From the IMG/VR virus record IMGVR_UViG_3300046170_000464, positions 16,499 through 80,498 of that record: a DNA stretch of 64,000 bases. One strand, 5' to 3'. The stretch's first letter is position 1. Each line of letters begins with the position of its first letter. Both the position numbers and the translations under genes were made by a program. The stretch is from a virus. Positions 1 to 64,000 of the stretch are shown here, one piece after another. The notes beneath the pieces were generated by a model. That model saw only the letters and a list, made by a program, of their open reading frames with translations, was not told the DNA's origin and did not search any database.

Positions 1-462
1 CAAGATAAATTTATTCCTTTTGACAACTACCGTCGCTGGAATTTAAGTGGTGTCACCCCAGATGTTTGGGGACCAATCGGATACAACTGCGGTTTTAAAT
101 TCCGTCCGGCTGAGTCCGGTGTGATTGGTTTTACAACACTAGGTAACCCATACGGTGGTTTTATGATCATGGATCAAGAAGACTCTGAAGAGTACATTCG
201 CTCAGACAGCAGTCACCCTGTAAAAAGTCACGCAAAAATTGGTTTAAGAAACTGGCCGATTGCCGATCGATCATCAATGGGTTTGGCTTTTGAAAAACTG
301 CTCCCAGGGCAAGAACATCGCCGAGCTATTCCTCTGATAAACGAAAATGGAAAAATTAAAATCCCTGAGTGCGCCTTAGTTCAGCACTTGGATAATAAGT
401 ACTCCTCTGCACTTTTAAAAAACTCTCCTATGATCGACACAGACACAATGTTTACATACTGA
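1..462 (+). CDS. Partial hypothetical protein (5' end outside window)
   Basis: The frame is open from base 1 (Q-D-K-F-I-P-F-D-N-Y) to TGA at 460-462, so the true start lies upstream of the window. At least 153 residues are visible. The internal GTG at 121 is probably not the start, because the residues before it (YRRWNLSGVTPDVWGP) look protein-like. I recognise no family; it does not show the terminase nuclease motifs one might expect upstream of a portal cluster. The next gene starts 2 nt after its stop, so the two are probably co-transcribed. Confidence 0.7.
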   Translation, partial: QDKFIPFDNYRRWNLSGVTPDVWGPIGYNCGFKFRPAESGVIGFTTLGNPYGGFMIMDQEDSEEYIRSDSSHPVKSHAKIGLRNWPIADRSSMGLAFEKLLPGQEHRRAIPLINENGKIKIPECALVQHLDNKYSSALLKNSPMIDTDTMFTY

Positions 463-463
463 C

Positions 464-754
464 ATGTTCTCTTACTCCGATGACACCATCACCCTGGGAG
501 GTATCGAGTTTGACATGGCTATGCCGAGTATTTTTCCCGGCAGCACTGTGGACCACCCCAGTCACTACAACCAAGGTGATGTCGAGTGCATTGACGCAAT
601 GCTTGCTGCAGCTGGAAAAGATGCTGTACAAAACTTTTGTCACCTCTCTTGCATGAAGTATCTCTGGCGCTTTCAACACAAGAACGGAGTTGAAGATTTA
701 AAAAAAGCTGATTGGTACTTAAAAAAGCTTATTGAGCTGAATAAGTTAGACTGA
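464..754 (+). CDS. DUF3310 family protein (T7 gp1.7-like nucleotide kinase domain)
   Basis: A 96-residue protein. From residue 28 it carries the DUF3310 pattern: VDHPSHYNQGDVECIDAM, then F-C-x-L-x-x-x-KYLWRF-x-x-K, then LKKADWYLKKLIE at the C terminus. The domain is common in phages and is found in T7 gp1.7, a nucleotide kinase; kinase activity here is inference. ATG 464 follows the previous stop by one base. A later ATG at 515 would remove only a non-conserved leader. Confidence 0.85.
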   Translation: MFSYSDDTITLGGIEFDMAMPSIFPGSTVDHPSHYNQGDVECIDAMLAAAGKDAVQNFCHLSCMKYLWRFQHKNGVEDLKKADWYLKKLIELNKLD

Positions 755-770
755 CAGAAAGAATTCACAA

Positions 771-1058
771 ATGGACATCCGCGCTTTCGGATCTGTATAC
801 GGGCAGACGCCCATACTGCCTTACGCAAGTGGGTTTGTTTGGGTGCCTTCGGACGGTCAAAAAACTTTTCCTACCTGCCGTTCTCTATTCGTCGAATCTA
901 AAAGTACTCCTGGGACAGATGACGTTTATGTACGTCTAAACGACATGGGAGAAAATCAATTTATACATATTGAAAATGTTGATGGCAATATCGAGTTGCC
1001 TTTTGGGGCAGTTACACTAAGCGGAGGTTCTGTGAACGGCGTAGTCGTCCTTTACTAA
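771..1058 (+). CDS. Hypothetical small beta-rich protein
   Basis: A 95-residue protein, ATG at 771, 16 nt after the DUF3310 gene. It is rich in beta-forming residues (SGFVWVPSDGQKTFPTCRSL; VTLSGGSVNGVVVLY at the C terminus) and has no membrane segment. Position ahead of the portal and composition suggest a minor virion protein, but no family is recognised. Confidence 0.65.
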   Translation: MDIRAFGSVYGQTPILPYASGFVWVPSDGQKTFPTCRSLFVESKSTPGTDDVYVRLNDMGENQFIHIENVDGNIELPFGAVTLSGGSVNGVVVLY

Positions 1059-1065
1059 TAGGACT

Positions 1066-1632
1066 ATGAATTTATTTAAGTGGACTGCATTAGGAGTCGG
1101 TAGTGTTGTTGCTGTAGCACACATTGGTGTGTTGGGGCACATTATCAAAGCAACGAAAGCTCCACAAGCTCCAGTTATAAATTTTCCCAGAGGAGATTAT
1201 TCTTCTTACAAAGTCAAAGCAGATAAAGAAGGTTATACAGTCGAATACAAAGCAAACGATCCTACTGTTCTTGAGTCACAAAAATCTTTATCGCTAGATA
1301 AGGAAAAGAAAGGATTTTTCGGTGGTGGTAGTGAAAATCGTCACGAGTGGCGCAAAGACCAGTTCACTATGGACGGCACTAGGAACCTAGGAGGTGTCGT
1401 AGCAGATGGTGAGGGAAAGTCTGCAAAAGACATAGAGTGCATCGTGGCGGACGCTGGAGCACGGTCACAAGGTGCAATGGCCGGAACTAGTATTGCTGCT
1501 GGTGTTGGTGTTCCTGCTGTTATCGGTATCCCGTATGTTGGGTGGCTAGCTGCTGGATGGGTTTCACTATTAGGCGGAAAATTAGGTTCTGCTGCTGGAT
1601 CTACCGTTGGTAGCATAGTTAATGACTGCTAA
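1066..1632 (+). CDS. Membrane protein with C-terminal glycine zipper
   Basis: A 188-residue protein. An N-terminal hydrophobic helix covers about residues 7-28, followed by a charged soluble middle. A long C-terminal hydrophobic stretch (about 136-185) is full of small residues (GVPAVIGIPYVGWLAAGW, then LLGGKLGSAAGSTVGSIV), the glycine-zipper pattern of pore-like or membrane-penetrating proteins. It could be a DNA-ejection or membrane-spanning virion protein. The function is not recognised; the membrane topology is what can be seen. Confidence 0.65.
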   Translation: MNLFKWTALGVGSVVAVAHIGVLGHIIKATKAPQAPVINFPRGDYSSYKVKADKEGYTVEYKANDPTVLESQKSLSLDKEKKGFFGGGSENRHEWRKDQFTMDGTRNLGGVVADGEGKSAKDIECIVADAGARSQGAMAGTSIAAGVGVPAVIGIPYVGWLAAGWVSLLGGKLGSAAGSTVGSIVNDC

Positions 1633-1638
1633 ATAAAG

Positions 1639-1932
1639 ATGAGTTTTACTGGTTACTCCGATATTTTTGCTGATCGTTACGGACGGTCTATTGCCGCCGC
1701 TGATAATCAAAGGCGTCGGGATCAAGAATCCACACAGCAATTCGCTGGGCAAGTTCAGTCAGACTTGAATCAAGAAGCCGGTGGCCCTGTTCCTCCAACA
1801 ATGCCGGACGATGGGAGTAACCCGCAGTTTGATACTGGTATGGACGAGGAAGTAAACGAAAACGTAGAACGCACTAAAAATTACTTACTGGAAGTATCTA
1901 AGAAACGCTTGAATCAAGTAGCAGACGTCTAA
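1639..1932 (+). CDS. Hypothetical hydrophilic protein
   Basis: A 97-residue protein starting at ATG 1639, 6 nt after the glycine-zipper gene. It begins MSFTGYSDIFADRYGRSIAA, continues with a Q/R-rich stretch, a P/D/G-rich linker and a C-terminal amphipathic helix. No family recognised. Position in the operon suggests a virion-associated role. Confidence 0.6.
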   Translation: MSFTGYSDIFADRYGRSIAAADNQRRRDQESTQQFAGQVQSDLNQEAGGPVPPTMPDDGSNPQFDTGMDEEVNENVERTKNYLLEVSKKRLNQVADV

Positions 1933-1969
1933 GACTGAGGTAGCATATTGCTACTCGAATCGTTCTTCT

Positions 1970-2782
1970 GTGCTGATCGATTGCTTTCCTTATTTCAATG
2001 AAAAGGAGCTATTAGAACTTCGTATCAAAACTCTCTACGATCATGTAGATGGCTTCTTGATAACAGATGCTAATTATACGCACAGAGGGGAACCTAAAGA
2101 ATTTACTTGCGTTAATACTCTCAGAGAGCTCGGGATTCCCGAAGACAAAGTGCAAGTGCTCCACGTTGAGTTACCTACGTACGAAGAAGCACCAGACCCC
2201 TGGGTCAGAGAAAGAGGACAGAGAGACGCTTTAAGTGTTGGTTTATTTCAGCTGCCAGGAGATACTTTTTTTATATGCTCCGATTGTGACGAAATAGCAA
2301 ATCCGGAAAAGCTAGAAGAGGTAAAACAAGCTGTTCTAGATAACCCTGATAAGACAGTTCGTTTGAGTATGTCTATGCACTACGGACGAGCTGACCGACA
2401 GCTTCAATCACCACAAGAAGAAAAATTCGATTGGCGCTGTGGGGTAGTTAGTACGGTTGATGGTCTAAGGGAATTCGGAACTCTTTCTTCGTTACGAGCC
2501 ACTACGAACAATTATTACGTAGGTGAACGTGATGCAGGGTGGCATTTTAGCTGGATGGGTGATGCAGATAAACGACGAACTAAGTTACGCTCCATCGCTG
2601 AGTATTACATCTGGGATAAACCTGAAGTACAGGAGTTGTGTGACGAATTCAAACCTGAAGAAGGCAACACAGACATGCTTGGTCGTCAGGATCATTTGTT
2701 GACTTCGTATCCAGTGGATAAACTTCCTGAAGGTGCCCTTAGAATAGAAAGAGTTAGAAAATACCTTTTACCTGATGGCTGA
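1970..2782 (+). CDS. Glycosyltransferase family 17 protein
   Basis: A 270-residue protein with a GTG start at 1970. The N terminus (MLIDCFPYFNEKELLELRIKT, then VDGFLITDANYTHRGEPK) is the hallmark of family 17 glycosyltransferases (beta-1,4-N-acetylglucosaminyltransferase type). An acidic SDCDE cluster near residues 104-108 fits a nucleotide-sugar/metal site. The length covers the whole domain. It probably transfers a sugar to a phage or host component; substrate unknown. Its end overlaps the next small gene by 8 nt, so it is part of the virion operon. Confidence 0.85.
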   Translation: MLIDCFPYFNEKELLELRIKTLYDHVDGFLITDANYTHRGEPKEFTCVNTLRELGIPEDKVQVLHVELPTYEEAPDPWVRERGQRDALSVGLFQLPGDTFFICSDCDEIANPEKLEEVKQAVLDNPDKTVRLSMSMHYGRADRQLQSPQEEKFDWRCGVVSTVDGLREFGTLSSLRATTNNYYVGERDAGWHFSWMGDADKRRTKLRSIAEYYIWDKPEVQELCDEFKPEEGNTDMLGRQDHLLTSYPVDKLPEGALRIERVRKYLLPDG

Positions 2783-2918
2783 CAAAATGCCTGCGGAGGT
2801 TTTGGCTAAGTTCCAAAAGGATCGCGACGAAAAAAAGGCTCCTAGTGGTGACGAGGTTAAGATGGAAAAACAGAAACGGGCTAAAGAAAAAGCTCGTTCC
2901 TTCAAAGAAAAGAAGTAA
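2775..2918 (+). CDS. Small lysine-rich protein
   Basis: A 47-residue protein, ATG 2775 to TAA 2918. The start overlaps the end of the glycosyltransferase gene by 8 nt, typical of translational coupling, and the stop is 8 nt before the portal ATG. It is highly charged (AKFQKDRDEKKAPSG, ending KARSFKEKK). No domain recognised; DNA or capsid binding is a guess from charge. Confidence 0.6.
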   Translation: MADKMPAEVLAKFQKDRDEKKAPSGDEVKMEKQKRAKEKARSFKEKK

Positions 2919-2926
2919 TTTTTTAA

Positions 2927-5146
2927 ATGGCAGCCTCACTTGACACGCGGAATAAGTTCGAGGAGATCTTAGAGGCTGCTCGGACTCAAGGTCGACAGAA
3001 CCAAGCTGCAACCATGGTGGTGCTGAGCCACTTGCAGCAGATGACCCTCTTGATGATTAAAAAGGGGATCTCTTTTTACTGCGACCAAGACACTCTAAAA
3101 AGCAGAACAAGATTTCTGCACGATGTGATCGAGTTAAATCGGCTTGATATTCGTTTTCCAGCGATTATCCGAAACTTCCTAATTGATGGTTGTGGCCTGT
3201 TTTACTTCCGCCCAGATCAAAAACTTAAATATCAAATCTATTTCTTTAACAAAAATCAATATCGGGTCTTTCACGATCTGAATGGTCAAATTGAAGAAGT
3301 CGTAATTATTTACGATTACAAAGTAAAGAACGCCACCCTTGGTCTACCGAGCGATGTCTACGGACAAAACAAACGGTATGTTCGACTTTCGATTACAGCT
3401 GAGACAATCAGCGAAGTTGAGTCTGACTCAGAACTAAGTTTCGAAGTAGAACCAGGCCCAGGTATCAACGGCACTAAAGTTCGCGCAAATTCTCTTGGTT
3501 TTGTGCCCGCTGTTGAATGCTTAAACAAACCTAACGCCAGCGGCACAGAAGGAGAAGGTGATTTTGATCCGTTTATGGAGCAAATTGTGCTTCATAACGA
3601 GATGATCACCAACATCTCAAAGAATATTGAATTTTTTGGTAACCCTACTCTGATCTCCAGCCGACCACGGTCTGACCTGGTCGAAGCTGCTGATGCCGGA
3701 AGTGCTTTCCGTCCCACAATCAGTTCTCAAAGTGGGTTTGCTGGGAGAGATTCTCCTTCAACACGCGTTAGTGAACCATTCGGTTCAGCGATGGGAGGTG
3801 GCCTTCGTGTGCCTCGCATCATCGCTAACGTCGAACCTTCAGATCGTGTCGGCTACATGACGCCTGACCCGATTAGCGGTGACATGAACCGTTATGTTCT
3901 GTTGCTGAGAGAAGAAATCCGTACCGCTCTTGGCGGTGTGGACGAAATTTCAATCTCGGCAGGCGCAACTGCGACAGAAATTAAAGGTTTGATGGGTCGT
4001 GCCCAAGCCACGGCTCTTCGAAAAAACAAAAGTTTCCTTACTTACGGTTTTTGTCGTCTCTTAGAGATGATGATTTACCACCAGGAAATGATCTTCCGTG
4101 AGTCGTTTATTGCGGCCTCAGGATTAAAGGAACCTAAAGAACCAACTGAATTAACCGAAGACTCAACTGAAAAATATCAGAAAGCTTTACGTCGTTTTGA
4201 CATGAAGCTCGACGAAGAAATTAAAAAAGCCTTAGAGAAAAACAAAGTTCCTCGCGGCGTTATTGGTTTACCAGAAGATGGAGACCGTAGCGTTTCATAT
4301 CGCTTTATGGGCGATGTGTACGAAGATACGGCCTTTGACTTACAGCAAAAGTCAATCGTTGTAAGGAACATGCAAGAGGTTGGTGTTAATAGTGTTGAAG
4401 CTATTAAGTACCTATTCCCGGATAAGACTGAAGCCGAACGTGCCGAAATGTTGAAAGGATTCCCTTTCAGAATGGTTGGACAAACACAGTCGGCAATGCA
4501 GCAATTCCTGGTATTATTAAATCAGATGTATCAGTCTCCGCATCCTCTTGCGCCTGATCAACCCCTTGCGGCTGATCCTAGACTGAATATCACACCGCTC
4601 CTTTACAGGACGTTTGATCACCTTGCGGAAGAATTAACTTACTCGGGTAGCTATGAGCCAGCAGATCCAAGCTTCGACCCCGAGCCCGGTGTCCCCGGCG
4701 GCAGCCCCGGCGGTATACAACGACCAGGGCTCAACAACCGCCTTCCCGCAGTGGGTGGCACAAACGTCTACCCCGGCGGTAGCTTCGGTGCCTACAGCCC
4801 AAGCGCCACAGCAGGTGGCACCGGTTTCGGACCCTTCTATCAACGCCCCGTCCAGCCCGTCAACGTCGCAATCCTCCCCGAGCAACCCTTGGGAAGCAGC
4901 GATGGGGTCCCTGGAACGAGTGTTGGGCCAGATTCCATCCCCCAACCAGGCAGCACCATCACAGACCCTGGAAACACTGCAGGGTACAACACAGCTGAGT
5001 CAGCCTTCACAGGTCCAGCCTTGGGCCTACCAGCAGCAGGCTCCGCAGACATTGCCTACCAGCGCCTCACCGACCCAAACTTCCTCGCAGGCTTCTACGG
5101 AAACCAGCAACGGGGAACTCAGCGCCGCAAGCGTCGAGGTAATTAA
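2927..5146 (+). CDS. Portal protein with long Pro/Gly-rich C-terminal tail
   Basis: A 739-residue protein. About the first 570 residues read as a phage portal: helical N terminus, mixed alpha/beta core with IYFFNKNQYRVFHDLNGQ and VVIIYDYKV, then YVLLLREEIRTALGGVDEIS, typical of portal stem regions. It sits between small genes and the capsid genes. From about residue 575 the protein becomes a Pro/Gly/Ala-rich tail ending in a basic RRKRRGN. That tail is encoded by DNA also read in the +1 frame by the next gene (4653-5146). Third codon positions in the tail are mostly C, which supports this frame being translated. Confidence 0.85.
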   Translation: MAASLDTRNKFEEILEAARTQGRQNQAATMVVLSHLQQMTLLMIKKGISFYCDQDTLKSRTRFLHDVIELNRLDIRFPAIIRNFLIDGCGLFYFRPDQKLKYQIYFFNKNQYRVFHDLNGQIEEVVIIYDYKVKNATLGLPSDVYGQNKRYVRLSITAETISEVESDSELSFEVEPGPGINGTKVRANSLGFVPAVECLNKPNASGTEGEGDFDPFMEQIVLHNEMITNISKNIEFFGNPTLISSRPRSDLVEAADAGSAFRPTISSQSGFAGRDSPSTRVSEPFGSAMGGGLRVPRIIANVEPSDRVGYMTPDPISGDMNRYVLLLREEIRTALGGVDEISISAGATATEIKGLMGRAQATALRKNKSFLTYGFCRLLEMMIYHQEMIFRESFIAASGLKEPKEPTELTEDSTEKYQKALRRFDMKLDEEIKKALEKNKVPRGVIGLPEDGDRSVSYRFMGDVYEDTAFDLQQKSIVVRNMQEVGVNSVEAIKYLFPDKTEAERAEMLKGFPFRMVGQTQSAMQQFLVLLNQMYQSPHPLAPDQPLAADPRLNITPLLYRTFDHLAEELTYSGSYEPADPSFDPEPGVPGGSPGGIQRPGLNNRLPAVGGTNVYPGGSFGAYSPSATAGGTGFGPFYQRPVQPVNVAILPEQPLGSSDGVPGTSVGPDSIPQPGSTITDPGNTAGYNTAESAFTGPALGLPAAGSADIAYQRLTDPNFLAGFYGNQQRGTQRRKRRGN

Positions 5147-5564
5147 ACAGTTTGGTGTTGAAGCTCCTGGAATTCTGAATTCTTATGCTTGCGCTTTGGA
5201 GGACATGCTCCTTCAGCAGGCACAAAAGACCGATCAAATCACCGAAAGAGCCGGTGGTATGGAGCAAATCCTTACCAACCCTGATTTCTTGGCTGATTAC
5301 ACTGATCGTTTCTTTACTGAAGTGGTTCCTGTTGACATCGATAGCGATGTTCAAACTCAGGCTCCTCAGCAGTATCAGCAGAACTACGACATGCCTGCTC
5401 CTCCGGCTGCAACTGCCGGTCAACAGCAAGCTGCTCAACCACAGCAGCAGTGGGATGCCTTCGGCGACGCTATGAATCGTTCACCTGAGAACGCATGGCG
5501 TCATCTCGCACATATGAGCCCTGAAGCTCTGCGTTCTAAGCTCCTCTTTATGGAAGCTTCTTGA
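4653..5564 (+). CDS. Putative scaffolding protein, overlapping portal 3' end
   Basis: A 303-residue protein from ATG 4653; an in-frame stop at 4635-4637 means it cannot start earlier. The first ~165 residues are P/S/Q/T-rich low complexity overlapping the portal gene. The rest (from VEVIKQFGVEAPGILNSYA) is helical and Q-rich, ending WDAFGDAMNRSPENAWRHLA. Low-complexity plus helical content between portal and capsid genes fits a scaffolding protein; no sequence family recognised. ATG 4902, preceded by GGGAAG, is an alternative start giving 220 residues and a 245-nt overlap. Confidence 0.65.
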   Translation: MSQQIQASTPSPVSPAAAPAVYNDQGSTTAFPQWVAQTSTPAVASVPTAQAPQQVAPVSDPSINAPSSPSTSQSSPSNPWEAAMGSLERVLGQIPSPNQAAPSQTLETLQGTTQLSQPSQVQPWAYQQQAPQTLPTSASPTQTSSQASTETSNGELSAASVEVIKQFGVEAPGILNSYACALEDMLLQQAQKTDQITERAGGMEQILTNPDFLADYTDRFFTEVVPVDIDSDVQTQAPQQYQQNYDMPAPPAATAGQQQAAQPQQQWDAFGDAMNRSPENAWRHLAHMSPEALRSKLLFMEAS

Positions 5565-5624
5565 CTTAAACCTTAAACCCTGTAACTTTATTAAGTGGAA
5601 GGGTTTAGGGGGCTCTGCCCAGGG

Positions 5625-5653
5625 AAAGACTCCTCGAAAGGGGGGTCTTTTTT
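5625..5653 (+). terminator. Rho-independent terminator after scaffold gene
   Basis: The hairpin pairs AAGACTCC with GGGGTCTT (one G-T wobble) around a short loop, then runs into six T. It lies 60 nt downstream of the scaffold stop and would end the portal-scaffold transcript. Confidence 0.75.
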
Positions 5654-5682
5654 CTGCTATCTTGATAAAAAAGAAGCTAATT

Positions 5683-5817
5683 ATGAAGTCTTTACAAGCT
5701 AGTGGTCGAGATAAAAGCAAAGGGAAGGAGAAAAAACCTCGTGTAGGAGCATCCCCAGGCCCAGCCAAACAAACTGCGGCTGAACAAGAGGTATTTGACG
5801 AAAATGTTCAACTCTGA
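5683..5817 (+). CDS. Small basic protein
   Basis: A 44-residue reading frame, ATG 5683 to TGA 5817, just downstream of the terminator. It is K/R/G/P-rich in the middle (GRDKSKGKEKKPRVGASPG) with an acidic C terminus. Similar small charged genes sit between virion genes elsewhere in the window. No family recognised; moderate confidence that it is real. Confidence 0.45.
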   Translation: MKSLQASGRDKSKGKEKKPRVGASPGPAKQTAAEQEVFDENVQL

Positions 5818-5847
5818 TTCTCTTTAGTCACTATTTTTGTCAGATTT

Positions 5848-6108
5848 ATGTTGCGTAGTCTTTTTTCGCTAGTTCTTGCCGCTGTCTTGTGGGTTCAAGT
5901 GCCTCAATGGGAAGCCGACTGGTCAAGATGCGCTGTTGATGTACCCGATGTCAGCTGTCATTGGTACGTAGTCGCACCAGATAACACTTTTGGCAAAGGT
6001 TTTGACTGGGCAACAGCACCGTGGTTTGATGTCAACGGCCTGCAAGACGTAAGCAAGTTAAAAAACACGATGCAAGTAATCCATCAAGAATCTTTGTCGG
6101 TTAGCTGA
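5848..6108 (+). CDS. Hypothetical secreted protein
   Basis: An 86-residue protein. It begins with a signal-like segment (MLRSLFSLVLAAVLWVQVP), followed by a Trp/Cys-containing domain (WEADWSRC, VSCHWYVV, FDWATAPWFDVNGL). Two cysteines could form a disulfide in the periplasm. Its 3' end overlaps the convergent minus-strand membrane gene by 25 nt. Function not recognised. Confidence 0.65.
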   Translation: MLRSLFSLVLAAVLWVQVPQWEADWSRCAVDVPDVSCHWYVVAPDNTFGKGFDWATAPWFDVNGLQDVSKLKNTMQVIHQESLSVS

Positions 6109-6419
6109 AGATCTTTACTTGTTTTTTCTTTAATTTTGTGGAGCACCGTAACTTCAAGGGTATTTAGTATTTTTATACCGGCGTAACCACCTACAAAAGC
6201 CACTGCAACGGCTTCTGTTTTACTTAATTTCATTCGCTCAGCTATCGCAGGGCTGACAAAAGTCGCAAGTAACCAGCCGACAGATAATGCTCTTAAAAAA
6301 TGTGTTATGAACTCGCGTTTACTTCGTGGGTTGACTAAAGCTTCAGTCACGGTGCCTGCAATAGAGCTACCTGCTAGACCAGCATCAACTGCCATCATAG
6401 ATGCAACTTTCTCTAGCAT
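6084..6419 (-). CDS. Small membrane protein, holin candidate
   Basis: A 111-residue protein on the minus strand inside a plus-strand cluster. It has an N-terminal Ala/Gly-rich region and two predicted membrane helices (about SVGWLLATFVSPAIA and AVAVAFVGGYAGIKIL), with a charged C-terminal tail (HKIKEKTSKDLQLTDKDS). Size, two helices and charged tail are holin-like; the family is not recognised by sequence. It overlaps the convergent gene by 25 nt. Confidence 0.6.
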   Translation of the reverse strand: MLEKVASMMAVDAGLAGSSIAGTVTEALVNPRSKREFITHFLRALSVGWLLATFVSPAIAERMKLSKTEAVAVAFVGGYAGIKILNTLEVTVLHKIKEKTSKDLQLTDKDS

Positions 6420-6485
6420 CTGACTATTAAGTATTAGTGCTATATGAATCTTAATCAGACTTAGAGTATAAAAAAAGCTCGGTAA

Positions 6486-7313
6486 ATGACTTTTGCTGCT
6501 CTTACAAACTGGAAATACGACAAATCGTTATATCACAACATCCAGTCAGGACCTCAGCGAACTGGATCTAACTTAAATCTCACAGATACTTACTTACTTA
6601 CGTCAAGTGGGTACGTTTACGCAAGTGGGCAACAACAAACCTTTGTCGCTTTGCACGATCAAGGAGCAAACTTTGGAATAGTCACTCCTGGGCCACCAAA
6701 TAGTTCTGGTTACTTCACTACTGACTGGAGAGCTGTGCCCACGGCTGTGTCAGGCTACTGGACCGATTATCAAAACACTTATCCTCATTCATCGGGACTT
6801 TTAACTGTTTACAACGGATTTAGACGTCAAGGTTTAATTAATACTGCTAACAGCACTGTACAAACTGCTTTTGGGCCTGAACCTGGTCTAAAAGACATTG
6901 GACCTTACATTTCCTACGGAAGAAACCTTCCAGATAATCAATTTTATGGTCCGTTTGAGACACCTGAAGGAAATACAGCAGCGCAAGGTAGTACAGGTGG
7001 ACCTGTCGCTTACCCTCTCTCGCAATTCCCTCTTTTAACTAACCCGACACAAGGCGTAACCGGATCTAGGGCTGATTGGGTTTATAACACTCCTGTGTAC
7101 TGCAAGGTGTGGACAGAATCGACGACGTCAAGAGTTCCTCCAGGCGAAACAGCTGACAATACGAATCCAATCGTAAGAGGTAGTTATAGAGGTAGATCTT
7201 CTCGGTATGTTCCAAATTACGGTGGAATCTATGGAGTACTAGGAGAAGGTGTTAGAGGCATGATCCGCACCTTTAGTTCTACAGTTAATAGTTCTAACCA
7301 AAAAGGTATTTAA
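6486..7313 (+). CDS. Hypothetical virion protein
   Basis: A 275-residue protein with ATG at 6486. It is rich in Gly, Ser, Thr, Tyr and Asn (SSGYVYASGQQQTFVALHDQ; SRYVPNYGGIYGVLGEGVRG near the C terminus) with no membrane segment, the composition of beta-structured phage structural proteins. It lies between scaffold and major capsid genes. No family recognised. Confidence 0.65.
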   Translation: MTFAALTNWKYDKSLYHNIQSGPQRTGSNLNLTDTYLLTSSGYVYASGQQQTFVALHDQGANFGIVTPGPPNSSGYFTTDWRAVPTAVSGYWTDYQNTYPHSSGLLTVYNGFRRQGLINTANSTVQTAFGPEPGLKDIGPYISYGRNLPDNQFYGPFETPEGNTAAQGSTGGPVAYPLSQFPLLTNPTQGVTGSRADWVYNTPVYCKVWTESTTSRVPPGETADNTNPIVRGSYRGRSSRYVPNYGGIYGVLGEGVRGMIRTFSSTVNSSNQKGI

Positions 7314-7395
7314 CGCTAAAAACGAGACGTCAGCTATGTAGACATAGTTGATAAAAGGCTAAGATTATTTTGTAGTTTCTTGTGGACACTTATCG

Positions 7396-8511
7396 ATGTT
7401 TATCGATAATGATTTCCCCAAGATTCTTGGTGCGGAACTGTATCGTCCCCATCCTGCTTATATCGTTGAAATGGCTGCCGAACCGGTGGTCGTTCATGAT
7501 TTTTCTAAGCAGCCTGGTCAGACTGTTCAGCTCGATCGTTATCGTTTCTTCGGTAACCCAGGCTCCAAGGAATCTCGGGAACGTACTGCAGAGCAGACCA
7601 TTGGTACTGCTAACAGCCGTAACATCGTCAAGGACAAAGTCCTGGTGACTCTTAAGGAGTACACCGGACCTGCGGACCCTAACGATCCAACTCAGCCTTC
7701 TACTTTCAAGATTGCTCGGGAAACCCTTATCACTGCGCAGCGACTGCTGCTTGATACAGGCAACCTGACCACCTTCCATCAGTCAATCGGCAGTCTGACC
7801 CTGCTCGATGACTATCGTCGGTGGCGCGATCGGGTGTTCATTAATGAACTCCTTAAAGCTGTTTCTAAGGGACAAAGTTCTGATTCCCAGGGTGGTTATT
7901 ACTTCCCAGGTGATCTAGCAACTGGTGCCCTTACCTACACCAACGCCGAACAAGCTAAGTTCGACGTCAAGGACGACCTCCTCCGTGTGGTCAAGTCCCT
8001 CCGTAAGCGCAACACGCCGACCTACCAGGACGGTTTCTATCGCTGCGTTTGCGATCCTACATTCCTGATGCACCTGCGTCAGAACTCTGACTTCCGTGAG
8101 GTCGCTCGTTACCCAGGTAACGGACAGATCAACCCGCTGATGTCGGCTATGCAGCCGAACGCCAGCATCTACATGGGTCAGGGCTTCGGCCAAGCTACGT
8201 TTGTGGCTGGCGAACCGATCATGCCAACTGGCTTCGTCTTTGAAGGCGTGCGATTCTTCGAATCCACCAACATGCCTTCCCAGACCCAGAGTGCAACGAT
8301 CGCAGGTGCGACTGCAGATACCAAGGCTGCCATCGGCATGTTCTTCGGTCCTCAGTCTGTTGGTGTGGGCATCGGCGGTAACAACGCTCAGGTGCTTCTC
8401 AACAACAATGACGACTTCAGCCGTTTCATCATGATGATTTGGAGCCTCTATGCAGGTTTCGAACTTCTGAACGCTGATTTCGCCACAATTGCTTACTCCT
8501 TTGACGCCTGA
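7396..8511 (+). CDS. Major capsid protein
   Basis: A 371-residue protein, ATG 7396. Position after portal and scaffold, size, and a GC-richer codon choice than neighbouring genes (typical of the most highly expressed gene) mark it as the coat protein. The N-terminal region (AYIVEMAAEPVVVHDFSKQP, then GQTVQLDRYRFFG) resembles HK97-fold capsids of the N4 gp56 type; that assignment is from memory of the pattern. The C terminus reads FIMMIWSLYAGFELLNADFA. No strong ribosome site is visible. An antisense open frame opposite it is a shadow. Confidence 0.8.
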   Translation: MFIDNDFPKILGAELYRPHPAYIVEMAAEPVVVHDFSKQPGQTVQLDRYRFFGNPGSKESRERTAEQTIGTANSRNIVKDKVLVTLKEYTGPADPNDPTQPSTFKIARETLITAQRLLLDTGNLTTFHQSIGSLTLLDDYRRWRDRVFINELLKAVSKGQSSDSQGGYYFPGDLATGALTYTNAEQAKFDVKDDLLRVVKSLRKRNTPTYQDGFYRCVCDPTFLMHLRQNSDFREVARYPGNGQINPLMSAMQPNASIYMGQGFGQATFVAGEPIMPTGFVFEGVRFFESTNMPSQTQSATIAGATADTKAAIGMFFGPQSVGVGIGGNNAQVLLNNNDDFSRFIMMIWSLYAGFELLNADFATIAYSFDA

Positions 8512-8526
8512 GGAGGAAATTAAACA

Positions 8527-9393
8527 GTGATTAACGCTAATCAGTTACACGTTGCCAAGATTTATCCTGGTAACTACACGAATGTTCTTCGTTACTGGCA
8601 CGAAGTAAAATCCATTGCATCTCAGAATGCAAATGGTGTTGACACGACCATGACGGGTCAGCCCGTTGGTGGTCCTGTCGGTGTTGTGTTCCAGCCTGGC
8701 TGGATTGCACAGCAGGCAGTTGGTTATGTCGACATGAGCTACCAAGCTCTTGGCACTAACAACCAGCTTGCCTACTATGCGCAACCTTATGGCTCAGGTC
8801 AGAACGCTTCTCAGCAGCCTTTCCTGAACGCCAACGTTATCGTTCCTTCACCCGACTTCCACAAAGATGTCCGGGCTGACATTACCGATGGCATTAAAGT
8901 CCCTGCAACAGCCTACGTTTATCGCGCTTCTCTGCGCCTTAGCGGTGGCGACATCGTTAGCAGCGGCGTTGCTGGATCTGATTCTACTCCTGAACTAACC
9001 CTCGTTCCCGCTGTGGGCGAAGGTCTTAAGGATGACGGCACTGTCGTCTCCGGTCAGTTCGGTGCAACCATTACTGGTGCTAACAGCGCTATCGCTAACG
9101 GTAGTGTTGCTTCCACGAACATCTTCGACTCCAGCAGCTGGGCTGCTTTGGGTTCTGAGACTACTTGGAAATTGTTCACCACTAGTGATCAGAGTGCTTC
9201 TGGTCTTTACCAAGGCTCAGGTGTCTATGACCCCCGTGCCGGTGTCAACAAGTTGGCTGGTGATGACAAGGCTCTCGCTATCTGCGAAGTCTGCTGGATT
9301 ATTCCTGATGAGCCACCCGAGCGCCAGGACGTTGCTCTGCAACCCGATGGCCTCACCGAATCTCAGGTGTACACCTCCACTTCTCCTTCCTGA
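8527..9393 (+). CDS. Second abundant capsid protein (decoration/head protein candidate)
   Basis: A 288-residue protein with a GTG start at 8527 preceded by a strong AGGAGG at 8511-8516. It shares the GC-rich codon style of the capsid gene and ends just before a strong terminator, so it is probably made in large amounts from the same transcript. The sequence is beta-rich with Gly/Ser turns (VGGPVGVVFQPGWIAQQAVG). No family recognised; head decoration or vertex protein is inferred from context. Confidence 0.7.
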   Translation: MINANQLHVAKIYPGNYTNVLRYWHEVKSIASQNANGVDTTMTGQPVGGPVGVVFQPGWIAQQAVGYVDMSYQALGTNNQLAYYAQPYGSGQNASQQPFLNANVIVPSPDFHKDVRADITDGIKVPATAYVYRASLRLSGGDIVSSGVAGSDSTPELTLVPAVGEGLKDDGTVVSGQFGATITGANSAIANGSVASTNIFDSSSWAALGSETTWKLFTTSDQSASGLYQGSGVYDPRAGVNKLAGDDKALAICEVCWIIPDEPPERQDVALQPDGLTESQVYTSTSPS

Positions 9394-9414
9394 TATACTC
9401 AGCAAGCGAGGACC

Positions 9415-9448
9415 AAAGACCTTTCCTTCGGGAAGGGTCTTTTTTTTG
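9415..9448 (+). terminator. Strong rho-independent terminator after capsid genes
   Basis: An 11-bp stem (AAGACCTTTCC with GGAAGGGTCTT, one wobble) is closed by a cUUCGg tetraloop at 9427-9430, followed by eight T. It lies 22 nt after the stop of the second capsid gene. Confidence 0.92.
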
Positions 9449-9518
9449 TCTTTAACCACATATATTTATTTCTAAATTATTTACGTAACTAAAATATGAG
9501 TAACAAACGAATAGCACT

Positions 9519-9809
9519 ATGTCTGATCTCACAGATCAAATGATTAAGTGCAGGCAGTGTGAGAAATGCGGTGCTAAGTGGATAAACGATCAGCTTTACT
9601 GGGCAACAGGCAAAAAAGGAAAGAACGATGATTTGGCAGGTTTAGTTTGCAACACGGTCAATTCACCGGAGTGCATTAACCCTGAAAAGGGTTCGGAAAC
9701 TGGAGATACCTGGGAGAAAAGACTAGGCAAGCTAAAGCAGCTCTCCACGGTAATGGAGAAGGAATACGATATTAAGTGGGATTCAGGAAGCTCGGGTTCA
9801 GACTTTTAG
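9519..9809 (+). CDS. Small zinc-ribbon-like protein
   Basis: A 96-residue protein. Near the N terminus it has CRQCEKCGAKW and, about 35 residues on, CNTVNSPEC, a four-to-five cysteine arrangement that fits a zinc ribbon. The rest is charged and helical. It may bind nucleic acid or protein; no named family is recognised. Its end touches a convergent minus-strand gene by 4 nt. Confidence 0.65.
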   Translation: MSDLTDQMIKCRQCEKCGAKWINDQLYWATGKKGKNDDLAGLVCNTVNSPECINPEKGSETGDTWEKRLGKLKQLSTVMEKEYDIKWDSGSSGSDF

Positions 9810-10280
9810 AAACCAGAAGAACTCATAGGAATCATTAAGCCACCAGCTCTAGGGATTCTTGCTTGAACTCTTCCCTGAGCTTCCATAGCGTCGGTAAATA
9901 TCTGCTTAGTTTCAGGGTGGTTTCCACCGTAAGCCGCTAAACGAAGATAGTTTTCGACATTAAACAACGGAGCAGAATCTAAAGCATCTTGAACTTCTCT
10001 AGGTCCTCGGGGCCAATCGTTTTGTTTAGCCGTTTCGTTATATAGCTCGACTGCAAACGGAATTAAATCAGCTCCACCTGTAACAAGTGATGCTGCAATA
10101 CCACCACCTCCCACAATCGCTGCGTTTCTTGAACCTTTGCACTGGATCAGGTTCAGGTGAGTTAAGTTCAAAACCAATAGCCTGTGCGTCTGCTGCACCA
10201 GCAAGTTTTTTAAGTGGAGTGTCGTAGTTAGACGCTATTTTCTTAACAAACTCGCCTGCTAATCTTTTAAGTGGTGACAT
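9806..10280 (-). pseudogene. Hypothetical protein gene with +1 frame break
   Basis: Two minus-strand frames form one protein. The N-terminal part starts at ATG 10280 (MSPLKRLAGEFVKKIAS) and runs to about RFKK; the C-terminal part continues one base further along as AAIVGGGGIAASLVTGGADL to the stop at 9806. Fused, they give about 157 residues with a hydrophobic Gly/Ala centre and a helical end. The break lies near 10124, at AAG AAA c GCA. Either a single extra base inactivates the gene, or a +1 frameshift joins the halves. Function unknown; the hydrophobic centre suggests membrane contact. Confidence 0.6.
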
Positions 10281-10337
10281 AGTTTTTGCCCGATGGCACT
10301 ATTTTAATCGATACTGGTTTAAGCTACTGCTCGTATA

Positions 10338-10796
10338 GTGACTGCCATGTCTACCAAATTTTTTGCTCCAAGCGGGATCAAGGTTACCGTTTTATCAATT
10401 CATGATGACGGCGAATACTACATGGTCCGTTCGGATACAAGCGGAAAAGTATTTTTTGCTCATAAGGACCAGATCGAAGAGTCAATCGATACAAAGTCTG
10501 AAACAACCGACACTGGCTCCAGAAATCGCCGTGGACGACGCAGCATTTCTAAAACTAAGGACCCAATCGTCGTAAAACCTCAGGTGCCTACGGATAACCG
10601 TGTCAACCTAAATACGTTGACTGCAGAAGGGCTGACACAGGTTCTTCCGGGAGTAGGTATCAAAACAGCTAAAGAAATTATTGAATTAAAGCAAGGTTTG
10701 CCCGGTGAGCGATTTACAAAGCTTGAACAACTTAAAACAGTAAAAAGAATCGACTGGGACGAAGTTTTTTCGACCGGAGAAGTTTACGTAGAATAA
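10338..10796 (+). CDS. Helix-hairpin-helix (ComEA-like) DNA-binding protein
   Basis: A 152-residue protein. The C-terminal third contains a ComEA-type helix-hairpin-helix: VNLNTLTAEGLTQVLPGVGI followed by KTAKEIIELKQ and LKTVKRID, where the LPGVG hairpin contacts DNA backbone. The N-terminal 50 residues are a beta-rich domain, and a basic linker (RNRRGRRSISKTK) joins the two. GTG 10338 and ATG 10347 (MSTKFF) are both possible starts; the ATG is more likely. Position suggests DNA packaging or ejection rather than replication. Confidence 0.7.
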   Translation: MTAMSTKFFAPSGIKVTVLSIHDDGEYYMVRSDTSGKVFFAHKDQIEESIDTKSETTDTGSRNRRGRRSISKTKDPIVVKPQVPTDNRVNLNTLTAEGLTQVLPGVGIKTAKEIIELKQGLPGERFTKLEQLKTVKRIDWDEVFSTGEVYVE

Positions 10797-10816
10797 AAGC
10801 ATATGTCAGGTAAATC

Positions 10817-11437
10817 GTGGCTCAGTTAACTCAAAACGAATTAGAGCAGATTCAGAGTTATCTAGCTCAACAAGGAGTAACCTTTAACGCCAACACAACT
10901 GACGCCACTAAGCGTGAGATTGTTTATGCGGCAATAAACCAAATTACCCGCAACCCTGCTCAGGTATTTGGCTATAAATTAGACGATTATAATTTCAGTC
11001 GTACTGCGTACCATCTTGCATACAACATAGCTACTGTTCCAGCAGGAGATTATGCAAGGCTTATTGAAGCGTGCAACAGTATTCCTAGTGAATTTTATAA
11101 CGATAAAATTGTTCAGCAAATTGAGCGTTGTGAAGAAGCTGAACGATTTACTGAACTAGCGGACGGTAGAGCGACTAGTAGACAAGAAACTATTCTTGGA
11201 GACGTCAGTCGTTCAATCAATATTCAAGACAAACGCGAGACCGCAAGAATTTGGCGTGAGAACTATATGTATGAGTGTGATCGACTCGCTCAAATGCTTT
11301 ACGTTCCTAACTACAGAGACCCCGTAGCTTCTCGCTACCGTTTTGAAAGATCAGGTGGTGAGTTTATCCAAGCAATTCCTGGACCTCCTGACGTATCACG
11401 ATCTGACCGGTTATATTTCCAAGCAAATTGGCGCTAA
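10817..11437 (+). CDS. Hypothetical virion protein, connector candidate
   Basis: A 206-residue protein with a GTG start at 10817. It is mostly helical (QLTQNELEQIQSYLAQQGV; SINIQDKRETARIWRENYM) and ends with an Arg/Asp-rich segment. Size and place after the head genes suit a head-to-tail adaptor, but no signature confirms this. Confidence 0.6.
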   Translation: MAQLTQNELEQIQSYLAQQGVTFNANTTDATKREIVYAAINQITRNPAQVFGYKLDDYNFSRTAYHLAYNIATVPAGDYARLIEACNSIPSEFYNDKIVQQIERCEEAERFTELADGRATSRQETILGDVSRSINIQDKRETARIWRENYMYECDRLAQMLYVPNYRDPVASRYRFERSGGEFIQAIPGPPDVSRSDRLYFQANWR

Positions 11438-11466
11438 TGTGTAAGTATCAAATATAAAGTTCTGAC

Positions 11467-12996
11467 GTGTCATCTTCTAGAGCTAAAGGATTAGCAAATG
11501 CCGTAACTACAGGTGCGTCTAATGCTCAAGTTTTTTTGGAAGGTCTGCAGCAGTTTTTAGGAAATAAAGGTGCTCGTCAGATCTTGGAGCAAGTAGCTCC
11601 TCCAAGGAGTGCTGTTCAAGACGTTATGCAGCAAACTGGTTCTTACGGAGCTGGAATGCGAGAACTTCCAGTTTTACCTCGCCGTTCTGTGAAACCAGAA
11701 TTTGGAGGTGGAATGACACGCCGTCCCGAGCCTGGGATCCCCTCCGGTAATCCTTCTTTGGAAGGACTCACTCGAGGTCCAAGTTTTTCTACAAGGCCAC
11801 CGACTGCAGAAGCTGGAAGAATTCCTCAAGGTCCTGCTCAAAATCTTCCTCCCGAACTGGAAAGGTTTGAAGCACTGCGCCAGATGAATCTGGATCTTCG
11901 AAATCCGACTGGTGCCGTCAACCCAAACACTGGAAAGGGTATGGGAGGTCAGTATTACAGCGGTAAAAGTTCATCACCTGCTGATCGCGATTTAGTTCGC
12001 GGCTCTTTCCAAGCAGATGCCGATCGTGATGTGATGGACATTATGGAAGCCGGACGCCGTAGTCAGCCTTCACAAGTTGCAGAAGGTCAAATGAATATTT
12101 TTGATGAGCAAATGCGCCCACGTGGAATCACCACTACTGATCTCAGCAAAGCAGACATTCGGAATGCGATCCTTGCTGGTGCTTTAGGAATTGCTGGCGG
12201 TGCCGGTGGCATGATGATGGGTGGTGGTCAAGAGCAAGCTCCAGTAGGGACTTCTCTTCAAGATCGAATTGCAGCTCAGATTGAATCTGCTGCACCTCGT
12301 CAAGTTGTTGAGCCCTCTAGCCAAGCTCAAGAAATTGAAGAATTTGTTGCCCGTCAGCCAATGGGTGAAGAGGCTGCTGCCGTCGATGGTTTAATCAGCG
12401 ACGTTTTACAAGCAGTGCAAAGTTCTGGCGCTGAAGCTACTGAAAGGGTCAAAGCTGCAGCACCTAGAGATCCTTCTACCTACAAAAATATCGGTGATTA
12501 CTACGCTGACCGCCGTCGTTTTGTCGAGTCCATGCAGGGTGGAGAGTTCAAAGAAAACATGAAAGAAGCCGTAGCTGAGGAGTCACCTCAGATGACTCCT
12601 GAGAACATCATGGAGTTTGTGCAAAGCAATCCCACCCTTGCTTACGAACTAATGATGCGTGGACAAGGAGAGCGTCCTAACCCCATGCTGAGTGAGCAAA
12701 CTTCCGAGCAAATTACTACTGAGACTGTTGGTAGTTCACTCGGTGACGACAATGTCGCTAATGCTTTGGGTCAAGCAAACGCTGCTGCTGACAACGTGCA
12801 AGCTGAGATGATGGGCGGAACGCTTGAAGGCGCTGCTCGAGCTCAGCAAAATAATGAAATTATTGATGCTTCTCGCCCAATCGTTCGTCCGCAACTACAA
12901 CGCACAGAAACTTTCTTACAAGAAACTGTTCCTGGCGCACGTATGGCTGGATCTAACGAAGCGGTTGGAAGGCTTTTTAATCTGATCCGACAGTAA
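11467..12996 (+). CDS. Large internal virion/ejection protein candidate
   Basis: A 509-residue protein with a GTG start at 11467. It is disordered and rich in Pro, Arg, Gln and Gly in the first half. It has one short hydrophobic Ala/Gly segment near residue 245 (AILAGALGIAGGAGGMMMGG) and a helical second half. Such architecture is seen in proteins packed inside the head and ejected with DNA; it lacks the long coiled coils of a tape measure. No family recognised. Confidence 0.6.
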   Translation: MSSSRAKGLANAVTTGASNAQVFLEGLQQFLGNKGARQILEQVAPPRSAVQDVMQQTGSYGAGMRELPVLPRRSVKPEFGGGMTRRPEPGIPSGNPSLEGLTRGPSFSTRPPTAEAGRIPQGPAQNLPPELERFEALRQMNLDLRNPTGAVNPNTGKGMGGQYYSGKSSSPADRDLVRGSFQADADRDVMDIMEAGRRSQPSQVAEGQMNIFDEQMRPRGITTTDLSKADIRNAILAGALGIAGGAGGMMMGGGQEQAPVGTSLQDRIAAQIESAAPRQVVEPSSQAQEIEEFVARQPMGEEAAAVDGLISDVLQAVQSSGAEATERVKAAAPRDPSTYKNIGDYYADRRRFVESMQGGEFKENMKEAVAEESPQMTPENIMEFVQSNPTLAYELMMRGQGERPNPMLSEQTSEQITTETVGSSLGDDNVANALGQANAAADNVQAEMMGGTLEGAARAQQNNEIIDASRPIVRPQLQRTETFLQETVPGARMAGSNEAVGRLFNLIRQ

Positions 12997-13065
12997 GTAG
13001 ACCACTGCGTAAGCAGTTATCTGCAGTATTCTTGACTTAAACTGGTACCTAGTAGGAGTTAAACA

Positions 13066-13620
13066 GTGGCATCGACCTCGACTAACAAGCAACCAATGAT
13101 GGTCGATCGTCCCTTTTTAAGGGGCGCAAAAATCACCAGTGCAACACCAACTGTTGATCCTGTAAATACTCAGTTTGCAAATTTAGTGCAGCTGGTACGA
13201 GTTGGCGATATCCCCTCTGAGGATGCGGCAATCGTTGAAGATATCTTCGTTGTTTCAAACGAAAGTTACCCAGATAACGGTGGTGTGCGTGCGGCTGCTT
13301 TTGGCATCTACATTTACGCACCGAACCAAGCTGCACCCTCAACTGCTGCTTCAATTCTGATTAACAAATTTACTGTTGGTCTTTCAGGAAGCACTGAAGG
13401 TTTAATTCAACGAGTGGAGCTGCCAAAAACTATCGCTCCTACACCTCAGGTGGGAGATACAGCTTTAGTTCGCCCAATCGAGCTAGGCGGTTCTGAAGCT
13501 TTGTATCTTGAAAAAGGATACGTTCTTGGAGTTGGGTATCTAGGTGATTCTGTCGTCGCGGTTTCAGGTGGTCTGAGTCCTTCTGGTATTTCCATCTGGG
13601 CGCAGGGTGGTTTCTATTGA
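13066..13620 (+). CDS. Hypothetical virion protein (beta-rich)
   Basis: A 184-residue protein. The GTG start at 13066 is preceded by TAGGAG and the same TTAAACAGTG start context as the second capsid gene. The sequence is beta-rich (FGIYIYAPNQAAPSTA, YLEKGYVLGVGYLGDSVVAV). It lies 3 nt before the next gene, so the two are coupled. A minor tail or head fibre component is likely from context only. Confidence 0.65.
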   Translation: MASTSTNKQPMMVDRPFLRGAKITSATPTVDPVNTQFANLVQLVRVGDIPSEDAAIVEDIFVVSNESYPDNGGVRAAAFGIYIYAPNQAAPSTAASILINKFTVGLSGSTEGLIQRVELPKTIAPTPQVGDTALVRPIELGGSEALYLEKGYVLGVGYLGDSVVAVSGGLSPSGISIWAQGGFY

Positions 13621-13623
13621 TCT

Positions 13624-15192
13624 GTGAGCAAACGTCGCAAGGGTTCTGATTTTTTTGGGTGGGATAACTTCGCACCCAAGAGTTCTCGGTTTGACTTTGG
13701 GGCAGTAAAAGGAGCTAATACCAAACGATCCTTAGACAGGCCAATGCCGTGGGATCAAAAATTTAGACCGGAACAAAATTTAAAAGATTTCAGTATCCTT
13801 TTTGATTACAACTACGCGTCTATGTGGACGCGGTGGAGGAGAGGATACGAACTGTTTATGTATACGAATCAAGCTTTGGTTGGCTTGAACTATACATTTC
13901 GTTATGCAATGAACGGACAATCAGGGTCTGGTGGCACAGAGATTCCTGGTTTGATGTACATGTACCCGTCTACTCAACAAGACATGGGTATGCGGATGGT
14001 AGTTATAAAACCACGCGATAGTATCAACCTTCTTGACTTAGGTTTATCTGTAAAGAGCGTTTTTAACTTTGACATCCTTAACAAAATTATTGGTGTTGAG
14101 TTAAGTAGTAACTTTGGTCCACCTGTGTCTGATATGACTGGGGAACTTGTATCGGATCGATTTAGAGCTGACGGTACTCCAAAAACGACATATAACAATT
14201 ACACGGTTCTTGCAGTTGGTACTAAAGCTGGAGGTCCTCAGGTACCTACCGGTGCAGCAAACTTAGATACTCTGTTTCTCTCGGTAGACGCAGAGCGAAG
14301 TTTCACGACCATAAAAGATGAATCGTTTGCAGCACCAGCAGCGTCGAATCCGATAGTAGGTGAGTTCTTATCGAGTGCGATGAGATTTGGGTGTAACTGC
14401 CCGGACTATCTTGCAAGAGAGGATTTCAATCTTTACAAGTACGCTCAGAAAAAGACATACCCTTACACGGGGACACAAGATTTAAAACCTGGTACTTACG
14501 ACGCAGGTACCGAAACATTTTCTGGTGAAAGGCCAACAAACACAAGAGACCTACCTGGATTTGTTAGAGATTTTGGTTTTATTTACACCAAGGTTCTTTT
14601 AGGAGCACCTCAAGGAACGGACAGCAAGCAGTCGTCCTACTCAGATCCAAATCTTTTATTCTTTCAGCCGAGATTCTGTAAACATATTTATGCCTCGTGG
14701 TGGGATATGCAAAACCGATTTGGGAATTATTCATATCTCAAATCCTTTCTAGCTCAGCCTACTGACGAACCTATGGACGGAAGGTACAGAGAGTACTTTC
14801 AACGTACCTTGGAAAAACAGACTCAGTTTCTTCAAACAGCTGAAAGCTTGAACTGGTGGGAATCTTATTCACCAGCTAGGTCAGACGTTCCGAATCATGT
14901 GCTTTATTCGGACATGAACCCGACGATGGTCAAAGTCCTTAACTTTGACACTCTCGCATCTGGGGTTTCAATCCCTCTAGTGCCAAGTGGATTCGTGATG
15001 TTCGACATCGACGAATTTAACCCTTTACAGCCTGTTCCTCCAGAAGCGCGACCAATTTTTGATGGTGGTATATATCAAAACGGTTCGCCTAGTGGTGTTA
15101 GCGGAACAATTATTTATGATGGAGGACAGTATTTGAACGGCTCTCCACTGCCTCCTTTATTCAGCCCTATCGTGAACGGAGGTACATACTAA
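13624..15192 (+). CDS. Hypothetical tail protein with C-terminal DGG-Y-NGSP repeats
   Basis: A 522-residue protein with a GTG start at 13624. It is aromatic-rich (SMWTRWRRGYELFMYTNQAL; NRFGNYSYLKSF) and mixed alpha/beta. The last ~45 residues hold three copies of a short unit: FDGGIYQNGSP, YDGGQYLNGSP and VNGGTY at the very end. It directly precedes a fibre-type gene (1-nt gap), so it could be a tail tube, nozzle or fibre-attachment protein. No known family recognised. Confidence 0.65.
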   Translation: MSKRRKGSDFFGWDNFAPKSSRFDFGAVKGANTKRSLDRPMPWDQKFRPEQNLKDFSILFDYNYASMWTRWRRGYELFMYTNQALVGLNYTFRYAMNGQSGSGGTEIPGLMYMYPSTQQDMGMRMVVIKPRDSINLLDLGLSVKSVFNFDILNKIIGVELSSNFGPPVSDMTGELVSDRFRADGTPKTTYNNYTVLAVGTKAGGPQVPTGAANLDTLFLSVDAERSFTTIKDESFAAPAASNPIVGEFLSSAMRFGCNCPDYLAREDFNLYKYAQKKTYPYTGTQDLKPGTYDAGTETFSGERPTNTRDLPGFVRDFGFIYTKVLLGAPQGTDSKQSSYSDPNLLFFQPRFCKHIYASWWDMQNRFGNYSYLKSFLAQPTDEPMDGRYREYFQRTLEKQTQFLQTAESLNWWESYSPARSDVPNHVLYSDMNPTMVKVLNFDTLASGVSIPLVPSGFVMFDIDEFNPLQPVPPEARPIFDGGIYQNGSPSGVSGTIIYDGGQYLNGSPLPPLFSPIVNGGTY

Positions 15193-15193
15193 T

Positions 15194-15787
15194 ATGACTA
15201 CCACACCGGTTACCCTCTTATCCAAACGTTCTGGTAATGCTTCCGACCGTCCTTTAGTTACGACGGTCCAAGCAGGTGAACTAGCTATAAACTTTGCTGC
15301 TGCCGAAAATGGTCTTTATTTCAAAGATTCTTTAGGTGATATTCGCAAGGTCACTGGGGTTCATTACGGTAGTGCTGCCCCTAATAGTTCTGCCGCTGGT
15401 GAGACTGGTAATTCTGTAGGGGAGCTCTGGCTTGAAGATGGGACTAATAACTTTCTAAGAGTGTGGGACGGATCTACATTTATAAAGATCGGTGCTGCTT
15501 TTGCTGACGTTGCAGGGACTGCCACGGTATCTATCGCTTCAGGAGCGATTTTTGCTAACAGTGCTTTAGTAGCTTCTGGATCGTTTGGATCGATAACCGC
15601 TTCTGGAGCTTTAGGAACTCCAATTGCCTCAGGGTCTCTTGGGTCTGTCCTTGCTTCGGGCGTAGGTATTGCTCTGATTAGTGGTGCTTTCCCCGCAGTA
15701 CCTCCCTCAGGAAGTTTTGGGTACAGAGTCGATCCGCCAAGCGGTTTGTACGTCTCTTTCGGCGGAGGATGGGTTCCAGCTGCTTAA
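15194..15787 (+). CDS. Tail fibre-like protein
   Basis: A 197-residue protein, ATG 15194. It carries the common fibre N-terminal motif (QAGELAINFAAAENGLYFKD followed by SLGDIRKV). Then come a WLEDGTNNFLRVWDG strand pair like those in the fibre at 22960, and a run of short ASG repeats (ASGSFGS, ASGALGT, ASGSLGS). The ASG motif links it to the large repeat fibres 10 kb downstream. It probably forms part of a host-recognition fibre. Confidence 0.75.
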   Translation: MTTTPVTLLSKRSGNASDRPLVTTVQAGELAINFAAAENGLYFKDSLGDIRKVTGVHYGSAAPNSSAAGETGNSVGELWLEDGTNNFLRVWDGSTFIKIGAAFADVAGTATVSIASGAIFANSALVASGSFGSITASGALGTPIASGSLGSVLASGVGIALISGAFPAVPPSGSFGYRVDPPSGLYVSFGGGWVPAA

Positions 15788-16317
15788 CGAAGGCACGCCT
15801 TCATTTTTCCGGCTGCGTCGAAAAGATTACCAACAATTTCTGCGACACAAACTTCGATGTCGGGAGCGCCTACTTCTCTGGCAGTGTCATAAAGATCTTT
15901 GCCTTTAAAACCGCAGTCCTCAAGATTTCGAATGTATGTAACCATGCTCTCGCGAGCATCGTAGGATTTTGTAGTCTTAAAACTCTTGTAGGAACCCATG
16001 AGTCCTTTTTGACACATCGGCATCAAGTAGTCCATGCTTCGAACTTTTTCTGCAATTCGATTGAAATCACATAAATGTTGTTTGTACTCTTCTTTTAAAA
16101 ATTCACTGACAGTCAGGTGATTGGCACCTTCAATATTTAGTGAAATCAAGTTTGCTTGAATATTTAAGTGATAAAGATAAGAAGCCATTTCAACCATCCG
16201 ATAAATCAGATTGTCTACGTTGGCTTCTTTCTTTACGACGATCTCCTCTACTACAACTTCCTCCGTGGGAGCGGTTAGAGCTTCTTGGAAAACTTGTTGC
16301 AGATTAGAGGAAGTCAT
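15784..16317 (-). CDS. Dps/ferritin-like protein lacking usual ferroxidase residues
   Basis: A 177-residue protein. After a Glu/Val-rich N-terminal extension of about 35 residues, the segment 50-90 follows Dps four-helix proteins (ISLNIEGANHLTVSEFLKEE, then DFNRIAEKVRSM). The end (APDIEVCVAEIVGNLFDAAG) matches the last Dps helix. By eye, the positions of the two Dps site histidines are Ser here and the Asp is Asn, with only the Glu of RIAE kept. Iron oxidation is therefore doubtful and a structural or DNA-binding role more likely. It lies downstream of an HTH gene in a minus-strand pair. Confidence 0.6.
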   Translation of the reverse strand: MTSSNLQQVFQEALTAPTEEVVVEEIVVKKEANVDNLIYRMVEMASYLYHLNIQANLISLNIEGANHLTVSEFLKEEYKQHLCDFNRIAEKVRSMDYLMPMCQKGLMGSYKSFKTTKSYDARESMVTYIRNLEDCGFKGKDLYDTAREVGAPDIEVCVAEIVGNLFDAAGKMKACLR

Positions 16318-16322
16318 TTATC

Positions 16323-16610
16323 TCAAAACGTACAGGTACCGGTGCTGCACGTAGAAGTTTCACTTTCTACTGTAGCTTCTTCGTTTACATCTTTCTGATT
16401 AGCTTGGCTCTTGAGGTACTCCTGTAGAGCGTCACGATTGATTCGGAAGAGGGATTTAACACCATTGGGCTGAAGGTTTACGTAAGTGCTCTTAGGCCAA
16501 CCACCTGGTTGACGTGACTCAGTGAGAGAGATGCGCTTACGAACAAATCCAGCTGAGCAGTTGAGCAGCTCAGCAGTTTGCGCAATTGTGAGCAGCTTCT
16601 GGGATTCCAT
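16323..16610 (-). CDS. Excisionase-like/MerR-type helix-turn-helix protein
   Basis: A 95-residue protein. It begins LLTIAQTAELLNCSAGFVRK, the typical HTH_17 excisionase-family DNA-binding segment, followed by a basic wing (FRINRDALQEYLK). The tail is acidic and contains a C-S-T-G-T-C pair. It probably regulates itself and the Dps-like gene that follows 5 nt later. No integrase was found, so a transcription regulator is more likely than a recombination factor. Confidence 0.8.
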   Translation of the reverse strand: MESQKLLTIAQTAELLNCSAGFVRKRISLTESRQPGGWPKSTYVNLQPNGVKSLFRINRDALQEYLKSQANQKDVNEEATVESETSTCSTGTCTF

Positions 16611-16691
16611 GCGAAACAGGTTTTGAGTGCTTTTAACAGCATGAGATTAGCAGGGATAAAGACAATAGCAATACGAAAACTGATTTACTAT

Positions 16692-16720
16692 TTGTCTTAA
16701 TGTTCTACAGGCGTTATGAT
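16692..16720 (+). promoter_or_regulatory. Sigma70-type promoter
   Basis: TTGTCT at 16692-16697 and TATGAT at 16715-16720 are separated by 17 nt. They lie 28 nt upstream of ATG 16748, in the gap between divergent genes. It would drive the small structural-type protein, the NblA-like gene and the lysis gene. Confidence 0.6.
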
Positions 16721-16747
16721 TTGTTAAGGTTGATTTGACAGTAACTA

Positions 16748-16999
16748 ATGGCACAAGTCCGATTAGCTGGCGAAGTTTTCTCGGGATATAACAAACCCAA
16801 GCGTGATGTGCAAGGGGGTAAACAATTCTCTGTAGCAGCTAAAGAAGGAGACAAGGTTCGTTTAGTCCGCTTCGGCGACGCGAACATGGAAAACAAGAGT
16901 GACAACCCTGAGAGACGTAAAAACTTTCGTGCTAGACACAGCTGTGACGAGAAAAAGTCAAAGCTTTCAGCAGGATACTGGTCATGTAAGAAATGGTAA
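16748..16999 (+). CDS. Conserved small phage protein with C-terminal YWSCKKW
   Basis: An 83-residue basic protein. The C terminus (FRARHSCDEKKSKLSAGYWS followed by CKKW) is a pattern I recognise from small structural proteins in many marine phages, though the function is not established. Two conserved cysteines could bind metal. It follows a plausible promoter. Confidence 0.7.
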   Translation: MAQVRLAGEVFSGYNKPKRDVQGGKQFSVAAKEGDKVRLVRFGDANMENKSDNPERRKNFRARHSCDEKKSKLSAGYWSCKKW

Positions 17000-17062
17000 G
17001 CATCTAGTTATACCTTTTCAGTATCTATTCCTAAGTAGACTGAACTCAGAGACAGACTTCTG

Positions 17063-17290
17063 ATGAACGGCTCTGAGCATGTCAACGTTAGTCTCACACT
17101 GGAAGATGAGTTCACCCTTACTCGTATCAAAAATGCCGCCTATGACCTTAAAGGAAGAGACAGAGAGCAGTATCTCTGGAATCGAATTGTCAGATTAGTC
17201 TGCCGAGAAAGAGCTTTTAAATTTATTGTCGACGAACTTGGTGTGGTTGTTGACCCTAATATAAGTGTGTTCGAAGAAATAGAAGATTGA
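17063..17290 (+). CDS. NblA-like small protein (putative phycobilisome degradation adaptor)
   Basis: A 75-residue protein. The sequence SLTLEDEFTLTRIKNAA, a short linker, then LWNRIVRLVCRERAFKFIVD follows the NblA layout: an S-L-E-Q-x-F helix, a turn, then a second helix ending in a basic R-E-x-x-Y/F-x-x-L-L-type stretch. NblA directs phycobilisomes to proteolysis, and homologues occur in the cyanophage Ma-LMM01. The match is by eye; divergence in the second helix leaves room for another small helical hairpin. It overlaps the lytic enzyme start by 4 nt, so the two are co-expressed. Confidence 0.5.
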   Translation: MNGSEHVNVSLTLEDEFTLTRIKNAAYDLKGRDREQYLWNRIVRLVCRERAFKFIVDELGVVVDPNISVFEEIED

Positions 17291-18219
17291 AGATCTCCTT
17301 CTCACTTTTATTTTTATCAAGTATTTTCCTTCCGGTTAGCGTGATGGCTCAGACACTGACTCAGCAACAAATAAGAGTTCTTGCAGAGAAAGCTGGTTTT
17401 TCTTCTCAAAACTCGAATACGATTGCTGCCGTCTGTAAATCTGAATCTGCTGGATTTGCCGGAGCTCATAACCCCAACGCTTCAATGGGTGACAACTCCT
17501 ACGGGCTTTGCCAGATCAACATGCTGGGGGCTATGGGACCGGAGCGTCGTGCTAAATTTGGAATCTCAAGCAATGAAGAGCTTAAAGATCCTCTTACTAA
17601 TTTAAAAGCAGCTAAGAGAGTATTTGATGAAGAAGGATTTGGAGCTTGGTCAGATTACACAAATAAAAGATATGAAGACCATCTTCCCTCAGGTCCAGCC
17701 ATGAATCAAAGCAATGCTCCAGCAAGCGACAAGGCAATGGCAGCGTTAGGCCAAAATGCTCCAGCTGAATTAGTAAATTTAGTAGCTGCTAGAAAAAATC
17801 TTGAAACAGCATCTGATAACAGCTATGACAACACAAGCTCTAATGGAAGTTCAAATTTACCTCAGGCACAACCGGGTCGCGAAGTAAATGGTGCCCTTGG
17901 AAAATTAAACGAAGCTTCAAGTGCTTTGAACCAAACAGCTTCCCCCGTGGCTGAAGATCAAATGCGTGCAGCAATCTTACAGATGTTCCAACAAGCTAGC
18001 GCTGGGTTGAGCGAGGAACAAAAAAATACAATTACAGGAGCAGATAAACCTAAGGATGATACGTCAGTACAAGCTGATCTACTAAAAAAACTTTTTCAAC
18101 AAAGCATGAAGTCAGCACAGGAAGCTGAAGATCAACGTATTTTTGAATCATTCATGAACAAGTCGAAAGGAGCTATAAACAATGCAGTTCAGTACAAGAT
18201 GGGTAAATCAGTGCTTTGA
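17287..18219 (+). CDS. Secreted lytic transglycosylase (SLT/lysozyme-like)
   Basis: A 310-residue protein with a TTG start at 17287 overlapping the previous stop. Residues 1-21 are a signal peptide ending VMA-Q. The SLT core has KSESAGFAGAHNPNA (catalytic Glu about 53) followed by NSYGLCQINM, the classic E-S-x-G and G-L-x-Q-I-N blocks, then FGAWSDYTNKRYEDH. The remaining 150 residues are helical and Ala/Gln-rich with no named domain. It would cut peptidoglycan at lysis or entry; the signal peptide suggests export without a holin. Confidence 0.85.
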   Translation: MKISFSLLFLSSIFLPVSVMAQTLTQQQIRVLAEKAGFSSQNSNTIAAVCKSESAGFAGAHNPNASMGDNSYGLCQINMLGAMGPERRAKFGISSNEELKDPLTNLKAAKRVFDEEGFGAWSDYTNKRYEDHLPSGPAMNQSNAPASDKAMAALGQNAPAELVNLVAARKNLETASDNSYDNTSSNGSSNLPQAQPGREVNGALGKLNEASSALNQTASPVAEDQMRAAILQMFQQASAGLSEEQKNTITGADKPKDDTSVQADLLKKLFQQSMKSAQEAEDQRIFESFMNKSKGAINNAVQYKMGKSVL

Positions 18220-18255
18220 AAAAAGGTATAATTTAATTAAAGGTCTCGGATAAAA

Positions 18256-18489
18256 ATGAGTACGCCAATCCTCTCTAACGGACAGATGTACTTTGGTGAT
18301 GCTGGTACTCCTAGCTACACGATGGGTAGTGATTTCACTGGAGGGTTTGACTTTAATAATACTGGTGGCTTTTCGCTTCCTGACTTGATGAATAGTGATC
18401 TTACCGGATACGGTGGGAATGCTCCTACCTTCCCGGTTAAACCAGGTTCTATCAATTTTGGATCTAGCGAGAGTGGTTTCACAAAATAA
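18256..18489 (+). CDS. Small Gly/Phe-rich protein, possibly N-terminal half of a split gene
   Basis: A 77-residue protein, ATG 18256, rich in Gly, Phe, Thr and Ser (FTGGFDFNNTGGFSLPDLMN). It ends F-T-K at TAA 18489. The next frame, one base on, continues smoothly as NLNNILGFLNTDEVKGG, so the two could be halves of one product joined by a +1 shift at AAA TAA. Otherwise it is a separate small virion protein. Confidence 0.55.
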   Translation: MSTPILSNGQMYFGDAGTPSYTMGSDFTGGFDFNNTGGFSLPDLMNSDLTGYGGNAPTFPVKPGSINFGSSESGFTK

Positions 18490-18883
18490 TCTAAATAATA
18501 TTTTAGGTTTTTTAAACACTGACGAAGTTAAAGGGGGGATCAGAGCTCTTTTTTCTTCCGGAGATGGCAATCCTTATCCTGGGTTCGATAACGAACTGAC
18601 AGAAGAGACTGTTCAGCGTATTGGTGCTGAAACAGAACTTCGTCTAAATGATTTAAGGAATACCTTAAATGATATTGCTTATCTGACAGGTAAAAGCACA
18701 CCTGAGTTTGTCTCCGAAACAGACGCTAGGTACGCAGGTTATTTAGAACCAGCATCACAGCGTGGTTATGACTATCTCTTTAACAGGCCAGCTCAATTTC
18801 AAGAAACAATCGCAGGAGATAGTGAAAAAGTCAGGGGCTCAATCGATGATTATTTAGAGTCTTACAGCAACCTTGAACCGTAA
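18473..18883 (+). CDS. Hypothetical helical protein
   Basis: From GTG 18473 this gives 136 residues (VSQNNLNNILGFLNTDEVKG at the start). The middle is helical and acidic (TEETVQRIGAETELRLNDLR), and the C-terminal part holds YAGYLEPASQRGYDYLFNRP. The frame is open further upstream, but that part is out of register with a convincing protein. The start overlaps the previous gene by 17 nt with a weak ribosome site, so either coupling or a +1 frameshift from the upstream gene supplies translation. Function not recognised. Confidence 0.6.
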   Translation: MVSQNNLNNILGFLNTDEVKGGIRALFSSGDGNPYPGFDNELTEETVQRIGAETELRLNDLRNTLNDIAYLTGKSTPEFVSETDARYAGYLEPASQRGYDYLFNRPAQFQETIAGDSEKVRGSIDDYLESYSNLEP

Positions 18884-18890
18884 GACGTTT

Positions 18891-19130
18891 ATGGATCAAG
18901 CTGAAAACCCAACTACAGTCTCTATCGACCCCTCGGTTTACGACAAGCAAATTAATAAGTATATGGACAAAGCAAATATGAGCAGAATGTATGATTATGG
19001 TGATCCCCAGTCGCAAGAATTTATTCAAGGAGCTGGTGCTCCTGGGACTAAATATGATCGCCAACGCATGGCTGGTTTCTTTGCAAACGATCCTGGTGTA
19101 CAACAGTTAATGAGTTACTCATCTTATTAA
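18891..19130 (+). CDS. Hypothetical protein
   Basis: A 79-residue protein from ATG 18891 (MDQAENPTTVSIDPSVYDKQ); an upstream TTG at 18873 lies inside the preceding gene. The C-terminal part is Gly/Met/Tyr-rich (GAGAPGTKYDRQRMAGFFAN). Its stop overlaps the next ATG (TAATG). No family recognised. Confidence 0.6.
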   Translation: MDQAENPTTVSIDPSVYDKQINKYMDKANMSRMYDYGDPQSQEFIQGAGAPGTKYDRQRMAGFFANDPGVQQLMSYSSY

Positions 19131-19441
19131 TGAGTCTCTTTAGATCTGATATAGAAAGAAAAGCCAACCGGTACACATACCGGAAAGATAGCCACGTAGA
19201 TAAAAATCCTAGTTTTCGTTTAGCCGGTCGTATATTTCAAGAATCTGATGTTCGCACCGAAAAACGTAAAGAGGAAAGATCTTCTTTACAGCGTAGCCGT
19301 CCAGTAGGTTACGGTTTCGCTAATAAAGATGAGTACGGTCCTGACAATGACTGGGATTCAAAAGATTCACTTAGACGTATACACGACCGAGATCACTATA
19401 TAGTCGGTGGAAATCTTGGACTCTCTGCTCCCAGTTACTAA
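19130..19441 (+). CDS. Hypothetical basic protein
   Basis: A 103-residue protein, rich in Arg, Lys, Asp and Ser (FRSDIERKANRYTYRKDS; KRKEERSSLQRSRPVGYGFA). ATG 19130 overlaps the previous stop. Its last 71 nt overlap a convergent minus-strand gene. It ends the left plus-strand block. Confidence 0.55.
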   Translation: MSLFRSDIERKANRYTYRKDSHVDKNPSFRLAGRIFQESDVRTEKRKEERSSLQRSRPVGYGFANKDEYGPDNDWDSKDSLRRIHDRDHYIVGGNLGLSAPSY

Positions 19442-19949
19442 CTGACGGCATATAAAAAACAAAACCAAATACTTTGGAATTTAGTACTGGCTCAAATTCT
19501 TTTGTGTCTTTAAGTAAGCGAGGATGTTCTTTTAAAACGCACATAGGAAGATCTATATTTAATTTTTGAGTGACAATAAGTGCAACCTCAGTAGACGTGA
19601 TAAACACTATACCTTCGTCAAACTCTTTCTTGATCCATTTTTTATAAGCAGTTTCAAGCCAAACTCGTTGATTTGATTTTTTAAAATACTTTGATTTTTC
19701 GAATAATTTGCTTGATTTTGGTTGTTCGCTACCTAGAGCGATATCTCTAGGAGGATATAAATAAATATTTTTAGCTTTCCACTCTTGTTTTAGTCCGTTA
19801 TCTTTCCAATCGAAGAAGCGTGTAGCTTGAACAACAACGTTGGCATCACTACTCGAAGCAGGATCTAAGAATATTTCACCACCTAAAAATGCTGTGGTCG
19901 TTGCGACTAAGTCAAGAGGTGAAACAAAGTCAAAGGAAGCAAGTACCAC
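19371..19949 (-). CDS. Phage N6-adenine methyltransferase-like protein, catalytic motif changed
   Basis: A 192-residue protein. The order of motifs resembles phage-type N6-adenine methyltransferases: EIFLDPASSSDANVVVQATR (about 25-44), FFDWKDNGLKQEW (45-57), then a strand where NPPY is expected, a helical KKWIKKEF stretch and a GIVFITSTEV strand. At the catalytic position the sequence is LYPPRD (64-69), so the Asn and aromatic residue are missing. It may keep DNA or SAM binding without activity. Its start overlaps the neighbouring stop by one base. Confidence 0.6.
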   Translation of the reverse strand: MVLASFDFVSPLDLVATTTAFLGGEIFLDPASSSDANVVVQATRFFDWKDNGLKQEWKAKNIYLYPPRDIALGSEQPKSSKLFEKSKYFKKSNQRVWLETAYKKWIKKEFDEGIVFITSTEVALIVTQKLNIDLPMCVLKEHPRLLKDTKEFEPVLNSKVFGFVFYMPSVSNWEQRVQDFHRLYSDLGRVYV

Positions 19950-20224
19950 TACTCACTTTCTTCAGTAGCCAACATTAATCTCATTTGACTAATCAAACCA
20001 GAGCATCCTGTACCATCCCAGATAACATCGTAGAAGAAATGACCTGCTCCTACCTTGTTTTTCTTGACAGTAATTGACTTTACTGTTCCAACTCCTCTGT
20101 CTTTGCTTGTTTTGACTTTTTTCTGAGCGTTCAAGCTTATAAAGAGTCTTCCCGCGTGATGGTGTTCTGTTACTCGATCTCCTTCTTTGAATTTGGGAAC
20201 AGCAGGGGGTCTTTTTTGAACCAT
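19949..20224 (-). CDS. Small beta-barrel-like basic protein
   Basis: A 91-residue protein. The pattern KFKEGDRVTEHHHAGRLFIS, RGVGTVKSITVKK, FFYDVIWDG has alternating hydrophobic strands with a GDRV opening, as in SH3/KOW-like barrels. It is basic in the middle. Two bases separate it from the upstream gene. No specific family recognised. Confidence 0.55.
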   Translation of the reverse strand: MVQKRPPAVPKFKEGDRVTEHHHAGRLFISLNAQKKVKTSKDRGVGTVKSITVKKNKVGAGHFFYDVIWDGTGCSGLISQMRLMLATEESE

Positions 20225-20226
20225 AT

Positions 20227-20640
20227 TTAAAAGATCAATCCGTTAGTTGCTGAATCGATTTGTTCGTTTGCATGCTCTGGGTCAAGACGCATAAGCTCTA
20301 ATCGCTCTTCTTCGTAAAAGGCAACAAGAGCAAGATCACACTCATCTTCTTTTTCAACAAATTTTATAATTTTTTTGAACATGTCTTCCATGAAACTGTT
20401 CATGGCTTCTTGAGCAATAGCTACATCCGTTTCTAGATCATTAATGGTCACGTACTTACTAGTGTTCGGATCACCAGGGTTAAAAACTAAAATTCCTTTT
20501 CCTCTGTACTTTCGATTTTCATGGTAAAGAGTGATCATGTCACTAATGATGCTTCTGAAAACCCCAGCACTGAGCTTTCGCTCAGCCTCAGATCCCTGAG
20601 AAACCATTTGACGTAATCGATTTACAGCGTCATTAGTCAT
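20227..20640 (-). CDS. Hypothetical helical protein
   Basis: From ATG 20640 this gives 137 residues (MTNDAVNRLRQMVSQGSEAE), strongly helical and acidic toward the end (FVEKEDECDLALVAFYEEER). The start overlaps the previous stop in the form ATGACTAA, with GGAG just upstream, which sets the start. No family recognised. Confidence 0.65.
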   Translation of the reverse strand: MTNDAVNRLRQMVSQGSEAERKLSAGVFRSIISDMITLYHENRKYRGKGILVFNPGDPNTSKYVTINDLETDVAIAQEAMNSFMEDMFKKIIKFVEKEDECDLALVAFYEEERLELMRLDPEHANEQIDSATNGLIF

Positions 20641-20959
20641 ATTTGAAATTGCTCCAAGCGGCCTGCAGGATTTCATAAGGATCATACAGAAATTTAGAGC
20701 TGTTTTTTTCTAGTGGATCAAGCTTGCAGAAATGTTTACCTTCTACTAAACCAGAAGACCCACCTGAAGAAATTCCTTGAAAAATTAGTTTGTCGATAGC
20801 TACTGTGGGCACACCCATTCTCTGAGCGATAGTTTTTCGATTTACAAAAGCAGATGTTCTGCGTGTTTTTGTATTAGCAATCATCTGAAGAGAAACATCG
20901 ATGCTGCTGAGTAAATCTGAAATTGATTTAATTTCTTTTTTTAAAGATTCCATAATCAT
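20633..20959 (-). CDS. Putative DNA-binding protein (first gene after palindrome)
   Basis: From ATG 20959 (MIMESLKKEIKSI) this is 108 residues; ATG 20953 is also possible. An N-terminal coiled helix (LLSSIDVSLQMIANT) is followed by a segment with helix-turn-helix character (TIAQRMGVPTVAIDKLIFQG) and a compact end. It sits directly downstream of a 14-bp palindrome on the same strand, so it may be a self-regulating repressor. The DNA-binding call is by pattern only. Confidence 0.5.
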   Translation of the reverse strand: MIMESLKKEIKSISDLLSSIDVSLQMIANTKTRRTSAFVNRKTIAQRMGVPTVAIDKLIFQGISSGGSSGLVEGKHFCKLDPLEKNSSKFLYDPYEILQAAWSNFKYD

Positions 20960-20984
20960 GGCAATAGGAAGGATCCTCTCGACC

Positions 20985-20998
20985 ACCTGACGTCAGGT
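20985..20998. promoter_or_regulatory. 14-bp perfect palindrome, operator candidate
   Basis: ACCTGACGTCAGGT is a perfect inverted repeat 26 nt upstream of the preferred start (20959) of the minus-strand gene, in a short gap between two minus-strand units. Position and symmetry fit a dimeric repressor site. No second copy was noticed in the window. Confidence 0.45.
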
Positions 20999-21089
20999 AA
21001 TCAGAGCGACTTACGTGAGGGCGGAAAACGGTAAAACGCTACCTCAACCTTCCATGGACACAGTGCCGTTTCTTACGCTGTGACCAGGG

Positions 21090-21578
21090 TCAGTCTAGTA
21101 GTGCTTGTACCTCTTTATGGAAGGTCGGAGCGTCCTCAATGAGTAACTGGATAAGCTTATCTAGCCTTCCAGAGACGTCAAGGCTTTTTGTGCTGTTCAG
21201 AATCATCCAATATTTGTGTGCGTTCAGTAAGTAGTATTGTGACTGTTTAGCTTTTAAAGCTTGACATCGCCATTTTTCAAAATCGAAAGTCGACTTATAC
21301 CTGCTGCTACCCATCGCACACTCAGACTGCCGGATATCAATCTGTAAATCGATATCAACGATGGTGTACTCAATCGATGAAATTTTTGCTGTGCAGTCTT
21401 GAATAGAAATTGGAGGTTCGTTATCGCTGTATATCCAAGGCGGAAGATTTGGAATGATATATTCCTCAGCCCAAAGATTAGGTTTAAGCTGCTTGGTTTC
21501 CCCAGTAGAAGGACTCGAGAATGTCTTCGATGTACTGGTTGAAATCGCCATTAGTGCAATAGAGAGTGTGGTGTTCAA
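21090..21578 (-). CDS. Hypothetical protein, N-terminal boundary uncertain
   Basis: The open frame gives 162 residues, with ATGs at 21578 and 21551. The first ~31 residues are Ser/Thr-rich and look like a shadow of the overlapping upstream gene. Convincing protein starts near KPNLWAEEYIIPNLPPW. The second half is helical (WRCQALKAKQSQYYLLNAHK). There is no ATG near the convincing part. It may begin inside the upstream gene, or be reached by a +1 shift at that gene's stop (GCT TAA A). Function unknown. Confidence 0.55.
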   Translation of the reverse strand: MNTTLSIALMAISTSTSKTFSSPSTGETKQLKPNLWAEEYIIPNLPPWIYSDNEPPISIQDCTAKISSIEYTIVDIDLQIDIRQSECAMGSSRYKSTFDFEKWRCQALKAKQSQYYLLNAHKYWMILNSTKSLDVSGRLDKLIQLLIEDAPTFHKEVQALLD

Positions 21579-21900
21579 ATCGGGTACGGATGACTAAGTC
21601 AAGCTTGCGAAGTTTTTTTAGCTGCTCCCTAGTAGTTGCCTGAGACTGACCCAAAGCCTCAGATAATTCGTTTACGTCTACCGGTTGAAGAGACTGTAAC
21701 TCAAAAACTAAAAAGCGCAGCTTTTGTATTTGGTTATATCTTTTTTTATTCTTTGAATCGATCTCTCTGACAGCTCTATAGAGAGCTTCTCTTGCAGCAA
21801 TTGCTTGATTGTCCCTGTAGACACCTTTTTTAGGACCAGAACCTCTAGAAATTTCTTGGCTTGATCGGTTAGAGGAGTTCTCGGAGATGAAGTCAGACAT
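21484..21900 (-). CDS. Winged-helix DNA-binding protein (ArsR/MarR-like)
   Basis: From ATG 21900 (MSDFISENSSNRS) this is 138 residues. After a basic, Ala/Arg-rich N-terminal region comes a winged helix: LRFLVFELQSLQPVDVNELS, then EALGQSQATTREQLKKLRKL as recognition helix, then VIRTRFEHHTLYCT as wing. It is probably a transcription regulator. The first ~190 nt overlap the 3' end of the HNH gene on the same strand, and the 3' end overlaps the next frame by 70-95 nt. Confidence 0.7.
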   Translation of the reverse strand: MSDFISENSSNRSSQEISRGSGPKKGVYRDNQAIAAREALYRAVREIDSKNKKRYNQIQKLRFLVFELQSLQPVDVNELSEALGQSQATTREQLKKLRKLDLVIRTRFEHHTLYCTNGDFNQYIEDILESFYWGNQAA

Positions 21901-22394
21901 AGATGGTAAGGATTGATACACTTTGAATTTGAGCAACTGGAGCGCACAGAGTGCTCCTTTTGCACTGGTTTATTCCAGAATTGCGTAAAGATACTTCTAC
22001 GCGTCGTAGTGTAGAAAGAATCGTCAGGTCCTCGAAGCTTCCCTCCGTCGCCGGGAAACTCTAAGCATCGCTCTGGGTCTATGCATGCTCGGTTTTGGTT
22101 GAACCAAGCCCAAAATCGATCGTGCTGAGTCTTAGCACTAAGGATTTCGGATCTACATGCCTCACAAGCGTGTACTCCGTCAAAAGGAAGCTCAACTCTT
22201 TCATGAGTCGCAAGGGTCAATCGAAAGGGCTCTGACCTGCCGCACCTACACCTCCAGGTAACACACCCAGAAAAGTAAAGGACATCCCAGTGTCCACGGC
22301 TTTTTACCAGTAACGGAGTCTCTGTGGGCTCAGGAGGTTCGAAAGGCTCCAAAAGCCCGAACAGCGCAGCTGCTCGAACGTTTCTTGTGTTCAT
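21708..22394 (-). CDS. HNH-type zinc endonuclease fused to HTH domain
   Basis: From ATG 22394 this is 228 residues (an upstream ATG at 22436 is possible). A Cys-rich N-terminal zinc domain has CRCGRSEPF and CEACRSEI. Then comes an HNH-like core with SCSNSKCINPYHLCL, where C-x-N-x-x-C-x-N-P-x-H is the metal/catalytic signature. The C-terminal domain is an HTH (VSTGTIKQLLQEKLSIELSE, then RSIQRIKKD). The plan matches homing-type HNH proteins with a resolvase-like DNA-binding end. A second protein of the same plan is at 47563-48138. Confidence 0.7.
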   Translation of the reverse strand: MNTRNVRAAALFGLLEPFEPPEPTETPLLVKSRGHWDVLYFSGCVTWRCRCGRSEPFRLTLATHERVELPFDGVHACEACRSEILSAKTQHDRFWAWFNQNRACIDPERCLEFPGDGGKLRGPDDSFYTTTRRSIFTQFWNKPVQKEHSVRSSCSNSKCINPYHLCLTSSPRTPLTDQAKKFLEVLVLKKVSTGTIKQLLQEKLSIELSERSIQRIKKDITKYKSCAF

Positions 22395-22742
22395 AGGCGT
22401 GTTGTTGTTTTTATAAACCGAGTGTAGCGCACACAAGTCATGGTTTGTGCAGTATCAACAGATTTTCTAAGTAATCTAACTTTCTTCTTGAGAGTCAGTT
22501 TCTGAAGAAAACGGCGGTTTTTTACAGACGTGTATCTAGTTTTGCCCCAGCGAAAATCAGTCCAAATACCCCTTGTAACCCTATTTTATTTATCTATACG
22601 TTTATATAAATAACTAATTAGACGACAATTACTGAAAATAAAAGCTCTAATAAGGTTTCATTTTGCAAGCACTGTTTCAGACCTCCTGTGGGCAGCAGAA
22701 CAAGTTACAATCGTATACAATGTTAAAAAGAACTTGGTAATT
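22395..22742. other. AT-rich intergenic region between divergent blocks
   Basis: About 350 nt without a convincing gene separate the minus-strand regulatory block from the plus-strand fibre block. It is AT-rich with a T-rich minus strand. A TACACT hexamer upstream of the HNH start and a TATACAAT upstream of the small gene at 22743 are possible -10 elements, but neither has a good -35. No inverted repeat of note was seen. Confidence 0.4.
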
Positions 22743-22904
22743 ATGAAACTCACTCCTGCTCCTGATGCTCCGCCTAGCTCTTGGGAATCACTTCGAAGAC
22801 AAGCTGATCTCTTAGGTATACCAGCTTGGAAGCTCGCAGAAGATGCTGCTCGTCATACAGATTCTGAAAAACTAACTTTTTTAGACAGAGTAAATAAACA
22901 GTAG
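22743..22904 (+). CDS. Small protein at head of fibre block
   Basis: A 53-residue frame, ATG 22743 to TAG 22904: a proline-rich start (MKLTPAPDAPPSSWESLRRQ) then an amphipathic helix (LGIPAWKLAEDAARHTDSEK). It is the first gene of the plus-strand fibre operon. The sequence looks protein-like, but no family is recognised. Confidence 0.5.
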   Translation: MKLTPAPDAPPSSWESLRRQADLLGIPAWKLAEDAARHTDSEKLTFLDRVNKQ

Positions 22905-22959
22905 AATTTAATTTCTACAAATACTCAGATAGACTGTTATAAGGAGGTGGACTATTTAA

Positions 22960-24310
22960 ATGCCTGAACGTAATAGCCCTGCGTGTCCACTTCACGGCGT
23001 TTTACCCAGGGCACGTGCACCGCACAACTTCTTCGGAATTGTGTCGGTAGTCGATAACCTCATCGAAACCATCAGCGGCGTGGGAACTACTAGCTACACC
23101 AGATGTCCTTATGGATACCCACCTAACTTCGAAGGTGTAGTAAGGGCACTCGAAGATTTAAACTCCACTGCTAGTGGTATCGAAGCTACTGGAGGATTAC
23201 TAGTCCCTGGTTCTGGGATCAGTATTACGACGAGTGGTTTATACAGCATCATTGCAAGTCTCATTACCCAGTCTTTTCCGGGGTCTGGTGTACTTGGTGT
23301 TCCTAGTGGACAAGGAACTCTCTTTGACGTAAATATTCAAGGATTAGGAAATAACGATGTTGAGTACGACGGAAAACTAATTCAAGTTTCTGGCACTAAC
23401 GAAGGTGCTGTTGCTGTTGTTAGTGGACTTGTAGGTGGTGACGGAATTACTGTTACGGCTAGTGGTTCAACTGCTGTTGTCAGCACTGACCTTATTGGTC
23501 AAGGATCAGTCGATTTCTCCTACAACGGTGCTCGGGTTGGAGTAATTTCTGGAACTTCTCAACAACTTCTTGTTGCTGGATCTGGAACAAGTGTCAGCCA
23601 GAGTGGAGACTTCCAGGTTGTTGATATCGGAATTATTGGGGACACCGGTATTGGTGCTAGTTACTCCGGATCGTTTGTCTCTCTCGAAAGTCTGTTAGTT
23701 GCTGGTTCTGGTTCTGCTGTAAGAACAAGCGGCGATTATCAACAGATCGACGTTGGATCTCTACCAGGAACCAACGTAACAATCGGTTACTCGGGATCCT
23801 TTATTAAGTACAACAGCACTGCTGAAGCAGGTGCCGCTGTGGTTACGATTTCGGGTGACCCTGGAAGTAACTTCGTCGGCGGTTCTCTTTGGTTCGACAC
23901 TAACGAAGGTCGCCTCTTCGTTTATGCGTCTGGAAATAACGTTACCAAACCTGATTGGTATATCGCTAACGCTGAAGCTCTAGCAATTAAGAGCGAAGTT
24001 CCTCCTTCTGGCACAGGCGGACTCAACTCTCCTCCAAGAGATGGAACCATTTGGTTCAACAACCTCATGGGTTCGCTGTTCGTTTACGACGCTGCTACAA
24101 GCGGTTGGTACGAATCCGCTCCTTCTCGTACTCCTTCTTACGGAGATGTACCTCCTGTCAATGCAGTAACAGGCGCTCAGTGGACCTGATTCTCGTAACA
24201 ATGTCATTCACGTTTGGGATGGCTCTGCTTGGGATAACGTCATTGCGAGCGGCAATTCTCCAGGTATGTCTCAAGGTGACGTTATTGGTCTAATCATGGG
24301 TCTGAGCTAA
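22960..24310 (+). CDS. Tail fibre protein, reading frame broken near its 3' end
   Basis: ATG 22960 follows a perfect AGGAGGT at 22942-22948. The uninterrupted part is 409 residues: an N-terminal region with VVDNLIETISGVG, then repeated SGS/SGD beta units, then tandem strand-pair repeats with SLWFDTNEGRLFVYASG and TIWFNNLMGSLFVYDAA. The frame stops at TGA 24187-24189. One base further on, it resumes exactly as the third repeat (DSRNNVIHVWDGSAWDNV) and ends GDVIGLIMGLS at TAA 24310, the same C-terminal module as the next two fibres. The full product would be about 450 residues. Confidence 0.75.
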
Positions 24311-24334
24311 TATTCTCAGATAATTCCTCTAAAG

Positions 24335-24454
24335 ATGACAAAACCTAGGACTGAAAATCAAATCGAAGCAAAACCAAAACGTACTAAACAGGGCAATGGG
24401 CGTCACTCGAAACCTTCGCACGGGCGTAAGCCCTATAAAGGTCAAGGCAAGTAA
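24335..24454 (+). CDS. Very small basic protein
   Basis: A 39-residue frame, ATG 24335 to TAA 24454, composed almost only of K, R, G, Q, P, H and N (KPKRTKQGNGRHSKPSHGRK, ending GQGK). Such tiny basic proteins are common in cyanophage structural clusters. Probably DNA- or virion-associated; function unknown. Confidence 0.5.
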   Translation: MTKPRTENQIEAKPKRTKQGNGRHSKPSHGRKPYKGQGK

Positions 24455-24479
24455 ACTTATATAAGAATCTGGTAGAAAC

Positions 24480-24875
24480 GTGCTCTTATCTTTTCGTGCT
24501 GGTGAAAACATCGCTCTAGGTGATGCAGTAGCTGTAGATATGAGCACTTCTGGCTATATCCGTACAGCTAGATCCTCTGGAGACCTCGATGAAGCAAACA
24601 CGATTGGTGTTTCTGTCGACGATGTGAGTACTGGGACACTTTGCCGTGTGGTTACCGACGCACAAGCAGTTGTTTATTCGGGTTTGATTCCTGGTACTAG
24701 ATATTTTGTGAGTGCAAGCGGGGGAAAAGTCGTTGATTACCCAACCTATGTAGCTGGTTTCGATCAGTTGGGAGCTTCTGGAGCTTATTTAGTAGAACTA
24801 GGAACAGCAATTAGTACTGGTTCACTTAGAATTTGTCCTCAACAACCTCGATACGTTGTTAGTGGATACCTTTGA
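24480..24875 (+). CDS. Fibre-associated beta-domain protein
   Basis: A 131-residue protein with a GTG start at 24480. The pattern AGENIALGDAVAVDM, NTIGVSVDDVSTGTLCRVVT, LIPGTRYFVSASGGKV is the small beta-sandwich found as a module in many phage fibre and decoration proteins (DUF2190-like). The next gene has the same plan, so the pair are paralogues. Probably an accessory fibre or capsid decoration protein. Confidence 0.65.
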   Translation: MLLSFRAGENIALGDAVAVDMSTSGYIRTARSSGDLDEANTIGVSVDDVSTGTLCRVVTDAQAVVYSGLIPGTRYFVSASGGKVVDYPTYVAGFDQLGASGAYLVELGTAISTGSLRICPQQPRYVVSGYL

Positions 24876-24914
24876 AAAAGTGTAGAATAAAGCGTAAGTA
24901 TCTGGTTGTGATCG

Positions 24915-25430
24915 GTGCCGAACAGATCGATATTCAACCGCAATTACACAAGTTATCAAGCTGACGGTACAACTGTATACCTAGCTAATGGTCAGGGAGT
25001 TGTCACAAACCCTGCTCCTGAGGCTACTTTGACAGCTGGCGCTAACTTAATTGCGGGAGATATGGTTTCCGCTAGTGGTGCTTTTGCAGTACCTGCTATC
25101 GCTCTTAGTGGTGTAAACGCTTATCAGTTTTCTCCAATTGGTTTTGCCGGAGAAGCGGCAACCCAAGGTTCAGACGTTGTGGTAAATCTAGATGGAGTGA
25201 TTGGCTTAACTTCAGCAAATATCACTGCAGACACAGCTCTTATTCCCGGAGAATATTATTATTTATCTAAATTTGAAGGAGAAGTTGTAAGGTTCACCAC
25301 AACTTCGGGGACTGTCACAGGTTCCGGATCTAATGCATATCAAGCTGCGACAAGTGTTGGGCTAGCTATTACATCTACACAACTAAGTGTGGAAATTTCT
25401 CCACCAGTTCTTCTTTATACTGGAGGGTAA
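24915..25430 (+). CDS. Fibre-associated beta-domain protein (paralogue of upstream gene)
   Basis: A 171-residue protein with a GTG start at 24915. It repeats the upstream plan with a longer N terminus: LTAGANLIAGDMVSASG, then LDGVIGL and LIPGEYYYLSKFEGEVVRF, matching LIPGTRYFVSASGGKV of the neighbour. It ends with a proline-rich VEISPPVLLYTGG. Likely an accessory fibre protein. Confidence 0.65.
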   Translation: MPNRSIFNRNYTSYQADGTTVYLANGQGVVTNPAPEATLTAGANLIAGDMVSASGAFAVPAIALSGVNAYQFSPIGFAGEAATQGSDVVVNLDGVIGLTSANITADTALIPGEYYYLSKFEGEVVRFTTTSGTVTGSGSNAYQAATSVGLAITSTQLSVEISPPVLLYTGG

Positions 25431-25441
25431 AGAGTTAAATC

Positions 25442-26954
25442 ATGGTAGTCCGCAGGCCGGTAGTTTTAGTTAGCGGTGCTCTCGCCGAGCTACCTTTTGG
25501 TGACAGTATTATCACCTCTGCTTCTGGCGGTCTTCTTACCGCAGGCAGTGGTTTAGTAGGTGGCGGTAATACAGATTCCACTATTCGTTTAGATGTAGCT
25601 TTTACAGCTCAACCAAGTGGTCTTATTTATGTAGGAAACGAGATTTCCGTCGATGGTGTTGCGCTTAAACGTTCTACAGACGCATTGGCCTCAGGCAATG
25701 CTGCCTTTATTAGATTCTACGAATGCATTAGCCTCCGGAAATGCAGCTTTATCTAATGCAGCCGTAGCTTTATCTTCTGGTAATGCTGGTCTAACAGAGG
25801 CTGCTATTGCGATTGCCTCTGGAAATGCAGCTTTAGAAGTTGCTGAGACAGCACTAAGTTCTGGTAATTCTTCTCTTCAGCTTGGCGAATACGCACTTGC
25901 TTCAGGAAATGCTGCCTTAGCAGACGCTGCTACTTCTCTTGCTTCTGGTAACGCGGCACTGCTTTTATCTGAAGAAGCACTTGCTTCAGGTAATGCAGCA
26001 TTAATCACCAACGTTCGTGCGCTTGCCTCGGGTAACGCAGCTCTGGAAGACGCTAATACAGCGTTGGCCTCTGGAAACGCAGGTCTTGCAGATGCTGTGG
26101 TAGCCGTTGTTTCTGGCAACGCATCTTTAACAGTTTCTGTCTCAGCTTTAGCTTCTGGTAATGCCGCATTAATAGATTCTGAGCAAGCTTTATCTTCTGG
26201 TATTGCTGCCGTTTCTCTAGCAAACTCAGCTCTTGCCTCTGGTAATGCGGGCTTAGCTGATTCTGCTGTTGCTCTTGCTTCAGGAAATGCTGCCCTCGTC
26301 GACTCCGCTGTCGCTCTTGCTTCAGGCAATGCAGCAGTCGTTCTTTCAAACACAGCTTTAGCTTCTGGTCAGGCTTCTCTAAACCTGGCAAACGTCGCAC
26401 TTGCGTCGGGTAATGCCGGTTTAGCTGTAGCTGAATCTGCTGCTGTATCTGGCAACGCGGCGATCAGTGTTTCTTTAAACGCACTTGCCTCTGGTAATGC
26501 TGGTCTGGCTGTAGCAGTACAAGCACAAGCTTCAGGTAACGCTGCTCTAGAAGATTTAGCAGGAGCTGCTGCTTCCGGTAATGCAGGTATCGCTCTTGCA
26601 CTTGCAGCCCAAGCTTCCGGCAATGCAGCCATTTCAGACGGGATCGTTGCTTTAGCTTCCGGTAACGCTGGATTAGTTCTTGCTGCTGCCGCTGCTGCAT
26701 CTGGTAACGCCGCAATCAGCGATTCAGCTATTGCTCAAGCTTCTGGCAACGCTGCCCTTGTGGTAGCTAATACTTCTCTAGCTTCAGGTAACGCAGCATT
26801 ATCAGTTTCTAGTACTGCACTAGCTTCTGGTAATGCTGGTTTGGTCATCGTGCCTGTAGCGCAAGCTTCTGGCAATGCCGCTCTCGCAGCTTATGCGGCG
26901 AACCCAGGCTTAAGTCAGGGCGCTGCAATCGGCTTAATTATCGCGCTTTCGTAA
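25442..26954 (+). CDS. Repeat tail fibre with 29 ASGNAAL units, frame broken near start
   Basis: ATG 25442 opens a frame with a fibre N-terminal domain (LLTAGSGLVGGGNTDSTIRL; LIYVGNEISVDGVALKRS) and the first repeat, then runs out of register at 25706. One base further on, the repeats continue without loss to TAA 26954. The repeat domain has 29 units of exactly 14 residues (consensus ALASGNAALxxAxx), ending NPGLSQGAAIGLIIALS. The fused product is about 504 residues. Two heptads per unit suggest a long trimeric rod; the receptor-binding part is not evident. Confidence 0.75.
25682..26900 (+). repeat. 42-bp coding tandem repeat array, 29 units
   Basis: The repeats encode ALASGNAALxxAxx at fixed 14-residue spacing. 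DNA identity between units is partial, with conserved GCTTCTGGTAATGC-type cores and varied codons, so selection acts on the protein. One extra base at 25706 is the only break in the 42-bp period. Confidence 0.85.
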
Positions 26955-26955
26955 A

Positions 26956-28466
26956 ATGACTCTGCGTAGAGGTCTCGTTTATTCCGGCGGTTTTATTGCC
27001 GAAAGCCATGACGATGACGTCATCCCAATTACTGGTGACTTAATCGCAGGTAGCGGCCTCGGTGGTCGTATTTTTACGCTCGGTCTAGCTAATTTTGTTC
27101 AAACTGATTTACCTGTAAATCCTTCTGGACTTTTATACACAGCTGACGGAAAACTAGGACTTGACGGTGCCGATTTAACTTTAGGTCTCACTGCAATTGC
27201 CTCTGGTAGTGCCGCTGTTTCTCTTGCAGTTACTGCCTTAGCTTCTGGAGAAGGAGCAGTCATTGAAGTCTGCCGAAGCTCAGGCTTCAGGTAACGCTTC
27301 TATTGCTACTTCTTTAAGTGCTCAAAGTATCGCAAACAACGCTTTAGCTTCTGGTTTCGAAGCTCAGGCATCTGGTGATGCAAGTTTATCTCTCAACACT
27401 GAAGCACTTGCATCTGGTATAGATGCTCTTGTTGATACTGCAGTCGCTACATCTTCTGGGCAACAAGGACTAGTCAAAGCAAATATTGCAGCTGCTTCTG
27501 GATTTGCAGCAGAGTTCAGAGCAAGTTCAGCTCAGGCTTCTGGCAACGCTGCTTTATTTAATAATCAGTCTGCAATCGCTTCTGGATCAAGTGCGGTTGT
27601 AAATTCAGCGTCTGCTATAGCTTCTGGTGCTGCGTCTGTTCAAGTAAGTGCGGTAGCAATTGCTTCTGGAACTGCAGCGATTATTGACTCATCAATTGCT
27701 TTAGCTTCTGGTAATGCAGCTTTAGCCGACTCTTCAATTGCGTTTGCGTCTGGTAGTGCCGCATCTACTGCAGCTACTGAGGCACTGGCTTCGGGAAACG
27801 CAGCAGTTGTTCAAGCAAATCAAGCTACTTCCTCAGGTAATTTTGCTCTCGCTAACAGTGTCGAGGCTTTAGATAGAGCTTCTGATGCAGTTGTCAAATC
27901 AATCTTTGCTATTTTTCTGCACGACGAAGCAGTTGAAACCTCAGACACAGCCATTGCTTCGGGGTTAGCTGGTGAAGCTATTGCACCGACGGCTATTGCT
28001 TCCGGTGATGCCGTTCATGCTCCTGCTGCAGTTGCTTTGGCTTCCGGAAATGCAGCCTTAGCTCTTATTCCTGAGATTACTGCTTCTGGTAACTCTTCTA
28101 TAACAGTTGCTCTTGTAGCCGAGGCTTCAGGTAACGCAGCGCTATCTCTTTCTTTCAAGGCCAAAGCATCTGGTGATGCAAGTATCTCAGAATCACTTAC
28201 TTCCATATCCGTTGCTAACACTGCAATTGTCAGTGGTGTGGCAGCAATTGCTACGTCTGCTACAGCAACGACTAGTGGTGTCTTATCAGTTACTCAAGCC
28301 GATAGAGCGATTGTTTCTGGAGTCAGAAGCCCAAGCTTCTGGTAACGCTTTAATCTTCGACGGTAACCAAGCACTTGCTTCTGGTAACGCTGCTTTGACT
28401 TTGATCATAAATAATCCTCCAGTAGACCAAGAACAGATGATCGGATTAATAATGGCGCTCTCTTAA
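26956..28466 (+). CDS. Second repeat tail fibre, frame broken twice
   Basis: ATG 26956 starts 1 nt after the first fibre's stop. The N-terminal domain again has GDLIAGSGLGGRIFTLGLAN and SGLLYTADGKLGLDGADLTL. Repeats of the ASGN type follow, less regular than in the first fibre, with 14-residue units, some 7-residue half units (ALASGFE) and a non-repeat insert (AIFLHDEAVE). The frame shifts by +1 at 27262 (GTC a TTG) and again at 28325 (GTC a GAA), and ends QMIGLIMALS at 28466. The fused product is about 503 residues. Confidence 0.75.
27193..28412 (+). repeat. Coding ASGN repeats of the second fibre
   Basis: Mostly 14-residue units related to those of the neighbouring fibre, with 7-residue half units near NALASGFEAQASG and at the end (AIVSGVEAQASG). 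The half-unit pattern lets both extra bases (27262, 28325) be placed with confidence. Confidence 0.75.
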
Positions 28467-28520
28467 ATATTTCTAGCTAATCAGCTATAATTAATTTATC
28501 TACGGCCACCTGGAAGTCGA

Positions 28521-28841
28521 ATGGCTACCTTCTATAACAAAGTTGTTAAAAATGTAGATACGGGGAAGATTGCAGTATTTCAATCTACTTCTGACAGCAC
28601 GATCGTCTTGAGTATTCTCGTTGCAAATACCACCGGTTCTACTTCTGCTGATGTAACTGTACAGCAAGACAATTCAGCAAATGGTCTAGAAGCTTACTTA
28701 GCTCGTACAATTCCTGTACCAGCTCAAAGTAATCTTGATGTAATTTCAAACAAGTTTATTATTCCTAGCGGCAAAAAAATAGCTGTTCAATCTACAGTTA
28801 GTGGAAGTATGGATACGATCGTCTCTTATGTAGAGGTCTAA
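28521..28841 (+). CDS. Fibre-locus structural protein
   Basis: A 106-residue beta-rich protein (MATFYNKVVKNVDTGKIAVF; TIPVPAQSNLDVISNKFIIP). It resembles small cyanophage structural proteins placed beside fibres; a fibre-attachment or chaperone role is inferred. It starts 54 nt after the second repeat fibre. Confidence 0.6.
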   Translation: MATFYNKVVKNVDTGKIAVFQSTSDSTIVLSILVANTTGSTSADVTVQQDNSANGLEAYLARTIPVPAQSNLDVISNKFIIPSGKKIAVQSTVSGSMDTIVSYVEV

Positions 28842-28843
28842 AA

Positions 28844-29629
28844 ATGGAAATTAAAAATTGGACTTCTGCTTTATTTACTAAAGAAGGCAGTGACCCAGCT
28901 TATCTTCCAGAAATTTTTTTCTTACCTGACGGTGACGCTAGGCGTAGTAAATCATGTTTATTAAGTGATATAACAGCAGCTGGGTACATTGGACCTATCG
29001 ATCAACCTCCATTTTCTTCTGTAGGTCAGATAGTAACTTGGGATAGTGTTAATTCAAACTGGGTTGTAACTACAGTTAGTTCTACCGTTGACCCTGATTT
29101 TGAAAATAGTGAGGTTGTTCAGTATTTAAGTTCAGAACTTCGACTTTCTACTGTCGTCACGGATGGAAAACTTTCTCCTTCCTCCAAAAGAGAGCTGTGG
29201 TTGTATCAGGGTAAAATTCGTGAGTTATTAGCAGATAAGGCTGCTGAAGGAGGTAAAATCTCTTGGGGTGAAACACCCTTACGTCCTGAGTCGTTAGTTA
29301 GTTTGTCATTTGCTCAAGAACGAGCAGAAAATTTTATAAACATCGAGCCACAATCTCGAACAGATTATGAAGATTATGGTTTAATTTTTGTTCCTTCTGG
29401 TGTTGAAGCTGAACTTTTACCTTCAATCCCAGCTGATTGGACAAAAGGTTCGGGGTCTCTTCCAAAAGATTTAGTTAATAGAAATTATTTTATCCCAGAA
29501 AATTACTGCATTTCTGATGCTGATTTTAATATTTCCGGTTACTACTATGTTGAAGAATCTAGTGTTTATAGCGATAGAGTAGCTGCTACGATAGAGCAGA
29601 ATCGTCTAGATAAAGCACCCGGAGCTTAA
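28844..29629 (+). CDS. Hypothetical fibre-locus protein
   Basis: A 261-residue protein starting 2 nt after the preceding stop. It has mixed alpha/beta composition, with FFLPDGDARRSKSCLLSDIT near the N terminus, WDSVNSNWVVTTVSST (a strand pair like those in phage fibres) and an acidic Tyr-rich C-terminal part. It lies 2 nt before a collar protein. Probably a minor tail component. Confidence 0.6.
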   Translation: MEIKNWTSALFTKEGSDPAYLPEIFFLPDGDARRSKSCLLSDITAAGYIGPIDQPPFSSVGQIVTWDSVNSNWVVTTVSSTVDPDFENSEVVQYLSSELRLSTVVTDGKLSPSSKRELWLYQGKIRELLADKAAEGGKISWGETPLRPESLVSLSFAQERAENFINIEPQSRTDYEDYGLIFVPSGVEAELLPSIPADWTKGSGSLPKDLVNRNYFIPENYCISDADFNISGYYYVEESSVYSDRVAATIEQNRLDKAPGA

Positions 29630-29631
29630 AT

Positions 29632-30696
29632 ATGGCAGGCGGTAACAGAAAAATTGGCGGTGCCACCGGTAATACCCCTTTTCCTACAGACAGTACGGGT
29701 AAAGGTTCTTGGTCCAGAGAAGAACAATATCGTTTTAAATTACGGGGGGAGTGGCCTGTTTTTCCTGTTGGAGAAATTGGTTTAAATACAGGAGAATACT
29801 TTTATGCTATTTCTAGTGGTGTAGTAACTGGTAGTGGTACTGAATTTATACCCGCTCATGGAGCTAACGTTTCAAGAACAACTGCTGAACCTCTTTTCCA
29901 AGTAATTGGTACAAATTTTGGTATTGGAGATGGAGCTGCTAATTTTGGGGTTCCTGATGTAAGTGATGATCTGGGTTATTTAAAACCAGATATTAATGTT
30001 GTCTCAGGGACTTATTCTTCTGGCACTTTGCCTCAGCATACTCACCAATTTTTTAAACCTCAATCTAATACACCGCGAAGACTTGACTATCGAGCTAACG
30101 AGACTCAGGCTTCTGGTTGGTGGAGTAGCTATGACGGATCTCTTAACAACGGACGTTTTAAAGAAACTGTTTGTTGTATAACTAATACTGAGATGGATTA
30201 CCCAGTGGGCTCCATTATTCAGATTATGTTACCTTGTTCACCAACACTTATTGCGACTCTTCTTCCTGACAACGTTGTCATTGCTAGTGGTCAGCCGATC
30301 AGTCGAACTACATACTCTAACTTATTTGGAAAAATTGGAACTGATTACGGTGTAGGAAACGGATCTACAACGTTTAATATTCCAGATTATCGAGGCGTCT
30401 TCATCCGTGGTATACAAGGATCTGACGGAGGACTACGAATACAGCCTTCTGGAGCAATCACGGGTAGTGGATATTTTGAGTCTGATTTTCATAGACATAG
30501 GCATAGAATTAACCAAACTTTATTTATCAACATCGTACAACAACAAACTCTTGACGGAGGCGCACCTATCGATCCTTTCGGAGAAGCTTATGGCCCTCCA
30601 TCTTCATTAGCATCAAATATTGGTGGTGCAGTTGAAAATAGACCACCTAATATAACAGCATTGAACTGTGTTGTTATTGACACTTTCGCTATTTAA
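29632..30696 (+). CDS. Tail collar domain protein (two collar domains)
   Basis: A 354-residue protein. The second half carries a clear phage tail-collar domain: ISRTTYSNLFGKIGTDYGVG, then NGSTTFNIPDYRGVFIRG. An earlier, weaker copy (VSRTTAEPLFQVIGTNFGIG, then FGVPDVSDDLG) lies about residues 80-115. His-rich loops (LPQHTHQF; DFHRHRHRINQ) could bind metal, as seen in other fibre tips. It is probably a receptor-binding or short-fibre protein. Confidence 0.85.
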   Translation: MAGGNRKIGGATGNTPFPTDSTGKGSWSREEQYRFKLRGEWPVFPVGEIGLNTGEYFYAISSGVVTGSGTEFIPAHGANVSRTTAEPLFQVIGTNFGIGDGAANFGVPDVSDDLGYLKPDINVVSGTYSSGTLPQHTHQFFKPQSNTPRRLDYRANETQASGWWSSYDGSLNNGRFKETVCCITNTEMDYPVGSIIQIMLPCSPTLIATLLPDNVVIASGQPISRTTYSNLFGKIGTDYGVGNGSTTFNIPDYRGVFIRGIQGSDGGLRIQPSGAITGSGYFESDFHRHRHRINQTLFINIVQQQTLDGGAPIDPFGEAYGPPSSLASNIGGAVENRPPNITALNCVVIDTFAI

Positions 30697-30698
30697 CT

Positions 30699-31250
30699 AT
30701 GATTGGTCACATCACCTATTCTGCTGTTAATAAAGGTACATCCTTTGTTTCTGCTACAGGAGCAACTTATGTGCTGATGAATAATCAGACAATAAGCCGA
30801 ACGTCCTTCCCTAACTTATCTGTATACTGGGCTATAGGCTCTTTCGGTTCTACTGCAACCGAAATGGTTATTCCCGATATATCGTATTGTCAATTACGAG
30901 GTGTTGATTTAGGTCGGGGCGCTGATCCAGATAGGGCAGATAGAGTATCTATTTCTGGTATTCTTCCTTCGGGTGAGCAGACAGGCAGTTTTCAGGCTGG
31001 ACAGATGTTGTCACATGTTCATGTTTCTGGCACAGGTGCAAGTGGATTCCATGGTTTTGGACCTAATCCTATTTGCCCCTCAAACCAGTACACGCCTTGT
31101 GGCCCACTGACGCTTACAGAAGTAACAAGTACGAATATTCCATACTATAGTCCTGATCACGGGACTAATATTCACACGTCAGGCACTACAGCTAATTGTT
31201 TTGAAGTAGGTGGTGTTACTTGTTTTCCTTATATTTGTGTAGCTGTATAA
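30699..31250 (+). CDS. Tail collar-like protein
   Basis: A 183-residue protein starting 2 nt after the previous stop. It has a single collar motif (TISRTSFPNLSVYWAIGSFG, then MVIPDISYCQLRGVDLG) and a Cys/Gly-rich C-terminal domain (NPICPSNQYTPCGPL; CFEVGGVTCFPYICVAV). It is the last gene of the fibre block and probably the outermost tip or a partner of the upstream collar protein. Confidence 0.75.
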   Translation: MIGHITYSAVNKGTSFVSATGATYVLMNNQTISRTSFPNLSVYWAIGSFGSTATEMVIPDISYCQLRGVDLGRGADPDRADRVSISGILPSGEQTGSFQAGQMLSHVHVSGTGASGFHGFGPNPICPSNQYTPCGPLTLTEVTSTNIPYYSPDHGTNIHTSGTTANCFEVGGVTCFPYICVAV

Positions 31251-31252
31251 AT

Positions 31253-31894
31253 TTACCTAAGCCATGTAACAAGAGCATATCGTGTGCCTTTAGTTACTGG
31301 TAATGCTTGATGAGGGTACATCCAGTTAGATGGAAAAAATATTCCAGTTCCTTTTTTTTGCTCAATTTTTACTGAATTATTAAAAAAAGATAAACCACCA
31401 TCTTCAAAATCATCGTTAAGTTGTACTGAGCAGCTCACTTTTCTATTTATTCCTTCTAATTCTGTGCCTTTGTTGTCGTTAGCATATAACTCATCTATAT
31501 GCTCCTTAAAAACACAGCCTTCGGAGTATTTAAGTATTGAATAACCCTCGTCGTATGTAAATTGTAAGTGTAGATATTGATCAACATATTTATGAGCACC
31601 ATGTGTAATTTGTTCAAATATTTTATTATCCATACTTTTTATTTTTTGAGAAAGGGGTAAATTAGATAACCAAATTTCTTCACTTGTTCTTACATCTTCT
31701 ACAACAACGTCGCTAGATACATAATCAACTTCGTTATATTTTTCAGGATTTATTTTTGGGTGGTTTACTCCGGATCGCACCCATGAATCTCCGTAATCTG
31801 TTTCTAAAGTTTCAATAATTTCGTCACATAAATCTTCTGAAAATAAACCGTGTTGAATATTTATAAATTCTTGTAAATTTTTATCACTGTACAT
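31253..31894 (-). CDS. 2-oxoglutarate/Fe(II) oxygenase (prolyl hydroxylase-like)
   Basis: A 213-residue protein. The metal-binding HxD is EHIDEL (His 132, Asp 134); the distal His is in MYPHQAL (195), and GTRYALVTWLR supplies the 2-oxoglutarate-binding Arg (205). The core strands include CSVQLNDDFEDGGLSFF. It fits the prolyl 4-hydroxylase-like family common in cyanophages, where targets are mostly unknown. It sits tail-to-tail with the collar gene. Confidence 0.88.
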   Translation of the reverse strand: MYSDKNLQEFINIQHGLFSEDLCDEIIETLETDYGDSWVRSGVNHPKINPEKYNEVDYVSSDVVVEDVRTSEEIWLSNLPLSQKIKSMDNKIFEQITHGAHKYVDQYLHLQFTYDEGYSILKYSEGCVFKEHIDELYANDNKGTELEGINRKVSCSVQLNDDFEDGGLSFFNNSVKIEQKKGTGIFFPSNWMYPHQALPVTKGTRYALVTWLR

Positions 31895-31960
31895 ATTTAT
31901 TTTTAAGCTAGCTGTTTTTTACAGTAGACATGTTACCATACTATTTAGGAATGTCTAAAA

Positions 31961-32533
31961 ATGCAACAGACTAAACCATATGAGTATATGCTTGTTGAGG
32001 ACTTTTTTACTCAAGAAGAACTAAGCGTTGTCTGGGATGATTTAGCGATTACATTTGCTCGATCTTTGTGGCAACCACGGTCCTTAGGACAGAATGAACC
32101 TAGCATGGTCTCTAGGTCTGGTTTATTTCTTGATAAAGAAAACAATCATTTACTGCAGGGTGTTACTAAATCAGTAGACAAATTATTTGACGGTTACACC
32201 AGCACATTTGCTGAAATGTGTTTCGCTAACTATCCGGTTATTAACACTAATCGTCACTCTATGTTATGTAGTCTTTATACAAATACTGGATTCTACAAAA
32301 AACACAGAGATACTTCGGTTACGTCTGCTTTGATTTGGTTATGTAAAGAACCTAAATCTTTTACAGGCGGTGATTTAATTCTTCATGATTTAGACGAAAC
32401 AATACCCTTCAAAAATAACACAATGATAATGTTTCCAAGTCAGGCGTTTCACGAAGTAACTCCTGTAGTAATGGACGAGTCTTTAAGTGCAATAGAAGGA
32501 AGAATTTGCTTATCTATATTTATGTCTAATTAA
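31961..32533 (+). CDS. 2-oxoglutarate/Fe(II) oxygenase
   Basis: A 190-residue protein. HxD is KKHRDTS (His 115, Asp 117); the distal His is in AFHEVTP (164), and EGRICLSIF gives the Arg (181). FTGGDLILHD is the typical middle strand. It is transcribed divergently from the first oxygenase. All required residues are present; substrate unknown, possibly fibre proteins or host targets. Confidence 0.88.
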   Translation: MQQTKPYEYMLVEDFFTQEELSVVWDDLAITFARSLWQPRSLGQNEPSMVSRSGLFLDKENNHLLQGVTKSVDKLFDGYTSTFAEMCFANYPVINTNRHSMLCSLYTNTGFYKKHRDTSVTSALIWLCKEPKSFTGGDLILHDLDETIPFKNNTMIMFPSQAFHEVTPVVMDESLSAIEGRICLSIFMSN

Positions 32534-32592
32534 CTCTGCTTTACTTTTAACTAAACATACGACTAAGCTATAGGTAAATCGCACCATTAATT

Positions 32593-33000
32593 TTGGTCGG
32601 TTCGGAACTTGAGCTTGTATTCAATCTCCAATGTTTACAGAAAAAGTCTGCTAGAAAACGGTTCCGACGAAGCATTTTGGACGACTGGCCCGAGTGTGCT
32701 TATTGTGCTCGCCATAACCCCACTACTCTCGACCATGTTGTGCCCCGAGCTGGGGGAGGTCTACACACCCGAAACAACTTAATCGGGGCTTGTGGTGCTT
32801 GTAATCTAGAAAAATCAGACTCACCTTGGTTTGAGTGGTATCGGGGTCAAATTTTTTGGACTTCGGAAAGAGAAGACAAAATTTTAAAGTGGATTAACCA
32901 ACCTGATCCCGATAGTATTTCACCCATATGGGCTCAAAAATCAAGCGAAGAAATTCTTGCTTTACCTACAGCTGTTAATCTTACTTTGGTTAATCTATAA
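32593..33000 (+). CDS. HNH endonuclease
   Basis: A 135-residue protein, TTG start at 32593 with no better candidate seen. The HNH domain is compact: CAYCARHN, then TTLDHVVPRAGGGLHTRNN and GACGACNLEKSD, with two zinc C-x-x-C pairs around the DH catalytic pair. Small free-standing HNH genes of this kind are either homing endonucleases or packaging nucleases; placement between oxygenases suggests a homing type. It overlaps the convergent gene by 11 nt. Confidence 0.82.
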   Translation: MVGSELELVFNLQCLQKKSARKRFRRSILDDWPECAYCARHNPTTLDHVVPRAGGGLHTRNNLIGACGACNLEKSDSPWFEWYRGQIFWTSEREDKILKWINQPDPDSISPIWAQKSSEEILALPTAVNLTLVNL

Positions 33001-33571
33001 ATATTTCTGGTTCAATTAAACTATACCAACCAGTCATTATGTATTTTTTTTCTGTTTTAGAAATAACTCCTCTGTGAGCGTGAGTAAAAGACGGAGGCCA
33101 AATAAGCAGTTTTCCCTCTACAGCTTTTTCTTTTAAACCTAAATATACAAATTCTGTTTCTCCTTCGTCTTCGACGGTGTTTAAATAAATCATCCAAGTC
33201 AAAAATCTTTTACAGGTTCGTAACGATTCGTTTTCAAAATGCGTTGACTTATACCCACCTGCAGGAGGAGTATATTTTTGAATATTAAAGTCTTCTATAA
33301 GTCCAAAATCAGCCTCTTTAATTATTGGAAATTCTTCTGAATATTTTTTAACACCGTCCCATAAAAAGTTTAATAAGTTAACCATGCACGGTATCTGAGA
33401 ACCATTTTTTAAGGAAATAGATATGTCCAATGACTCTTTAATTTTTTTGTTAACTCCTCCAGATATGCGCCCTTCAGCTGCGTGGCTACTCTCATTATCT
33501 TCAAACCACTGTATCACTTCAGTGCACTTTACATTACTCGGTGCGTTGTAACGTCTGATAAAATTTTCCAA
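32990..33571 (-). CDS. 2-oxoglutarate/Fe(II) oxygenase with HxE motif
   Basis: A 193-residue protein. The motif is STHFENES, so the metal site reads H-x-E (His 111, Glu 113) rather than H-x-D. RFLTWMIYLNTVEDEGETEF is the core strand region, the distal His is in FTHAHRGV, and Lys in EKKYIMTGWY can bind 2-oxoglutarate as in prolyl 4-hydroxylases. It is the third such enzyme within 2.4 kb. The Glu substitution may weaken or alter activity. Confidence 0.8.
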   Translation of the reverse strand: MENFIRRYNAPSNVKCTEVIQWFEDNESSHAAEGRISGGVNKKIKESLDISISLKNGSQIPCMVNLLNFLWDGVKKYSEEFPIIKEADFGLIEDFNIQKYTPPAGGYKSTHFENESLRTCKRFLTWMIYLNTVEDEGETEFVYLGLKEKAVEGKLLIWPPSFTHAHRGVISKTEKKYIMTGWYSLIEPEIFID

Positions 33572-33577
33572 AATAAT

Positions 33578-33775
33578 CTATAAAATTACACCGCAGTTAC
33601 GAGGTCCACTACGGCGTATCTGTGACTTTAATTTTTTCTTGTAATTTATATTTTCTTTCTTATTTATCCATGTATCTTCGTTTAGTGTCTTTATCAAATC
33701 GTTAGTCTCTTTGCAGCTAAGAAATCCCTCAGGTACACCCGCTGACAAGAATAAAACCAACATCAACGACGTCAT
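33578..33775 (-). CDS. Small secreted protein
   Basis: A 65-residue protein with a signal-like start (MTSLMLVLFLSAGVPEG) and a short mature part with two cysteines and a basic stretch (NYKKKLKSQIRRSGPRNCGV). Its start overlaps the stop of the upstream membrane gene by 4 nt. The pairing with a membrane protein suggests a lysis-related or envelope role; no family recognised. Confidence 0.55.
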   Translation of the reverse strand: MTSLMLVLFLSAGVPEGFLSCKETNDLIKTLNEDTWINKKENINYKKKLKSQIRRSGPRNCGVIL

Positions 33776-33948
33776 TTTTTAGCAACCTTAGTAACAATAC
33801 CGGCGATCATCTCAATAATTTTGTAAAATTTTGCGTAAATTTCGTCGTCTTTAGGAGTTGGGGTCATGTTGACAATAGCCAACGCAAGTAGATGAGCTGC
33901 ACCAGCGATTCCGACGATACTAGACCAGTTTTCTAGTAGGAAAGACAT
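33772..33948 (-). CDS. Small membrane protein
   Basis: From ATG 33948 this is 58 residues (MSFLLENWSSIVGIAGAAHL). One membrane helix is followed by TPTPKDDEIYAKFYKIIE and a second weakly hydrophobic helix ending VTKVAKK. This layout recurs in small phage membrane proteins; a holin-like function is possible but unproven. It is coupled to the secreted gene downstream. Confidence 0.6.
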   Translation of the reverse strand: MSFLLENWSSIVGIAGAAHLLALAIVNMTPTPKDDEIYAKFYKIIEMIAGIVTKVAKK

Positions 33949-33995
33949 GATAAAAAGTCGATACAATATAAATATACTCCCAGAATTCTAAATCG

Positions 33996-34283
33996 ATGCC
34001 TGCCATTCTCGAGGACGCAGTCAAGTCAATTATGAAAGACAACCCCGATATGAAAGAGGGGGCTGCCTACGCGATTGCTACAAAAACTCTTCAAAAATCT
34101 GGAGATCTAAAAGACGGAACCGTGCAAGCGACTGAAAAAGGCAAGCGCCGTGGTGAGATGAGCAAGGCTACTCGTGCGAAAACGCGAGCTGAGAAATACA
34201 AGATTGAGCGTGAAAAAGAACGTAAAGGTGAAGCAAAGTCGCGCGGTGGTCGTGATGAGCGGAGCACCAGCGGAAGGCTCTAA
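33996..34283 (+). CDS. Basic, helical small protein
   Basis: A 95-residue protein. An N-terminal helical part (LEDAVKSIMKDNPDMKEGAA, then YAIATKTLQKSG) leads into a strongly basic tail (KRRGEMSKATRAKTRAEKYK). The next gene starts directly after its stop. Similar proteins occur in cyanophage virion clusters; DNA binding is likely from charge. Confidence 0.65.
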   Translation: MPAILEDAVKSIMKDNPDMKEGAAYAIATKTLQKSGDLKDGTVQATEKGKRRGEMSKATRAKTRAEKYKIEREKERKGEAKSRGGRDERSTSGRL

Positions 34284-34871
34284 GTGCCGGAGTTTTTACT
34301 CCCCGATATAAAGCTTCCGGAAGTTAAAAAATTTCCGGAACCTGTAATAGATTATTTAGCACCAAAACCGCCTGATTATCCGACGGTCTTGGTGCCTTCT
34401 TATCGTCCTGGTAAAGCAGATAATTACCTGCCAAAAGTAACGCCAAAGGGTCCTGTTGAAGAACCTAAACCTGAAAAATCTGTTGCAGAAAAAATTGTTG
34501 AGGATGTCGTAGACGCTGTACAACCTTCCTTCGACGCATACTCTGGTCTAATAGATTCACTACGAGCAGATCTAGATAAATTCAAACTTGAAGTAGCTGA
34601 AAAAGAAGAAGCAGCTTCTCAAGTTGTTAATACTGTTAGTCTCCCTGGAAATTTAGAGATACCTATACCTAAACCTGAGATACTTGTCGCTGCTGGTACG
34701 ACGGCAACCATATCTGTGGCAGCAACGCTTACAGCCACTGCAGTTTTTAAAAAGTGCGTTAGTGCCCTAAAACCAATTGTTAAGCAAATATTTAATCGGG
34801 TTCAGCGGAAGTTAGGGAAGAAGCCCCCAACTTGGAGTAGGCAGCGATTGGCACAACGTCGTCGCAAATAG
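34284..34871 (+). CDS. Proline-rich protein with one membrane helix
   Basis: A 195-residue protein with a GTG start at 34284, adjacent to the previous stop. The first 70 residues are Pro/Lys-rich (LPDIKLPEVKKFPEPVIDYL). A coiled helix follows, then one hydrophobic helix (ILVAAGTTATISVAATLTAT), and a basic end (RVQRKLGKKPPTWSRQRLAQ). The spacer-plus-membrane design resembles envelope-spanning proteins. Its 3' end overlaps a convergent gene by 80 nt. Confidence 0.6.
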   Translation: MPEFLLPDIKLPEVKKFPEPVIDYLAPKPPDYPTVLVPSYRPGKADNYLPKVTPKGPVEEPKPEKSVAEKIVEDVVDAVQPSFDAYSGLIDSLRADLDKFKLEVAEKEEAASQVVNTVSLPGNLEIPIPKPEILVAAGTTATISVAATLTATAVFKKCVSALKPIVKQIFNRVQRKLGKKPPTWSRQRLAQRRRK

Positions 34872-35316
34872 CTGAGTAAGGCGATTCGGGCCGGATCATG
34901 TATCCCTTGTCGTACATATTTGTACACTCTCTCATTCTTGTGAGCAAGATATCTACTCTTGTTTTTTGTATTCTTTTACGACCTAGTTCTTTGCATATTT
35001 CTGTAATATTTCCGTCTAACGGGATGCTGATACTGATTTGAGCACCATAATTTTCACTGCGGGTGTACTGCGGGTGAAAGCCATTACCAAGATAAAAAGG
35101 TGAAAAAACCACAGTGCCGCTATTGCAGTAATGCCCAGCTCCGAATCCTTGTGTGCTGTAAGATCCTTGATTTATTTGCACCGCAGAATTTGTAACTGAC
35201 CCGGTGCTTGAAGCGATCGGGTTTGCAATAACAGAAGTTCCTTCATTCGTCTGAGCGTAAGCGGTGTTACAGCACAGAGTTACTGCGAGAACACACTTAA
35301 CGAAGTAGTTGTAGAT
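34792..35316 (-). CDS. Secreted Cys-containing protein, start codon unresolved
   Basis: The convincing protein begins with its own signal peptide (KCVLAVTLCCNTAYAQ) and continues ANPIASSTGSVTNSAVQINQ and GFGAGHYCNSGTVVFSPFY to the stop at 34792, about 170 residues. It resembles secreted proteins in cyanophages that share the SSGSVTNQAVQ-type segment. No ATG, GTG or TTG lies in frame near the signal peptide; the given upstream limit (ATC at 35316) is arbitrary. Translation may depend on coupling to the upstream gene, or a base may be wrong here. Confidence 0.55.
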   Translation of the reverse strand: MYNYFVKCVLAVTLCCNTAYAQTNEGTSVIANPIASSTGSVTNSAVQINQGSYSTQGFGAGHYCNSGTVVFSPFYLGNGFHPQYTRSENYGAQISISIPLDGNITEICKELGRKRIQKTRVDILLTRMRECTNMYDKGYMIRPESPYSAICDDVVPIAAYSKLGASSLTSAEPD

Positions 35317-35642
35317 TCTGTTTCTATCGTCCGTGTGATGTCTTGAGTTTCTGTGACAGCGTTGGCTGCTCTGGTTACTATCTCTAACTGCCAATTTTCT
35401 GCTCCGGTATTCATTGAGTAAGTAGTGCCCGTAGCTCCAATTGCTGCACTCGGAGTGGCGTTGTGTCCCGTGTAACTGGAGTATGCTCCTCCAAACTTTT
35501 CGATTTCGATTGTTTCTGTGATTGTTTGTTCCGTGGTTGTGGTGCTGTTCATTGAGCCTTGAGTAAAGGCTGGTGCAGTGTTCGCGAATGCTCCAACTGG
35601 ACTGAAAAGACTCAGTAAAACTAGCCATGTGAGTTTGGTCAT
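35280..35642 (-). CDS. Secreted Thr-rich protein
   Basis: A 120-residue protein with a clear signal peptide (MTKLTWLVLLSLFSPVGAFA). The mature part is Thr/Ser/Glu-rich with alternating pattern (STTTTEQTITETIEIEKFGG; TQDITRTIETESTTTSLSVF). The start overlaps the membrane gene by 4 nt. The end overlaps the signal peptide region of the next secreted protein. Probably an envelope protein; function unknown. Confidence 0.65.
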   Translation of the reverse strand: MTKLTWLVLLSLFSPVGAFANTAPAFTQGSMNSTTTTEQTITETIEIEKFGGAYSSYTGHNATPSAAIGATGTTYSMNTGAENWQLEIVTRAANAVTETQDITRTIETESTTTSLSVFSQ

Positions 35643-35899
35643 GGTTTACTTTTTGTAATATTATCCTCTTCTATCTTAGGTTTTTTTTGTTTTCCGTTGG
35701 TATCAACTGCACGTGAAATTCCATAACCAGCTAAAGATCCACTGAAAATGGAGGCTATAAAAGTAGGATCCATTTTTTGAAAGTAGCCCATGTACGAGAG
35801 TGTTAGCAATGCAGCACTCCACGCAAGAACTGATACTTTTACGACTTCACCAAGTAATTCGAACGATCGTTTGCTACTTTGGCTTTCTTCTTCAGCCAT
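35639..35899 (-). CDS. Two-helix membrane protein, holin candidate
   Basis: An 86-residue protein. Two hydrophobic helices (KVSVLAWSAALLTLSYMGYF and TFIASIFSGSLAGYGIS) are flanked by a charged N terminus and a basic tail (GKQKKPKIEEDNITKSKP). It has holin size and topology and is first in a three-gene unit with two secreted proteins, a layout compatible with a lysis cassette. No sequence family is recognised. Confidence 0.6.
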   Translation of the reverse strand: MAEEESQSSKRSFELLGEVVKVSVLAWSAALLTLSYMGYFQKMDPTFIASIFSGSLAGYGISRAVDTNGKQKKPKIEEDNITKSKP

Positions 35900-36037
35900 G
35901 GCGTAGAAATTTACGTGTCGTACCTTAAGATACTGCCTTGATGATTACTTTTAAATGAGAAAATACGATTTGACTGTATTAGCTAAAATTAAAGGACGGG
36001 ATCATCTCCTTTCTCAATTCGTTTGTGAAATTATCTA

Positions 36038-36259
36038 ATGGCTGAGACTGCGAAGAAAAAACATCCTGAAAAATGGGCTAGAGCCAAGGCTAAAGCTCGT
36101 AAAAAAATGGGCGGACACTCTGCTCGAGCTATGCAGTTGGCTACCAAATACTACAAAGACGCGGGCGGAGAGTACGAAGGTAAAAAATCTAAGAAAAACA
36201 AACTCTCTAAATGGTCTAAAGAGGATTGGCAGACCAAAGAAGAGTATGAAAAAAAGTGA
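36038..36259 (+). CDS. DUF5872-like lysine-rich protein
   Basis: A 73-residue protein. KKKHPEKWARAKAKARKKMG, then GHSARAMQLATKYYKDAGGE and LSKWSKEDWQTKEEYEKK follow the conserved small basic phage proteins of the DUF5872 type. Probably a DNA-condensing or head-associated factor; this is inference from charge and context. It overlaps the next gene by 14 nt. Confidence 0.75.
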   Translation: MAETAKKKHPEKWARAKAKARKKMGGHSARAMQLATKYYKDAGGEYEGKKSKKNKLSKWSKEDWQTKEEYEKK

Positions 36260-36452
36260 TTTTGGAGAAGAAGCTTACGTAACTTGCATTTTTGACGAAC
36301 GCTCTGTACGTGCGTTAAATGACGCTGTTATTTTCACTTTGAATAATTGGGCTGGTCAAGGAGATATTGACCAAGAAAAAATAATAGATTTGAGATACTT
36401 CCTACAAGGAGCTATATTTGAGTTTGAGTATGGAAGAGGCAGTGGCGGATAG
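36246..36452 (+). CDS. Hypothetical small acidic protein
   Basis: A 68-residue protein, ATG 36246 inside the end of the lysine-rich gene. Acidic and helical (DERSVRALNDAVIFTLNNWA; QGAIFEFEYGRGSGG at the end). Overlapping starts and stops with both neighbours point to translational coupling. No family recognised. Confidence 0.6.
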   Translation: MKKSDFGEEAYVTCIFDERSVRALNDAVIFTLNNWAGQGDIDQEKIIDLRYFLQGAIFEFEYGRGSGG

Positions 36453-36657
36453 AGCTCGGGAAAAAGGGAGGACAGAACGCTATCTGCCAAAAGCAGCGTG
36501 GGCGTCTATGTCAAAGGAAGAGCGTCGTGCTACCGACGAAAAGAAAAAGCGTGCCACAAAGGGAAAGCCTGTCAATACGCATGTAGCTAACACTGAGACA
36601 GCAAAAAGAGCTGGTAAAAAAGCTCGTTCTTACAAAGCATCTAAGAAAAATGGCTAA
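36430..36657 (+). CDS. DUF5872-like basic protein
   Basis: A 75-residue protein from ATG 36430. ERYLPKAAWASMSKEERRAT followed by KKKRATKGKPVNTHVANTET is a second pattern seen in small DUF5872-type phage proteins. It overlaps the previous gene by 23 nt and the next by 8 nt. Confidence 0.7.
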   Translation: MEEAVADRAREKGRTERYLPKAAWASMSKEERRATDEKKKRATKGKPVNTHVANTETAKRAGKKARSYKASKKNG

Positions 36658-36781
36658 ACAGGGAACTTGTTGGGACGGCTACGTTCAAGAAGGTATGAAG
36701 AAAAAAGGGAATCGTATGGTTCCTAATTGCGTTCGGGCGAAGAAGAAGTCTCGGGCTCATCTTCGCAAAAAGAGTAAGTAG
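36650..36781 (+). CDS. Small conserved basic phage protein (CWDGY...MVPNCV)
   Basis: A 43-residue frame, ATG 36650 to TAG 36781. CWDGYVQEGMKKKG and RMVPNCV are a pattern I recognise from many phage structural clusters, followed by a basic end. Two cysteines could bind metal. It is coupled to the upstream gene by an 8-nt overlap. Its 3' end lies under the end of a convergent minus-strand gene (59 nt). Confidence 0.7.
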   Translation: MAKQGTCWDGYVQEGMKKKGNRMVPNCVRAKKKSRAHLRKKSK

Positions 36782-37076
36782 ATCCCATAGCTGGGCCTAG
36801 CGGAGTATTCTCTCTATCTTCGTCAAAATTGAATTCGTAGTAAAGAGGCTCCAAATCTTTTGCTTCTGTAGTTGTCCAGTACTCATGTAGTTGCTCTGTT
36901 TGTATATTTAGACTTTTTAACGTCATTTGAGCCTTATATTCAATCCAGTCTTCGAAGCAGTGATGACGAATTTTTAAAATCCAGGGGTTAAAGCTAAGTT
37001 TTTTGTTCAGAAAACACAAAAAGTCTGTGGCTTGGTAAGCCATAGCGTTAATTTTGCTGTACTTGATGGGTTTCAT
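36723..37076 (-). CDS. Hypothetical protein
   Basis: A 117-residue protein on the minus strand among plus-strand genes. It contains FLNKKLSFNPWILKIRHHCF, EQLHEYWTTTEAKDLEPLYY and an acidic C terminus. The composition is protein-like. It overlaps the small conserved gene tail-to-tail. No family recognised. Confidence 0.55.
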   Translation of the reverse strand: MKPIKYSKINAMAYQATDFLCFLNKKLSFNPWILKIRHHCFEDWIEYKAQMTLKSLNIQTEQLHEYWTTTEAKDLEPLYYEFNFDEDRENTPLGPAMGSTYSFCEDEPETSSSPERN

Positions 37077-37142
37077 TTGATAAAAAATCTAAGTCCGTAT
37101 TATTAATACTAAAATAAAAGATATAAACGCAAACTAGATCAC

Positions 37143-37544
37143 ATGGCTCAGGTCACCTTTAATCGTGAACTTGGGGCTGCCCCAGTCGGGATTACTCGTT
37201 TTAGTCAGTATCGTTCTGAAGACGGTGGCAACGTCGTTGTCAACTTCACCACAGAAGATACTTCTGAAGGAACCTTTAAACGTGCTGATAAGTACGGTGT
37301 TACCTCTAGTGCCACTGGAACAGGTACTGTGACACTTCAAGCAGGGTCGATGTCTGTAAAGCGTGTTTTCATTATGGATGGAACTGACGGTTCGATCTTG
37401 GGTGAGGTCGCTCCTCCTAAAACTTCAAACCGTCTTGATGTCTCGTTCACTTTCTCTGTGGGAGCATCGGTTGAGAACTATCTGTACGTTGAAAAAACTG
37501 ATCGTTCTCCCTGTGTTTACCGCGTCACTTACACTGCTGCTTAA
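37143..37544 (+). CDS. Beta-rich virion protein
   Basis: A 133-residue protein. Regular strands (GGNVVVNFTTEDTSEGTFKR; TGTVTLQAGSMSVKRVFIM; LDVSFTFSVGASVENYLYVE) with Gly/Ser turns, and codon choice closer to the capsid genes, suggest an abundant structural protein such as a decoration protein. No family recognised. Confidence 0.65.
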   Translation: MAQVTFNRELGAAPVGITRFSQYRSEDGGNVVVNFTTEDTSEGTFKRADKYGVTSSATGTGTVTLQAGSMSVKRVFIMDGTDGSILGEVAPPKTSNRLDVSFTFSVGASVENYLYVEKTDRSPCVYRVTYTAA

Positions 37545-37561
37545 ACCCAAACAGTAAAAAA

Positions 37562-37717
37562 ATGACTTCCCCACAAGATTGGGAGTGCTCTATCGCTGAA
37601 AAAGTCTTAGAAACTATGGAAGAAGGGGGTAAAACCTCTTCTTCCTACTATGTTTCTTTACAAGAGCAACTGAAGCTGTGTGAGAAAAAAAATCAACAGC
37701 TTAGTCCTGAATCCTGA
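37562..37717 (+). CDS. Small acidic helical protein
   Basis: A 51-residue frame, ATG 37562 to TGA 37717 (SPQDWECSIAEKVLETMEEG; YYVSLQEQLKLCEKKNQQLS). Helical with two cysteines. It overlaps the membrane gene that follows by 38 nt. Unknown function. Confidence 0.5.
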   Translation: MTSPQDWECSIAEKVLETMEEGGKTSSSYYVSLQEQLKLCEKKNQQLSPES

Positions 37718-37874
37718 TGGGTTTCTGTACGTATTAGCTGCTCTCCTTACGCAGTCAAGCTCACTGTCTTGGAAGCAGTTTTCTAGTCTTTACAACTCAA
37801 CTTTAAGAGCTGCTCTGGTGGTGTTGTTATTTCACTTTGTCTTAGGCAAAATAAATCAAAGACACCAACGCTAG
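37680..37874 (+). CDS. Small membrane protein
   Basis: A 64-residue protein with a GTG start at 37680. One hydrophobic segment near the middle (FLYVLAALLTQSS) and a second at the C-terminal third (AALVVLLFHFVLG) are followed by a basic end. It immediately precedes the C39-like peptidase, so it might be a holin partner. Start choice is uncertain because of the overlap. Confidence 0.45.
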   Translation: MRKKINSLVLNPDGFLYVLAALLTQSSSLSWKQFSSLYNSTLRAALVVLLFHFVLGKINQRHQR

Positions 37875-37881
37875 AACCAGG

Positions 37882-38685
37882 GTGACTACTGATAAGCACC
37901 CTCTTCTGAGTCAATCTCTTTATGCCAAGCATGATACTTGGTTGACTACTTCTGCTCAAGATCCTGATGAGCTAGATCCGACTGAAAAGCTTTTTGTTCA
38001 GCGAGGTAGTGCTTGGGAGTGGGTTCAGATAGTTATTTCAGCTGGTACTCCTTTCAAAGAGGTGCGGCTCAAAGCGCAGCCCGAAACCTCCTGGTATTTC
38101 TATCAACCGCATTGGAAAATAATAAATGATCTAGACAAAGAATTTTTATACAAACCTAAGAAACATGTACAACTAAATACTCCCTATATAAAACAGTTAG
38201 GCCCTAATGACACAAACTGTTTTAGTGCATCTTGTGCCATGTTGTTAATGTCTCTCAAAGACATCGGCCCAGAAGAAGCTAAAGATTATATGGACGCGGT
38301 TTGTGAAAACGGAGAAAGTTCTGAAGCTTGGGTGCAGGTCAAAACGTTAGAACAATACGGTTTGCACGCAGAGTTTCGACAAGACGGGGACTGGAATGCC
38401 ATAGAACAGCTTTTAAGAGATGAAATTCCAGTTCCTTTAGGTATTTTGCATGCAGGACCTGTTGACAACCCAGGCGGAACTGGTCATTGGGTTTGCGCTG
38501 TGGGCATAACTGAAGACCAGAAAAACATAATCGTACATAACTCTTTAGGTGACTTGGATCTAGATGAGGGTGTTTATGAGTCTGATCATGGAGCGCATGT
38601 TAAATATGAGAAAACAAAGTTAGCTCCTCGCTGGATGGTGGAGAAGGGCTACAGTTCTGGGTGGTACATCAAAGCAAAACCATGA
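37882..38685 (+). CDS. C39-like cysteine peptidase
   Basis: A 267-residue protein with a GTG start at 37882. Residues 1-90 form an SH3-like beta domain. The peptidase core has NDTNCFSASCAML (catalytic Cys about 113), then GTGHWVCAVGIT (His about residue 202) and IIVHNSLGDLDL. These are the papain-like C39_2 blocks. It may cleave peptide bonds in the cell wall or process a phage protein. It follows a small membrane protein, consistent with a lysis role. Confidence 0.78.
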   Translation: MTTDKHPLLSQSLYAKHDTWLTTSAQDPDELDPTEKLFVQRGSAWEWVQIVISAGTPFKEVRLKAQPETSWYFYQPHWKIINDLDKEFLYKPKKHVQLNTPYIKQLGPNDTNCFSASCAMLLMSLKDIGPEEAKDYMDAVCENGESSEAWVQVKTLEQYGLHAEFRQDGDWNAIEQLLRDEIPVPLGILHAGPVDNPGGTGHWVCAVGITEDQKNIIVHNSLGDLDLDEGVYESDHGAHVKYEKTKLAPRWMVEKGYSSGWYIKAKP

Positions 38686-38894
38686 CTTCGTATAACCAGA
38701 TCTTTGAGACCTGGAGCAACGAGCAAGAAAATCGAAAAGCTCTGTTTATGGACTTTTTGTATCAGCGTTCTGGTCGGTCCAACAGCTTATATACCGGTTT
38801 GTGGGACGAGTGGTGCAGAGAGTCAGGTGAATCTGCTAGGGAAGATCATTTCACTGCTGTTCATACAGGTGATTGTAAAATTAAAACAACCTAA
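38682..38894 (+). CDS. Hypothetical protein
   Basis: A 70-residue protein from ATG 38682, overlapping the peptidase stop by 4 nt (ATGA), which fixes the start. It reads MTSYNQIFETWSNEQENRKA and LWDEWCRESGESAREDHFT. Hydrophilic, helical, no family recognised. Confidence 0.6.
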   Translation: MTSYNQIFETWSNEQENRKALFMDFLYQRSGRSNSLYTGLWDEWCRESGESAREDHFTAVHTGDCKIKTT

Positions 38895-38905
38895 GATTAT
38901 TTAAT

Positions 38906-39142
38906 ATGGCGCAGCGCGATTATGAAAAAGAATATCGTGATTACCACGGTTCAAAACGTCAAAAGAAACGTCGTGCTGCGCGTAACAAGGCTCGTCGACA
39001 TATGGAAAAGAGTGGAAGAGTATCTAAGGGAGACGGAAGAGAAGTCGATCACAAAGATTTCAACCCGGAAAATAACAACTCTTCGAATATTCGGGTAGTT
39101 AAAGAGAAAACTAATCGCGAGAAACAGCCCAAACGAAGCTAA
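38906..39142 (+). CDS. HNH-like small basic protein
   Basis: A 78-residue protein. After a basic N terminus (GSKRQKKRRAARNKARRHME), GREVDHKDFNPENNNSSNIR then VVKEKTNREK is the core of a minimal HNH fold (D-H, N, N-x-R), as in small phage proteins. No zinc cysteines are present. Probably a nucleic-acid-binding or nicking protein. Confidence 0.7.
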   Translation: MAQRDYEKEYRDYHGSKRQKKRRAARNKARRHMEKSGRVSKGDGREVDHKDFNPENNNSSNIRVVKEKTNREKQPKRS

Positions 39143-39151
39143 ACTAAACCT

Positions 39152-39673
39152 ATGGAAAAACAAAACTTCCTTCAGCGACCTGGTGGACTAGGTCCGACCG
39201 GTGCCTTGAAACCTCTTGGTATGTCTGCGGCTCAGCCTGCTTCATACATGAACGACGCAATCAGTATGACGTCGCGTCGTCAAGCGTATACCGACGATGT
39301 AAATAGGGTATTTGCCCAGTACAACATCGATCACGGAACTTACATGAGGGCTCCTGTTAACCCTCTTCCCTACGCTGATGGGAACATTACTAAGTCTGCT
39401 GAGGTGACCGGGCCTGCTGGTTACAACCATCAAGAGATGCCTTTACCTGAGCGTCCGATGGATATGTCTGCGGGACAGTATGTTCACGAGACGGTTAATC
39501 AGGCTGACCCAGCTATGCGAGCCAATGTACAGGCTTTGACTTTGCTTCCTCAGCAAAACTTCCTAAATAATCGTGACTTACAACCACTGACTATGCAAAA
39601 CGATTATCGCCGTCGCGATGATCTCTTGCTTCAAGAACAAGTTTTAGGAGGATCTACTAGTGCACCGAAGTGA
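39152..39673 (+). CDS. Hypothetical protein
   Basis: A 173-residue protein. Pro/Gly/Met-rich with little predicted structure (RPGGLGPTGALKPLGMSAAQ; NHQEMPLPERPMDMSAGQYV). Its 3' end contains the ribosome site of the next small gene. Possibly a virion protein from composition. Confidence 0.6.
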   Translation: MEKQNFLQRPGGLGPTGALKPLGMSAAQPASYMNDAISMTSRRQAYTDDVNRVFAQYNIDHGTYMRAPVNPLPYADGNITKSAEVTGPAGYNHQEMPLPERPMDMSAGQYVHETVNQADPAMRANVQALTLLPQQNFLNNRDLQPLTMQNDYRRRDDLLLQEQVLGGSTSAPK

Positions 39674-39803
39674 CCGGACAAGACCTACCCGTATGGCGGG
39701 TATGGCATTAGGTATGGGTCCAGCTGATATGGTGCGTGCAGTAAGTAATCCGTCTGAGATTACTGCACGTCTCCGTTACCAAGAGACTTTTCCGAGAAGC
39801 TGA
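39660..39803 (+). CDS. Small protein with strong ribosome binding site
   Basis: A 47-residue frame from GTG 39660 to TGA 39803. The start is supported by AGGAGG at 39646-39651, 8 nt upstream and inside the end of the preceding gene. The sequence has Met/Gly/Ala-rich MAGMALGMGPADMVRAV and an Arg-rich end. Function unknown. Confidence 0.6.
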   Translation: MHRSDRTRPTRMAGMALGMGPADMVRAVSNPSEITARLRYQETFPRS

Positions 39804-39832
39804 CCTATTGTTACCCGAGATAATCCTTGGGT

Positions 39833-40552
39833 ATGCACACGGTAAAGCTTGACTGGATAACCCCTGATGCAGAAAGGGTTATCGCTCGTCATGCGCGTGT
39901 CTCGACGGCAGATCCAGATAGAGAAGAATATGCTCGACTTCTGTCTTATTGCATCAAGCATGGGCATTGGTCGATTCTTGAGCAGGCGAATATAAGTTTT
40001 GAGATTATTACTTCTAGGGCAATTAGCGCACAGCTCATTCGCCACAAAAGCCTGTGTTTTCAAGAGCTTTCTCAGCGTTACTCGAACCCGTTTACCGTGA
40101 TGTCCGACGACATTCACGATCACCCAAAAGAGTTTCATATTAGAAAACAGGCGGAGAAAAACCGGCAATCCAGTGTGGAGGAGGTAGATCTCGATCTAAT
40201 GACTAATTTTCGAGAACGAATTCATCGAGTCGATGCAGAGTTGCGTTCTCTCTATGAAGACATGCTTGATTCCGGCGTGGCTCGTGAGTGCGCAAGAAAT
40301 ATTTTGCCTTTGTACACTCCCACCAGACTTCATGCAAATGGAACAGTTCGCTCTTGGGTGCATTACGTAGGTCTACGTGCCAAGGAAGATACTCAACTTG
40401 AGCATCGTTTGATTGCTCGTCAGGTTGCTCTAATCTTCGGAACCCAGCTACCGGTCGTCACGAAAGCTTTGGTAGCTACCGAGGATCAATCACTAGACGG
40501 TTGGAGATTTATGTCAGGCTGGTCTTCTGAACTCTCTTCTTCTTCCCAGTAA
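39833..40552 (+). CDS. thyX: Flavin-dependent thymidylate synthase ThyX
   Basis: A 239-residue protein from ATG 39833 (a TTG at 39827 would add two residues). The ThyX signature is present as IRHKSLCFQELSQRYS, reading R-H-K-x7-S instead of the usual R-H-R. Other family blocks are FEIITSRAISAQLIRH and LYTPTRLHANGTVRSWVHYV. The enzyme makes dTMP from dUMP with FAD and methylene-tetrahydrofolate and supplies nucleotides for replication. The 3' end overlaps a minus-strand gene by 67 nt. Confidence 0.93.
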   Translation: MHTVKLDWITPDAERVIARHARVSTADPDREEYARLLSYCIKHGHWSILEQANISFEIITSRAISAQLIRHKSLCFQELSQRYSNPFTVMSDDIHDHPKEFHIRKQAEKNRQSSVEEVDLDLMTNFRERIHRVDAELRSLYEDMLDSGVARECARNILPLYTPTRLHANGTVRSWVHYVGLRAKEDTQLEHRLIARQVALIFGTQLPVVTKALVATEDQSLDGWRFMSGWSSELSSSSQ

Positions 40553-40668
40553 CCAATAAAAGTTTCTTCTTCGATGAAACCCTTAAGGTTGGCGAGAGCT
40601 TGATCCAGTAGCTCTTGATCTTCTTCGCTAAGTTTTTCAGCTTTGTCGTCGAGTTCTTTTTCAGACAT
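40486..40668 (-). CDS. Small acidic protein
   Basis: From ATG 40668 this is 60 residues (MSEKELDDKAEKLSEEDQEL), very acidic and helical, ending in a Glu/Ser-rich tail. The start overlaps the upstream stop by 8 nt. Its end overlaps thyX on the other strand. Unknown function; acidic small proteins sometimes mimic DNA. Confidence 0.55.
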   Translation of the reverse strand: MSEKELDDKAEKLSEEDQELLDQALANLKGFIEEETFIGYWEEEESSEDQPDINLQPSSD

Positions 40669-40849
40669 CTTCTCGGTTGCGTAGAAAAGCTCGTCGGGCT
40701 TCCTCACGAACTTTATCAAGTAAGTGAGGAAATTTCTCTTCAGCTAAATGCGCACTTGACACGTAAGTAGCTACCTCAATTCCGTCTTCTTTTACGGAAA
40801 CTCTGTACATAGAGTCCTTTGTGACTACTTCTATGTTTTTCTCAATCAC
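40661..40849 (-). CDS. Hypothetical small protein
   Basis: A 62-residue protein (MIEKNIEVVTKDSMYRVSVK; FPHLLDKVREEARRAFLRNR). Two strands then a basic helix. It overlaps the upstream gene's stop by 8 nt and the downstream start by 8 nt, so it belongs to a tightly packed operon. Confidence 0.6.
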   Translation of the reverse strand: MIEKNIEVVTKDSMYRVSVKEDGIEVATYVSSAHLAEEKFPHLLDKVREEARRAFLRNREDV

Positions 40850-41405
40850 TTGGTTCTTTCCAGGGATTTTCCATTGGAGGGTTAGCAGCTTGGCGAACAG
40901 CTGCAGCCTGGGCTAGCTGAGCAGTCCTGAGTGCTTGTCGATGTTGCTCAAGTTGCTGGTTAAGTGACGCAGTTTGTTGAGAAGCCCAGTTCTGCGCGTT
41001 GGCTGAAAGTTCGTCCAGTGCGTTTGCACTGTGGGGGAAATTAAATACAGCACCTACTCCCTCATTGTTATTAATTTTAGTTGCCCCCGTGGTTTCGGCG
41101 AGCGCAGATAAAAATCCGTAAGCTTGATCCACACCGACGTTGGCTACGAAAGAGAGTTCGACAGGGTCTACTAAACCGCGACTGCGTTCGTAAAGCGCAC
41201 TGAACGCACCACTAACTCGGTGAGCAGTGTCAGAACCTTCACGCTCTTGTCTGACTTTTTTATCAGAAATTGAGATACCGGCAAGAGTACCTCCGATAAA
41301 CGCCAAAGGTGCTCCTACAAATTCGGGACTGGTGATTGCTGTTGTGACTGCAGCAACGCCTCCGATGAAGATGGTCAGTGGAAAGGATTTAAGTTGCAGC
41401 ATCAT
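40842..41405 (-). CDS. Protein with N-terminal membrane region and helical tail
   Basis: From ATG 41405 this is 187 residues (MMLQLKSFPLTIFIGGVAAV). Two hydrophobic segments (TIFIGGVAAVTTAI and GAPLAFIGGTLAGISI) are followed by a soluble domain. The tail is Gln/Ala-rich (QQTASLNQQLEQHRQALRTA) with a proline-rich end. It overlaps the primase-helicase stop by 17 nt. A membrane-anchored replication or lysis factor is possible; no family recognised. Confidence 0.6.
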   Translation of the reverse strand: MMLQLKSFPLTIFIGGVAAVTTAITSPEFVGAPLAFIGGTLAGISISDKKVRQEREGSDTAHRVSGAFSALYERSRGLVDPVELSFVANVGVDQAYGFLSALAETTGATKINNNEGVGAVFNFPHSANALDELSANAQNWASQQTASLNQQLEQHRQALRTAQLAQAAAVRQAANPPMENPWKEPSD

Positions 41406-44145
41406 GTTTTTGGAAATTAGACTCCCATTTGGAAAAGTCCGGTAGTTGGGCGAACTCAACAGGATTTGGTAAGCGAGTGTCACCATGGGAGGCGCGATCC
41501 GATGTTAGATCAAAAGGCTTGAGGCGTATACCTTTGATTGCAGGTAACCCTGTTTTAGTTACTGTCCTGCAACCAGGGAGCTTAAGTATGTTGGACAATG
41601 TTTCCATTGTGCGTTCAACAAACCGTGGCTTAGCTGATGGCTTGTAGCCACATGCTTTACAGAAGTTAGCGTAACTTGCGTAGAGTTCGCTATATGCATT
41701 TTTTACAAACATGCCTTTCTCTGACTCGTCTGTACTTGGTCTGGCGGCTCCTCGGCCAACCACTGTCGAACTATTTGGCGCGTAGAGACAGCACTCAGCC
41801 ATCCAAGCTACATACTGATTATTGAATACCAAAGCGTCGATGTTGGTTTGCGCTAGTGATGGAGCATGCTTTACAGGGTTGGCTAGAACGTCACGCATGT
41901 CGTCAAAAGACATGGATAGTGCCCAGCTGACAATGCCAGGCAGTTCTTCTACAAAGTCACCTTCGAGGCGGTCTCCGTAAACACTCAAAAGTTCACGACG
42001 TTGACTAGGAGGGACGACTTGATCCATGACGATTGTCAACCGTCTACGTTCGAGACCACTCGTAGAATCATTCGAGCTGATGTGCTCGTTACTTGCGATA
42101 CAAACAAGACACTCAGGTTTAAAGCTGATAATTTCTTTTCCATATTTTCGTTCAGCTCTCAGCGTGTCAGACGCAGAAGTCAGTTTTTTAAGCACGTCCA
42201 TGCGCTTGTTGTAATTTGATTCATCAGTCAAAAGCAACAAACGTTTACCTATAAGGTTGTATGTCTCGAATTTATTAGCTTCAATAAGTTCCAAACTTGA
42301 TGTGTGGGTACTGTTAAAACCAGCAAGAGCAATCATCAACTGTTGCATGGTGGATTTACCTGTGCCACCAGGTCCAACCAAGTGCAAAAATCTTTCACCA
42401 GAGGTGTACCCAGTGAGGAGCGCTCTTGAATAAGCCTGAATTAAAGTCGCTTGTCCTTTTCGGAGTGAGCTATCTAACCAGGCTAAAAATTTAGGACATT
42501 TTTTTTCTTTATCCCAGTTGTAAAGAAGACGACTACGGAAATAAAGTTCTTTGTTTTGTCCAGGATGGAATTCAAATGTGGTGCTGTCCAAGGCACCATT
42601 CTGAAAAGGTATATAACCTCTTCCCATACTGAAAATGCTGACCCTTCCTCCATTCAAAGACTTCAGCATCTTTGCTTGAAGCATGGAGTAAACACTGTTA
42701 ACAGTAGACGACTGATATTTTGGAAGAACACCAGCAGTGACGAAGGTATCTAGGGCGTTTACAATTCTCTTTTTGACGTGCATTTCATCTTGTACGTACC
42801 ATATGCCTAGGTCGTTATCATACGTATAAAAATTATCGTGCGTACTATCGTATAAGTAGTTATCTCCTTGATTTGTTGCAATGATCTCTGCAACGTCGTT
42901 TTCTGCGAAGGCTCTGTTTTGTTGCTGTACGTTCTGAAGATTTACCAGCTGAGCCGGTGTTTGTGGGACAGACATGTTTTCTTCCGGTGTTTTTGTTGAT
43001 GTTGTTGTGTTGGGCTTTTCGTTTATCGAAAAGTCGTCAAAGGTAAGAATTGAGTTGACAGCCTTGGGCTTGACTTGCTTAATGGCTTCCTTAATCTCGT
43101 CTGTCGCGACACTGTCGTAAACATCTTTATTGACTGATCGAAGACGTTTCCAAGCTGCGATCTCGTCGTGCTCTGACGCCATAACGATTGCTGGCCTGAT
43201 TGACTCGACGTCGCGAATGCTTTCAACTATTCGAGTAAACTTCCCATCTACCTCCGCAGGGTACGCATATACAGCATAGAACGCACGATGTGCGTATGTC
43301 AAGGGTGACACCTGAGTAGGTATCCCCTGGTCTCTAAGCCAATTTGTCCATCCAATGATTTCCTTGACTGCTCTGGTTACAGCAAGGCTTCTGTCGTCTA
43401 CAGGCTTCCCTTCCAGAATGTCCACCACAGATCTGGAGAGGAGACGCTGAAAGTCAACACCCTCATCGTCAACAGCGATATTCTCAAGCGCTTCCGTGAC
43501 GTCGAATCTATTTCCTTTTTCTTCCTTAGGTAATGAATGATAAATTTTTAGAGCTTCATCAATTTTTTCAGTCGGAATAAACTTTTCGGAAACTTCGAGT
43601 ATGCCGCCTTGTGACCAAGCCCCATAGAAAAGGTTTGGAACCTGCGTGGCTCTAATGTCGGACCCAGGTATATCTTTTGCAATTGCACGTGTAAACCATT
43701 GATAAAACTCTCCGTCAATAATCGGTTTTTCTAGACCAAAGACCAGTCGAAACCTAGGCCACGACTCAGATGTAGAGGGAGAGTCGTAAGCTAATGAGAG
43801 ATATTTTTTACAAATATCTAGCTCTTTTGCTTCTTCCCAAGTCAGTTCTTGCTTTTGTATTTTGTTTCCATTTTGGTCTTTTCCATCAGCTTGATTATCT
43901 ATATCAATAATGATCAGACCGGCTTGAATAAGTCCAGTACCGTCTTTTATTCTTTTACCTTCGACTAAATGCCAGGCACATAAACCTTTACTTTGACCAA
44001 CTTCGTGTGAAATTTCTTCAGAAGTATATGTACAAGGACGCCAGTTATTATTAAAAGTACGAAAGTCACCACCTTGCTCAATCTTGCCCGTAACAGCATC
44101 GAGCGCACTGACTACTTTGCTGTTTACTGAGCAAATGAAATGCAT
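41389..44145 (-). CDS. Primase-helicase (AEP-like primase plus SF3/D5-type helicase)
   Basis: A 918-residue protein. The N-terminal 220 residues carry archaeo-eukaryotic primase features: GLIIIDIDNQ (acidic pair about 81 and 83), then AYDSPSTSESWPRFRLVFG and YGAWSQGG. A middle linker is low complexity. The C-terminal half is a D5/P4-type helicase with GTGKSTMQQL as Walker A (about residue 590), KRLLLLTDESNY as Walker B and CLVCIASNEH as sensor. It would unwind and prime phage DNA. It lies 66 nt after the nuclease gene. Confidence 0.9.
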   Translation of the reverse strand: MHFICSVNSKVVSALDAVTGKIEQGGDFRTFNNNWRPCTYTSEEISHEVGQSKGLCAWHLVEGKRIKDGTGLIQAGLIIIDIDNQADGKDQNGNKIQKQELTWEEAKELDICKKYLSLAYDSPSTSESWPRFRLVFGLEKPIIDGEFYQWFTRAIAKDIPGSDIRATQVPNLFYGAWSQGGILEVSEKFIPTEKIDEALKIYHSLPKEEKGNRFDVTEALENIAVDDEGVDFQRLLSRSVVDILEGKPVDDRSLAVTRAVKEIIGWTNWLRDQGIPTQVSPLTYAHRAFYAVYAYPAEVDGKFTRIVESIRDVESIRPAIVMASEHDEIAAWKRLRSVNKDVYDSVATDEIKEAIKQVKPKAVNSILTFDDFSINEKPNTTTSTKTPEENMSVPQTPAQLVNLQNVQQQNRAFAENDVAEIIATNQGDNYLYDSTHDNFYTYDNDLGIWYVQDEMHVKKRIVNALDTFVTAGVLPKYQSSTVNSVYSMLQAKMLKSLNGGRVSIFSMGRGYIPFQNGALDSTTFEFHPGQNKELYFRSRLLYNWDKEKKCPKFLAWLDSSLRKGQATLIQAYSRALLTGYTSGERFLHLVGPGGTGKSTMQQLMIALAGFNSTHTSSLELIEANKFETYNLIGKRLLLLTDESNYNKRMDVLKKLTSASDTLRAERKYGKEIISFKPECLVCIASNEHISSNDSTSGLERRRLTIVMDQVVPPSQRRELLSVYGDRLEGDFVEELPGIVSWALSMSFDDMRDVLANPVKHAPSLAQTNIDALVFNNQYVAWMAECCLYAPNSSTVVGRGAARPSTDESEKGMFVKNAYSELYASYANFCKACGYKPSAKPRFVERTMETLSNILKLPGCRTVTKTGLPAIKGIRLKPFDLTSDRASHGDTRLPNPVEFAQLPDFSKWESNFQKHDAAT

Positions 44146-44210
44146 GAGAAGTTCTGTAGTTCCGTCATTCTGCCCTAAATCCGGAGTTTCGCCACCTTGG
44201 TAGCAAAGAT

Positions 44211-45000
44211 TTAAGACTGTGTAGCCTTCGGGCGGACCTCAGTAAAAAATTTATTTACTAGTTCCAACCACGCAGCTTCATCTTTTTCAACCTCTGTTTC
44301 ACCGAAAGTGAATACTTGAGTTTGATACTCGTCGAAAGGAGTAGAAACGATGATCTGCGTTTTACTAATCTTAATTCCTAAGCACGACTCAGCCGCAAGT
44401 TTGTAAGCAGCTAGTTGAAGCCTCGTCTTTTTAACCTTAAAAACTCCCTGAGATCATTGCTTTTTTAGTTTTTTCATCCAAGTTATGTTTCTTAGTGGGG
44501 AATCGAGCGCTGTATGGACCAGCACTAGTTTTAAAATCTGCAAGAATTATTTCGGCGTTGTGGTCCATATAGATCAAATCACAGCAACCTGCGTACCCAT
44601 GACCTGAGTTTTCGTCGTAGTAAAAGATTCTTCCTACACCGTCATCCCCTACATACTTTGACCACTTGGGTTGATTAAAGGGTCTTTCAGACCAGAGCAC
44701 TCGACCACCGTCGAGAAGTTCATCGATCCTTTCAGGCACTCCTACCCAGTAAGGAGCGTAGTTTTTGGGAGGTACAACCCTTAGACCTCGTATGTAATTT
44801 TCACTAGCTTCGTGTATCCAAGTTCCTCTCGCAGCAGCTGCGTCTGCTACTCCTGGATTCATCACGTTCCAGTGAGCTAGTTTCTGCTGAGTTTTAGCGG
44901 TCGCAGTGCTACTAAGAATCGAAGTGACAGATGGCAGGTACTCAGGTACACCAGGGCACTGATAATGCCTTAAGCCATTGATAGTTTTCCTAGTATCCAA
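44211..45000 (-). pseudogene. PD-(D/E)XK (RecB/Cas4-like) nuclease gene with +1 frame break
   Basis: From ATG 45000 the first part is 187 residues: RGTWIHEASENY (His 63), LWSERPF, AGCCDLIYMD (Asp 141) and LADFKTS (Asp 155, Lys 157), the motifs of RecB-family nucleases. It stops at 44437. One base on, the protein continues FKVKKTRLQLAAYKLAAES, supplying the Q-x-x-x-Y motif that completes the fold, to a stop at 44211 (about 262 residues in all). The join is near TTT TAA G. It is either a programmed +1 shift or an indel in a run of T. Confidence 0.75.
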
Positions 45001-45021
45001 AACTTTTACCTTTGAGTAATT

Positions 45022-45333
45022 TTAAAACGGTTCTAAATCGGCGTCTGAATTTGAAGGGCTTTCAGGCTCATCGTCTATAAAAAATTCGCTCTTCTGATAT
45101 TCAAAATCACGATTCCGCTGATCTAACTCGCTCAATAGGCAGCGTCCCGCTGAGAACGAATCAGCGATTAGTTCAGCAATCTCGTCAGCTTCCCTTCCTT
45201 GCCCTGTGTGGTCGACACACTCTTGCAAAAGTTGGTTGCTCACTAAGATTGAGGTGATTGTGTCCAGCTTCTTGTTGGTTTCTTGCTGGGTTTCAATCCA
45301 TTGAGATAGTAAGAGTTGAAGTCGTCCTTTCAC
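45022..45333 (-). CDS. Hypothetical coiled-coil protein
   Basis: A 103-residue protein. An N-terminal helix (LQLLLSQWIETQQETNKKLD) and a second helix are followed by an acidic end (FFIDDEPESPSNSDADLEPF) resembling the acidic tails of single-strand-binding proteins. It lies between the nuclease and the methyltransferase-like gene, so it is probably replication-linked. Confidence 0.6.
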   Translation of the reverse strand: MKGRLQLLLSQWIETQQETNKKLDTITSILVSNQLLQECVDHTGQGREADEIAELIADSFSAGRCLLSELDQRNRDFEYQKSEFFIDDEPESPSNSDADLEPF

Positions 45334-45335
45334 TT

Positions 45336-45860
45336 TTATGAAAATGACTTTGGTCGCTGCCAGCTTACATCGAAATCAATTTTTGTCTCTTTATTTCTCG
45401 GTTTAGCTTTATTAAACACATACCACGCAGATGTTACTGAGTCTTTTGTATTTCTCTGATCCGCACGGAATACCGGACGAGGGTTTAAAACAATAATATT
45501 GGATAAAGGTTTTGACTTTAAGAAATCAGCTCGACCTCTCGTAGGTTCTAAAAAGGTCAGACGATCGAGAATTATTAGTCCTTTTTTAGCTAGCTCAAAG
45601 CCCGGTTCGATAATCCAGTCGAGTTCCTGCTTTCCTTGTGTTATCGCTACTGTCCAGTCAAAAGCTGGCAAGCTCTTCCACCACTGCAATTCAAGGTAAG
45701 AAATATCATCAGGCGCACTGATGCAGTCTGTGTAACCCCATGAAATCAGTTGAGTCTTAAGTTCTCCTGCATTATCGCTTGGTAGGACTACTCGACCAGG
45801 GCATAGCTTTCTTTCTGCAATAGGATTGAAAATATTGTTTGGGACTTGGTAGAACGACAT
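45336..45860 (-). CDS. Methyltransferase-like protein lacking catalytic NPPY
   Basis: A 174-residue protein. The segment GLIILDRLTFLEPTRGRADF, then IIVLNPRPVFRA and SAWYVFNK, matches the second half of phage adenine methyltransferase-like proteins, where a LxRLxFLExxxR strand-helix and a Tyr-Ala-Trp strand follow the catalytic loop. At the catalytic strand, where D-W-x-V-T-N-P-P-F/Y is expected, it has DWTVAITQGKQELDWI (72-78 AITQGKQ). The N-terminal SAM loop is also absent. Catalysis is unlikely; DNA binding or protein interaction may remain. Confidence 0.6.
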   Translation of the reverse strand: MSFYQVPNNIFNPIAERKLCPGRVVLPSDNAGELKTQLISWGYTDCISAPDDISYLELQWWKSLPAFDWTVAITQGKQELDWIIEPGFELAKKGLIILDRLTFLEPTRGRADFLKSKPLSNIIVLNPRPVFRADQRNTKDSVTSAWYVFNKAKPRNKETKIDFDVSWQRPKSFS

Positions 45861-46104
45861 GGAGTCAGAATCAGAAAAGCTTGTAGGACGTTTGAGGGAT
45901 TACATGACGATGGAGCAAGAGTTCTACCATCTTCATTTCATGAGTCGAGCTAAAGAAGTAGACAGCGTTCCTGAGTTAATTGAGATCTTAGATCTTTTAC
46001 ACGCAAACTACCTTGTACAAAAACGTTTATTCTCACAACTTTGTTTATCTGTAGCAGAGTCTGGAGCTGAGCTCCCTCCACTGAAGTCCCTACTGAAGCC
46101 ATGA
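45859..46104 (+). CDS. NblA-like small protein (second candidate)
   Basis: An 81-residue protein. MTMEQEFYHLHFMSRAKEV, then VPELIEILDLLHANYLVQKR and LFSQLCLSV matches the NblA helix-turn-helix plan, including the M/L-E-Q-E-F start of helix one and a Y-L-V-x-K/R-x-L-F-x-x-L second helix. Residues 1-15 and the Pro-rich end (LPPLKSLLKP) are extra. It is the only plus-strand gene in the replication block, and its ATG shares CATG with the divergent minus-strand start. A general helical hairpin is the alternative. Confidence 0.5.
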   Translation: MESESEKLVGRLRDYMTMEQEFYHLHFMSRAKEVDSVPELIEILDLLHANYLVQKRLFSQLCLSVAESGAELPPLKSLLKP

Positions 46105-46127
46105 AAAAAGGTCGCCGAAGCGACCCT
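46104..46127 (-). terminator. Rho-independent terminator of the ssDNA-binding operon
   Basis: Read on the minus strand: GGGTCGC, a TTCG tetraloop, GCGACC, then six T. It lies about 28 nt after the stop of the minus-strand gene at 46155 and overlaps the last base of the convergent plus-strand gene. Confidence 0.88.
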
Positions 46128-46154
46128 TGTTGAATAAACCTGAATGGATTTGAC

Positions 46155-46961
46155 TTAGACAGATAAGCCAGCAGCTTCAAGAGCTTCCTTTTGTTCCTTT
46201 GTCAGTTCTTTAGTTTCTGACTTAGGTTCCGGAGGTGCACCTTTAGGGTTGCCAGCACCAGCAGGCAGAGACGCCAACCCTTCTGACTTAGGCGCTTCAA
46301 TTTGTGGATGAGCTTCATTGAATGCTTCCTTAATTTCAGTGTGGTCTTTTCCGAGAGGTAGCTCGACCAGATTCGCACCGGAGATATGAGCACGAAGTGC
46401 AGAAGATACCAGCTCTCCTCCATCGCCATTGAGCCACTCATCAATATCTTTGACGAGAGATTTTTCTTCGTCGTTACCAACCGGTCGATCTGCGAATTCC
46501 AGAACGTTGTAATTAACTTTACCAGTGTCTGCACCCGTCACCGGATCAGTCTGAGTAAAGCTTTTCTGGACAAACTTAGTCTTTGTAATAACTTCCGCAA
46601 CGTTGATGCGGTTGTTATAAAGAGTCTGAAAGTAAGAAATAAAATTCTTCTGACTGCTTTTGCCAGAAATAATAGCGGTAGCGACGCAACGAGAAGGAAG
46701 TAAACGATGCGTAGGGTCCACACCCACGAAAGCGATACGGATGAATTCTTGATGACTCCGCATTCCAAGGTTCCCATAGAAGGGACTAAAGCCGAGCAGT
46801 ACAAATGAGATAGGGATCCCGTTGTCATTCGAGTCGGTAATTGCTTGATCCGGATCTGTGTCCGATTTCCAACGGCGCTGTTGGAGATCAATGCGAAGAG
46901 TGTGCGGTGGTACTTGGCAGAGAATTTCATCTGCTGCAAATTTGCCTGCAATGTAAGTCAT
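46155..46961 (-). CDS. Putative replication/ssDNA-binding protein
   Basis: A 268-residue protein directly downstream (3 nt) of the SSB-like gene and upstream of a terminator. The first 170 residues are beta-rich (FVLLGFSPFYGNLGMRSHQE; RCVATAIISGKSS). The last 60 are a low-complexity Pro/Glu/Lys linker ending in an amphipathic helix (KELTKEQKEALEAAGLSV), as in proteins that recruit partners through a tail. No exact family recognised. Confidence 0.6.
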   Translation of the reverse strand: MTYIAGKFAADEILCQVPPHTLRIDLQQRRWKSDTDPDQAITDSNDNGIPISFVLLGFSPFYGNLGMRSHQEFIRIAFVGVDPTHRLLPSRCVATAIISGKSSQKNFISYFQTLYNNRINVAEVITKTKFVQKSFTQTDPVTGADTGKVNYNVLEFADRPVGNDEEKSLVKDIDEWLNGDGGELVSSALRAHISGANLVELPLGKDHTEIKEAFNEAHPQIEAPKSEGLASLPAGAGNPKGAPPEPKSETKELTKEQKEALEAAGLSV

Positions 46962-46964
46962 AGA

Positions 46965-47612
46965 TCAGAGAGAAAAGTTAATTGAACCAATAGCCGCTGC
47001 AGAGACTTGTCCTTTTTCAGGGTCAGCTGCTTTTTTAGGCGCGGACTTCGTGCCTTTAGGTAGGTACAGGATTTGATCTACTGCGTAGTTCAGATACTGC
47101 TTGTCATCCTTTTCGCTTGTGCTCACTCGACCAACTGCGATCGTTGGAGTTCCATTAGGAAGTTCGGAAAGCTGCTTCGAATGTTCGTTCCATGCGGTGA
47201 GCTTGAACCAGTTTGTCTCTTGGTCGTCTGGTGCCTGCCAAGCAATAGACCGATTTGTGACAGTTGAGTCACCGACTTCATTTTCTTCAGACTTAGGTCC
47301 TAACCCGCCACACGCCATGAAAGTGTTGATGGCAAGGATGTCGGAAAAGTTATCCCGTGAGACAACCAGCATTGGCTGCATCTGTAGAACACCATCCGGC
47401 GTGGCCTTAGTCGGTCCAATGGCTAGGACTTCTTGAGATTCTTTTAGATCCAGAAGAAGTTTTCCGACATAGTGATCAGCTTTTTGAATCAGCTGAACCT
47501 TTGTGGAGATACGTTTTGCAGATGAAGGAAGAGATTCAGCAATCACATTGACTTTTCCGTCTTCAGTGCTTGCCTCGTCTGTAATCCTGACTCCCATCAG
47601 AAATACGTTCAT
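46965..47612 (-). CDS. SSB-like OB-fold protein
   Basis: A 215-residue protein. The second half follows single-strand-binding OB folds: NWFKLTAWNEHSKQLSELPN, then TIAVGRVSTSEKDDKQYLNY and AVDQILYLP. The first half looks like a diverged second OB domain (ITDEASTEDGKVNVIAES start). A Lys/Ala-rich tail ends INFSL. It would protect single-stranded DNA during replication. Its 5' end overlaps the HNH-HTH gene by 50 nt. Confidence 0.7.
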   Translation of the reverse strand: MNVFLMGVRITDEASTEDGKVNVIAESLPSSAKRISTKVQLIQKADHYVGKLLLDLKESQEVLAIGPTKATPDGVLQMQPMLVVSRDNFSDILAINTFMACGGLGPKSEENEVGDSTVTNRSIAWQAPDDQETNWFKLTAWNEHSKQLSELPNGTPTIAVGRVSTSEKDDKQYLNYAVDQILYLPKGTKSAPKKAADPEKGQVSAAAIGSINFSL

Positions 47613-48138
47613 GCTTTAAGTTCCGGTAAATCGTTGAGCGGTGTACGTTTAGTGCCTTGGCGATTTGCGGAGCGCTCACACCTTGGCCTCGGAATGCTAG
47701 AAGCATTTGAAGGTCTCCGCTACCCAATTTTGAGTTTCGTGACTTGAGATACTGGTTATGGTATGGGTTGATGCACATATGGTTCTTGCATTGATTTTTG
47801 ACTACACCATCTCTTTCTATGTCCAGGTATCCCAAAATTAACGGACGCACGTAGTACCTCTTTCCGAATACATATGTACTGGGTACTTTGTTAGTCATTG
47901 AGCCTGTCCACTCAAAACAAGCCCTGTGGTCAAAATCGTTAAAAGCAAGCCTCTCATAGAGTTTGCTCAATCGAGTTTGCTTGGTTTTTCCATAACCAAG
48001 TTCAAACTTCTCAGCGCTAAGACTTCTGGATATGTCTAAAGCCTGTCCCTGCGCGTGGGCAGCGTCTAAAGCAGAAACCCCTAACTCAATCTCTTTATTA
48101 TTTTTTACTAATTTGAGTTTGTAGTACTCAATAGACAT
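47563..48138 (-). CDS. HNH-type endonuclease with HTH domain (second copy of plan)
   Basis: From ATG 48138 this is 191 residues (MSIEYYKLKLVKNNKEIELG). The core holds ACFEWTGSMTNKVPSTYVFG, then NQCKNHMCINPYHNQYL, the C-x-x-x-x-C-x-N-P-x-H signature. A C-terminal resolvase-type HTH follows: VSAPQIAKALNVHRSTIYRN. It shares core and HTH order with the protein at 21708-22394. A homing endonuclease inserted upstream of the SSB gene is likely; the 50-nt overlap with SSB indicates long co-adaptation. Confidence 0.75.
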   Translation of the reverse strand: MSIEYYKLKLVKNNKEIELGVSALDAAHAQGQALDISRSLSAEKFELGYGKTKQTRLSKLYERLAFNDFDHRACFEWTGSMTNKVPSTYVFGKRYYVRPLILGYLDIERDGVVKNQCKNHMCINPYHNQYLKSRNSKLGSGDLQMLLAFRGQGVSAPQIAKALNVHRSTIYRNLKHERISDGSQDYRRGKH

Positions 48139-48264
48139 CGTTTGGCTGCCACTCTGCAGCTTGTTCAAGCTGTAATTCGGCATCCCAAGCAGGCGCAGTC
48201 ATAAGAGAATACAGTTTTACCCATATTCTCAAGCGACGAGCGCACTTACTGAAAAGATTCATCA

Positions 48265-49380
48265 CTACATATACTTTGCGTACTCATCGTAGAGACCACC
48301 GCCGCCTTGTACGTTACCGCCACGCAGACGTGAGGTGTTCCTAGAAATGTACTTAGCGATTTGCTTATTAGATGCACCACCCGCCTTAGCTGCTTCGACA
48401 TCCTTGTGGCCGAAATACTCAGCGCTTTGTCCAGCTGATAGACGAATCTCTGGCGCATTTCTAACAATCCTTTCAGGCTCGAGACTTGGTGATGATGCCG
48501 CTCCGATTGACGCTCCCGATGACACTGCTGCCGTTGCTGGTGTTGGTGATGGTGATGGTGATGGAGTAGCAAATCCTGCAGTCATTTGACCAATCTCACT
48601 TTCACCACCGGGTGTGTTCGGACCACGGAGAAGATCTAAATTCTTTTGCAAGAAGCTTTTAATATTGTCATCTGAGTAACCAGACTGACGAGCAGCAGCA
48701 AGATCTTCTTTACCAAAGTATTTGGCGTCTTGACCAAAGTTAGTAGAGATTTCAGGAGCACCAGAGTATGACTGAGCGTTCCGGAATGCTTGTGTTTGCT
48801 GTGCACCTGGGGTAGCTGTAAAACCTTGCTGTGCGTTAGCAAAGTCTCGTGTGATTGCTTTCGATGTATCTACTCTTCCACGTGAAACTTCATCCATCAA
48901 TCCACCTTGACCTTCGCGGTTGCTCATAGCGAGCATGTAAGGATTGCTTGAGAGATAGTTTTGGATATCTTCGTTCGAGTAACCGTAATCTTGAGTTGCT
49001 TTTTTATAATCTTGATGACCGAATAAAGCTGTCTGACCGTAGTCCCTAGCGATGTCTTGAAGACTTTTTCGATTATCTGCTTCTACCGGCTCTTCAGTTT
49101 GAGGAGAAGGTAACTGAGGTTGAGCAAGATCACTAGGTGCCTGCACTTGTTGCGAGCGAGGCATCAAGGCAAGAGTCGTAGTTACTGCCGACTGTGGCTG
49201 CGGTAAATAAGTTAAACCACCTCTGCCTTTCGAAGTTGTTGAAAACGAAAGTGCCGGATCGAAATCACCCTGTTCGCTTCCTTCGCTGTCTTCGAAAAGC
49301 TTAAAAAGATCTAAACCAAACAATCCGCCTGCCTTACGCAGACCCTGTTTCATCGGAGAGTTATAACGAAGTGAAGTCAC
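48265..49380 (-). CDS. Protein with three ~45-residue helical repeats
   Basis: A 371-residue protein. Three copies of a domain are separated by disordered Pro/Ser/Gln linkers: ALFGHQDYKKATQDYGYSNE, then KYFGKEDLAAARQSGYSDDN, then EYFGHKDVEAAKAGGASNKQ, each followed by I-x-x-Y/F-L/I-x-x-N and an L-R-G or similar end. The pattern F-G-x-x-D-x-x-x-A-x-x-x-G-x-S looks like a small three-helix bundle. It is not recognised as a named family. The place between the HNH-HTH gene and the polymerase is unusual for a virion protein. Confidence 0.65.
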   Translation of the reverse strand: MTSLRYNSPMKQGLRKAGGLFGLDLFKLFEDSEGSEQGDFDPALSFSTTSKGRGGLTYLPQPQSAVTTTLALMPRSQQVQAPSDLAQPQLPSPQTEEPVEADNRKSLQDIARDYGQTALFGHQDYKKATQDYGYSNEDIQNYLSSNPYMLAMSNREGQGGLMDEVSRGRVDTSKAITRDFANAQQGFTATPGAQQTQAFRNAQSYSGAPEISTNFGQDAKYFGKEDLAAARQSGYSDDNIKSFLQKNLDLLRGPNTPGGESEIGQMTAGFATPSPSPSPTPATAAVSSGASIGAASSPSLEPERIVRNAPEIRLSAGQSAEYFGHKDVEAAKAGGASNKQIAKYISRNTSRLRGGNVQGGGGLYDEYAKYM

Positions 49381-49411
49381 TATTGGTGAGTGCAGCTACA
49401 TATACTCTAAT

Positions 49412-49930
49412 TTAGCTCAGTTTTAGCCAATAACGACTGATATCAAAACCAGGCCCGATGACACTTTTGAGTGTTCTAGCTGTTCTTAAAGCTTCCTCAT
49501 GACTCTTAAAACGCTTTGCTTTTTGTCGATGCTTGGTATATGAGCACAGAAGTTTCTTTTCTTGGTTTAGGCAGTCTTCTACAAACTCACCGTGGCGAGT
49601 AACCACCCAAACCTCTTTTAGGGAGAGGAGCGGCATATTATTACGCTCTTCTTCTGTGTAAAGTTTTCCTGATAACTTTACCTTGGATTGATTATTTGTC
49701 TTTTTATTTGTGGTGGTCTGAACCTTTTTTACTTCTTTGATCGCTCCGTCTTGCTTGAGAGTCTTGTTTAATTTTCTAGCTGCGTTAGCTGCCACCAAGG
49801 GTTTGTCATAGAACTCTTTCGTTAGCACGATGCATTTTTCAGTTTTTATACAACCTATGTATCCACTGTCTGTCTTAGCAGTAAAAAATTCTTTGTTTTC
49901 GATTGAGGGGAACCAAGCAGTAAAACTCAT
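49412..49930 (-). CDS. Hypothetical protein downstream of DNA polymerase
   Basis: A 172-residue protein whose start overlaps the polymerase stop by 4 nt. An N-terminal domain (FFTAKTDSGYIGCIKTEKCI) and a C-terminal domain (LKEVWVVTRHGEFVEDCLNQ) are joined by a Thr/Asn/Lys linker. Coupled expression suggests a polymerase accessory role; no family recognised. Confidence 0.6.
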   Translation of the reverse strand: MSFTAWFPSIENKEFFTAKTDSGYIGCIKTEKCIVLTKEFYDKPLVAANAARKLNKTLKQDGAIKEVKKVQTTTNKKTNNQSKVKLSGKLYTEEERNNMPLLSLKEVWVVTRHGEFVEDCLNQEKKLLCSYTKHRQKAKRFKSHEEALRTARTLKSVIGPGFDISRYWLKLS

Positions 49931-51822
49931 TTTTCAGCCCAAGAATCGCCGATGTTGGCATCGCACTTCACTGGCACTTTAGTGATAATTGTTTCTCCTG
50001 CATCTTTCATTTCTCTTTCTAGTATCGTTTTGTAGTGTTCTGTTTTGCCTTCTACTGCTTCGAATATTAATTCGTCATGAACTGTAGCAATCGGTCTGAA
50101 CTCGTGATTAACAAATTTGCTCAGTCTTGCGATAGCCAACTTCAAGACATCTGCTCCAGCTCCTTGAATAATCGTGTTAGCACAAGTAGTCATAGCTGCG
50201 TCGTCGTAACTAAGTAGCCTCCTTCTTCCGATTGGAGTTCTTACGTAAGTCCAACCATCCTGAACCATTGCATTTCTTTCGCGGTGCCACTCCCTTAAAC
50301 GAGGGTAAGCACGATGAAAACCAGCATGTGCGACTTTGGCTTCAGAAAGAGAGATGATATTTCCTGAACTGGCTGCATACGTTTTGTACTTTTTAAATCC
50401 CATACCGTAAAGCAAAGCGAAATTCAGGGTCTTACCCATCTGCCTTTGAGATTTTTCTACCTGTTCAATCCCTACGTGGTAAATAAGACTCGCTGTAAGA
50501 GAGTGAAGGTCAGCTCCCTCTTGGAAAGCTTTGATCATTTGAGGAATACCAATCAACTCCGCAGCTAATCGAAGTTCGATCTGCGAGTAATCGGCAATAA
50601 CAAATTTAAAACCAGGCGACGGTACAAAACATTCTCGAAACTCTTTATCCCTGGGTACCTGCTGGATATTGATTCCCCAGTTTTCTTTTTTCTTTTTGCC
50701 AGTTACTCGTTTTGCACCCGAGCTAGTGAATCTTCCGCTGTTAGCTCCGTAGGAGTTATAACCACTGTGCATATGACCTGACACAGGGTTTATGTTGTCG
50801 ATAATTTTTTGCGTATGAGCCAGAGCTGTCTCTAGCTTTGTTCGTTTCCTAAGCAGATTGAGTGTGTGATCGTCGCTATCAAATTCGCTTAAAGCGACTT
50901 GCGACAGAGTCTGCTTTCCTGTTCTTGGGTCAACTGGTAAATCAGTGTCGACTTCGTTGAAGCATCTAATGCACTGTGCATTAGATCCAGGATTGAATTC
51001 CTTCTTAGCGTTTTTTCCGATGGCGATTGATCCATCGGCAAGTTTGGGGAGTTTTTTTTCATCGGGGAGACGACGATCAAGGTCCTCACAAAATAATCTA
51101 GTCGCTGTGTCCAGCTCCTGCTGCTTTCTAAATTTTAGAGCTTTCACTTTATTGACATCCACATTAAACCCATAGTGACACATTAAAGCCACAGGGCGAA
51201 TAACTTGACTCTCGAGAGTGTAGACCTCAAGTAGGTTTTCAGCTGCTAGCTCTGTCAACTGCAAAGCCGCGATCTTAGGAAGTATGTCAACGTCTTTCGC
51301 TGCATATTCAATTTGCTCAATCGCTAACTCATCAGCACTCCAATCAGAAACTTGTTGTTCTTTCGATATTTCGAGATCTAAACGTCTTGAGACGACCGCC
51401 TTCAAGGAACAACTGACGTCTCCAAAAAAGACTTTTTCAGTTTTAGGGCTTACCTTCTTTTCCTTAAACCCAGCACAGAGACAACGCTCAGCAAGAAAGG
51501 TATCAAAGATTTTCTTTTTGTAATCAATACCCAGTTTTAAGAAAAACTGCATATCAAAGTTTGCGTTGTGCAGGAGAAGCATCTCTCGAGACTCGATCAG
51601 AGCCTTAAGACCGTCGGTGTTTTTGCACTTAAAAAAATCTATGACATAGACGATCCGGTCAGCGACATCTTCTTGAGTAGTACAAAGCTGAAGTAACCGT
51701 GGTTCATGGACTCTTGCATCTAATCCTGTCGTTTCAAAGTCAGCGCAAAGTTTGGGAAGGATCCATAACTCAGCTAACGCTTTTTCAAGCTGATCCCTTG
51801 TCGTTATGTAATTGATTTGCAT
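49927..51822 (-). CDS. Family A DNA polymerase with 3'-5' exonuclease domain
   Basis: From ATG 51822 this is 631 residues; an upstream ATG at 51846 lies inside a terminator hairpin and is unlikely. The exonuclease domain has LCADFETTGLDA (Exo I) and LLLHNANFDMQFFLKLG. The polymerase domain has FVIADYSQIELRLAAEL (motif A), MGKTLNFALLYGMG (motif B) and ATVHDELIFEAV (motif C). The 5'-nuclease domain of bacterial Pol I is absent, as in phage enzymes. It replicates the phage genome. Confidence 0.95.
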   Translation of the reverse strand: MQINYITTRDQLEKALAELWILPKLCADFETTGLDARVHEPRLLQLCTTQEDVADRIVYVIDFFKCKNTDGLKALIESREMLLLHNANFDMQFFLKLGIDYKKKIFDTFLAERCLCAGFKEKKVSPKTEKVFFGDVSCSLKAVVSRRLDLEISKEQQVSDWSADELAIEQIEYAAKDVDILPKIAALQLTELAAENLLEVYTLESQVIRPVALMCHYGFNVDVNKVKALKFRKQQELDTATRLFCEDLDRRLPDEKKLPKLADGSIAIGKNAKKEFNPGSNAQCIRCFNEVDTDLPVDPRTGKQTLSQVALSEFDSDDHTLNLLRKRTKLETALAHTQKIIDNINPVSGHMHSGYNSYGANSGRFTSSGAKRVTGKKKKENWGINIQQVPRDKEFRECFVPSPGFKFVIADYSQIELRLAAELIGIPQMIKAFQEGADLHSLTASLIYHVGIEQVEKSQRQMGKTLNFALLYGMGFKKYKTYAASSGNIISLSEAKVAHAGFHRAYPRLREWHRERNAMVQDGWTYVRTPIGRRRLLSYDDAAMTTCANTIIQGAGADVLKLAIARLSKFVNHEFRPIATVHDELIFEAVEGKTEHYKTILEREMKDAGETIITKVPVKCDANIGDSWAEK

Positions 51823-51828
51823 AGCATT

Positions 51829-51857
51829 AAAAAAGGGCCGCTTCATTTGCGGCCCAC
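51829..51857 (-). terminator. Rho-independent terminator upstream of DNA polymerase
   Basis: Minus-strand hairpin GGGCCGC / GCGGCCC with a 7-nt loop, followed by six T. It ends transcription of the minus-strand gene at 51878-52660. Because it covers the first possible polymerase start, it also supports ATG 51822. The polymerase then needs read-through or its own promoter. Confidence 0.85.
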
Positions 51858-51877
51858 TGAGCTTAGCTCGCTCTTAC

Positions 51878-52660
51878 TCAGGCAACGCGTCCTTCCCAAA
51901 ATTTTAGGATGTATTCATCAACGTCTGCCCAGGTGTCGACAAGAACCTCGCCTTGTTCAGTCAAGTTGAGCACGTACACCTTGCGTTGCAAAAAGCTTTG
52001 AGTCTCGTTCAGCTTTTTGTCGGTCGAGCCGTAAGTGGTTTCCTCGCTGACTTTTACTAAACCTCTTTCTACGAGGTAAGCAAGACCATCACGCATCGCT
52101 CCGTATACCGGCGATGAATGATAGGTCATGACTCCTTTTTGAGCCTTAGCAACGAAAGGAGAATACTTGCTCTTTATTTTTTTAAATCCCTTGAACAGCT
52201 CGGAATTTTTTGATAGACCCACACTTGCCAAGCTATTGGCTTGCTTTACAGCAATTGAACGCAGTGTTAAGTCCGAATGCCTTGCCAACTCAGAGAGAAT
52301 CATTGCTGCTCCTGCTGATCTGGTGTTGCGAGCAACAAGCAATTCTTCAAGGGCAACATCCAAAGAAACTTTCTTTACTTGAATGTCACTGATCGTGTTA
52401 CGACTTTTTTTCTTTGAATTTCCCTTTACTTTTTTAGTAGAGCCTGGAGTAGCCATGGCTAGCTTTGCTGCCAAAGCGGCAAGCTCTGGATGCTTCTTCT
52501 CAATACTCAGCTTGAATAACTTTGTACAGTCAAGAAGACTTGAGTCCACATGATCCATCAAGTCGACGGTCACTGAAGGCAGTGAGTCCGATAGTGTGCA
52601 CAGTGTGGTTGCCTCCGACTCTTTAAGTTGGACGCCAGCAATTTGAAAGTTGACTTTCAT
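51878..52660 (-). CDS. Hypothetical protein with C-terminal winged-helix character
   Basis: A 260-residue protein. Helical N terminus, a basic linker (TKKVKGNSKKKSRNTISDIQ) and a C-terminal part reading AMRDGLAYLVERGLVKVSEE, then RKVYVLNLTEQGEVLVDTW, which looks like the recognition helix and wing of a winged helix. It may be a replication or transcription factor. It ends at a strong terminator. Confidence 0.6.
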   Translation of the reverse strand: MKVNFQIAGVQLKESEATTLCTLSDSLPSVTVDLMDHVDSSLLDCTKLFKLSIEKKHPELAALAAKLAMATPGSTKKVKGNSKKKSRNTISDIQVKKVSLDVALEELLVARNTRSAGAAMILSELARHSDLTLRSIAVKQANSLASVGLSKNSELFKGFKKIKSKYSPFVAKAQKGVMTYHSSPVYGAMRDGLAYLVERGLVKVSEETTYGSTDKKLNETQSFLQRKVYVLNLTEQGEVLVDTWADVDEYILKFWEGRVA

Positions 52661-52705
52661 AAGAATGATTGATCCTCGCTAAGAGTAATAATGATCATTG
52701 TGTAG

Positions 52706-53080
52706 TCAACCCTTCCTAGATTTCAATATGTCCTTTTCAACTTCTCTCACTATGTGCCACAGTTCGTATGAAGTACACTGGATTACTCCGTAAAGCTCTT
52801 TTAGGCTTAAACAAGCATAGTCTTTACTTATATATTTACTTACACATATAGTTTTTTCTGACCTTGGTATTCCTCCTGTGTCTAACGTCAGCACATTAAA
52901 TACCTCTGGGCCTGAAAGATATGTGATTAAACGTCCTTCAAACGTCGTTACGTGACGTGTGTCTTGATATTGAGTAAGACAATTTGCTATCCAATGCAAT
53001 AATTCTGCGTTGTCTAGCTTTGTGACATACTTTTCGGATATTGAATCTACAGTGGCAATTGCTTCTCTTAAGGGATGCAC
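52706..53080 (-). CDS. Hypothetical protein
   Basis: A 124-residue protein between the VWA gene and the winged-helix gene. Helical start (DSISEKYVTKLDNAELLHWI), beta middle (FEGRLITYLSGPEVFNVLTL), helical end (YELWHIVREVEKDILKSRKG). It may be the last gene of the MoxR-VWA operon. No family recognised. Confidence 0.55.
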   Translation of the reverse strand: MHPLREAIATVDSISEKYVTKLDNAELLHWIANCLTQYQDTRHVTTFEGRLITYLSGPEVFNVLTLDTGGIPRSEKTICVSKYISKDYACLSLKELYGVIQCTSYELWHIVREVEKDILKSRKG

Positions 53081-53115
53081 TTGCTTACAGCATAAGTATT
53101 TAATTTAATTACCAC

Positions 53116-54657
53116 TTACTTAATCGCCTTCTGAAATAAGTCAGAAGACTCTGCATCTTCACAAATATCAACCAAATGTACTGAATCGCAGAACCGTAAA
53201 AGACTTTCACTCTTTTTACCTATACAAAATCCAAAGACATCGATTTTATTATTATCTTTAAAAGCGTTAAATCTACGAACAGTTAAGTCAGTCACTTGAC
53301 ACTCCCCGTCTGTAATTATCAAAATATCTGCTCTTGGGTCTATGTCAGCACGTACAGAAGCGTGAATCATAACTTGATCGAAAGAAGTTCCGCCTCTGGT
53401 GTACCAAGCCATCAGAAAGTTAAGTAACCCTTCGTGGTCATTGCTGCGAGGCTCTAAAACTATGCTCTGGTTTACTCCTGTGTCGAACAAATGTATTTGT
53501 ATTTCTCTATGCTCCTTCGAACATTGTTCCGCAATCACATATGAGATTGCTTTGGACCACAACTCGGAATCACCCGCCATAGATCCAGAAATATCTACAT
53601 ACATGACTACTGGACCTTTGCTTAATTCTTTTACTGATGCTTCAAAATCTTTGCTGAGAATAGTTTTTTGAGAATGTTTGTACGCAAATAAAGCTTTACC
53701 TTCTTCTGTTGCAGCTAAAGCAATTTCTGAAGAAAAAGCTTTAGTCACATCGTCAGACATTTTTGCACCAACAATGTCGCTAAAAGACGAATTATGTTTC
53801 TTAGCTCTAATTCGTTGAGCCCAGGCTTGTTTCATCCCTCCAAGTCTTTTTGCTAACTCCATTAATCGTCGGTTTGTCTGTAGGCGTTTGGCTAGCTCTT
53901 GCTTTTGTTTTACATCGTTCAACTTGACTCCAAACCCCTCGTGGTTACCTGCCATAGCATTCATGGCCTCTTGTATATCTCCAGCCTCTTTATGGCCTTG
54001 TTCAATGCTGTCTTGTATTTCGCTCTTGTACTGATTGTTAGCGTTGCTAAGAATATCCTCGATCCGTTGACCTAATTCTTTTCCCTGTTGTCTGAGTTGA
54101 GAAGCTTTTTGATTGTCACCAGCTTTAATAGCGTCAGTAAAATCCTTTCTCATCTGCTGCAAATCACTAGCCATAACTGTTAGTGCTTTTTGCACAGATT
54201 TATCCTCCTCAATCATTTCTCCAATGACATCAGCTATTTCGTTAAGGATGCATACAGCTGTGTTTCCTGATTCAAAATGTTTTCCTAAACAATTTTCATA
54301 AACAGCACTGTATATCGGGCTAGTTGCTAGACCAATCAGGATATTTTGCCAAAGCACATTCTCAGGTTTATACCCTTTAGGTGGTGCAGGATTAGAACCA
54401 TCTTGTTTTTCCTGAAGGTATTTTTCTATATCCTCCATTGACACAGAAAGATTAACGTCTCCCCCGGTGTATAAGAATTCAAATAACTCTTTACCAAATC
54501 GACTCAGTTGTCTGATGTCGTACTGATCTGAGAAGTAATTAACCCGTGGCTTAGCTTCGCGTACAAAATCAGGCCATAGAAAATCAGTAAGCGCAGAAAC
54601 AGCAAGGACCAATGGCTCTGCTTCAGCAAGTCTTATTACATCGATAGATCTTTTCAT
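53116..54657 (-). CDS. VWA-domain protein (ViaA/CobT-like partner of MoxR ATPase)
   Basis: A 513-residue protein. About residues 1-330 are helical with coiled segments (QQGKELGQRIEDILSNANNQ). The C-terminal domain is a von Willebrand A fold with an intact metal site: MYVDISGSMAGDS (D-x-S-x-S), RGGTSFDQV (Thr) and ADILIITDGECQ (Asp). This C-terminal VWA after a long helical region matches ViaA, CobT and CbbO-type partners of MoxR ATPases. It overlaps the ATPase stop by 4 nt, so the two are made together. Confidence 0.85.
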   Translation of the reverse strand: MKRSIDVIRLAEAEPLVLAVSALTDFLWPDFVREAKPRVNYFSDQYDIRQLSRFGKELFEFLYTGGDVNLSVSMEDIEKYLQEKQDGSNPAPPKGYKPENVLWQNILIGLATSPIYSAVYENCLGKHFESGNTAVCILNEIADVIGEMIEEDKSVQKALTVMASDLQQMRKDFTDAIKAGDNQKASQLRQQGKELGQRIEDILSNANNQYKSEIQDSIEQGHKEAGDIQEAMNAMAGNHEGFGVKLNDVKQKQELAKRLQTNRRLMELAKRLGGMKQAWAQRIRAKKHNSSFSDIVGAKMSDDVTKAFSSEIALAATEEGKALFAYKHSQKTILSKDFEASVKELSKGPVVMYVDISGSMAGDSELWSKAISYVIAEQCSKEHREIQIHLFDTGVNQSIVLEPRSNDHEGLLNFLMAWYTRGGTSFDQVMIHASVRADIDPRADILIITDGECQVTDLTVRRFNAFKDNNKIDVFGFCIGKKSESLLRFCDSVHLVDICEDAESSDLFQKAIK

Positions 54658-55835
54658 TTTTGATACCTAGAAATTGACTCTGCAACTTGGTCTACGTTGT
54701 GATTAATTTCTTGACAAACTTTTGTAGCTTTATACCTGGTAGCAGCGGTAAATCGCATCTGATCGTTATCAAGCGTTGCTTCTACTTTCTGAGCCACAGT
54801 TTTCAAGTCGTTATGTAGCTGTTTAAGTTTTCCAACGTGAATACTAAGCTCAGAGATTTTATCAATTTGTTTAGTTCTTAGAGAGTTGTATTCGTTCATC
54901 AAGCCGGTTGAAGCTCGCTGAACTGATCGCAAGAATTTATCTGCTGTGGGGACACACTGATCAACAACTTCTTTAATCGTTGCCACATCCTCCTCTGTTT
55001 GGTAAACGATATGAGGCAGAGTCGAATGTAGATATTCGGGGAGTAAAGAGTCTTCTCCTTGAACAACTGCCCACCCTCTTAGAAATTTCAGTATCTGTAC
55101 ACGACGTCTGTCTGAAACAAATACACCTCTTCCTTCAAGCATATCTATACACTCTGTGAACACATCAATAAACGTGTCTGTGACTGTGATCTCCCCTGCT
55201 GCTGTCTGCAGTTTTGAAATAGACTCGAGAGTCAGCCCTGAAGAAATATCAGGTCTACCTCCTTTTAGTGCCCAGTTGTAAAGTTTGCGTTTATTTGTAG
55301 GTTTCTTCAAACCAGATACAGTTGGTCGAAAAAGAAAACGATCACAAAACGCTTGAAGTGACTCGTCTGATGGGAAAGAGTTTGTTGCTGCAACGACTGA
55401 TTTGATCTCTGTTTGAATTAATTCTTTCCCATTGTTGAATGTTCTTTCGTTAAGAATTTGCAAGAGTGAGTTTAAGACTGCAGAACTTCCACGAAATAAT
55501 TCGTCTAAGAAAGCTATGTTGCTGTCAGGTAAGTATCCTTTTATATCACGCGTGTACTCATCTTTGAGTAACTTCGAAACTGCAACGGGACCGTAAAGCT
55601 CGGAAGGATCTGTGGTTGGAGAAAGAAGATAACTAAAGAATTTTGAGTTGTTAAATCCCTTCGCTACTTGTCTCACTAACTCAGACTTTCCAGTACCAGG
55701 AGCGCCGAACAAAAAGCAATTTTGCTCAGTGATAATGGCTGCAATGATGCCGTCAATGACGTCAGTCCTTTCCAGGAAAGCGTTATTCAACTGTGTACGA
55801 AAATTTTGAAGGTCTGTGAAAGTAGTAGTGTCCAT
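54654..55835 (-). CDS. MoxR-family AAA+ ATPase (RavA/CobS-like)
   Basis: A 393-residue protein. Walker A FLFGAPGTGKSE (residues 44-51), Walker B IAFLDELFRG (109-112), sensor 1 VVAATNSF (about 152) and an arginine in FCDRFLFR (166) are all intact. SPTTDPSELYGPVAVS is the MoxR-typical insertion. The C-terminal 150 residues are helical. In known pairs, MoxR ATPases and VWA proteins remodel targets, often inserting metals or activating enzymes. The target here is unknown. It sits in a four-gene operon with VWA and DUF3150-like proteins. Confidence 0.9.
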   Translation of the reverse strand: MDTTTFTDLQNFRTQLNNAFLERTDVIDGIIAAIITEQNCFLFGAPGTGKSELVRQVAKGFNNSKFFSYLLSPTTDPSELYGPVAVSKLLKDEYTRDIKGYLPDSNIAFLDELFRGSSAVLNSLLQILNERTFNNGKELIQTEIKSVVAATNSFPSDESLQAFCDRFLFRPTVSGLKKPTNKRKLYNWALKGGRPDISSGLTLESISKLQTAAGEITVTDTFIDVFTECIDMLEGRGVFVSDRRRVQILKFLRGWAVVQGEDSLLPEYLHSTLPHIVYQTEEDVATIKEVVDQCVPTADKFLRSVQRASTGLMNEYNSLRTKQIDKISELSIHVGKLKQLHNDLKTVAQKVEATLDNDQMRFTAATRYKATKVCQEINHNVDQVAESISRYQK

Positions 55836-55898
55836 GTTTAAAAGAAATTACGTTTGCGTTTGTAAGGCCCGTGAATAGATTTACCAGGGACTAAGTAC

Positions 55899-57101
55899 TT
55901 AAAAGTCGAGTTCTGTTCGTAGAAAGCTTTCCGACGAAGAACCTTCCTCCATGATCGTTTCAATGTCGGAAGATACAGCAACACGTTCCCGAGCTTTGCC
56001 AAGAACTTGTTGTAAATGCCGAGCCCTGTACTTGTAAACGCTCGTTTGAACCTCAATCTCTTGTTCAATCGTTTGGAGATCATGAGTGGAGTCGCACTGG
56101 GAAAGGTTAGTTAAAAGGTCTTTGTACTTATTTGTAAGCGTCAAAGACATCTGAAGAGATTCGAGTCCTTTAGAAGAAGTTGCTTCTTGAACTAGAAACT
56201 GAGATTCCTCTCGTATCTCTTCACGAATTTGAGTGTACTGCTCAAAGGCGTTGACGCGTTCTACTCCTTTCGGAGCATCCCTCATTGTCTGACCGATCTT
56301 TATCAAAGAAGTGATCAGCCCGTGGATACCTTTCAACTGAGGTAAATGTTTCGCCGCGAGTTCGATTTCATCTTTTATTCTCTGCCACGATCCTCGTTTA
56401 GTGTCTCTTTTCAGAACGATGTCGCCAACCTTGTTAGCTGCTCTGGAGTCCAGGTCATCGAGTAACTCAGCAATAGTGCCAAGACTTCTGTCGAGAGCTC
56501 CGTCGCAAGCAGCTTTTAAAACTTGAGACGTATTTACAGTGGCTTCATTTTGAATCTGACTTGCAAGAGTTTGGGGGTCATCAATCTTTTGCATGGTCGC
56601 AGGGTATGGACCTACAACTGAGACGTTAATTGGAGCCGAGAACTCTGCTTCAGTCGGAAACATTTTGAGGTAAGCCTCGCGAACTAGGTCGAGCTCGTGC
56701 TTGTCCACAAAGAGTGGAGAGAAAAAGTTGTCGACAGTTCTCTTCCAGTTCGAATATTCTTCAGGCCAAGAATCTTTAAGAAGCAAGTTGCATTCTTTTA
56801 CCTTGTCTCTGATTTCTTTGATCCGCTCCATAGCTTCTTCAAAGTAATCAGGATGAAGAAAATGGATATCGCCATGGTTAATGGTGCACCGATCGTAAAG
56901 TTGTACCTGAAGCATTCTCACGTCACGAAGGTGATCCTTCAAAGCGTTAGAAAGCTTTGGTCGAATTGACAAAGCACTAGCTTGCTTGAGTGTGTCTATG
57001 ACACCGTCAGGTAATTTGTAGTCTTCAAAAGCAATCTGTACGCTCTGCCTCACGGATGATGAGACAGAGCAGTGAAGGATGTAAATCTCAGGATTGTTCA
57101 T
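55899..57101 (-). CDS. DUF3150-like helical protein in MoxR-VWA operon
   Basis: A 400-residue, almost all-helical protein. The segment INHGDIHFLHPDYFEEAMER, then IKEIRDKVKECNLLLKDSWP, is like the DUF3150 core that accompanies CobS/MoxR-type and VWA genes in plasmids and phages. A long coiled middle and an acidic Ser/Glu-rich end follow. The family call is by pattern and context, so moderate. It starts 4 nt inside the upstream gene's stop (ATGA) and lies 63 nt before the ATPase gene. It may be the substrate adaptor of the complex. Confidence 0.6.
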   Translation of the reverse strand: MNNPEIYILHCSVSSSVRQSVQIAFEDYKLPDGVIDTLKQASALSIRPKLSNALKDHLRDVRMLQVQLYDRCTINHGDIHFLHPDYFEEAMERIKEIRDKVKECNLLLKDSWPEEYSNWKRTVDNFFSPLFVDKHELDLVREAYLKMFPTEAEFSAPINVSVVGPYPATMQKIDDPQTLASQIQNEATVNTSQVLKAACDGALDRSLGTIAELLDDLDSRAANKVGDIVLKRDTKRGSWQRIKDEIELAAKHLPQLKGIHGLITSLIKIGQTMRDAPKGVERVNAFEQYTQIREEIREESQFLVQEATSSKGLESLQMSLTLTNKYKDLLTNLSQCDSTHDLQTIEQEIEVQTSVYKYRARHLQQVLGKARERVAVSSDIETIMEEGSSSESFLRTELDF

Positions 57102-57514
57102 TTAGATAAACGCTTGTAAGCGGTAGTCACCTTTTCTGTTACGAAGTCAAAGCCTTTGATCTTTAGCTTTTCGATCACAGACTTACGCTTAGCCTTCAAG
57201 AGCTTCAGCTCACGCTCTTGCTTTTCGATTCTGATGTCGAGTTTGGCAAGTTCGTCACAAGGAACTGGTAACCGGGTCACTCGCACGATTACTTGCGCAC
57301 CAATCTCGGGGAAACGAAAGAGCGAGTCTGGTCCTTGGAATTGATCTAGTTCAATCCCTTTGTGCTCAGCAATAGTAAGAGCTGTGTTGAGAGTGTCGCG
57401 AGCAGCTTCCCAGGGTGCTCCAAAAGATTCACCAACCTCCGCTAGAGCGTGGTCGCACTCACCCCATAAGCGAGCTGTAAGAAAGGCTTTGTCTTGCAGA
57501 GATTCGAGTTTCAT
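57098..57514 (-). CDS. First gene of the MoxR-VWA operon, helical protein
   Basis: From ATG 57514 this is 138 residues (MKLESLQDKAFLTARLWGEC). The C-terminal half is a basic coiled coil (EKQERELKLLKAKRKSVIEK) followed by a short end. A sigma70-like promoter with a perfect TTGACA lies just upstream. It overlaps the DUF3150-like start by 4 nt. No family recognised. Confidence 0.65.
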   Translation of the reverse strand: MKLESLQDKAFLTARLWGECDHALAEVGESFGAPWEAARDTLNTALTIAEHKGIELDQFQGPDSLFRFPEIGAQVIVRVTRLPVPCDELAKLDIRIEKQERELKLLKAKRKSVIEKLKIKGFDFVTEKVTTAYKRLSK

Positions 57515-57556
57515 GTTCTTAGAATGTGATGGTGTTGATGGGTTGTCACAGAGCTG

Positions 57557-57585
57557 ATGGTAAGGCATCTTCTACCCTGTGTCAA
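57557..57585 (-). promoter_or_regulatory. Sigma70-type promoter of the MoxR-VWA operon
   Basis: On the minus strand, a perfect TTGACA (57585-57580), a 17-nt spacer and TACCAT (57562-57557) lie about 42 nt before ATG 57514. The -35 is consensus; the -10 matches four of six. Confidence 0.6.
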
Positions 57586-57728
57586 CTCTGTATCGAGTTT
57601 TACTTTCGTTTGGTGTCTTGCGGTAGTACAAACAGAAACACTTGTTATAAAACTTTTTCATGGGAATTGATTAATTTCAATGATTGTCGTTGTGTTGTAA
57701 ATGTATACAAAGTTTTAACATAAGTAGA

Positions 57729-57760
57729 TAAAAAAATAAAGCGCGAAATTGCGCTTTATT
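57729..57760 (-). terminator. Rho-independent terminator
   Basis: A perfect 10-bp inverted repeat (AATAAAGCGC / GCGCTTTATT) with loop GAAATT is followed on the minus strand by a T run. It lies 7 nt after the stop of the gene at 57767 and separates that gene from the MoxR-VWA operon. Confidence 0.88.
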
Positions 57761-57766
57761 CCTGCT

Positions 57767-58012
57767 TCAAAATGGTAACTGAGGGACTTCTGAATCTGAT
57801 GATTCTTTTGGAAGGGGTAAGCCTTCGAAGTCTCCGTCGAAACCATCTACAGGTAGAGGAATCGGGATCAAACTCGTGACCATTTCGGTCAGTTCGAGTT
57901 TTGCATCAGCGATGATGCTAGGCAACTTCATGTAAAGAACTAAAGCACCTGTTGTTAGTCCCGCTGAGAGCAAGAACCCGAGAACACCGAGCAGATTAAT
58001 TAACTTGGTCAA
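57767..58012 (-). CDS. Small membrane protein
   Basis: An 81-residue protein. One N-terminal membrane helix (INLLGVLGFLLSAGLTTGAL) is followed by an amphipathic helix (IIADAKLELTEMVTSLI) and a Pro/Asp-rich tail (PIPLPVDGFDGDFEGLPLPK). This layout recurs in small cyanophage membrane proteins of unknown function. It has its own terminator. Confidence 0.65.
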   Translation of the reverse strand: MTKLINLLGVLGFLLSAGLTTGALVLYMKLPSIIADAKLELTEMVTSLIPIPLPVDGFDGDFEGLPLPKESSDSEVPQLPF

Positions 58013-58146
58013 GATAGTCTTGCTCCTTGCTATAAGGTTTAGTTGAATAATAATCAGCTAAATCATAAACATAAGGAATCAGCCAAGTTGGCGGCCAACA
58101 GCTTTCCCAGTTAACTGGTTGTAAGCAGCCGACCACCACTACTCGA

Positions 58147-58171
58147 TAAAAGGACCAGCTGTAGCTGGCCC
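58147..58171 (-). terminator. Rho-independent terminator (works in either direction)
   Basis: GGGCCAGCT and AGCTGGTCC pair (one wobble) around a 2-nt centre, with four T on the minus side. It lies 12 nt after the stop of the porin-like gene. Confidence 0.7.
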
Positions 58172-58182
58172 ATTTTCGTGCT

Positions 58183-58542
58183 TCAGAACTTAATCTTTGC
58201 GCCCAATTTCGAGCCCCATGAAAAGTCGTCGCCGGTCACTCCGCTGAGCTCACCGTACAAAGACAGATTCTCTTCAGCGTCGATAGCGATTGAACCCCCC
58301 AGCTTCCCAGCCAGTTCAACGTCGCTGTCCGTTCCCTCGGGGAGAATCAAGGCAGGTCCTCCCTGGACAAACCAGGAATAACCATCACCGCCATCTTCAT
58401 ATCCGATGTCGAGCGTAACAGCGCCGCCCAAATAATCGTCGCCTACAGTCGATCCATTGAATTCGGGGTTGAAATAGGGACCTGCGATAGCGCTAGTGCC
58501 AAGACCCAGAAGGGCGAAAGTAGCCAAAAATGATTTGATCAT
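58183..58542 (-). CDS. Secreted porin-like beta protein
   Basis: A 119-residue protein. Signal peptide MIKSFLATFALLGLGTSAIA, then alternating amphipathic strands (YLGGAVTLDIGYEDGGDGYS; WFVQGGPALILPEG; ELAGKLGGSIAIDAEENLSL) ending in a terminal Phe (GAKIKF), a feature of outer-membrane barrels. Related proteins occur in marine cyanobacteria and their phages. It may insert in the host outer membrane; the role is unknown. Confidence 0.7.
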   Translation of the reverse strand: MIKSFLATFALLGLGTSAIAGPYFNPEFNGSTVGDDYLGGAVTLDIGYEDGGDGYSWFVQGGPALILPEGTDSDVELAGKLGGSIAIDAEENLSLYGELSGVTGDDFSWGSKLGAKIKF

Positions 58543-58566
58543 GATTGAGATAAAACCAAATAAACT

Positions 58567-58929
58567 TTAGTCGTTGTGCCAATTAGGTGTATTTACTTGT
58601 GCCAGTTCTGGAGCGTGGTCACCTGAGTGGATAGCCCAGGGGGAGAATCGAGCCCACAGTCTTCTACCGTCATCGGTTAAATAGATTTGAGTTGTCCTTG
58701 TATCCACTGGGTCCGGAACTTGCTGAACCATGTTGGTCTTGATAAGTTTGCGGACTGACCTAGCCAAAGTCGTCTCTGGGTCATCCCTCAATGCTGGGTA
58801 CTGCTTCAGGCTGCTCCTTAAAAGAGGAAGAGGGTGAGACTCAGCAATGACCAAGAAAACTTGAAATGCATGGAGACTTGTGACGTTTGTTTGTCTTGCA
58901 AAACTATCAAGCAGACGAGATAAAGTCAT
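58567..58929 (-). CDS. MarR-like winged-helix protein
   Basis: From ATG 58929 (MTLSRLLDSFARQ) this is 120 residues; the start overlaps the previous stop by 4 nt. Helical N terminus, LARSVRKLIKTNMVQQVPDP as recognition helix, and DTRTTQIYLTDDGRRLWARF as wing match MarR-type regulators. It probably controls early genes or a host operon. Confidence 0.7.
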   Translation of the reverse strand: MTLSRLLDSFARQTNVTSLHAFQVFLVIAESHPLPLLRSSLKQYPALRDDPETTLARSVRKLIKTNMVQQVPDPVDTRTTQIYLTDDGRRLWARFSPWAIHSGDHAPELAQVNTPNWHND

Positions 58930-59135
58930 TTTGAAAACACATGCAAGGGAACACAATAGTAGGCGTCACCAACGACAGTTGTTATTGAAATAAGTCTCCG
59001 TGGATGGACCATGTCACATACCTCTTTCTCCGCTCTGTTGAGTTGAACTTGCATCCCTCTCGTTAGAAGCATTCCGACACCCGAGCTGCAGCAGACAATT
59101 AGCAAAGTGGAAATAATTGTGTTGATTTTAGACAT
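58926..59135 (-). CDS. Small membrane-anchored protein
   Basis: A 69-residue protein. N-terminal hydrophobic helix (INTIISTLLIVCCSSGVGML) then a short soluble part with Arg-rich HPRRLISITTVVGDAYYCVP. It is coupled to the MarR-like gene by a 4-nt overlap, so it could act as a membrane partner of the regulator. No family recognised. Confidence 0.6.
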   Translation of the reverse strand: MSKINTIISTLLIVCCSSGVGMLLTRGMQVQLNRAEKEVCDMVHPRRLISITTVVGDAYYCVPLHVFSK

Positions 59136-59206
59136 TGTGTAACACGAGGAACTACAGGAGTTAAGTAGTAAAGATTAGAGTAACAACAGTTACAAAAACA
59201 AAAGCC

Positions 59207-59362
59207 ATGGAAACTGCATTGGTTACCCATCTCGATAAGAAACGCTCTGCACAGAAGCGTGAGCAGAACAAGATGCGGATGGAAAGGAGCCTCGATAAAA
59301 CAGAGGGACGCAACGTCCTTGTTTACCGGGGTGTGCCTTACGTACGGGCTCAAGCCAAATAG
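59207..59362 (+). CDS. DUF4278-like small protein
   Basis: A 51-residue frame on the plus strand, ATG 59207 to TAG 59362. A charged helix (KKRSAQKREQNKMRMERSLD) is followed by LVYRGVPYVRAQAK. The Y-R-G-V-x-Y motif is that of DUF4278, which is almost confined to cyanobacteria and their phages. It stands alone on this strand and meets a minus-strand gene end to end. Confidence 0.6.
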   Translation: METALVTHLDKKRSAQKREQNKMRMERSLDKTEGRNVLVYRGVPYVRAQAK

Positions 59363-59566
59363 TCAGCTTTCGATTGTTCGCGAAAGATCACTAGCTTCAA
59401 TCAGCCTTTTCAAGACGAGCAAACCCTTCACTGTTATTGGCTCGAGTTCACGTTCAAGATCCAGCTTCAGGCGTATATCGTCCTTGAGCTGGGTCTTTTC
59501 GTGTGAGCTGATGGAATCGAGAATGAATAAAATTGCTTCGCTGTAGATTTCTTCTGTGTTAGCCAT
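59363..59566 (-). CDS. Hypothetical small acidic protein
   Basis: From ATG 59566 this is 67 residues (MANTEEIYSEAILFILDSIS), helical and acidic (LKLDLERELEPITVKGLLVL). It overlaps the upstream gene's stop by 8 nt, which sets the start. No family recognised. Confidence 0.6.
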   Translation of the reverse strand: MANTEEIYSEAILFILDSISSHEKTQLKDDIRLKLDLERELEPITVKGLLVLKRLIEASDLSRTIES

Positions 59567-59954
59567 CGATTGAGGTTGCAGGGTGTTCATGAGTTAATCG
59601 TTTGAATTTGAATGCCTGTGGGGACTGTGAGATCTCAGCCCACGCAAAAGAAAAACTTTTATCGGGATGGACCTTCTTCCAGTACCACTTGCCTTTGAGT
59701 TGTACAATCTCAGCTGTACCGTTGAACTCTTTCAACAGCGCATTTATCCGAGACTTTGTTGTAACGGTGAGAAATCCATGATGGTTGACTTCAAGTTCTT
59801 CATCAGTAATCTTGCAGATACATTTTGAGTACAAATAAACGTTCACACGCTTTGTAACTCCAGGAAAGTCGATAATCTCAACGCGAGTGTTCCTCACTTT
59901 GAGATTTTGCTGCGATTTGCAAGCTTTCAACATGTTTTCTTCGATCTTTCGCAT
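59559..59954 (-). CDS. Hypothetical protein
   Basis: From ATG 59954 this is 131 residues (MRKIEENMLKACKSQQNLKV). The middle is beta-rich (RVNVYLYSKCICKITDEELE) and the end is Trp/Lys-rich (LKGKWYWKKVHPDKSFSFAW). Its 5' end overlaps the next upstream frame by 77 nt. No family recognised. Confidence 0.6.
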   Translation of the reverse strand: MRKIEENMLKACKSQQNLKVRNTRVEIIDFPGVTKRVNVYLYSKCICKITDEELEVNHHGFLTVTTKSRINALLKEFNGTAEIVQLKGKWYWKKVHPDKSFSFAWAEISQSPQAFKFKRLTHEHPATSIDG

Positions 59955-60114
59955 AGCTTGTGATTGGTCTAGCAAGGTAGTAATAAGCAAGTGGATTTAG
60001 TGTCTGTAGTTCCTTGACCTTGTCATAAGCCGCAGACCACGTTTCACATTCTTCCACCAATAAACCTCTAGCCCCCGTGGATGCATCACGCATCTTGATA
60101 AAACAACATGTCAT
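59878..60114 (-). CDS. Hypothetical small protein
   Basis: A 78-residue protein, ATG 60114. GARGLLVEECETWSAAYDKV and PLAYYYLARPITSYAKDRRK look protein-like. It overlaps the downstream gene by about 77 nt, a long same-strand overlap for this region. Unknown function. Confidence 0.5.
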   Translation of the reverse strand: MTCCFIKMRDASTGARGLLVEECETWSAAYDKVKELQTLNPLAYYYLARPITSYAKDRRKHVESLQIAAKSQSEEHSR

Positions 60115-60187
60115 CGAAAGTAAACCATTAAAAAAGTGCTTACCCTAAGCATTGTTGCTTAGAATGAGCACAGTGTCAAACTATAAG

Positions 60188-60343
60188 TCAGGATTCAATG
60201 ATTTCAGGTTGATCGTTAGCTCCTAAACGAAGCTCAGTAGCTCCAGATAGCACGCCATCTTTGGAGACCATTACCTCTTTCTTCTGTTGTTCATCACTCA
60301 AGTTGCGAATGATGTCTAACGCAAGTTGTTCGAAGGTGTACAT
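60188..60343 (-). CDS. Small acidic protein
   Basis: A 51-residue frame, ATG 60343 to TGA 60188: MYTFEQLALDIIRNLSDEQQ then LSGATELRLGANDQPEIIES. Acidic with a helical start. No family recognised; it fits the string of small early genes. Confidence 0.5.
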   Translation of the reverse strand: MYTFEQLALDIIRNLSDEQQKKEVMVSKDGVLSGATELRLGANDQPEIIES

Positions 60344-60369
60344 CGATTTAAGTACTAATCATTCTAATT

Positions 60370-60537
60370 TTAGGGGCAAGGTTCAAAATCATTTGGTATA
60401 CAAGCATAGATTAAGTTGTGTTCAGTTTCTGCTCTGAACTTAACCAGTGCATCCATAGAATCTTCAGCCGTCACAACTGTTTTAGTCAAGTCGTTGTTGA
60501 CGTCTCGGTAACGAATCAAGTAAGTACTGGTCGTCAC
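60370..60537 (-). CDS. Small protein with GTG start
   Basis: A 55-residue frame from GTG 60537 to TAA 60370. AGGAGA lies just upstream of the GTG. It reads TSTYLIRYRDVNNDLTKTVV and ALVKFRAETEHNLIYACIPN, a short beta-helix pattern. Unknown function. Confidence 0.5.
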   Translation of the reverse strand: MTTSTYLIRYRDVNNDLTKTVVTAEDSMDALVKFRAETEHNLIYACIPNDFEPCP

Positions 60538-60564
60538 ATCTCTCCTGTGGTGGGTGTTTTGAAT

Positions 60565-60765
60565 TCAAGCATTGATCTGAAAATAGGGGTGATCAGTTTC
60601 TAATACCTGGTTACTACCTGACGCAAACACAAACCGATCAATCGGCAGGTACTCGTCAGTTTCAGCACAATAAACAGTAGGGATACAATCCAACTGTTCT
60701 TTGTCTAAAACCTCAAGAATCTTCATCAATTGGTAATAACTCGGAGTATTGCCACGTTCAGACAT
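60565..60765 (-). CDS. Hypothetical small protein
   Basis: A 66-residue protein (MSERGNTPSYYQLMKILEVL; TVYCAETDEYLPIDRFVFAS). Mixed helix-strand composition, acidic. No family recognised. Confidence 0.55.
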   Translation of the reverse strand: MSERGNTPSYYQLMKILEVLDKEQLDCIPTVYCAETDEYLPIDRFVFASGSNQVLETDHPYFQINA

Positions 60766-60796
60766 GTTCTACCAGCTTTGATTTAATCATAATTGG

Positions 60797-60985
60797 TTAA
60801 GGTTTCGGAGGTCCGTGGTGGTTAGTACAGTTCTTCCTTGCTAAGGCGGACTGGTCGCGTCGATACTTGCGCCAGAAAGCTTTCTCAAGGGCTGTGAGTT
60901 TAGGCTGTGGCTTTGAAAGTTGTTCAAGGGCTTTGTCCTTAGCGGCTGCGATGTTGTTTTCAGGGTTTGTATACCAGTGGTTCAT
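60797..60985 (-). CDS. Small basic protein
   Basis: A 62-residue protein (AAAKDKALEQLSKPQPKLTA; LEKAFWRKYRRDQSALARKN). Basic and helical; nucleic-acid binding is possible from charge. The start overlaps the upstream stop by 4 nt. Confidence 0.55.
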   Translation of the reverse strand: MNHWYTNPENNIAAAKDKALEQLSKPQPKLTALEKAFWRKYRRDQSALARKNCTNHHGPPKP

Positions 60986-61185
60986 ACTCTTAAGCTCGGT
61001 AACTCGTCAGGCATCTTGCCCGTGAGCTTAGGGTCGAACACGTGACAAAGAAGGGATCGAATCAGTTTGTTTCTGATCTCATAATGTTCTGGATCGGTTT
61101 GTTGTTCATAGCAGTTGTTCCCTTGAAGTGAGTCCAGCAAAACCCACAGTTCTGCTTTGGTCAGTCCTAAGCACTTGGTTTTCAT
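60982..61185 (-). CDS. Hypothetical small protein
   Basis: A 67-residue protein (LGLTKAELWVLLDSLQGNNC; YEIRNKLIRSLLCHVFDPKL). Two amphipathic helices. It is coupled to the next gene by an ATGA overlap. No family recognised. Confidence 0.6.
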   Translation of the reverse strand: MKTKCLGLTKAELWVLLDSLQGNNCYEQQTDPEHYEIRNKLIRSLLCHVFDPKLTGKMPDELPSLRV

Positions 61186-61209
61186 GGCGATGATGATAGG
61201 GGAATTCCC

Positions 61210-61908
61210 TCAGTTGGTTACATACTTGGCACCGGAGCCATGAGCCTCAACAAAGATGTCGGTCTTAGCTCCGTCGCACAGTGAGCAGGTGATGCACTGC
61301 GCCTTACTATTAGCAGCAGTCGCGGGACACAGCTTGCCACTGAAGGACTGTTCACCCTTTGCCACAACAGCAAACGTCTTCCACCCGTGAGCACTGGCGT
61401 CTAGGTAGTCAGCGAACGAATCACATGAAGCTTGGAACACTCCTTTGCACCACTGTGCCCATGGTTGTCTCCACTGGTGTGTGTAACCCGTGTGACCTGC
61501 AGCGTGCTCATTCAGCAGTGTGATCAGTGACGGTGAAATCATTGCTGGATCACCGTAAGCCCCGTAGCGTATCTTTCGACCCTGAATGTCAGAAGGATTT
61601 AGATCAGATAACTTGCCATAGATACCACGCTTATATGATTTCCAAACTGCATTTGGGGCTTGCCCGACATTCACGTAGCAAGACCTTGAACCATCTGATT
61701 GTTTACGGTGTGGACAATCACCGCAGACAGTATCATCCATCCCGAGGTTAACTGCATCAACTGGATTTATATTCTCGTGGAGTATCCATAGTTGACACAT
61801 ATCTCCTGTCTTAGTGTTACTTGAACCCATGGTCATTATCACCACGAAGGGTGAACCATTGACTGGAGATGTTCCGTGTTGGAGAACGTAGCCTTTGAAC
61901 TTAGTCAT
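61210..61908 (-). CDS. Conserved phage protein with two cysteine clusters
   Basis: A 232-residue protein. CGDCPHRKQSDGSRSCYVNV (four Cys), then RKIRYGAYGDPAMISPSLIT, TGYTHQW, ASCDSFADYLDASAHGWKTF and a terminal CITCSLCDGAKTD. This combination recurs in many phages and I recognise the pattern, but the function is unknown. The Cys clusters could hold zinc or an iron-sulfur centre. Confidence 0.75.
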   Translation of the reverse strand: MTKFKGYVLQHGTSPVNGSPFVVIMTMGSSNTKTGDMCQLWILHENINPVDAVNLGMDDTVCGDCPHRKQSDGSRSCYVNVGQAPNAVWKSYKRGIYGKLSDLNPSDIQGRKIRYGAYGDPAMISPSLITLLNEHAAGHTGYTHQWRQPWAQWCKGVFQASCDSFADYLDASAHGWKTFAVVAKGEQSFSGKLCPATAANSKAQCITCSLCDGAKTDIFVEAHGSGAKYVTN

Positions 61909-62074
61909 CTGAATAATTGATTGATGTTGTTTGTGTAAAAGTTTGAGGATCGTTAAAGTCGATGTTCTCGCATAGTCCTACATACTGTCGGAATGCATCA
62001 TCGTCACCACCCTCACGCCATGTGATCCTGTCGTAGATAACAGTTCTGGTGATTGTGATTCTTGAAATGTTCAT
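61901..62074 (-). CDS. Small hypothetical protein
   Basis: A 57-residue frame, ATG 62074 to TAA 61901. MNISRITITRTVIYDRITWR then EGGDDDAFRQYVGLCENIDF. It overlaps the downstream start by 8 nt and the upstream stop by 4 nt, exactly the packing of its neighbours, which supports it as real. Confidence 0.65.
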   Translation of the reverse strand: MNISRITITRTVIYDRITWREGGDDDAFRQYVGLCENIDFNDPQTFTQTTSINYSDD

Positions 62075-62283
62075 AGCATCCGAGCCTTTCTACGCTCATC
62101 ATGCTCGTCCCAATATTGTTGCGCCGTGGGGTTAGGAACGAGGCTGATGATTTGTTCATCCTGCCTAGCCATTGCTGACCATTTGTTAGCAGCCTGTGTC
62201 AAATCTTTTGCATAGATGCACATACTATCGCGAGTGTATTCTGTACCACTCCATGTATGATATAGAGCCATGAAACGTTTCAT
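62071..62283 (-). CDS. Hypothetical small protein
   Basis: From ATG 62283 this is 70 residues (MKRFMALYHTWSGTEYTRDS), then DLTQAANKWSAMARQDEQII and a charged end. The start overlaps the upstream stop (62280) by 4 nt. No family recognised. Confidence 0.6.
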   Translation of the reverse strand: MKRFMALYHTWSGTEYTRDSMCIYAKDLTQAANKWSAMARQDEQIISLVPNPTAQQYWDEHDERRKARML

Positions 62284-62576
62284 ACTGTCACCTCTTGAGG
62301 TTGATGATGTCTGTGCCACCAGTCTGTAACGTGCTTGCGTACGTGACATTGACACTCACAAAATGTATCAAAGGCTCGCTTATTCAAAGGATGATCAATG
62401 TCCATGTAGTCCCACGACATGTAAAACATACCGCTGTATCTACACTTAACGATCTTCCCCACGCGTTCATCACCCTCACCGATCGGATCACATAGATACA
62501 CATACTTGTGTGCACTGTGTTTGTGATAACTAGCAGGCTCGATAAACTCAACGTCGATTGTTAATGGGAGTGACAT
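62280..62576 (-). CDS. Hypothetical protein rich in Cys and His
   Basis: A 98-residue protein. KYVYLCDPIGEGDERVGKIV, then KCRYSGMFYMSWDYMD, and CECQCHVRKHVTDWWHRHHQ near the end. The Cys/His density suggests metal binding. No family recognised. Confidence 0.6.
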   Translation of the reverse strand: MSLPLTIDVEFIEPASYHKHSAHKYVYLCDPIGEGDERVGKIVKCRYSGMFYMSWDYMDIDHPLNKRAFDTFCECQCHVRKHVTDWWHRHHQPQEVTV

Positions 62577-62578
62577 GG

Positions 62579-62842
62579 TTAGAAAGAAGTAGGGAAGTAA
62601 GTTTGTAAGTAAGCGATATCACTATGAGTTAAACACTTGGAAGCTGAGTGATAAATAGTCACTCCACCTGAACAATGAGTGAACGAATCACTGTAGATAG
62701 CAGGCCACTGTTCACTGTTAACTTGAACATGTACGTCCACAGTTTCGATGTCAGTTGCAACGTGGACGTTTATACAACGCCCTGAAGGTAAGCGAACGTA
62801 GTGTTTAGAACCACGAGGAAGATCAAAGATAGATAGTTTCAT
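62579..62842 (-). CDS. Hypothetical small protein
   Basis: From ATG 62842 this is 87 residues (MKLSIFDLPRGSKHYVRLPS), beta-rich in the middle (INVHVATDIETVDVHVQVNS). It ends 2 nt before the next gene. A two-residue longer start at 62848 would overlap the upstream stop by 4 nt. No family recognised. Confidence 0.6.
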   Translation of the reverse strand: MKLSIFDLPRGSKHYVRLPSGRCINVHVATDIETVDVHVQVNSEQWPAIYSDSFTHCSGGVTIYHSASKCLTHSDIAYLQTYFPTSF

Positions 62843-62844
62843 GA

Positions 62845-63204
62845 TCAATTCCAGTAGTTACCTAACTCAAACTCTGCACGGTAGCTGTCAGTTAGTTGCT
62901 CAGATACCCACAGACGAAGTGATCTAGGGAACGTGTTGCGTATTGACTGAGTCATACTGCACTGAGTCAATAAGTAATCCTTAGCTGCAGGCATTACTAG
63001 ATTTCGTTCGACATAGTTGATGGCTCGCTCATAGTCGAACTCACCTCGTTTGTGAAACTTAGAGAGACATTTACCAACGACGTTGGCATGTTCACCTGAA
63101 AAGTTGCGAGCATGAAGTTCTAGTTCAGTCGCTGCGTGGCAATCAAAATCAGTCATGAAATCACCTGTAAGTTGATGTAAAAGGTCATGATCATAAATGA
63201 TCAC
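62845..63204 (-). CDS. Hypothetical protein, first gene of the right-hand minus block
   Basis: A 119-residue protein (ATG 63204; ATG 63156 is possible). FDCHAATELELHARNFSGEH, then FHKRGEFDYERAINYVERNL and a helical end. This G-x-F/Y-D-x-E-R-A pattern recurs in small phage proteins of unknown role. It is the furthest-upstream gene seen for the leftward operon. Confidence 0.6.
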   Translation of the reverse strand: MIIYDHDLLHQLTGDFMTDFDCHAATELELHARNFSGEHANVVGKCLSKFHKRGEFDYERAINYVERNLVMPAAKDYLLTQCSMTQSIRNTFPRSLRLWVSEQLTDSYRAEFELGNYWN

Positions 63205-64000
63205 GATTCAAATGATGTAGGTTGACCTATTACTAACGTATGCAGAATCTGCACTTGGTAGTGAATAAGTCAACCAAAGTGAATGAAACTAAAAAGTGTA
63301 CATAGAGCACACACAATGTGATACAAAGTATTCAGTTGTTGTGAAAACTATTCAGTTTTAAATGGTGGGGGTACCACATGTCTGCCTGTGTGTTGATACA
63401 TACAAGCCAGCATGGATACAAAGTTTTAGATGACCGGCCGGTTTCGCTTTACCCTAACCAGTGTCCACGGGATCCCGCCCGACGTGTGACACTGCGGCAG
63501 TGAGCTGTCCGCTTCTTCAGTCGATTATTAAGTTGTCTAGGTTCTGGCTAAGGTTCAACGTTTGTCGTTGTTCCGTCGCTTGTTATCAAGTGTCGCAGAT
63601 GCTGCCAGAAATGGCAAGATCTTGAGACGGTTCGGTGATTGGTCCAAGGGGACAAACTACCTGGCGATCCGAAAGGGGAAGAAGCGAAGTCCTAAGCCCT
63701 GTTCGTGTCGTTGAGATAACAATACATCCCACCAGTGCCATCGACCGCTGACTGTGTGCCGCTTGTTCGATTGTCATACTGTGTGCGGTCTGTGCTCTCA
63801 GTAGTAAAGGAAACGCGCGCGCGATTAAATCATACGACCCACCCCCCGTGGGTTCACTTGTTACAAACTGAAACAATGATAGGAAGGGGGCGACCCACCA
63901 AGTCATCATGATCCTTCATATGTATACCCACAATGTGTAATTATCTCGACCCCGCAATCGGCCTTTTTTTACATATAAAACATACTCGACGGGGCGGGCG
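63205..64000. other. Gene-free, GC-richer, hairpin-rich right end
   Basis: No convincing gene lies in these 796 nt. Near 63220-63280, GGTTGACC and GTCAACC form a spaced inverted repeat around TGCAGAATCTGCA (a 13-nt palindrome), likely promoter or operator DNA for the leftward block. Further right are ACCGGCCGGT (63433-63442), CACTGC-G-GCAGTG (63490-63502), TGCCA-GAAA-TGGCA (63603-63616), a CG-alternating run near 63815 and two copies of CGACCCACC. Base composition is richer in G+C than the coding blocks. It could hold an untranslated RNA, an origin or a genome-end region. Confidence 0.45.

Follow-up and report, generated by a model that had tools for sequence, protein, structure and literature searches.

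The stretch of DNA analysed here (64,000 nucleotides; the window) belongs to an IMG/VR virus record of 80,498 bp. Its minus strand carries, within 53116-57568, four consecutive genes, encoding: P4, a coiled-coil protein; P3, a mostly helical protein; a MoxR AAA+ ATPase; and a VWA protein (Table 1). The P4 and P3 genes overlap by 4 nt (57098-57101), as do those of MoxR and VWA (54654-54657), and 63 nt separate P3 from MoxR. Our re-reading of the sequence gave the same gene set, strand, coordinates and two overlaps as had been claimed in an earlier reading made from the letters alone (the sequence-only reading). P4, however, probably starts at 57514 and not at 57568, because the promoter sits within the longer frame; the resulting length of 138 aa is like that in the relatives.

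Table 1. Positions of the genes and sequence elements of the block (window numbering, except for the last row).
Feature	Position	Strand	Description
Terminator upstream of the block	57737-57758	-	8-bp stem, T7
Promoter TTGACA-17-TACCAT	57557-57585	-	read in the sequence; counterpart motif in relatives
P4	57098-57514	-	138 aa, basic C-terminal coiled coil; ORF readable from 57568
P3	55899-57101	-	400 aa, mostly helical, DUF3150-like predicted fold
MoxR	54654-55835	-	393 aa, RavA-type AAA+ ATPase without LARA domain
Walker A GAPGTGKS	55683-55706	-	read in the sequence; conserved in relatives
Walker B FLDE	55500-55511	-	read in the sequence; conserved in relatives
VWA	53116-54657	-	513 aa, ViaA-type; helical N-terminus, C-terminal VWA domain with MIDAS
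MIDAS DISGS	53581-53595	-	T at 53383-53394 (GGTS), D at 53305-53313 (TDG)
124-aa protein	52706-53080	-	no assigned function; probably in the same transcription unit as the block in the window's clade
260-aa protein	51878-52660	-	no assigned function; final gene before the conserved terminator; found throughout the lineage
Terminator GGGCCGC-7-GCGGCCC-T6	51835-51855	-	between the 260-aa gene and polA
Leader element, copies in relatives	L022 ~6107-6135; L011:1072; L018 ~5115-5145; L213:1875		and 37 more

The sequence-only reading had placed a TTGACA promoter ahead of the block and an insulating terminator upstream of it. The promoter was recovered: promoter-like matches across the region occurred in chance number, but upstream of P4 a TTGACA-16..18-TANNNT motif was found in 49 of the 80 distinct loci, against 0.2 expected from mononucleotide shuffles (the loci share kinship and are not independent). 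The upstream terminator exists in the window, but the scanned relatives showed no counterpart at the corresponding position. The hairpin and T-run downstream were present in all 15 sequences compared (the window and 14 relatives), with differing stem sequences. The four genes are there as described, but the unit is probably longer and would run from 57585 to 51835 in the order P4-P3-MoxR-VWA-124 aa-260 aa, six genes in total. Gene arrangement, conserved promoter and conserved terminator together fit co-transcription, which argues against the refuting case that the sequence-only reading had named, namely genes that are not co-transcribed. The polA ORF start as listed overlaps the conserved terminator (window 51822-51846); the polA start probably lies at about 51822, giving 631 aa as in the relatives.

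Identity of the encoded proteins

The AAA+ core features of the MoxR family, RavA branch, were all found in the ATPase: besides Walker A and B it has the sensor-1 asparagine and the arginine in DRFLFRP, as had been read from the sequence, and these key residues were invariant in 30 aligned relatives. The protein matched the Pfam families PF20030 (4.8e-53, above the cut-off), AAA_lid_8 (2.4e-5) and AAA_5, the NCBIfam RavA model NF010054 (3.3e-38; 132 bits, far under the cut-off of 681) and the solved RavA structures in PDB (2.6e-35), the last match stopping at residue 332. No match to the LARA domain was found, and the protein ends at residue 393; of the marks of a RavA equivalog it has neither the NCBIfam score nor the LARA insertion in the C-terminal helices. 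Among the PHROG profiles it scored 4e-72 with its own family, versus 2e-4 with a family named porphyrin biosynthesis. In the tree the phage ATPases formed one clade (support 100/99), separate from RavA, the Moorella phage and the Acidianus two-tailed virus (ATV); Aphanizomenon phage CL131 joined this clade at 84/84, through long branches, and this join is unsure. The closest cellular MoxR relatives were actinobacterial (28-31% identity; retrieved by a scan of short peptide patterns, which can miss relatives). The apparent RavA of Campylobacter phage A11a and of some Salmonella and Escherichia phage records is nearly identical to that of enterobacteria; it probably derives from host DNA and was left out of account.

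The intact metal site claimed for the VWA protein was likewise recovered: the DISGS, GGTS and TDG motifs are present and the MIDAS residues (DxSxS, T, D) were invariant in 30 aligned relatives. As in MoxR-VWA pairs, its gene adjoins that of the ATPase. The best named match was to the NCBIfam ViaA model NF008230 (E 6.2e-12; 45.5 bits versus a cut-off of 500); alignment with real ViaA by hhalign gave E 3e-12 across the C-terminal half, and Pfam PF13519 matched at 3.6e-5, under the Pfam cut-off; a VWA fold was recovered as well. By these scores the protein is a distant ViaA relative that does not reach the ViaA equivalog cut-off. When VWA alone was used as a single-sequence query of viral contigs no match was returned, owing to the choice of peptide and not to absence. 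Among the NCBIfam matches at E ≤0.1 there was no CobS, NorQ or CbbQ family, the top matches being RavA and ViaA. From the list of pairs to which the sequence-only reading had compared the block, RavA-ViaA therefore stands, but CobS-CobT, NorQ-NorD and CbbQ-CbbO found no backing in profiles or PDB. Judged by sequence, the MoxR-VWA pair is of the RavA-ViaA type, yet neither RavA nor ViaA proper, since the scores are far below the NCBIfam cut-offs and LARA is absent.

Sequence searches of Pfam, PDB and NCBIfam gave nothing significant for P3, and the DUF3150 profile (PF11348) was matched neither by the window P3, nor among the top families of 28 P3 members, nor anywhere in the record. A Foldseek search with its AlphaFold2 model (pLDDT 86) gave nine matches of probability 1.00, each to a phage protein, and the top one is annotated DUF3150 (E 3.7e-7, TM only 0.42/0.54); over the nine, TM-scores were moderate (0.25-0.64) and identities 11-14%. 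Because of these moderate TM-scores the modelled likeness to DUF3150 is taken as a fold relationship and not as family membership, so that the earlier DUF3150 guess is backed by fold comparison but by no sequence profile. The fold search of PDB gave no match for P3, and hhalign gave no signal against the Moorella DUF6744 protein, the CL131 LPD29 protein or Dylan gp94. Among the nine fold matches is S5YZA3 (275 aa, Mycobacterium phage Dylan), which, judged by its length, is most probably Dylan gp94. At Dylan gp94-gp95 (L220:8233-10825) a protein of the length of the fold match adjoins an AAA ATPase of non-MoxR type, which suggests that phage proteins with the DUF3150-like fold have AAA+ partners of several types. 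P4 could not be assigned with confidence to any family in Pfam, PHROG or NCBIfam and gave only scattered weak matches.

Recurrence in related phages and the P4 leader

Relatedness to Synechococcus phage S-EIV1 was judged by portal, major capsid protein (MCP) and large terminase, and homologues of all three were found (identity 42-43%, 69% and 51%, respectively). On account of these identities a cyanobacterial host is likely; the high-light-inducible motif, sought as a sign of such a host, gave no match. On sequence evidence, the carriers of the block form a large family of phages from the environment, with a cyanobacterial virus among their relatives. Scans seeded with MoxR, with P3 and independently with polA yielded about 200 loci, and 95 that were distinct in their MoxR DNA were counted. 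The survey of neighbourhoods that the sequence-only reading had proposed came out in its favour: P4-P3-MoxR-VWA was complete and in the same order in 84 of the 95, and 10 of the 11 others end at a contig end. In the independent, polA-seeded sample the block was present wherever the DNA upstream was long enough to hold it. The sole real exception was L128, a 45.8-kb contig that keeps MoxR-VWA-260-aa gene-polA and lacks P3 and P4 despite 6 kb of upstream sequence; given this contig, P3 and P4 may be non-essential or may lie on unsampled sequence.

For close pairs, dN/dS was 0.02-0.09 for MoxR, VWA and P3 and 0.05-0.28 for P4. The conserved order and the strong purifying selection imply that the block is not a chance arrangement, and the low dN/dS together with the recurrence indicates, at the sequence level, that its genes are maintained and not decaying; the decay of the ATPase or VWA gene in relatives, which had been named as a possible refutation, did not occur. 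In most relatives polA lies directly 3' of the unit, and in L115 and L120 the block is intact and polA about 10 kb off. Profile searches for MoxR, VWA, P3 and P4 in S-EIV1 gave no match. Its polA is only 22% identical. Since S-EIV1 is also devoid of numerous further genes that this lineage has, the absence of the block there is weak functional evidence. The gene-content profile singled out no target: it carries no information here, as the entire core of the genome is common to all and S-EIV1 is too distant.

Directly 5' of P4 we found an H-type-pseudoknot-like element (NNGGY-GGCACCG-RCCNN-...AACGNGGNGC) in 41 distinct copies, every one at that place, and 0 copies outside the P4 upstream regions in 7.4 Mb, both strands counted; a first, strict regular expression had found 6 forms only and was replaced before this count. 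In 13 aligned copies the covariation was 0.192, versus 0.059 ± 0.019 in shuffled alignments (0/500 as high) and ≤0.055 in slid controls. In a wider set of 29 rows, 128 of 145 stem-1 pairs were formed, versus 99.8 after shuffling, although the search itself required three pairs per row and a few of the rows may be chance. Compensatory changes occur in both helices (one stem-2 pair is G-C, C-G or A-U), and in stem 2 the central pair is frequently non-standard. No match to Rfam was found. The element is located where the transcript of the P4 operon probably begins, and it is possible that it acts as an autoregulatory operator or riboswitch. The clade to which the window belongs lacks the pseudoknot.

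Some further elements were seen upstream of P4. Close relatives of the window (L002, L004, L008-L010) have an AGTGATC-loop-GATCACT hairpin just 3' of the P4 promoter (AGTGAC/GTCACT in L004) and no pseudoknot; the window itself has neither. In L018 a tRNA-like stretch (5008-5075), with acceptor-like ends and the T-arm GGGTTCGATTCCC, lies directly 5' of the P4 promoter; ARAGORN called no tRNA there and the Rfam match was weak. L014, L016, L017 and L019 have 3' halves similar to it. The related phage L019 also contains, at 686-723, an abiF RNA match slightly over the Rfam gathering score.

Possible functions and known counterparts

MoxR-VWA machines are widespread, and few of their targets are known. 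The reading we prefer, tentatively and with a probability of about 0.45, is that the block encodes a phage remodelling chaperone of the RavA-ViaA type together with P3 and P4, whose likeliest job is to put together or take apart a nucleoprotein complex or replication complex of the phage. By analogy with RavA, NorQ-NorD and ATV p618, MoxR would form an ATP-driven hexameric ring, on which VWA, via its MIDAS site, would be the adaptor; P3 and P4 may be further adaptors, or a bound scaffold that recruits the substrate. The block genes would be expressed together from the single promoter beside the replication genes (we infer both co-transcription and timing), and the machine would act on its presumed target during infection. 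A replication-side target is weakly favoured because of where the genes lie, their tie to the polA module and the MoxR-VWA pair of phage CL131, which overlaps a sliding-clamp gene by 4 nt. S-EIV1, with related head genes but a very different polA and none of the four block genes, fits the tie to replication. The sequence-only reading had argued for a working machine from a complete set with its own promoter; an intact, co-oriented, promoter-bearing MoxR-VWA set is indeed present, but sits in a larger replication-side unit. More doubtful is the further-reaching proposal of a new four-part MoxR machine, with P3 and P4 as constitutive subunits, that is dedicated to the replication complex and controlled in part of the lineage by the leader pseudoknot.

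The placement of the genes also bears on the idea of a virion-assembly chaperone, needed for folding or building some part of the tail or head, which we consider unlikely: the block lies on the minus-strand replication side, apart from the plus-strand structural genes, and S-EIV1 builds related heads without it, although its tail and fibre genes differ. This role has been proposed for the p618-p892 pair of ATV, for which stimulation of the ATPase by the VWA protein and binding to a tail protein were measured and chaperone activity was supported in vitro (PMC4124505), and for group 2.2 jumbo phages (PMC7824862); the window MoxR does match ATV p618, but as a remote relative. Improbable as well, in our judgement, is a takeover of the host in which the machine remodels a metal enzyme of the cell, or one of its respiratory, photosynthetic or other membrane complexes, as do RavA-ViaA, NorQ-NorD and CbbQ-CbbO. 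The sigma-70-like promoter would suit the host polymerase, RavA-ViaA of E. coli act on respiratory complexes and membranes (PMC3893208, PMC10585395, PMC9489729), and in NorQ-NorD, with a VWA finger in the ring pore, metal is reported to be inserted by twisting of the partner (PMC13036017). Both the LARA domain of RavA and the Arg-rich tail of ViaA, which serve the known targets and lipids, are absent here, however, and none of the genes in the block was recognised as coding for a metalloenzyme.

The match of MoxR to PF20030, a family named for ternary systems, raises the case of a counter-defence or conflict module akin to the bacterial MoxR-vWA ternary systems. That we regard as very improbable: PF20030 includes other phage MoxR pairs, no third component (VMAP or beta-propeller) was recognised in the neighbours scanned, the PADLOC models matched weakly and with the AAA part only, giving no convincing defence system, and the block is a fixed part of the lineage core, not a variable island.

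The preferred RavA-ViaA-type chaperone can be set against several known systems. With enterobacterial RavA-ViaA the block shares the MoxR family, the VWA partner, the order of ATPase then VWA and the short overlap; it differs in the identity of the ATPase (~31%), the lack of LARA, the additional P3 and P4 and its location in a phage genome. ATV also encodes a MoxR ATPase and a VWA protein, but the sequences are remote, the genes are non-adjacent, the virus is an archaeal spindle virus and no P3 or P4 is known there. Moorella phage MTATph1 and Aphanizomenon phage CL131 are tailed phages with a bpMoxR ATPase gene followed by a VWA gene, and the Moorella VWA gave a long profile match to that of the window; their upstream neighbours, in contrast, are DUF6744 or LPD29 proteins without detectable match to P3. 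A phage MoxR with a second subunit also occurs in Bacillus phage 0305phi8-36 (PMC2147016) and in group 2.2 jumbo phages (PMC7824862), with a proposed role in virion assembly or as metalloprotein chaperonin; these were compared by description only, and in the jumbo phages the VWA and a peptidase form one fused protein. The CobS-CobT pairs of haloarchaeal tailed viruses (PMC8651126) combine AAA+ and VWA/MIDAS genes as well, but their ATPase is of another AAA+ subfamily, and the lone MoxR of cyanophages also belongs to a different subfamily (PMC9964418).

The 'undescribed system' of the sequence-only reading is thus new as this variant only: MoxR-VWA pairs of viruses in general (ATV, 0305phi8-36, jumbo phages, haloviruses) are already published (PMC4124505, PMC2147016, PMC7824862, PMC8651126, PMC7911831), whereas for a RavA-ViaA-type phage block with P3 and P4 no prior description was found in the openly readable literature searched. 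The same literature yielded no paper naming DUF3150, and the block could give DUF3150-like proteins their first function. Being compact, part of the core of a widely sampled lineage and under strong selection, it offers a small system for finding the substrate and partners of a MoxR-VWA machine. Elsewhere in the window, within the half of the genome that has its genes on the plus strand, two adjacent 2OG-Fe(II) oxygenase genes (31253-31894 and 31961-32533) lie on opposite strands.
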